DNA of 22,683 nucleotides from a virus: IMG/VR virus record IMGVR_UViG_3300017706_000426, positions 1 to 22,683 of that record. The stretch is one strand, 5' to 3'. Each line of letters opens with the position of its first letter. The first letter of the stretch is position 1. The position numbers and the translations under genes are program-made. Shown in pieces: positions 1 through 22,683 of the stretch. The notes under the pieces are model-generated. The model made no database searches, had not been told where the DNA came from, and was given only the letters and a program-made list of their open reading frames with translations.

Positions 1-116
1 AGCACCACCCTCTTGAATAATTATACAATTTAACATAGAGGCGCAGATAATTGGCTGCGTGAACACACAATCGTCCATGTCGCCTGTACGGACGTAAAAG
101 TTAAAGGAATGGCACC

Positions 117-323
117 ATGAAAGCCCGAGCAATATTAGTTATAGATTATCTGTTCGAAGAAGGTGGCTATAAACAAGCCGCTGCCGAGCAGGAAAAGATA
201 GAAGCAATGCTGGATAAGTTAATCAAAGATAACCCTGCAGTGGTAAACTCGCAGATGAAAATCACTGAGCGCCGGGGAGATACCCCGCCTAACATATCTA
301 AGATGAAATTTAGGAATAACTAA
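117..323 (+). CDS. Small hypothetical phage protein (68 aa)
   Basis: I do not recognise the family. The product is short, soluble-looking and mixed-charge. Residues 18-40 (Tyr-Lys-Gln-Ala-Ala-Ala-Glu then Glu-Lys-Ile-Glu-Ala-Met-Leu) look strongly helical, and the last 25 residues are basic and probably disordered. There is no signal peptide, membrane segment or cysteine. The start is supported by AAAGGA eight bases before the ATG. The gene stands alone: a strong terminator lies 30 bases after its stop and separates it from the helicase, so it probably forms the end of a transcript beginning left of the window. The upstream 116 bases are AT-rich with short inverted repeats but no convincing promoter. 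A role in early takeover or regulation is possible but unsupported. Confidence 0.7.
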   Translation: MKARAILVIDYLFEEGGYKQAAAEQEKIEAMLDKLIKDNPAVVNSQMKITERRGDTPPNISKMKFRNN

Positions 324-353
324 GCCTAATCAATAGTTTATAATTTAATTAAG

Positions 354-380
354 AGCCTCGGTCATTCCGGGGCTTTTTTT
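354..380 (+). terminator. Rho-independent terminator after the 68-aa gene
   Basis: Arms AGCCTCGG and CCGGGGCT form an eight-pair stem (one G-T pair) around a TCATT loop, followed directly by seven T residues. It lies between the small gene and the helicase. I see no good promoter in the 55 bases after it, so it may act as a partial terminator or attenuator that lets some transcripts through to the helicase. Confidence 0.85.
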
Positions 381-435
381 ATTTTATAAGCCATGCTATC
401 CAAGCGCACCTAACAATCAGCTAACAAGGTGTTAA

Positions 436-1644
436 ATGGACCACTCAATAATCAAGAGCCTTCTTAGAAAGGACTTTTACGAGCAGAACAAGACCCGACT
501 CAAGGCGTCTCTTTTCGAAGATGAGGTACGAGACCTCTACAATGTAATCACAGAAGCCCATGATAGGTACGACCATGACTTATGCTCCAACGAACTAAAC
601 CTCCTATACGAGCAGCAACACCCGGTAGCCACTAGAGCTGAGAAAGAAGTTGTTGCAGATCTTATTTGTCGTATTTCTCAATCGTCAGACATATCCACTG
701 AAGTGGCTTCGGATATACTATTAGATCTGTATCGTAAGACAGAAGGCCTGAAGATAGCTAACCACGGCATATCTATTTCTGAAGGTCGCTTCGATGCATT
801 GGAAGAAGTTAAAAACCTGATCAGTAAGATCGATGAGGACTTTGAGCCTGACGATCTACCCCAGCCCTGCCGCTTAACTGTTGATGAATTAATGGCTACG
901 GCGAGTGACGCCAACCGCTGGCAATTTAATATCCCTACGTTGTCTCGGCACGTTTATGGCATTGGGCCGGGGGAGTTTATGGTGGTGTTTGCCCTATCTA
1001 ATGTTGGCAAATCTGCCTTTGGCATCAGCCTATGCTTTGCGCCCGGAGGTTTTGTTAGCCAAGGAGCAAAGTGCATGATCGTAGGTAATGAAGAGGTTGT
1101 AGCTCGCACCCGACTACGTGCCATGATTGCCTACACCGGAGTGAGCGCCCGACAGATAGCGGATGGCAAGGGCGTTGAGGTGCAGAATACGTTTGCTGAG
1201 ATCGAAGACAAAGTTGAGTTTATAGACGCCCAAGGTCTGGATCTAAATACGATAGAAGCCTGCATAAAACGCTTTGAGCCAGACGTTGTAATTGTCGATG
1301 TAGCCGACAAGATCGTTATACCCGGCAATTTTAATGCCGGGCACGAGCGCTTGAGAGCCTTGTATGTTCGTCTGCGTGAAACCGCCAAGACTTATAATTG
1401 TATGTTGCTGGGGGTTAGCCAAGCCAGCGCCGAAGCCCATAACAGAACAATCCTGCCCTTTACTATGATGGAGAACTCTAAAATTGGTAAAGCCTCGGAA
1501 GCTGATTTAATCTGTGGCATTGGGGCCTACGATGATCCTGATGATAATACCCGGTATCTAAGCATTTCTAAAAATAAGTTAAACGGTTGGCATGGTACCG
1601 AAGCAGTTCAACTCCAAACGGAGGTTAACCGCTATGTCGCTTAA
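436..1644 (+). CDS. DnaB-type (SF4) replicative helicase
   Basis: This is a RecA-fold hexameric helicase that would unwind the phage replication fork ahead of the polymerase encoded next. The Walker A motif is Ala-x4-Gly-Lys-Ser at residues 186-193 (ALSNVGKS). Walker B is the hydrophobic run ending in Asp at 283-291 (DVVIVDVAD), and the sensor-like LLGVSQAS at 324-331 supplies the conserved Gln. The N-terminal 150 residues are helical and charged, fitting a DnaB-like N-domain, and contain no zinc finger or TOPRIM primase motif, so unlike T7 gp4 this is not a primase-helicase fusion. At 402 residues it is a little short for DnaB. AAGGTG lies six bases before the ATG. Its end overlaps the polymerase start by 11 bases, indicating coupled translation. 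A RecA-like recombinase is a less likely alternative. Confidence 0.85.
   Translation: MDHSIIKSLLRKDFYEQNKTRLKASLFEDEVRDLYNVITEAHDRYDHDLCSNELNLLYEQQHPVATRAEKEVVADLICRISQSSDISTEVASDILLDLYRKTEGLKIANHGISISEGRFDALEEVKNLISKIDEDFEPDDLPQPCRLTVDELMATASDANRWQFNIPTLSRHVYGIGPGEFMVVFALSNVGKSAFGISLCFAPGGFVSQGAKCMIVGNEEVVARTRLRAMIAYTGVSARQIADGKGVEVQNTFAEIEDKVEFIDAQGLDLNTIEACIKRFEPDVVIVDVADKIVIPGNFNAGHERLRALYVRLRETAKTYNCMLLGVSQASAEAHNRTILPFTMMENSKIGKASEADLICGIGAYDDPDDNTRYLSISKNKLNGWHGTEAVQLQTEVNRYVA
1620..1624 (+). promoter_or_regulatory. Ribosome binding site that fixes the polymerase start
   Basis: GGAGG lies nine bases before the ATG at 1634, inside the last codons of the helicase gene. It favours that ATG over the in-frame ATG 42 bases upstream, which has no such site and would add 14 residues unrelated to the family. 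Confidence 0.75.
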
Positions 1645-3748
1645 TGTACTTACCCTCGATGGAGAGACCACCACACGTAAGTTAGGCGATAAGCACGACA
1701 ATAGCCCAATGAACCCGAATAATAAGTGCGTGGGCATGTGGTTTAAAAAGAATGATGCCCCGGTACAAGGTCTGGTATTCTATCACGCTGAAAAGGATGT
1801 ACCGGACGATCCTGCCCCTCTTGTGGAAGCACTAAAATGGGCGGATGTGATTGTCTGCCACAATGCCAAATTCGATATAATGTGGTTAACCCAGATGGGT
1901 TTTACCATACCGCCTAAAGTATTCTGCACGATGATAGCTCAGTATATTTATGCCCGAGGCCAGATCCAAGAAAAGTTTAGTTTAGAAAAGGTGGCTGAGA
2001 AGCGGGATGTAACTCGAAAAAAGAGTGAGCTGGTGTCTCAGATGTTTAAAGACGGAACAGGGTTTGATCAGATGCCCCTGCATATCGTCGATGAGTATGC
2101 AATCGCTGACGTTCAATCGACCTACGAAATATACCTGCAGCAAGTGGCCGAGCTAGAGCTGCCAAAGAACAAACCCCTAAAGCCTATCTTTGATCTGATG
2201 AACGAAATGCTCATGTTTCTCGTGGAGATCGAAACCAATGGAATTAGAATAGACCGGCAAGTTTTATCTGATGTTGAGGTTAAGTTTAAGACTGAGAAAG
2301 CCAAGCTCGAGAATGATCTATCTCGGATCATTGAAGAAGTTATGGGAGATACCCCTATCAACTTAAATAGTGGGGCTGACATGACTAAAGTGGTTTACTC
2401 ACGGCAAGTCATAGATCGAAAACAGTATGTGGATGTATGGAACATAGGCCTTGATGCTCGAGGTAAGCCTAAAATTATGTACCCCATGAGCGATAGTAAG
2501 TTCGCCCGTTTAGTTCGGGAGAATACTCAAAAGATCTACCGGACGGTGGCGCATTGCTGCACTGAATGTAGTGGATCTGGCCGCATCAGAAAAATTAAGA
2601 AGGATGGTACGCCATTTAAACAAACAAACGTATGCCCGGTCTGTGCTGGTGCTGGAGCCATTTACGTGCCTACTAATAAAGTAGCGGGGCTCAAGCTATC
2701 CCCGGTGGATTCGTCCTACGTGTCGATCAATGGATTCAAAACGAATAAGGAGACAATTAAAAAGCTGCTCCTGCAAGCTCAGAACAAGGATAATCTGCAG
2801 GCGGTAGAGTTTCTTACCAAGATGACTCGCCTTAATGCAGTCAGCACGTACTTGGATAGTTTTATCAAAGGCATCCAAACCTACTGCCGAGACACTGGCC
2901 TACTCCACTCCAGCTTTAATCAGACCACTACTGCTACGGGTCGCTTGTCTTCTACCAATCCTAACTTCCAAAACTTACCCAAGGGCAATAAATTTGAGGT
3001 ACGCCGGGCTATTGTCAGCCGGTTTGGTCCAGAAAATTTTATCTGCGAAGCCGACTTCAGCGGCCTTGAATTTAGAGTGGCTGGCGAGCTTAGTCGAGAT
3101 CCGCAGATCATCGAAGACGTTTTAAACGGTAAAGACGTTCATAGTCAGACAGCCTCGATTATTCACCAAAAGCCTGCCAGCGAGGTGACTAAAGACGAGA
3201 GAGGTGCGGCGAAGGCTATGACGTTCCAGCCGTTATATGGCGGGATGGGAAAAGGTTTAGAGCCGCACTTACGACAATACTTTGATTCCTATTTTGATAT
3301 TTATAAGGGCTTGGCTAAGTGGCATAGCGCCTTGGCGGATGAGGTGCTGGAGAAGGGTTATATACAGACCCCTAGCGGTCGGCAATTTGCTTTCCCCAAT
3401 GCAAAACGGCTGCGGGGCGGTCGGGTGTCTAATCATACACAATTGGTTAATTATCCCTGCCAATCCTTTGCCACGGCGGATGCGGTGCCCTTGGCGTGTA
3501 TCCGGGCATTACGGGCCTTCAAGGAACGAGACCTTAAATCAAAAATTGTACTGACCGTGCACGATTCTATCGTTTGTGACGTGGTTAAAGAGGAGCTGCC
3601 ACAAGTCAAGGAAGCTTTAAAATGGGCCATGGTTGGTGTGGCGGATGAAATGAAGGAGCGGTTTAACTACGATACAATTCTCCCTCTCGATATTGAAATC
3701 GCAATTGGGCCAAATTGGATGGAAATAGATGAGATCAGTGTTGACTGA
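1634..3748 (+). CDS. polA: Family A DNA polymerase with DnaJ-type zinc-finger insertion
   Basis: This is the replicative DNA polymerase (704 aa). The proofreading exonuclease shows Asp9/Glu11 (DGET), HNAKFD at 76-81 and YAIAD at 155-159, the DEDDy set. The polymerase shows the TGRLSS motif near residue 435, motif A with Asp474 (DFSGLEFR), motif B Arg523-x3-Lys527-x3-Phe531-x2-LeuTyrGly, and motif C VHDS with Asp644. Between the domains, in what should be the thumb region, are CTECSGSG (from Cys309) and CPVCAGAG (from Cys334): two CxxCxGxG repeats as in the DnaJ zinc centre. I recall this fusion as characteristic of HMO-2011-type marine phages. Motif C has Ser where Glu is usual (HDE). Phe531 matches E. 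coli Pol I Phe762. There is no 5'-3' exonuclease domain. The gene overlaps the helicase, and a promoter for the next genes overlaps its stop. Confidence 0.95.
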   Translation: MSLNVLTLDGETTTRKLGDKHDNSPMNPNNKCVGMWFKKNDAPVQGLVFYHAEKDVPDDPAPLVEALKWADVIVCHNAKFDIMWLTQMGFTIPPKVFCTMIAQYIYARGQIQEKFSLEKVAEKRDVTRKKSELVSQMFKDGTGFDQMPLHIVDEYAIADVQSTYEIYLQQVAELELPKNKPLKPIFDLMNEMLMFLVEIETNGIRIDRQVLSDVEVKFKTEKAKLENDLSRIIEEVMGDTPINLNSGADMTKVVYSRQVIDRKQYVDVWNIGLDARGKPKIMYPMSDSKFARLVRENTQKIYRTVAHCCTECSGSGRIRKIKKDGTPFKQTNVCPVCAGAGAIYVPTNKVAGLKLSPVDSSYVSINGFKTNKETIKKLLLQAQNKDNLQAVEFLTKMTRLNAVSTYLDSFIKGIQTYCRDTGLLHSSFNQTTTATGRLSSTNPNFQNLPKGNKFEVRRAIVSRFGPENFICEADFSGLEFRVAGELSRDPQIIEDVLNGKDVHSQTASIIHQKPASEVTKDERGAAKAMTFQPLYGGMGKGLEPHLRQYFDSYFDIYKGLAKWHSALADEVLEKGYIQTPSGRQFAFPNAKRLRGGRVSNHTQLVNYPCQSFATADAVPLACIRALRAFKERDLKSKIVLTVHDSIVCDVVKEELPQVKEALKWAMVGVADEMKERFNYDTILPLDIEIAIGPNWMEIDEISVD

Positions 3749-3769
3749 CGCACTTAGCTAACGTATAGT
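3741..3769 (+). promoter_or_regulatory. Sigma70-type promoter for the recombination/nucleotide operon
   Basis: TTGACT, a 17-base spacer and TATAGT give five of six matches to each consensus hexamer at ideal spacing. The -35 box overlaps the polymerase stop codon. Initiation would be expected near 3776, leaving a leader of about 20 bases that contains AAAAAGGAG before the next ATG. It would let host RNA polymerase express the downstream genes independently of the helicase-polymerase pair. Confidence 0.75.
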
Positions 3770-3796
3770 TAAGCACTAACGAAAAAGGAGACCCGA

Positions 3797-4660
3797 ATGG
3801 GCGAGTTAATGTATCACACTGATATGAGCATGGATCAAATGAGATCTATGATGGGAACCAGCGACAGGCCGCTAAAACAAAATTCCCAGCCTAATAATAG
3901 ATTACCGGAATTGAAGATCAGCTCTCAGCGGAAAGATGAATCCGGTAATGACATTAAAAAACACATGGGCGAGTTCTATGTGAAAGGGCTGGGTGAACCT
4001 GTGTACGCTAAGAGTGTAAGGGTTAGGGTTCTGTCGCAGCTTTATCAGTGGGTAGATTTTGATGAAGAGCAGATGCGACCCCGTAATAAAACGATAATGA
4101 TACCGTTTTTAAATATGGAGCCTCGAGATGAGCTAGGCACTATACGCTGCGGTAAACCCCTGACGAAGGACATGGCGGATTGGCCGAAAGCTAAGAAGGC
4201 CCAATACGATTCAATTAATCTGTTTAGGCAGCTACGTGGCTTGGTTACCTACGAAGGCCAAACCGCAGATGGTAAAACTGTGTCGATAGAAAACCAGCCG
4301 TGCATTATTATGAATAAGCGCAGCTCGTACATGAAGTTTGAGCAAGGCGTTATCTCCAGAATTAATGGCCGGGAGTTCAGCGACTACTGGCTCGATGTTA
4401 CGTCCGAAGAACAAGAGATGGGGTCCGTGGTTTATTATACGTGGAAGTATACCCCAGATCTTAAAAACCCCGTGAGTATGGATGATGATACCGAAGCCAC
4501 ATTAGTCGAGATTGCTCGAATGGTGGTGGAAGAGAATGTCAGAATTGAAAATTCGTATAAGAAAAACCGGCAGAACTACGAACTGAATGACGAGGCCTTA
4601 AAAGCTTTGAAATCAGTCGAAGCTGACCTTGATGCAGACCTTGTAGACTTACCAGATTAA
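3797..4660 (+). CDS. Putative single-stranded DNA-binding protein
   Basis: I do not recognise this 287-residue sequence by family motif. Three things suggest a ssDNA-binding protein. It sits between the DNA polymerase and recombination nucleases, where T7-like phages carry gp2.5. Its central part (about 55-210) is rich in alternating beta-type segments with aromatic and basic residues, as in an OB fold. It ends in an acidic tail (Asp-Ala-Asp-Leu-Val-Asp-Leu-Pro-Asp) of the kind SSBs use to recruit partners. The N-terminal 50 residues are Met/Gln/Asn/Lys-rich and probably disordered. A strong AAGGAG lies before the ATG and the gene has its own promoter, consistent with the high dose a ssDNA-binding protein needs. 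The stop shares a base with the next start (TAATG). A general unknown replication protein is the alternative. Confidence 0.45.
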   Translation: MGELMYHTDMSMDQMRSMMGTSDRPLKQNSQPNNRLPELKISSQRKDESGNDIKKHMGEFYVKGLGEPVYAKSVRVRVLSQLYQWVDFDEEQMRPRNKTIMIPFLNMEPRDELGTIRCGKPLTKDMADWPKAKKAQYDSINLFRQLRGLVTYEGQTADGKTVSIENQPCIIMNKRSSYMKFEQGVISRINGREFSDYWLDVTSEEQEMGSVVYYTWKYTPDLKNPVSMDDDTEATLVEIARMVVEENVRIENSYKKNRQNYELNDEALKALKSVEADLDADLVDLPD

Positions 4661-5511
4661 TGCTCGAGGTAAAAATACGCAAAGCGTGTAGTCGGCTCAG
4701 TAATAATGAGCCGATTAAAATGGAGCCAGAATGGATCGATGAATGCGTAGAAATGATCCGGGAATCCCTTCATAAGCAATTCTTTCGAAAGAAAGAAAAG
4801 TTCCGTCCTCGAATGTCCAACATATCCCGTCCGTCCTGCCAACTCCAGATGGAGAAGCGGGGCAAACCAAAGGCTCGATTACCCTATAACTTCATAGTGC
4901 GTATGCTGCACGGGGATATAATCGAGGCTGTTATGCAACTGATTCTTCGGGCGTCAGGTGCAAACATTACCGGCGGTAAAAACAAGGTTAAGTTGGACCT
5001 CGATGGCACGGAAGTCCGAGGCGAAGATGATATTGAGATCGATGGTAAAATCTTTGATGTTAAGTCAGCTTCGCCTTGGGCCTTTAAGAACAAGTGGAGC
5101 AGTGGCTTAGAGGGTCTCAGAGAGGCGGATGACTTTGGTTATGTAGGTCAATTGGTTGGGTATTCTGTAGCTCAGAATAAAAAACCGGGTGGCTGGATTG
5201 TTGTCGATAAGAGTTCTGGTGAGATCAATGTGGTCGAAGCCCCTCTTAGAGCTAAGGATACCAAGGATATTATCCAAGGCATGAAGGATAATCTAAAGGC
5301 CCTAGACGGTCGCTTTAAGCGCTGTTTTGAGCCTGAAGAGGAGTTGTTTCGCAAAAAGCCAACCGGATCTAAGAAGCTCCCGGCTACCTGCGGTTTCTGT
5401 CCTTTCATCGGCAGTTGTTGGCCGAAGGCTCAGAACTTGCCCATGACCTTATCTCAAGCCCAAAACCCACGGCATTTTTGGTACACTGAGTATGCTGGGA
5501 AGAAACTTTGA
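4660..5511 (+). CDS. RecB/Cas4-like PD-(D/E)XK nuclease with Fe-S cysteine signature
   Basis: This is a probable DNA exonuclease of 283 aa for recombination and DNA end processing. The nuclease core shows His84-Gly85 with Glu89 (LHGDIIEA), Asp123/Asp124 (GEDDIEID) and Asp133-x-Lys135 (FDVKSAS), followed by a Gln/Tyr-rich helix (YVGQLVGYSV) like RecB motif QxxxY. Cysteines at 60, 244, 247 and 253 give one upstream Cys plus CxxCx5C downstream. This is the arrangement that holds a 4Fe-4S cluster in AddB, Cas4 and Dna2-type nucleases. Its position after polymerase and the putative ssDNA-binding protein matches the place of T7 gp6 exonuclease. It starts by TAATG coupling without its own ribosome site and overlaps the next gene by four bases (TTGA). 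No CRISPR array or cas gene is nearby, so a CRISPR role is not implied. Confidence 0.8.
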   Translation: MLEVKIRKACSRLSNNEPIKMEPEWIDECVEMIRESLHKQFFRKKEKFRPRMSNISRPSCQLQMEKRGKPKARLPYNFIVRMLHGDIIEAVMQLILRASGANITGGKNKVKLDLDGTEVRGEDDIEIDGKIFDVKSASPWAFKNKWSSGLEGLREADDFGYVGQLVGYSVAQNKKPGGWIVVDKSSGEINVVEAPLRAKDTKDIIQGMKDNLKALDGRFKRCFEPEEELFRKKPTGSKKLPATCGFCPFIGSCWPKAQNLPMTLSQAQNPRHFWYTEYAGKKL

Positions 5512-5855
5512 AAACATCCTCGGCTAAAGCAAAAGGGCGTAATTTCCAGCAATGGACACGGGATCAGCTTTTAGATCGATTTGACGCCCTCGAGCCTGCC
5601 GACATTCTTTCAACATCAATGGGCGCAGGCGGTGCCGATTTGAAGCTATCGCCTGCGGCCCAGCGCCTTATCCCACTCAGCTTTGAGTGCAAGGCACATA
5701 AATCATTTGCCGTCTACAAAATCATGGATCAGGCGGCAGCAAATTCACCCCAAGGGATAGAACCTATCTCAGTAATCAAGGCGGATCGAAAGAAACCGTT
5801 GGTGGTTATAGATGCGGAATATTTCTTTGACCTATTGGCGCAGCCTAATGTCTGA
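5508..5855 (+). CDS. PD-(D/E)XK endonuclease, Holliday-junction-resolvase-like
   Basis: The 115-residue protein has Gly-Ala-Gly-Gly-Ala-Asp44-Leu followed by Glu60-Cys-Lys62 (SFECK), the D...ExK metal-binding core of small resolvases such as Hjc and T7 endonuclease I. A basic N-terminal helix (KAKGRNFQQWTRD) resembles the GR-x-x-E start of this type, although Gln replaces the usual acidic residue. It probably resolves branched DNA made during replication and recombination before packaging. The start codon is TTG, overlapping the previous stop as TTGA with GGGAAG upstream. The first internal ATG would remove the conserved N-terminal helix, so TTG is preferred. It overlaps the next gene by eight bases. 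The exact substrate is inferred from family and context. Confidence 0.65.
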   Translation: MKTSSAKAKGRNFQQWTRDQLLDRFDALEPADILSTSMGAGGADLKLSPAAQRLIPLSFECKAHKSFAVYKIMDQAAANSPQGIEPISVIKADRKKPLVVIDAEYFFDLLAQPNV

Positions 5856-6168
5856 TGAAACAGATCTTATAAACACCCTCGTGTTGTACGTTGAGTTAGA
5901 TGAGGACGGTGGGCTGAACGTGAGCGGGGCTCAGTACCTCGATCAAGATCTAGAGCCTGAGATGGCGCAGTATCTGACCTGTCTAATGCGGGGAATGTTC
6001 GTCCTGTTTGATGATCTAACGGACACGTTTGTGCACGTAGGATCTCTCATGGAAGCCTATTCTGAAATGGTTGAGAAGGCGGAGCAAGAGATAAGCTTCG
6101 AGGCAGATCCCGAGCTTCTTAAAGCCATTGCTGAGAGCAAGATTATCCCATTCAAAAAGAAGAGTTAA
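5848..6168 (+). CDS. Hypothetical acidic protein (106 aa)
   Basis: I do not recognise this family. The product is strongly acidic over its first 90 residues and ends in a basic Lys-Lys-Lys tail. A predicted beta-strand start (NTLVLYVELDEDGGL) is followed by helices (MAQYLTCLMRGMFVLF, then LMEAYSEMVEKAEQEI). There is no membrane segment, as the central hydrophobic stretch is interrupted by charges. I chose the ATG that overlaps the resolvase stop by eight bases; an in-frame ATG 36 bases earlier would add 12 residues read from within the resolvase gene. No clear ribosome site precedes it, so translation is probably coupled. It sits in the recombination/nucleotide operon, but no function can be assigned. 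Confidence 0.7.
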   Translation: MSDETDLINTLVLYVELDEDGGLNVSGAQYLDQDLEPEMAQYLTCLMRGMFVLFDDLTDTFVHVGSLMEAYSEMVEKAEQEISFEADPELLKAIAESKIIPFKKKS

Positions 6169-6170
6169 CC

Positions 6171-6452
6171 ATGGCTAAATGGGATCTAAATAAAATGGAT
6201 TGTAATCCGAAAGACCGCATAAAAATTGAGTCTGATGGGCTTTCTACTTCGTATTATGTCTTACCCACCCACGCCACTGAGCTGCGCCATTTGATCAGCT
6301 TTAAGGGCATGAGCAAGAGCCGGGGCGATATATTCAAAGCCTGTTATCGGCTCGGTGAAAAGCAGGGCACAGACGTAGCCTACGACCTCAACAAAATGAA
6401 GTTCTTCATTCAGGACTTAATCGAAATGCATCAAAGAGGTGAGCCGCTATGA
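6171..6452 (+). CDS. DUF3310-like small phage protein
   Basis: The 93-residue protein has a C-terminal half resembling the DUF3310 pattern found in many phages. Arg51-Gly-Asp-x-Phe-Lys-Ala-x-Tyr-Arg-Leu-Gly-x-Lys64 is followed by Tyr71-Asp-Leu-x-Lys75, then an amphipathic helix ending in LIEMHQR. Databases often describe that family as 'nucleotide kinase', but I know of no firm biochemical proof, and no Walker A motif is present here. Its place directly before the MazG-like and ribonucleotide reductase genes would suit nucleotide metabolism. AAGAAG precedes the ATG, and its stop overlaps the next start as ATGA. The family match is from visual pattern only. Confidence 0.5.
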   Translation: MAKWDLNKMDCNPKDRIKIESDGLSTSYYVLPTHATELRHLISFKGMSKSRGDIFKACYRLGEKQGTDVAYDLNKMKFFIQDLIEMHQRGEPL

Positions 6453-6775
6453 ACTTTTCAGACTACCAAACACAAGCCGTAAAGACTGCCATTTATGATG
6501 ATGCAGATTACATAGTTTATCCTGCTCTAGGCCTGCTTAGTGAAGCCGGTGAAGTGGCGGGTAAAGTAAAGAAAGTCCTCCGGGACAATAAGGGTAATTT
6601 TACCCCGGAACTCAGAGAGAAGATAGCCGACGAGGCCGGAGATGTGCTGTGGTACTTAGCCTCTCTATGTTCTGACCTCGGCGTAGACATGGCCTCTGTG
6701 GCCCAAAAAAACCTTAACAAGCTTAATAGCAGAATGGCCCGTGGAGTAATTCAGGGCTCGGGAGACAATAGATGA
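6449..6775 (+). CDS. mazG: MazG-like nucleotide pyrophosphohydrolase
   Basis: The 108-residue all-helical protein shows the metal-binding signature of the MazG/dUTPase-like all-alpha superfamily. Glu32-x-x-Glu35 (SEAGEVAGKVKK) is followed by Glu62-x-x-Asp65 (DEAGDVLWYLA) with the usual Leu-Trp-Tyr. Such enzymes hydrolyse NTPs or dNTPs to the monophosphate plus pyrophosphate. In phages they are thought to shape nucleotide pools or alarmone levels, though the substrate of phage MazG proteins is disputed. It is a single-domain form, about half the length of E. coli MazG. It is joined by ATGA overlaps to the gene before and to the ribonucleotide reductase after it, so the products are probably made in fixed proportion and work on the same dNTP supply. 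Confidence 0.85.
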   Translation: MNFSDYQTQAVKTAIYDDADYIVYPALGLLSEAGEVAGKVKKVLRDNKGNFTPELREKIADEAGDVLWYLASLCSDLGVDMASVAQKNLNKLNSRMARGVIQGSGDNR

Positions 6776-8454
6776 GCAGCTTTAAATCCAACTTAAATCC
6801 AGAATTTAGATCTAAGTTTAGTGAAGATATTTTTAATCAAAAGTATAGGCACGAGGGTGCGGAAACTTGGGATGCATTATCCAAGACAGTAATTGATGAA
6901 GTGTGTGGTGATCTACTGCCACGAGACGAAATAGACCAGCTCACTCAATATGTGCGTGAGATGAAATTTATCCCCGGCGGCAGATATCTTTATTACGCTG
7001 GGCGTCCTAATAAATTCTTTAATAACTGTTATCTCCTAAAGGCCGAGGAAGATAGTCGTGAAGATTGGGCTAACCTATCGTGGAAGTCTGAAAGCGCTCT
7101 TATGACCGGCGGCGGAATCGGCATAGATTATTCAGTGTACCGGGCTAGTGGTTCTCCCATCGCCAAGACCGGGGGCCAAGCTAGTGGGCCTATCCCAAAA
7201 ATGAACATGATCAACGAGATTGGTCGCCGGGTTATGCAAGGGGGCTCTCGTAGGAGTGCTATATATGCCAGCCTGAATTGGAAGCATGGCGACATACATG
7301 AGTTCTTGGGGGCTAAGGATTGGGGCAACATGCCGGTGGGAAGCACTGGAAAGACCTTGTGGGACATCAAGCAAGAAGACTTTAACTTCCCTGCCCCGTT
7401 AGACATGACAAACATCTCGGTGAACTACGATACAGAGTGGCTGTTGAACTACTACAAGACCGGGGATGTGGGTGATGTATTTGTGAAGAACGTGCGTCAG
7501 GCTATGCGGTCTGCCGAGCCGGGTTTCTCATTCAACTTCTTTGATAAGGAAAATGACACGCTGCGTAATGCCTGCACTGAAGTAACTTCAGCGGATGACA
7601 GTGACGTGTGTAACTTAGGCTCAATCAACATGGGCCGCATTGAAGACATAGACGAGATGGCGGAAGTGGTCGCACTAGGAACTAAGTTCCTTATTTGCGG
7701 CACCTTAAAAGCTCGTCTGCCCTATGAAAAGGTCTACGAAACTAGAGAGAAGAACCGCCGTCTAGGCCTTGGCCTAATGGGTATGCACGAGTGGTTAATC
7801 CAGAGGGGATCAAAATATGAAGTTACTCCAGAGCTGCATTCGTGGCTGCAGGTATACAAAGGCGTTAGTGATAAAGTATCTCGAGAAACCGCAGACGAGT
7901 TCTCAATATCTAGACCAGTGGCAAACAGAGCCATCGCCCCAACCGGGTCCATTGGTATTCTGGCTGGCACCAGCACTGGCGTTGAGCCTATTTTTGCTGT
8001 TGCTTTTAAGCGTAGGTATCTCAAAGGGACCAGTAGATGGGTATACCAGTACGTGGTGGATAATGCTGCCCAAGTCTTAATCGACCAAGGTGCCGACCCA
8101 AATAGTATTGAAAGCGCTATCGACCTAGCGTCCGACTATGAGCGGCGTATGGCTTTCCAAGCGGATGTTCAGGACTACGTGGATATGTCAATCTCTTCAA
8201 CCATCAACCTACCGGCTTGGGGATCTAAGCTTAACAATGAGGATACGGTAGCTGACTTTGCCCTTACGCTGGCTAAGTATGCACCCCGTCTAAGAGGCTT
8301 CACTTGTTATCCTGACGGCAGCCGAGGCGGTCAGCCACTCACATCTGTGCCCTATTCAGAAGCAGTAGAGAAGCTTGGAGAAGAGTTCGAAGAGCATATT
8401 GAAACCCTTGATATTTGCGAAATATCTGGAACCGGCGGATCTTGCGGAACATGA
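6772..8454 (+). CDS. nrdJ: Ribonucleotide reductase, probably class II (B12-dependent)
   Basis: The 560-residue enzyme reduces ribonucleotides to deoxyribonucleotides for phage DNA synthesis. The active-site finger loop is Asn266-x-Cys268-x-Glu270 (NACTE). The redox pair is Cys86 (NNCYLL) with Cys280 (DVCNLGSIN), and Cys549 and Cys558 at the extreme C-terminus would regenerate it. APTGSIGILAGTSTGVEP (389-406) is the phosphate-binding/barrel segment common to class I and II enzymes. I favour class II because the protein is short, lacks an N-terminal ATP-cone and has no small radical-generating subunit in the following genes. A small subunit outside the window cannot be excluded. If class II, activity depends on adenosylcobalamin from the host. 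It is ATGA-linked at both ends to neighbours. Confidence 0.85.
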   Translation: MSSFKSNLNPEFRSKFSEDIFNQKYRHEGAETWDALSKTVIDEVCGDLLPRDEIDQLTQYVREMKFIPGGRYLYYAGRPNKFFNNCYLLKAEEDSREDWANLSWKSESALMTGGGIGIDYSVYRASGSPIAKTGGQASGPIPKMNMINEIGRRVMQGGSRRSAIYASLNWKHGDIHEFLGAKDWGNMPVGSTGKTLWDIKQEDFNFPAPLDMTNISVNYDTEWLLNYYKTGDVGDVFVKNVRQAMRSAEPGFSFNFFDKENDTLRNACTEVTSADDSDVCNLGSINMGRIEDIDEMAEVVALGTKFLICGTLKARLPYEKVYETREKNRRLGLGLMGMHEWLIQRGSKYEVTPELHSWLQVYKGVSDKVSRETADEFSISRPVANRAIAPTGSIGILAGTSTGVEPIFAVAFKRRYLKGTSRWVYQYVVDNAAQVLIDQGADPNSIESAIDLASDYERRMAFQADVQDYVDMSISSTINLPAWGSKLNNEDTVADFALTLAKYAPRLRGFTCYPDGSRGGQPLTSVPYSEAVEKLGEEFEEHIETLDICEISGTGGSCGT

Positions 8455-8606
8455 GTGCGGGTAACATTAAAGGAGCATTCTGGGCTTCGGGGGTAGTGGC
8501 TCTTATAATAGCCTTGCTCCCGGTGCTAGTCGCCATGACTTATCCAGAGTACCCTAAGTACTGTAAATTAAGCATTCTGCTACCGTGCGTGGGTGTGGAT
8601 GATTAA
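8451..8606 (+). CDS. One-helix membrane microprotein (51 aa)
   Basis: The product is a short N-terminal segment (MSAGNIKG), one hydrophobic helix at about residues 9-29 (AFWASGVVALIIALLPVLVAM) and a polar tail with two cysteines. The start overlaps the ribonucleotide reductase stop as ATGA, and the stop overlaps the next start, so it is placed like a real gene in the coupled operon. I know no family for it. A small membrane protein can be a holin, a superinfection-exclusion factor or a membrane anchor, but its early-gene position away from the endolysin argues against the standard holin role. A non-functional overlap product remains possible. Confidence 0.6.
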   Translation: MSAGNIKGAFWASGVVALIIALLPVLVAMTYPEYPKYCKLSILLPCVGVDD

Positions 8607-9024
8607 GGGGTTCAGTGCAGAGGACCATGCCCGGTACGACCAACCGGCCAGACAAACAGCCAAGAGGTTTTGGAGAGCCAATGGCTACGAGTGCTACGAC
8701 CATGAAAATGAGTATGATGTAGACCTCGTAGTCAAAGGCAAAGGGCGTAATTTCTTCTGCGAACCCGAGGTTAAAACCGGGTGGCATGGGTTGAAATTTC
8801 CCTTTGAAACCTTACATATACCAATACGGAAGGCCAAGTTTTTAGACCGGCCCACCGTCTTTATTGTGTTCAATAGCAGCCTCCATCGAGGGGCTGTGGT
8901 GAGCAGACAATACCTCAAATCCGCCCCAAGAAAAAAGGTACCCAATAACCGGGTACCCACAGGCGAATTATTCTTCGACATACCTGTTGATCAGGTTAAA
9001 TTCTTCAGCTTTTTAGGAGTGTAA
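8599..9024 (+). CDS. PD-(D/E)XK-like nuclease candidate (141 aa)
   Basis: The sequence has the layout of a small restriction-like fold. An N-terminal helix (QPARQTAKRFWRANGY) is followed by Tyr-Asp40-Val-Asp42-Leu-Val-Val, then Glu57-Val-Lys59 (CEPEVKTGW), matching D...ExK. A later strand (RPTVFIVFNSSL) and basic stretches would complete a nuclease core. Substrate and role are unknown; DNA processing or host DNA breakdown are possibilities. I chose the ATG that overlaps the previous stop (ATGATTAA); a GTG two codons upstream is an alternative. Its last third carries a perfect seven-pair inverted repeat that acts on the other strand as a terminator for the late operon. The codons for Val-Pro-Asn-Asn-Arg-Val-Pro therefore serve two purposes. 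Confidence 0.6.
   Translation: MIKGFSAEDHARYDQPARQTAKRFWRANGYECYDHENEYDVDLVVKGKGRNFFCEPEVKTGWHGLKFPFETLHIPIRKAKFLDRPTVFIVFNSSLHRGAVVSRQYLKSAPRKKVPNNRVPTGELFFDIPVDQVKFFSFLGV
8931..8957 (-). terminator. Distal late-operon terminator inside an opposing gene
   Basis: Read on the minus strand, GGTACCC, a seven-base loop and GGGTACC form a perfect seven-pair stem followed by six T residues. It lies about 310 bases beyond the end of the last late gene and within the coding sequence of the PD-(D/E)XK-like gene. It would catch late transcripts that pass the first hairpin. Confidence 0.75.
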
Positions 9025-9025
9025 T

Positions 9026-9190
9026 ATGACCCTCACTATGCCCTTTGGAGCGTTTGCTCCAGCCTATCAAATGACCTACACACTGCCCGTATTCAGCCTG
9101 CCAATGATGCCGGTTTGTACGGTGGTAATGGTAGAAAAAGACAATGAAATCAAAGAAAAAGCCTCTGAGGATATTGACCCCGAGGCTTAA
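9026..9190 (+). CDS. Small hypothetical protein (54 aa)
   Basis: This short gene begins two bases after the previous stop, with AGGAG at a seven-base spacing from the ATG. The N-terminal two thirds are apolar and rich in Met, Pro, Thr and aromatic residues (MTLTMPFGAFAPAYQ, then PVFSLPMMPV) without being a clear membrane helix. The last 18 residues are highly charged (EKDNEIKEKASEDIDPEA). It closes the + strand operon. Its last codons overlap a minus-strand terminator hairpin, which may explain some of the composition. I do not recognise a family. The good ribosome site and tight packing support expression. Confidence 0.55.
   Translation: MTLTMPFGAFAPAYQMTYTLPVFSLPMMPVCTVVMVEKDNEIKEKASEDIDPEA
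9156..9188 (-). terminator. Proximal late-operon terminator
   Basis: On the minus strand AAGCCTC and GAGGCTT form a seven-pair stem. After one mismatch three further pairs are possible inside the 18-base interior. TTTTT, then CTTT, follows the stem. It lies about 80 bases after the stop of the 1109-residue protein and inside the end of the opposing 54-residue gene. Confidence 0.7.
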
Positions 9191-9241
9191 AAACACTACA
9201 TATTGTGTTGAGCGGTTTGGTCACCGTTCTAGTTAGTTGAG

Positions 9242-9269
9242 CCCCTCGAACTTCGGTTCGGGGGGTTTT
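9242..9269 (+). terminator. UUCG-tetraloop terminator of the + strand operon
   Basis: CCCCTCGAAC and GTTCGGGGGG form a ten-pair stem (one G-T pair) closed as C(TTCG)G, an exceptionally stable tetraloop, followed by TTTT. It ends the replication/nucleotide operon exactly one base before the stop codon of the convergent late gene. On the minus strand the stem is not followed by T residues, so it acts in one direction. Confidence 0.85.
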
Positions 9270-12200
9270 CTATTGCGGTACCAAATCCATCATTTGCTGA
9301 TCAATAGGATCTATTTCATCATCTAATCCCACTAAAACACCCCGGGCTGATATTGCGGTCATAATAGACAGAGCCCCCGGTTCATTACCCCGAGCAACAA
9401 GATCTAAGATACGAGCAAACTCTTCGGGGTATGCCACAATATCACCAATCGTAGCTTCGGCAGCTTCTTGAATTTCCTTGCGCTTACCTTTTGTAAGTGC
9501 GTCTAATAAGTTACGAGTGATGGTAGCCTGCGTGTTAAGAACGCCGTAGCGAAGTGTTACTACACGATCCATAAGCTTCTTTAAATCTGTGTCATAGCTT
9601 GTGTTTGACCCAAATACTTGGCCTCGCATTGATTGACCACCGGCAGCAATGTCATGGATTTCTAACAAACGAACTACCTGTGCGGCTCGCTCTGGGTCAT
9701 TCGAAAAGACTATGTTCAAGGACTTCAATACTGGGCTGGAAGGATCGTTAAGGATATTGCCTACCTGCGCCGGGGAAATCGCTCTGACATTCCCGGAGGG
9801 GTTAGCCCCACTTACGCCCACTACTTTGTTTATCCTCAACACTTCCCGTAGATTTCTTAGAAACGCAGCTTGTATACCTTCTCGAGCTAATGGCCCGGCG
9901 GCATCAACCGCCTCCATGATTTCTGGTAAGAATGTAGGGGCTTGGGGGTTGTTAAATATTTTACCAAAGGCATCATCGGCATTGCCTACCACTTGCGGGT
10001 TTTTTCCTGCTAATTGGTATATGAATTTACTAGCGGCTTTATCCTTAGCTTCCTCTACTACTTGTGCCGCAACCGCCTGCGCCTTAGCGAGTACTTGATC
10101 TGCTTGTCCTAATCCAGATTCCAGAACATTAAGGTCTTCGATAACTGAATTAAATCGGCTTATCACATCTGGGCTGACATTTTCCAAGCGTGTGAGATAG
10201 GGTTGTACTGCATCTACTATCATTTGCCTGTCAGGCGCACGGGCTCCAGTAGCACCTTGTCTAGTCAGGGCGTTCATGGCCTGACCCACCCAAGCTTCCG
10301 ATAACTCTACCGGGATATTCTGTCCTTCGGGGGCGGCAGTCTGCATAGCCCTAACAAAAGATTTCATATACGATGGGTTGCCTGAGTCAAAGGCTTGGTC
10401 AAGAGCTAATAAACCCGCATTATAGGCGTCATCCATTCCGGTGCCTATGCTTGGCACAGCTTGCCGGGCAGCGGCGTCATAGTCTTTTAGTGGGGCTGTA
10501 CTGCGCCAAGTGTTCTGATGATCCTTCCACAGATTCATTGCTTCTTTAAACTGCTCATCATCAATTTCGGCAGCCATTTCGTCAATGCCATCTTTGAGCA
10601 TTTTGATCTTATCAAAAGGCATTTTATCTGCGGCAAGTTGTTTTATACGAGCCTCAAGAAGCGGCCTAATTTCCGTATATACATCTGTAAATGACAGATC
10701 TTGATTCATAAGCCTGCTATCGACGGCCTCTATACTTCCATCTTTTGCATAGCCTTTTGCCATATCAATTAATTTTTTAAACGGCACGGATGCAGCTTGG
10801 TTTGCTAACGTCACTGCGTCTATGGAGTCAATAGCCGTGGAGGCTTGCCTAACCAATTCAGTGAATCGAGGTACATCTAAAGGCTTATAAGGCAGCGTGG
10901 CAAACGCATCATCATACATGGTCTTGGAGCTTAACCACTCAGAGTATAACTGAGGTCCGGTAAGTTGCCGTAGCTTATCTGTTTGTTGCTTGTTCGATCC
11001 GAGGAGATTTCCTCTCTGCGCTTGTATTAGCTTTTGTGTAATTTCGTTCCGGGACTGTGCTTTGGACAATTCACTAGCTGCGGTATCGGCTTGTCCCTTC
11101 GCTGCGTCCACAGTTCGATTAGCAGTTAATACATCTCCTAAAACTGGGTTTGCTATACCTTCGGCAGCTCGATCTACGGCCACCTCTCCGCCCAGATCAT
11201 CTGAGGTCTTAGTAAGTGCGGCGTCCATACCCTCTAAAAATTCAGACTCTTGCTGCCTTACAGCGGTCCCTTTAGGTAATTGCCGACTACGCAAGTCGGC
11301 TATCTTCGATACCATATCCCCGGCTAGTCTCTCTAAGAACTGCTCGTGTCCTTCCGGGTCTAGGGGTTGTCTCCACGCATATGCCCGATCCACGTATTCT
11401 TTTACGCCTTCACGCAAAGCAGTTGTGGTGCTTAACGCAACGTCTTCACTACCCAACAACTCAGCATTAAAATTAGCATTTTTGCGGAGAACTTCCCCGA
11501 GGATACGAACTCTTTCAGCAATTACCTCATTAGGCGCATTGGCTAGATTGGGGTCTAGCTCGGACACTACCATAAATCCTACTTCAGCATCTCGAGTTTT
11601 ACTGCCAAGGCCTTTTATGCCTTTAGTACCTTTTCCAAGTAGGAATTTGGCCCCTCGTCCCAGCTTCACTAAAGCACCCAGACCAGCGGAAAAAGCTACG
11701 TTGTCTGCAAATATAGATAGATTGGGGTTGTCATCAGCCTCGAGGCCTATGGCCTCTACTAAATCATCGCCAACCAGAGCTTCAGAGCCAGATGGTGCTG
11801 TGGCAGTAGCTCCTATGTTTGCCCCCGTACCAAGAATAAATGTATTAACCAAATTAGACGCCGCATCACGCAATTCAGCGGGAGATCTTCCCTTACGATT
11901 AACCTTCGACCACTGCTTCGCCACGTAGTTAGCCATTTTAGGTGTGATGTTATACGCTTTGGACAGAGAGTTGGCTAATCCCAGACCAGAAGCACCCCCA
12001 ATCATAGTGGATATAACTTCTTGCCCTACCGCATCGAGATTGTTTTCGGGCGGTAGCGTAGGAAAGTTTTCTTTAACATAATCGGTTTCGTTTCCGGTTA
12101 TAGCATCCGCAGCAAATTCCACACTTTGGGCAACCGCTTTAGGTACTTGAAGTACTCCCCCAGCACCGCTTCTAAAAATCTTACCGCCACGCTCGCCTAA

Positions 12201-12599
12201 AAAACGATCTATGTTTCGCATCTCTGGAGTTGGCACAATATAGGTCTGCTTATTACCCTCACTGTCGGTAATAGTTTGCGTAGCGTCTCCGCCTTGCTCT
12301 TGGAATATGCGTTGGTTTTCTGCGTCAATAGCCTGATCGTATATACGCCGCTGTACACTAGGCTCGGCGTTGGCAAAAGCCGGGTCGTTACTAAGCTGTT
12401 GGTACACTACATTGTCTTCATCGAATGCAGTAACTCCCATACGCTCAAGAAATCCCATAGGCTTTAGATATTGGTCGGCGGAGAATGGTTTCTCCTCCGC
12501 CACTATTACCTCTTCCTCTTCGTCTTCAGGGAGATCATCCCACGGGAATGTTTGATTAGTATCCTGTGGGAGATCATCCCACGGCATTTTATCAGCCAT
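9270..12599 (-). CDS. Large putative internal virion (ejection) protein, 1109 aa
   Basis: This is the last and largest late gene. The N-terminus holds two copies of PWDDLP (residues 6-11 and 19-24) then a Glu-rich stretch. Most of the rest is long helical, Ala/Gln/Asp-rich sequence. Around residues 135-345 lie glycine-rich apolar segments (SGAGGVLQVPKAVAQ; FILGTGANIGATATA; LGRGAKFLLGKGTKG) that could interact with membranes. I see no enzyme motif. Size, composition and position after the lysozyme-domain virion protein match proteins such as T7 gp16 that are packaged in the head and ejected into the cell envelope to carry DNA inside. This is inference from context. AGGA lies eight bases before the ATG. 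A multi-domain tail protein is the main alternative. Confidence 0.65.
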   Translation of the reverse strand: MADKMPWDDLPQDTNQTFPWDDLPEDEEEEVIVAEEKPFSADQYLKPMGFLERMGVTAFDEDNVVYQQLSNDPAFANAEPSVQRRIYDQAIDAENQRIFQEQGGDATQTITDSEGNKQTYIVPTPEMRNIDRFLGERGGKIFRSGAGGVLQVPKAVAQSVEFAADAITGNETDYVKENFPTLPPENNLDAVGQEVISTMIGGASGLGLANSLSKAYNITPKMANYVAKQWSKVNRKGRSPAELRDAASNLVNTFILGTGANIGATATAPSGSEALVGDDLVEAIGLEADDNPNLSIFADNVAFSAGLGALVKLGRGAKFLLGKGTKGIKGLGSKTRDAEVGFMVVSELDPNLANAPNEVIAERVRILGEVLRKNANFNAELLGSEDVALSTTTALREGVKEYVDRAYAWRQPLDPEGHEQFLERLAGDMVSKIADLRSRQLPKGTAVRQQESEFLEGMDAALTKTSDDLGGEVAVDRAAEGIANPVLGDVLTANRTVDAAKGQADTAASELSKAQSRNEITQKLIQAQRGNLLGSNKQQTDKLRQLTGPQLYSEWLSSKTMYDDAFATLPYKPLDVPRFTELVRQASTAIDSIDAVTLANQAASVPFKKLIDMAKGYAKDGSIEAVDSRLMNQDLSFTDVYTEIRPLLEARIKQLAADKMPFDKIKMLKDGIDEMAAEIDDEQFKEAMNLWKDHQNTWRSTAPLKDYDAAARQAVPSIGTGMDDAYNAGLLALDQAFDSGNPSYMKSFVRAMQTAAPEGQNIPVELSEAWVGQAMNALTRQGATGARAPDRQMIVDAVQPYLTRLENVSPDVISRFNSVIEDLNVLESGLGQADQVLAKAQAVAAQVVEEAKDKAASKFIYQLAGKNPQVVGNADDAFGKIFNNPQAPTFLPEIMEAVDAAGPLAREGIQAAFLRNLREVLRINKVVGVSGANPSGNVRAISPAQVGNILNDPSSPVLKSLNIVFSNDPERAAQVVRLLEIHDIAAGGQSMRGQVFGSNTSYDTDLKKLMDRVVTLRYGVLNTQATITRNLLDALTKGKRKEIQEAAEATIGDIVAYPEEFARILDLVARGNEPGALSIMTAISARGVLVGLDDEIDPIDQQMMDLVPQ
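12529..12584 (-). repeat. Two 17-bp direct repeats encoding PWDDLP
   Basis: GGGAGATCATCCCACGG occurs twice without mismatch, 39 bases (13 codons) apart, near the 5' end of the 1109-residue gene. Each copy encodes Pro-Trp-Asp-Asp-Leu-Pro on the minus strand. Identity at the DNA level suggests a recent duplication or strong selection on the peptide. Confidence 0.85.
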
Positions 12600-12608
12600 C
12601 AGTATATC

Positions 12609-14903
12609 CTATGGTTTCGTCTTTGTGACGTAAGTTGTCCCATCACTTTGCAGCACATTAAACTTTGTGCCAGATGGAGCCGCATCCCATTTAGCCACAT
12701 CTGCACGGGAGCGGCCTAATGTTTCGATATTTGCATCCGCACTTGGAAACGACACATTACCGTTCATCCACCCTATGTAATCAGGTAAATCTCGGTTACT
12801 TTGCACAGATAAATCACTTAGACGTTCTTCCACCGTCATCAGATCATTACCAACATCTCTTCCGTAGCGGCCTAGTTCTTGGATCGAAGTCCGATTACGT
12901 GTTCCTATTGCCAGATTATTCGCAGCTTCGGTTCTTTCTCTGGAGAATCTCTGCATACCGGAGGCAAAGTCCTCAATCCCGTTTCCGCTTAACATAGAAT
13001 TTCTAATGTTATTATAGTCGGCATTTGAAAATCCGTTACCTTGCTGGCCTAAAGCTTTACCGGCAGCAAATATGTATCGGATCATAGCCGAGGAGAACTC
13101 TTTATACACTTGAGCTTCACTCTCTGTCCCTTGGTAATTGGCGCTATTCAAATAATCCTGCACCTTAGCTTCTACAGAAGACCTAGTTTCACCTTCTGCC
13201 CCTAAACCAATCACGTCTAAGAGTGCCCCCACCTCACGTTTAGCACTAACAAAACTGGAAACTGCCGTACCACCAATGGCAGTTAATACTTGAGGATGCT
13301 GCCGGGCTAGTTTTTCGAGTTCATAGCCTTGTTGAGTAACATCAATAGCATTGGTCACCCCATCAAAACCGGCATCTAACTCTGCAGAGGCTCGGGACAC
13401 TGCCTGCGCCCCCATTTTCTCAATATCAACCGAGGATAATCCCGTATAACCGTTCGGGTTATCCTCCGTCTGCGGCATTATACTTTCTGAACTACCCATT
13501 GGCATGAAGGATTGATCCGCCCCTACTGTGCCCGGAACCATAACTCCATTAATAAAGGCTACTGCCTCGTCCCCCTCTGAAGTTTCCTTAAATGAAGTCA
13601 TTAAGGCTTCTCTATGTTTGGGGTAAGTTAACGTCATATACGCCTCACCCTCGGCAATAAGTGTTGGATCACCGCTCGCTATTTTTAACTGGGCGTCTGC
13701 GTACAATGCTCGTACCGTACCTGCGTCCAACTTAGTTACTTTTGAAGACGTGCTTAAAGAAGCTTTGGCGGCGGCAACCATTTCTGCCTGCTTCTCTGGT
13801 AAAGCAGTTCTGTATTCTGGGCTCTTGAGCAAACTTGCTACTACTAATCCCTCGAAGCTAGTGGGGTCATCCTTATCAATCCCATCTGGTCTAGGAGGTT
13901 CGATTATAAATGTTTCTTGCGTTCGATCCCCAGCGGTACTGGTTTCCTCTATCCCCCCTGCCATAGCATGTGTTCTAGCGTAGTCTGTTAGGCTAGTTCC
14001 GTTGGAGTCTTTTTCATTATACTTGCCATCCGTAATCAAGAACTGTTTTAAGCCGCTCTTACCACCTAGATGCGCTACGGCGACTAAGCTGGATTCAGTT
14101 AACGTGACGCCATTAATCTCTGTGCCTATAAACTTATCCAAGCCTTCGGATTTTATGTATTGTGAAATGTCACTAAAGTGCCAATCCGCAATCTTCTCTT
14201 GCTCGGCTTCTGGCATATTCAGCATGTCTTTAGCGGTATAATTCGTACCGGCAACTGCGTTGTAATCGGCTAATCTAGCATCACCAAATTGATAACGCCC
14301 CGCAAACATCTTACCATCTGGGTTAACATTCTTAGCTGTAAGATCCCCGCTGCCACGGCTTTCAGTATTAGCAAGGCTTCTCCGTACACCTTTAGGTTCC
14401 CGTGGCCCCTTCAGGTCGGACATAGATTCCTTAAAGGCCTCGTCCATCTGTGCTTCTATTTCAGGTGGCTTCGGCCCTCTATTCTTATAAACGCTGGCGG
14501 CGGCTAGTTTTCCTAGTCTGCCATCCTTGATTAAATCTTGGTATAATGTGCGAACACCGCTTACATCGTCATTTTCGACTTCTAGCTGACTGTATACATG
14601 GTTGGTAAAATTTAGATTGTTAGAATCTAGTCCTAAACCATCCACGATAGACTTGGCTGCCTTTAGCCGTTGTGAATTCTTTTTCTCTTCAGCTTTTTGT
14701 TCTGCCAGAGCTTCCTCTCTCTTTTTCTTGCGGTCTGCCTCTTCTTCAAGGCGCATCATCTGCTCTTGCTTGAATCGGCCTTCCATACCCGCCCCTATAG
14801 AGCGGATTAAAGTACCAAAGCCTTCATCAACAGCACTTTTCTTTTCAGGAGCGTAGCTGATTTTGCCTGCGTAAAAATCCCGTTCTACATCACGCCAACC
14901 CAT
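12609..14903 (-). CDS. Virion protein with lysozyme/transglycosylase-like domain
   Basis: The 764-residue protein starts with a short conserved-looking head, then a charged coiled coil (about 45-82, rich in Glu, Lys, Arg, Gln). A domain at about 172-312 looks like a lytic transglycosylase. It has RRSLANTES with candidate catalytic Glu181, AGRYQFGDARLADY at 201-214 and SSLVAVAHLGGKSGL at 271-285. The remaining 450 residues are helical with no motif I know. It probably opens peptidoglycan locally during DNA entry, in the manner of the transglycosylase domain of T7 gp16, here on a different protein from the largest one. GAGGAG precedes the ATG, which overlaps the upstream gene by 14 bases. Only nine bases separate it from the 1109-residue gene. 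The enzymatic domain is well supported; the virion location is inferred from context. Confidence 0.7.
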   Translation of the reverse strand: MGWRDVERDFYAGKISYAPEKKSAVDEGFGTLIRSIGAGMEGRFKQEQMMRLEEEADRKKKREEALAEQKAEEKKNSQRLKAAKSIVDGLGLDSNNLNFTNHVYSQLEVENDDVSGVRTLYQDLIKDGRLGKLAAASVYKNRGPKPPEIEAQMDEAFKESMSDLKGPREPKGVRRSLANTESRGSGDLTAKNVNPDGKMFAGRYQFGDARLADYNAVAGTNYTAKDMLNMPEAEQEKIADWHFSDISQYIKSEGLDKFIGTEINGVTLTESSLVAVAHLGGKSGLKQFLITDGKYNEKDSNGTSLTDYARTHAMAGGIEETSTAGDRTQETFIIEPPRPDGIDKDDPTSFEGLVVASLLKSPEYRTALPEKQAEMVAAAKASLSTSSKVTKLDAGTVRALYADAQLKIASGDPTLIAEGEAYMTLTYPKHREALMTSFKETSEGDEAVAFINGVMVPGTVGADQSFMPMGSSESIMPQTEDNPNGYTGLSSVDIEKMGAQAVSRASAELDAGFDGVTNAIDVTQQGYELEKLARQHPQVLTAIGGTAVSSFVSAKREVGALLDVIGLGAEGETRSSVEAKVQDYLNSANYQGTESEAQVYKEFSSAMIRYIFAAGKALGQQGNGFSNADYNNIRNSMLSGNGIEDFASGMQRFSRERTEAANNLAIGTRNRTSIQELGRYGRDVGNDLMTVEERLSDLSVQSNRDLPDYIGWMNGNVSFPSADANIETLGRSRADVAKWDAAPSGTKFNVLQSDGTTYVTKTKP

Positions 14904-15453
14904 CTTGCGGCTCCTCTTCGTTGTTAGTCATGCCCAGCATACTGGCCTGCTCTTCATCCGAAGAACTCATTGCCTCTTTCGGATAAGGAGTTCCCATCAA
15001 ACCACCAGAGGGCATAGGCTGTGGTGGTGGCGGCGGTGCTGCCACATCAGGATCTTCGTCATCTAAAATGCCCAGCGCCATTCTTAGGCTGGTGGGAGTA
15101 ATCATTTTGTCTTTGTCGGTAGATGGAACCATCTTATGTTTAATACCGGCTTCTTTGGCTAATATGCCAATGTATCGGGCTACTGGCCCTGCAACGAGTA
15201 TAGCTAAATCAATGGCTATCTTACCTTTGGATATTCCCTGCATTAGGAGAGAGCCGGTAAGGCTTGCGGCGTCCATCTTTAGCTGAAGCATGGACATTAC
15301 CAAATGCTGTTGATCTGGCTCATTGAGCTTACTGATAAAGTAATCTACCGCCTCATCGTAGTCAGCATACTCCGGTGGCCGGTGCCAAGCGTAGTTACGA
15401 GTATCGGCTGTGAAGTTTGCGCCGGGAATAGGTGCATCAATTGGGAGTACCAT
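14890..15453 (-). CDS. Hypothetical late virion-associated protein (187 aa)
   Basis: I do not recognise the family. The N-terminal 60 residues are soluble with many aromatic and acidic residues. Residues 65-100 (LTGSLLMQGISKGKIAIDLAILVAGPVARYIGIL in outline) form an apolar region that could insert in a membrane. The last 60 residues are Pro-rich (five Pro in a row), then Ser/Glu/Met-rich and probably disordered. In T7-like gene order the small internal core protein gp14 precedes the larger core proteins, and this gene occupies that place before the lysozyme-domain and 1109-residue proteins, so a small ejection protein is a reasonable guess. AAGGAAG precedes the ATG. Confidence 0.6.
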   Translation of the reverse strand: MVLPIDAPIPGANFTADTRNYAWHRPPEYADYDEAVDYFISKLNEPDQQHLVMSMLQLKMDAASLTGSLLMQGISKGKIAIDLAILVAGPVARYIGILAKEAGIKHKMVPSTDKDKMITPTSLRMALGILDDEDPDVAAPPPPPQPMPSGGLMGTPYPKEAMSSSDEEQASMLGMTNNEEEPQDGLA

Positions 15454-15618
15454 TTATTCTTCTTCCTTTTCGATTTCACCCGTGAGTTGCTCTTCAAGCT
15501 CATCAAAATAATCAGGGGTGTAGACTAGGCCACCTTCCTTCAATCCATTGGAGTTGATAGGCAGTTTACCGTCAAGAAACCGCTTCACTGACTTCACTAC
15601 TGCGTGTTCAAACTTCAT
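15454..15618 (-). CDS. Small hypothetical protein (54 aa)
   Basis: This short gene fills what would otherwise be a gap in the late operon. It starts 11 bases inside the end of the S74-domain gene and stops immediately before the next ATG (TAAATG). The N-terminus is basic (MKFEHAVVKSVKRFLDGK), the middle has Gly and Tyr, and the C-terminus is acidic (DELEEQLTGEIEKEEE). GGGATG lies seven bases before the ATG. I know no family. Exact fit between two genes and a plausible ribosome site support it. Confidence 0.65.
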   Translation of the reverse strand: MKFEHAVVKSVKRFLDGKLPINSNGLKEGGLVYTPDYFDELEEQLTGEIEKEEE

Positions 15619-17860
15619 TGTTTATCATCCCGTAATTAACCTTCAGATAACCGTCCTCGCCTTGTGTTACGGCGTGTGGATGTGTTTTCAGGACTTCTTG
15701 GGCCAATACACCAATGCTAGGATGCTGGTCTGCGCCTAGTGCCTTGCCCTTATCGTTCCAATCCCAAGTGTAATAATTCACACCATCAACGGTATCGTAA
15801 TGCTCAATATTTTCTTTCAATCGAATGTCGGAGAACCAACTCATCACATCGATTTCTAATGGCCCATCATCAAATGGATTAAGGTCAATATCGCCCTCAA
15901 GAACATTTTCCACTGAATCTACCAGATCTATTTCAAGAGCTTCACCGGCCCCAAATGGATTAGCGTCTAAAGCCTCTAAGGCTGCCACGGCTGCGATAGT
16001 GGCTGTAACAGGGTTAGCCACAGCAAAAGCACCTAAGTTAGCTAAGACGCCACCACTACCTGCCGTTCCTGCCGCTGTTCCGGTGGCTGCAGCCGCTGTT
16101 CCGGTGGTTGCAGCCGCTGTTCCGGTGGTTGCCCCACCAGTAAAGACGCTCGTGACTCCACTGATTAAATCTCCTGCCCCTCCAATTAAGTCTATGCCAT
16201 CCCCATCGCCAATACCTACAGCGCCTAGTGCGGAGTTTAATCCGTCCATTACAGTGCCGTATGTTGAAGTCACTCCGTCTCTATATATAGAAGCGGTTAA
16301 GGCTGTACCCGCCAGACCAATAAGGGCTGTCATAGTTTCACTCATACCGCCACCCGCTTCGGAAGCGGCTTGCGCTCTAATTCCTGCCATTAGGATATTA
16401 GCGTCACGATCAGCATCGGAGTTGTAATTATTTACTGTGTGATCCAGTAGACTATCTACCCTATCCCACATTTGATTCATCGCCTCTTGGCTAAGATCCA
16501 ATCCATTACGAACATCTTCTGTGGCAGCATCAAACTCCATTTCTGTGTTTGTCTCGGCTACGGATTGCCGCCATTGAGCATTATCGGAGTCAATTTGATA
16601 CTGCATATCTGAGTAATATTTCTGCCGACTGTCTTCCATATCGGCCTCAAACTCAGCGCCATCATTTAATTCTCCGGCATTAAACCTTTTAATTTGATTA
16701 AGCTGCTCAGAACGATGCATTTGAATATTAGCATTCAGATTGTCGTAGTACTTTGTGAAGTCGTTTTCTTGCTCTACATCAAAGCGTCTAGCCACGTTTG
16801 TTTCGGCGGCATCTGAAAGCATTACGTCTATACGTTCTTGGGTATTAATAATCTCGGCTTCTTGCTCCAAGTCTAAGTTCTTTAAATCCATTTGCAGAAA
16901 GGCATCGGCATTGTTCACCGCCGCAGTTTCCCTCGCCCCTAGATTAGCTGTCTCAAATTTAGCCAAAGTTTGCGCTTTGTTAATAATCGACTCTTGGCGG
17001 TTGTCTAAATTCTCCGTAGTCAGCGTTTGAAAGAAAGACGCCTCATCCTTGGATATGCCTATCGTTGCTTCCATAATAGCGTTTGCCATCGCTGCAGTTG
17101 CTGCAGTACCGCTTATCCCATCGAAGGCTATGGTACGTTTTAACATACGAGCGGTAGATTGCGCCCACGGCGGGATAACAGGCTCACCCGTATCTGGGTC
17201 TTTAAATTGGCGGCTGATGATTTCCATCTGACCAGCAATTGTCGCCTTGGCGTCCGTATAGTTACCCTCTCCCAGTTCTTCTGCAAGTAAGCGCCCAGAC
17301 GTTGTAGAGGTATCGATAATCGTGGAGAAGTTTTGAGAAGCGTATTGGTTTAGGGCAGCACCGGTCTGGTTAACTGTACCATCTTCATTAACCCCTGAAG
17401 CTACCGCATCAATGTCAATTTCTATATCACTGGCGTCTATAAGCGCATTAGAATCCTCAGTAATCTCACCCTGCGCTGCATTTACCGTAGTTTCTGGAGT
17501 TCCTAAATCCTCTAAAACAGTCTCAACATTATCTGAGTAACCTGCCGCATCGGGAATATCAGTAATCTCGTCTGCTAATGTAACATCTTCTTCAGCCACA
17601 GTATTTGTATTATCTATGACCAGATCATCCCCTAGCTCATAGCGCTCATCAGTAGCATCAAGATTTGTTCCCGTAGCGTCAGGATCTAATTCAGTATAAT
17701 TATCACTTACCAACAGATCATTATCAGTCAAAAACGTATTAGGATCATCGGCCAAGGACTGTATATCAGTATCCTGAGCAGTCATGCCAACGTCATCCAT
17801 AGCACCGTCGAGATCGAAGATGTCTTCGTCCGAGTCGATTGTCACATCATCTTCAGCCAT
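15608..17860 (-). CDS. Large late protein with C-terminal S74 chaperone/autoprotease domain
   Basis: The 750-residue protein has three parts. The first 170 residues are extremely acidic (Asp/Thr/Ile/Glu, almost no Lys). The middle (about 180-500) is helical and Gln/Asn/Glu-rich with coiled-coil character. A Gly/Ala/Thr-rich region includes a repeated ATTGTAA. The last 74 residues are a Peptidase S74 domain: Ser677-Asp-Ile-Arg-Leu-Lys682, then YYTWDWN, IGVLAQEV and GYLKVNYG. S74 domains fold trimeric fibres and then cut themselves off using the Ser and Lys. The usual helical end of the domain is almost absent, as the protein stops seven residues after the final Tyr. I chose the ATG with AAAGGGA eight bases upstream, which overlaps the spanin stop. 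It may be a fibre, spike or internal protein; the S74 call is firm, the role is not. Confidence 0.75.
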   Translation of the reverse strand: MAEDDVTIDSDEDIFDLDGAMDDVGMTAQDTDIQSLADDPNTFLTDNDLLVSDNYTELDPDATGTNLDATDERYELGDDLVIDNTNTVAEEDVTLADEITDIPDAAGYSDNVETVLEDLGTPETTVNAAQGEITEDSNALIDASDIEIDIDAVASGVNEDGTVNQTGAALNQYASQNFSTIIDTSTTSGRLLAEELGEGNYTDAKATIAGQMEIISRQFKDPDTGEPVIPPWAQSTARMLKRTIAFDGISGTAATAAMANAIMEATIGISKDEASFFQTLTTENLDNRQESIINKAQTLAKFETANLGARETAAVNNADAFLQMDLKNLDLEQEAEIINTQERIDVMLSDAAETNVARRFDVEQENDFTKYYDNLNANIQMHRSEQLNQIKRFNAGELNDGAEFEADMEDSRQKYYSDMQYQIDSDNAQWRQSVAETNTEMEFDAATEDVRNGLDLSQEAMNQMWDRVDSLLDHTVNNYNSDADRDANILMAGIRAQAASEAGGGMSETMTALIGLAGTALTASIYRDGVTSTYGTVMDGLNSALGAVGIGDGDGIDLIGGAGDLISGVTSVFTGGATTGTAAATTGTAAAATGTAAGTAGSGGVLANLGAFAVANPVTATIAAVAALEALDANPFGAGEALEIDLVDSVENVLEGDIDLNPFDDGPLEIDVMSWFSDIRLKENIEHYDTVDGVNYYTWDWNDKGKALGADQHPSIGVLAQEVLKTHPHAVTQGEDGYLKVNYGMINNEV
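16071..16132 (-). repeat. Three 21-bp tandem repeats in the S74-domain gene
   Basis: The unit GCCGCTGTTCCGGTGGTTGCA (21 bases) is repeated three times head to tail with one mismatch between the first and second copies and a changed last base in the third. On the coding strand it encodes the seven-residue repeat Ala-Thr-Thr-Gly-Thr-Ala-Ala. Copy number may vary by slippage without breaking the frame. Confidence 0.9.
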
Positions 17861-18104
17861 TAATATTATCCCTTTCGGCTTCGCACCGTCTGATACGATC
17901 ACGTAAGTAAATGTAGTTTTTCATCGCTTCCTCTATCGCCCGACTGTCAGGGGGAAGAGCTTCGATTTCATCTGCTAATTGATTGTTGAAGCTGTCGCTG
18001 TACTGCGCCATAGACGGGCAGTAGACCTCAAGCTGCGTTCTATAGACCGTTGTTACGCAGCCGGTCAGTGACAGAGCTACGATCAGTAAGAGTATCGTTC
18101 TCAT
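17853..18104 (-). CDS. Rz1: Outer-membrane spanin subunit (Rz1-like lipoprotein)
   Basis: The 83-residue product has a short signal peptide (MRTILLLIVALS) and a lipobox Leu13-Thr-Gly-Cys16, so the mature protein should be lipidated at Cys16 and anchored in the outer membrane. The periplasmic part contains ALPPDS and a helical C-terminus. In lambda-type lysis the Rz1 lipoprotein joins the inner-membrane Rz protein to fuse the two membranes once peptidoglycan has been cut. The start lies inside the Rz-like gene in another frame, an overlap of 65 bases, and the end overlaps the S74-domain gene by eight bases. Sequence conservation in spanins is low, so the call rests on lipobox, size and position. 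Confidence 0.8.
   Translation of the reverse strand: MRTILLLIVALSLTGCVTTVYRTQLEVYCPSMAQYSDSFNNQLADEIEALPPDSRAIEEAMKNYIYLRDRIRRCEAERDNING
17869..17875 (-). promoter_or_regulatory. Ribosome binding site that fixes the S74-protein start
   Basis: AAAGGGA lies eight bases before the ATG at 17860 within the last codons of the Rz1-like gene. It supports that ATG over an in-frame start 42 bases upstream, which lies wholly inside the spanin gene and would add a non-acidic stretch unlike the rest of the N-terminus. Confidence 0.7.
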
Positions 18105-18276
18105 GTTCTGCCATGTTTTTGTAAAAATCAGAGGCCTGTGTCTGTGCCTCTAATTCGTCCTCAAGGACTTTGGTTTTCTCTTTAGCCCGTCCTTTGACCT
18201 GACCCATCACGTAAATGATAGGTAAGGCCAGAGCTAAAGCGCCTATTGCGTAGGACTTTATTTTAGAGAAAAGCAT
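18040..18276 (-). CDS. Rz: Inner-membrane spanin subunit (Rz-like)
   Basis: The 78-residue protein has one N-terminal membrane helix (about 7-25, SYAIGALALALPIIYVMG) followed by a basic turn and a charged coiled coil (KEKTKVLEDELEAQTQASDFYKN), the standard plan of an i-spanin. It would span the periplasm and bind the lipoprotein partner encoded in the overlapping gene. It is short for an Rz protein (lambda Rz is about 150 residues). The ATG shares a base with the endolysin stop (TGATG) and has AAGGAAGG some nine bases upstream; a TTG directly before it is an unlikely alternative. Confidence 0.8.
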   Translation of the reverse strand: MLFSKIKSYAIGALALALPIIYVMGQVKGRAKEKTKVLEDELEAQTQASDFYKNMAEHENDTLTDRSSVTDRLRNNGL

Positions 18277-19007
18277 CAATGGATGCCTTCCTTGTGGTCA
18301 TTAAATCTGGCATACGCTGCCAGTGCGATACCGCCTATTGCACAGAGCAAAAAGATAGTCTTCATGCTGTCGCTATAGGGAACCAAGGCTTCGATCTGAG
18401 GGGCAATTTCGCCCAGCGCCGTAGCGGCTCCAGCTACACCAGCGCCCACCATAGTCTTAGACTTAGTAAGCGGCTTAACTGCTTCGGCAGTAACCTTTTG
18501 AGCCATCATCGGCCCACCTTCATCAGATGGGAGTTGGGCGTCACGGGAGAATATAGCTGCTTCGGCTGCACGGCGGCGTGTCAGGCCACGAAGAGGCGTC
18601 AGCTTGCCGTCTACTCTGGCCTTGTTCCATCTCAAAAACTGCTCTGGTACGGCATCATAATCACCCGCATTAAGCTTTTTTAACAAGGTCGAGCTACGGA
18701 AGTTACCGCCGCCCAAGTTAAATACAAAGGATGTTAAAGCGTCATACTGGCCTTGCGATAATGGTACGTTAACGTATTTCTTAACTATCTTGCCGTGTTC
18801 ATCTAGGTCTTCCATCAACCGCTTTTCGGCATAATCCACAGTCCACTTATCTCCAGACCTTACGCCTTTCGTGGCCCCAAATCCGTTTGTCCAGCGGTTT
18901 GCGACACAACGGTAGGCATGGACTAATCCATCATCGCCCATCTTATGTAGGCCTTCGAACTTCTTCACTAGATCAACGCATTGCTGCGATACACTTACGG
19001 GATGCAT
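18276..19007 (-). CDS. GH24 endolysin (lysozyme) with C-terminal membrane helix
   Basis: The 243-residue enzyme cleaves peptidoglycan glycan strands at lysis. The GH24 triad is Glu18 (KKFEG), Cys34 and Thr40 (CVANRWTNGFGAT), and the downstream family pattern is intact (QYDALTSFVFNLGGG, STLLKKLNAGDYD, GLTRRRAAEAAIF). The spacing from Glu18 to Cys34 is longer than the usual eight residues because of an insertion (HKMGDDGLV). After residue 165 comes a non-enzymatic tail with a Gly/Ala-rich segment (MVGAGVAGAATALG) and a membrane helix at about 214-233 (SMKTIFLLCAIGGIALAAYA), ending in charged residues. The tail may tether the enzyme to the inner membrane or act as a built-in holin, since no separate holin is seen in the cassette. 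There is no N-terminal signal or SAR helix. AAAGGAAG and the promoter position fix the start. Confidence 0.9.
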   Translation of the reverse strand: MHPVSVSQQCVDLVKKFEGLHKMGDDGLVHAYRCVANRWTNGFGATKGVRSGDKWTVDYAEKRLMEDLDEHGKIVKKYVNVPLSQGQYDALTSFVFNLGGGNFRSSTLLKKLNAGDYDAVPEQFLRWNKARVDGKLTPLRGLTRRRAAEAAIFSRDAQLPSDEGGPMMAQKVTAEAVKPLTKSKTMVGAGVAGAATALGEIAPQIEALVPYSDSMKTIFLLCAIGGIALAAYARFNDHKEGIH

Positions 19008-19011
19008 ACTA

Positions 19012-19019
19012 CTTCCTTT
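19012..19019 (-). promoter_or_regulatory. Ribosome binding site of the endolysin
   Basis: AAAGGAAG ends four bases before the ATG at 19007. An in-frame ATG 42 bases upstream has no such site and overlaps the -10 box, so a transcript from the local promoter could not include it. Confidence 0.8.
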
Positions 19020-19047
19020 GGAATATAAATTTTGGGGGTGTATATGC

Positions 19048-19076
19048 ATTATACATTAATTATGCGTACTTATCAA
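19048..19076 (-). promoter_or_regulatory. Sigma70-type promoter of the lysis cassette
   Basis: On the minus strand TTGATA (five of six), a 17-base spacer and TATAAT (six of six) form a near-ideal host-type promoter in the short gap between the tail fibre gene and the endolysin. Initiation is expected near 19041, giving a leader of about 33 bases. It would boost lysis, spanin and downstream ejection-protein genes over the upstream tail genes. Confidence 0.8.
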
Positions 19077-19091
19077 CACTTAACTAATTGA

Positions 19092-19928
19092 TTACAAACG
19101 GTTTTCTAATACTTCTATACGATCATTTGCTTCTTGCAATGCCGCCCACAACAGAGGAATTAGGCTGGTATAGTCCACAGTCTGGTAAATTGGCATTCCA
19201 TCGTTATCTGTAGCATCTTTGGTCCCGTGAACTGCCCACGGCGTAGCCTCTTGTAGTTCATGGGCTATAAACATTGCCCGGGATTTTGTGTCACTGTCTC
19301 GCTTACCCATAATCGGGTCTACAGACATGATTGTATCTATGGCCCCTTGGACGCCACCTTCAACCGTCTTATACCGATAGTCAGAAGTCGTTACATAGCT
19401 GGCCGCTGAAACTGCATTCGTGACGGTAGCATTGTCGCAGGTAATATCACCCGTAACCGAAGCATCACCACTCAAGAATAAATCCTGCCAACGATTATTG
19501 TTTGTGCCAAGATCTTTGGTATTTGTTGCATCAGGAACCAATGCACCATCGGCCACATTAATATGAGCCAAGGCTTGCCAGACTGCATTATCTGCAGTTG
19601 AGTTAGCACAGACATGCATACGATCTGTGGTCACGTTCACCCACACTGACCCGACTGCATAGCCCAAATCCGTATCGTCATTGACCGTAGGATCTGACGT
19701 AGCATCTAGCTTGTTCAAGCCTCCAACTCCACCGTGTGCGGCTGGTAGGTAGCCTGTGACTGAGCTTGTCAGTGAAATCTTTGCGCTATCACCCGCTACG
19801 CCGGTATGCGTATGACCACTGGTTCCAAAGGCTGTCTGTAGTTGGTTAAACTCTGCGTTCAGTGGCGCTGCAGTAATATCCAGTGTGTTCTGTATGCTGC
19901 TTGCCGACTGTCTGGTATATCCTGCCAT
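19092..19928 (-). CDS. Short tail fibre protein with C-terminal S74 domain
   Basis: The 278-residue protein begins with a helix (SIQNTLDITAAPLNAEFNQLQTAFG), then fibre-type sequence with HTHTG, GGVGGL and DLGTNNNRWQDLFLSGD, the last being a pattern common just before S74 domains. The S74 domain starts near residue 180 with Ser182-Asp-Tyr-Arg-Tyr-Lys187, has FIAHELQEATPWAV and ends in VDYTSLIPLLWAALQEANDRIEVLE, a coiled coil. Ser182 and Lys187 are the expected catalytic pair for self-cleavage after trimer folding. It probably forms the receptor-binding fibre or part of it. The ATG shares a base with the stop of the nozzle-like gene, and AGGGAA lies eight bases upstream. Confidence 0.8.
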   Translation of the reverse strand: MAGYTRQSASSIQNTLDITAAPLNAEFNQLQTAFGTSGHTHTGVAGDSAKISLTSSVTGYLPAAHGGVGGLNKLDATSDPTVNDDTDLGYAVGSVWVNVTTDRMHVCANSTADNAVWQALAHINVADGALVPDATNTKDLGTNNNRWQDLFLSGDASVTGDITCDNATVTNAVSAASYVTTSDYRYKTVEGGVQGAIDTIMSVDPIMGKRDSDTKSRAMFIAHELQEATPWAVHGTKDATDNDGMPIYQTVDYTSLIPLLWAALQEANDRIEVLENRL

Positions 19929-21607
19929 TATCTTTTCCCTGACTGTGCAAATTCAAATACTAGCCCTTGGATAGAATGTGGGCTGGCTACTGCGTCTGTT
20001 ACGAAGGTAGCTCTGGTAGAGTAGCCGCTGCCTTGTATGTCTGACACGATGACGGGCTTACTTGAGCCGCCATATTTAACGTCTGTGGCGTTATAACTAA
20101 TGTTCCTACCACCATAGACTGTAGGTGCGCCGGTAGAGTTCTGGCTGTAATCCCGTGGTGTAGAAGTGTCTGGATCAGACCAATCGTATTCAATGTTAAG
20201 AAGCATCGTGAATGGGCCTTCTGCCCTAATAAACGTATTTAACTTATGAATCACTTTGCGGATTTCAGTATCGCCAAAGTCTAAAAACGGCGTGGAGTAG
20301 AGGCTGATAATGTTAGCACCGGCTAGGCTGTTGCCTGTTTCTTGGCGATATACCTTACCATCAAAACCACCATGTAAGACGTACTCTTCTGCTCCTATGT
20401 ATTCGCTCGTACAGACCGATACCTTAAAGCCCAGTAGCTCAGAAAACTCCCAGCCCATGCCTTGTGGAGTACTGGTCAAGCCACCTAATATGCCTTTGCC
20501 TTCGGAAGTATTGTCGCCCACAAAAAGACGGATCTGAGACTTGGCTCTTATAACCGTAGAATTAAGCGTATCTAAATCCTCATTACGGATAATATCAGTC
20601 AGCTTGCCTTGTATATTTTTGCTGATAGAGCGGATCTCTACGTCACCAATATTGGCAGTACCTGAAACAGGGCGCAGACCATCTGGGCTTAGAAATATTA
20701 GATCCCCGCCTAGCTCTTGTACTGAGTCACGGGCTACACAGCCTACGTTGCTGGTTACATTGTCAGGCTTAAACGGGGCAGTAGCTCCTTGGGCCGTATT
20801 CTTAGCCAGCTTCTTAATAGCGTTCTGACCGAAGACAAACAAATCTTCACGGAACGGCTTTAGCTGTACGACTTTAAATCCTGCAGAATATTGGTGGCTA
20901 TCCGCCGCCGTAGTCCAAGTATATGGATCTTGTGGCGCTGAATGTGCAATGCCATTCTGGTATGCGACATCCCCCGCAATAAACAGGTAGTCCTCAAACA
21001 CTTCTACAATCTCTGGGGCATCGTAAGCATTCGGCCCACCGGCACTGGACGATCCACCTGAGTTGGTTGAGAGTACCTGCTTCCAGTTAGTGCCGTCAAA
21101 GATTGTCAGAGGGTTTATGCCATCGACAAAGGCCACCATAGAGCCGCTGCCAAAGTTAAACTGCACATGGCGTATCTTGGTAATAGTCTTGGAGCCGCTA
21201 ACTGTGTTGTGTGTCAGTCCGGTGGTAATTTTGCTCCAGCCAGAGCCGGTATTGTGTTTCCAAAAAGAGTAAGTATTTCCACCAACATCCTTACGTGCGG
21301 CTATAATGTAAGGCGATCCCAAAACTTCATTACGGTACATGCAGAGGCCAAGGATTTTGCCTTCGGCTACAGGATTACTTGAGCCGTCTAATGCCTGTAC
21401 TTCCTGCCCGTACTCGCCACCAGAATAGGTAGCCGTGGTATCGTAATGATCAAAGCCTTCTATGCGTCTGTAGCCACCAAATAAACTAGGCTCGTAGTTC
21501 AATAGGCGAGTAGCTGCACCGGGGAAGTTAGCAGCAAGATCCAAATGGTTCTCGTTGCTATTAAGCCCACCCTTGCAGATAACCTTATAAGAGTCGATAC
21601 GATCCAC
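19928..21607 (-). CDS. Tail tubular protein B / nozzle-like protein
   Basis: The 559-residue protein follows the gp11-like gene as T7 gp12 does. The N-terminal segment FPGAATRLLNYEPSLFGGYRRIEGF (about 29-53 in outline) is the type of sequence seen at the start of podovirus nozzle or head-completion proteins. The body is rich in beta-strands with repeated aromatic-Gly patterns (GVTS-like PDGLRPVSG, DGKVYRQETG, YDAPEIVEVFEDYLFIAGD), consistent with a beta-propeller. It would form the distal part of the short tail. The start is GTG overlapping the previous stop (TAGTG), so translation is probably coupled. The assignment is from position and general pattern; detailed homology was not tested. Confidence 0.7.
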   Translation of the reverse strand: MDRIDSYKVICKGGLNSNENHLDLAANFPGAATRLLNYEPSLFGGYRRIEGFDHYDTTATYSGGEYGQEVQALDGSSNPVAEGKILGLCMYRNEVLGSPYIIAARKDVGGNTYSFWKHNTGSGWSKITTGLTHNTVSGSKTITKIRHVQFNFGSGSMVAFVDGINPLTIFDGTNWKQVLSTNSGGSSSAGGPNAYDAPEIVEVFEDYLFIAGDVAYQNGIAHSAPQDPYTWTTAADSHQYSAGFKVVQLKPFREDLFVFGQNAIKKLAKNTAQGATAPFKPDNVTSNVGCVARDSVQELGGDLIFLSPDGLRPVSGTANIGDVEIRSISKNIQGKLTDIIRNEDLDTLNSTVIRAKSQIRLFVGDNTSEGKGILGGLTSTPQGMGWEFSELLGFKVSVCTSEYIGAEEYVLHGGFDGKVYRQETGNSLAGANIISLYSTPFLDFGDTEIRKVIHKLNTFIRAEGPFTMLLNIEYDWSDPDTSTPRDYSQNSTGAPTVYGGRNISYNATDVKYGGSSKPVIVSDIQGSGYSTRATFVTDAVASPHSIQGLVFEFAQSGKR

Positions 21608-22350
21608 TATACACCACTCACTGATCTAAAACTGGCTGAAGCATTCCCGCCGCCAAAGTTAACTCTGGTATCTCTGACTTCTGAATAGGCATTAATATAT
21701 TGAGATTTCATATCAGCTATAGCCCGTTCAAAATTGCGCTGGGCTAGTTGGGCCGACTCTGGATTATCCTTGAACATATAGATGTGATACAGCGCACCCT
21801 CTACAAAGATTGGTGTCAGTACGTCTGGATACACAAGAGCGCCGGTAGGTGTATCGTTATATGCTACAAGCTCAGTCGGGTGTAGGAAGTATCGAAACTC
21901 TAGGCGATACGGCTTATCAGGCGCTGGGCTAATGCCAAATCCTACGCCGTGGCTGGGGAATACATACTCAGGGCGACTGATACCTGCAGTAGCTGCATCA
22001 TCGTCTTTATCACGATAGCTCTTGTACCATACATCCCGATCTATGTACTGCAGGGAGCGGTTATCTGTAGAGAAAGTACCATCGCCCACGATCTGAAAAG
22101 AGTTCCATTCAAGCGTCTTGGCTCTAGTCGGGTTACTATATTCTGTCTGCCCAACTACAACCTGAGTAAGCTCCTGAGCCGCATTAAAAGGCCACTCAAA
22201 TTGCTGGGCGTTGAAGTCAAATATGGCGCTGTTAATCGCATCCTTAGCCGCCGCCTGTATGCCACGAGCGTTCTCAAAGTCAGACTGCGTAAGCTCGACT
22301 TCATTGAGTCGCCTTAGCACCCGATTAGTCAGGTCTAAAAATATAGTCAT
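21607..22350 (-). CDS. Tail tubular protein A / adaptor-like protein
   Basis: The 247-residue protein matches the general plan of T7 gp11-type adaptors. A helical N-terminus (LDLTNRVLRRLNEVELTQSDF, GIQAAAKDAINSAIFDFN) is followed by a beta-rich middle (WNSFQIVGDG, YRLEFRYFLHP) and a C-terminal helical pair (PIFVEGALYHIYMF, SAQLAQRNFERAIADMKSQYINAY). It would form the ring connecting the portal to the tail nozzle. AAAAGG lies about nine bases before the ATG, 12 bases after the stop of the upstream gene. Order with the next gene supports the call. Confidence 0.75.
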   Translation of the reverse strand: MTIFLDLTNRVLRRLNEVELTQSDFENARGIQAAAKDAINSAIFDFNAQQFEWPFNAAQELTQVVVGQTEYSNPTRAKTLEWNSFQIVGDGTFSTDNRSLQYIDRDVWYKSYRDKDDDAATAGISRPEYVFPSHGVGFGISPAPDKPYRLEFRYFLHPTELVAYNDTPTGALVYPDVLTPIFVEGALYHIYMFKDNPESAQLAQRNFERAIADMKSQYINAYSEVRDTRVNFGGGNASASFRSVSGV

Positions 22351-22362
22351 GTATGGGCCTTT

Positions 22363-22683
22363 TTAAGCTGCTATTTTTTTGAACGGCGGCTGGGAAATGC
22401 TTGGGGAAGAAGTCGATGCAAACGGCGCTGTATTCAGTGCTGCACTTCTTGAAGTGAATGGCGGCTCACTAACACTGGTGATTATGTTCTGAGCGCCATC
22501 GGCATTTACGATAGGTGTATTCAGAGTGCTGGTAATAGCGCCAGTTAAAGTTAGATTAGCATTGGCGCTAGTCTGGCTGTTAATATTAGCTATAGCACCG
22601 CTGGAGAATACGCCTTCGGGGTTGGCTTGAGTGGTAACCCCGATATCAGTAGACGGTTTACCATCTGCGACTGCATCACCATC
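22363..22683 (-). CDS. Partial structural gene, C-terminal 106 residues
   Basis: An open frame runs in from the window edge to a TAA just before the adaptor gene, with no ATG inside, so only the C-terminus is visible. The sequence is low in charge and rich in Ala, Asn, Ser, Thr and Gly. Its end shows three spaced related motifs, EPPFTSR, TAPFAST and QPPFKK, each about 12-15 residues apart. I do not recognise it. In podoviruses the gene before the adaptor is often the major capsid or a small capsid-associated protein; the composition here resembles a repetitive virion surface or linker segment. Confidence 0.6.
   Translation of the reverse strand, partial: DGDAVADGKPSTDIGVTTQANPEGVFSSGAIANINSQTSANANLTLTGAITSTLNTPIVNADGAQNIITSVSEPPFTSRSAALNTAPFASTSSPSISQPPFKKIAA

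Follow-up and report, generated by a model that had tools for sequence, protein, structure and literature searches.

A basic thumb insert with a DnaJ-type zinc-site sequence in the family A DNA polymerase of an HMO-2011-type marine phage

HMO-2011-type phages are a dominant and widespread group of marine viruses (PMC9038755). Their DNA polymerases have been described as carrying part of a DnaJ (central) domain at the junction of the exonuclease and polymerase domains, where the CXXCXGXG motif occurs twice (PMC6918029, PMC9038755, PMC8528129), and in two of these three papers the partial domain serves as a criterion for the group. No functional test of the zinc module was found in the literature on HMO-2011-type polymerases. 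Two other family A polymerases are of interest for comparison. T7 DNA polymerase, also a phage PolA replicase, has an extra module in its thumb, the thioredoxin-binding domain, and Pol theta has a basic thumb insertion, loop 1, that strengthens DNA binding (PMC9841435).

The window, i.e., the whole stretch of DNA analysed here, is a virus record of 22,683 bases. The product of its polA gene, P0001 (Table 1), matches PF00476 (8.8e-64), PF01612 (2.4e-8) and PHROG 17, and Q-like PHROG matches were also found; with Foldseek the whole AlphaFold2 model displays a Pol I fold. An in-frame ATG is present upstream of polA at position 1592, and a start there would create a larger overlap with the helicase gene. 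The closest isolates are the Roseobacter phages CRP-3 (64% identity) and CRP-212 (63%), and identity to the polymerase of phage HMO-2011 is 40%. A tree calculated with the insert columns removed joins the window polymerase to that of CRP-3 (support 100/99). HMO-2011, CRP-1, CRP-2, CRP-3 and Pelagibacter phage HTVC033P show the same replication-gene order, the insert and the two motifs. Nothing essential differs between the window and these HMO-2011-type phages, and it represents a new sequence nearest to CRP-3 and CRP-212. The window derives from part of the genome of an HMO-2011-type marine phage, and the link to such phages, which the first-pass annotation had made, is borne out by the published partial domain and the identity to CRP-3. 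The zinc module is thus already known as a hallmark of the group; the thumb H1-H2 site and the basic charge are new.

Table 1. Features of the polymerase locus, with positions in the window
Feature	Position	Strand	Evidence
DnaB-like replicative helicase, adjoins polA on the upstream side	436..1644	+	PHROG 19, 4.6e-47
Family A DNA polymerase polA, P0001, 704 aa	1634..3748	+	Pfam, PHROG, CRP-3 identity
3'-5' exonuclease domain match, aa 72-168	1847..2137	+	PF01612
Thumb helix H1, aa 247-255, after INLNS; equivalent to the E. coli helix that follows FNLSS 578	2372..2398	+	model secondary structure, alignment
Thumb insert H1-H2, aa 258-367, 110 aa	2405..2734	+	alignment, lengths, charge
Stem strand ahead of putative zinc module, aa 302-308	2537..2557	+	model secondary structure
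First knuckle CTECSGSG, C309-G316	2558..2581	+	sequence; invariant Cys
Basic hairpin RIRKIKKDGTPFKQTNV linking the knuckles, aa 317-333	2582..2632	+	charge, conserved Lys
Second knuckle CPVCAGAG, C334-G341	2633..2656	+	sequence; invariant Cys
Return stem strand, aa 342-350	2657..2683	+	model secondary structure
Polymerase domain match, aa 366-697	2729..3724	+	PF00476
Thumb helix H2, aa 372-384; counterpart of E. coli 608 STSEEV in the alignment	2747..2785	+	model secondary structure, alignment
Putative single-stranded DNA-binding protein, C-terminal tail acidic; adjoins polA downstream	3797..4660	+	synteny, tail charge

The first-pass annotation had placed the module between the exonuclease and polymerase domains. 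This description is loose, and the placement is sharpened here to the tip of the thumb: the actual site is within the thumb subdomain, between helix H1 and helix H2. Alignment with E. coli and other bacterial Pol I sequences does uphold the earlier reading of the segment as an insertion, with these enzymes as the reference. With FNLSS 578, KQGIKPL 593 and STSEEV 608 of E. coli Pol I as landmarks, the H1-H2 loop of that enzyme has ~14 aa (about 593-608), vs 110 in P0001; the stretch of E. coli Pol I aligned to these 110 comprises 13 residues. Support for the fold comes from the full AlphaFold2 model, which carries no metal and has a mean pLDDT of 92.4, with values of 86-94 over the zinc region. 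In this model the Cys module is flanked by two strands, formed by residues 302-308 and 342-350.

The extra module of T7 DNA polymerase occupies a different position. The thumb helices of T7 are H1 339-348 and H2 365-372 (PMC9198812), and the thioredoxin-binding insert stands ahead of the FNPSS motif (334) that precedes H1; thus the T7 insert is ahead of H1. It should be noted that the position given for T7 is based on the NxxS motif together with the published helix limits; MAFFT misplaced T7 in the thumb. A T7-type insertion lies between thumb helices H and H1, and the P0001 insert is not of this type, as it follows H1. The two modules therefore differ in that the one from T7 (aa ~263-333) is before H1 and thioredoxin-bound, whereas the one from P0001 is situated between H1 and H2 and is of the zinc type.

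The two CxxCxGxG motifs are 25 residues apart, as originally noted, the distance being that from C309 to C334 in P0001. All four Cys residues are present in 101/101 related polymerases, down to ~35% identity; these are the relatives from viral contigs, phage isolates and genome bins that cover the site. P0001 has 13 Cys residues, and among 62 full-length relatives none of the other nine is invariant. Thus the knuckle pair, with its four Cys retained throughout and the other nine variable, is not a chance occurrence. In addition to the four Cys, G325 and G341 are conserved, and the Gly positions of the knuckles are nearly fixed, with the exception of G339 (82/101). In the hairpin, positions K320 and K322 each display Lys in 90 of the 103 alignment rows. 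A subgroup with CRP-738 (loci L011, L028, L033 and others) has a hairpin that is 12 residues longer, and the additional residues are mostly basic.

In DnaJ, repeats 2 and 3 constitute zinc centre II, and the pair binds one zinc ion. A profile made from 64 of the phage modules matches the E. coli DnaJ Cys-rich domain 1EXK (E = 1.6e-5) at repeats 2 and 3, in keeping with the initial proposal of a DnaJ-type zinc-site sequence, probably a single site, within PolA. The same profile shows weaker matches to Q antiterminators, anti-TRAP and UvrA. UvrA and Q have similar knuckle pairs and are nucleic-acid-binding proteins, but they are unrelated to PolA and the matches are weak. The Pfam DnaJ_CXXCXGXG family, PF00684, matches P0001 at the correct place but below threshold (21.2 bits vs a cut-off of 32.7), and scores of relatives are likewise under the cut-off (29.0, 26.3 and 17.6 bits). 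The DnaJ central domain has four CxxCxGxG repeats that bind two zinc ions, and DnaJ includes the J domain, the part of the protein that stimulates DnaK; P0001 has two repeats and a basic hairpin, and a Pfam scan gave no match to a J domain. As judged from the sequence, the module looks like one DnaJ zinc centre, but by the Pfam cut-off and the number of repeats it does not qualify as a DnaJ central domain, and the DnaJ label is valid only for the zinc-centre sequence. Modeling of the isolated module gave a poor structure (pTM 0.34). A Foldseek search with this poor model gave DnaJA2 as the top match (prob 0.92), followed by UvrA zinc modules, with E-values of 0.4 or worse; the rmsd of these matches, obtained with the same weak model, is mostly 1.8-2.3 A across 35-39 columns. 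The fold matches speak only modestly and indirectly for zinc binding. The module-only alignment was too variable to serve in a scan of the collection.

Charge sets the insert apart from the remainder of the protein. Among the 62 polymerases the insert has a mean net charge of +11.2 (range +3 to +21) and is positive in 62/62, and the hairpin between the knuckles, with a mean of +5.3, is also positive in every one. Means for the exonuclease and the palm/fingers in the same 62 are -9.1 and -0.1, respectively, and the insert is the only part that is consistently basic. Crosslinks to template DNA have been found in T7 DNA polymerase for the thumb peptides L346-K355 and G360-R373 (PMC9198812). In Pol theta, deletion of the basic loop 1 in the thumb raises the Kd for DNA from 29 to 138 nM, and loops of Taq and Pol I touch DNA at the site of Pol theta loop 1 (PMC9841435). 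Pol theta loop 1 resembles the phage insert in being a basic thumb insertion, but it is disordered and is not described as a zinc module, and its placement between H1 and H2 is from the residue numbers of the paper only.

The zinc-bearing polymerases, including those of HMO-2011 and the CRP phages, form one group in the tree (support 94/89, not starred). The sister clade (97/94) includes VpV262, Vibrio 1.209 and StenR_269 and has only short H1-H2 loops; thus related replicases, such as those of VpV262 and StenR_269, manage without the module. The next relatives, phiKT, LKA1, JSF7, MEP402 and ICP2, have an insert at the same place without knuckles. In a first tree Vibrio phage 1.209 had fallen among the zinc-bearing polymerases, which suggested a loss of the module. 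The claim was dropped because the addition of VpV262, StenR_269 and their relatives moved the 1.209 group to the sister clade. Pelagibacter phages Bylgja and HTVC120P, as well as Vibrio phage phi 3, gave weak matches, but their polymerases are devoid of knuckles and the matches were rejected as chance.

Homologues of the gene that follows polA in the window are found in 86/87 loci with room for it, nearly always as the next gene, and encode proteins of ~285 aa. The mean net charge of the last 15 aa is -5.5, and 0.12% of the other 15-residue windows in these proteins are as acidic as the tail median. Some members end in DFDEIPF or DLEEEVPF, similar to the tips of single-stranded DNA-binding proteins (SSBs). 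Searches of Pfam, PHROG and PDB gave no SSB family or structure match. Given its tail, position and synteny, the gene product is plausibly an SSB, and it may interact with the basic finger. The polA of Vibrio phage VpV262 is followed by a gene (L141:4956-5651) with an R/G/N/S-rich linker and an acidic end.

On the combined grounds of sequence, model and analogy, we consider it somewhat probable that the insert is a zinc-stapled basic finger at the tip of the thumb that holds the primer-template. The four Cys of the two DnaJ-type knuckles would bind one zinc ion, which would staple the base of a Lys-rich beta-hairpin extending from the H1-H2 loop. In other family A polymerases the primer-template duplex is contacted by the corresponding part of the thumb, and an enlarged, rigid and basic finger could add contacts to the DNA backbone. 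Such extra contacts may in turn provide higher DNA affinity and processivity, with no separate clamp such as thioredoxin. The finger may also take up the acidic C-terminal tail of the neighbouring SSB-like protein. With the placement at the thumb tip, what had been a taxonomic marker gives rise to a testable hypothesis, that of a self-contained processivity finger; if true, the finger would be comparable to the T7 thioredoxin clamp, at a different site.

A finger that holds DNA is favoured because of the basic insert, the crosslinks of the T7 H1-H2 region and the analogy with the Pol theta loop; the constraint on the Cys residues and on G325 and G341, the modelled fold and a module of the same kind in the distant PolA of phage ctsHD2 also speak for it. 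The processivity contact suggested in the first-pass annotation would agree with the thumb site and the charge; docking of host proteins, its other suggestion, is more speculative. However the basic charge is an equally good fit to protein docking, and this counts against a DNA-holding finger, as do the weak model of the isolated module and the short H1-H2 loops of the sister clade. The hairpin could be a platform that binds the acidic tails of replisome partners, i.e., the SSB-like protein and possibly helicase/primase, with DNA contact being secondary. In T7, the thioredoxin-binding domain mediates partner contacts via basic patches. The conserved basic hairpin and the conserved acidic-tailed protein encoded next to polA agree with docking, as does the interaction of T7 gp2.5 with T7 DNA polymerase (PMC9198812). 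But the SSB identity of the presumed partner comes from tail, position and synteny alone, and SSB-type acidic tails are also found in phages with an insert-free polymerase: VpV262 ORF24 (L141:5973-6230), near polA, ends in DFDDDIPF. We regard docking as the chief role as less likely, a serious but minority alternative.

A purely structural role, in which zinc caps a long thumb insertion and the finger has neither a DNA nor a protein partner, is unlikely. The knuckle-free PolA inserts of phiKT, LKA1, JSF7, MEP402 and ICP2, with 50-131 residues, speak for it, but the invariance of the Cys residues, the basic charge and the conserved Lys suggest more than a cap. The likeness to PF00684, as well as the critical part of DnaJ in lambda replication, mentioned in PMC9038755, could also bring to mind a co-chaperone-like module, whereby a partial DnaJ domain would draw host chaperones, either DnaK/Hsp70 or others, to the replication complex. 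Such a role is very unlikely, considering that Pfam detects no J domain in the polymerase, that only two of the four repeats are present and that the same type of knuckle is found in the non-chaperones UvrA, Q and anti-TRAP.

The same kind of module is found outside of the HMO clade. The PolA of phage ctsHD2 (MW202816), with ~20% identity, contains the CxxCxGxG motif twice, at the position that aligns with the H1-H2 site. A tree with ctsHD2 and the HMO group as one clade was rejected (AU p 0.007), but the ctsHD2 branch is very long (5.65). No relatives of ctsHD2 were found in the phage and viral-contig collections searched, and a plasmid search with its module gave chance matches only. A second, independent origin of the putative zinc module in ctsHD2 is possible. 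More tentatively, the H1-H2 loop may be a recurrent slot in which a DnaJ-type zinc finger was installed at least twice independently, in the HMO-2011 clade and in ctsHD2, as a built-in processivity clamp and an alternative to the thioredoxin of T7; we give this broader reading a limited chance of being correct.

Several other observations concern polymerases and genes of related or more distant phages. In MEP402, QDWS535, VP41s3 and ICP2 (loci L016, L018, L133 and L134), PolA is encoded in two open reading frames, one for the exonuclease and thumb and the other for the palm and fingers, and in some phages with such a split a small open reading frame is present between the two halves. Stenotrophomonas phage StenR_269 has a thioredoxin-domain protein (L142:2580-2846) two genes upstream of its zinc-free PolA of the sister clade. 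An open reading frame with more than 10 consecutive CxxC-type knuckles is present in the 636-kb uncultured phage LR756504 (L138:1262-2953). In the window itself, the open reading frame at 15608-17902 on the minus strand displays SDIRLKENIEHYDTVDGVNYYTW in its C-terminus, which we take to resemble the peptidase S74 intramolecular chaperone of tail proteins.
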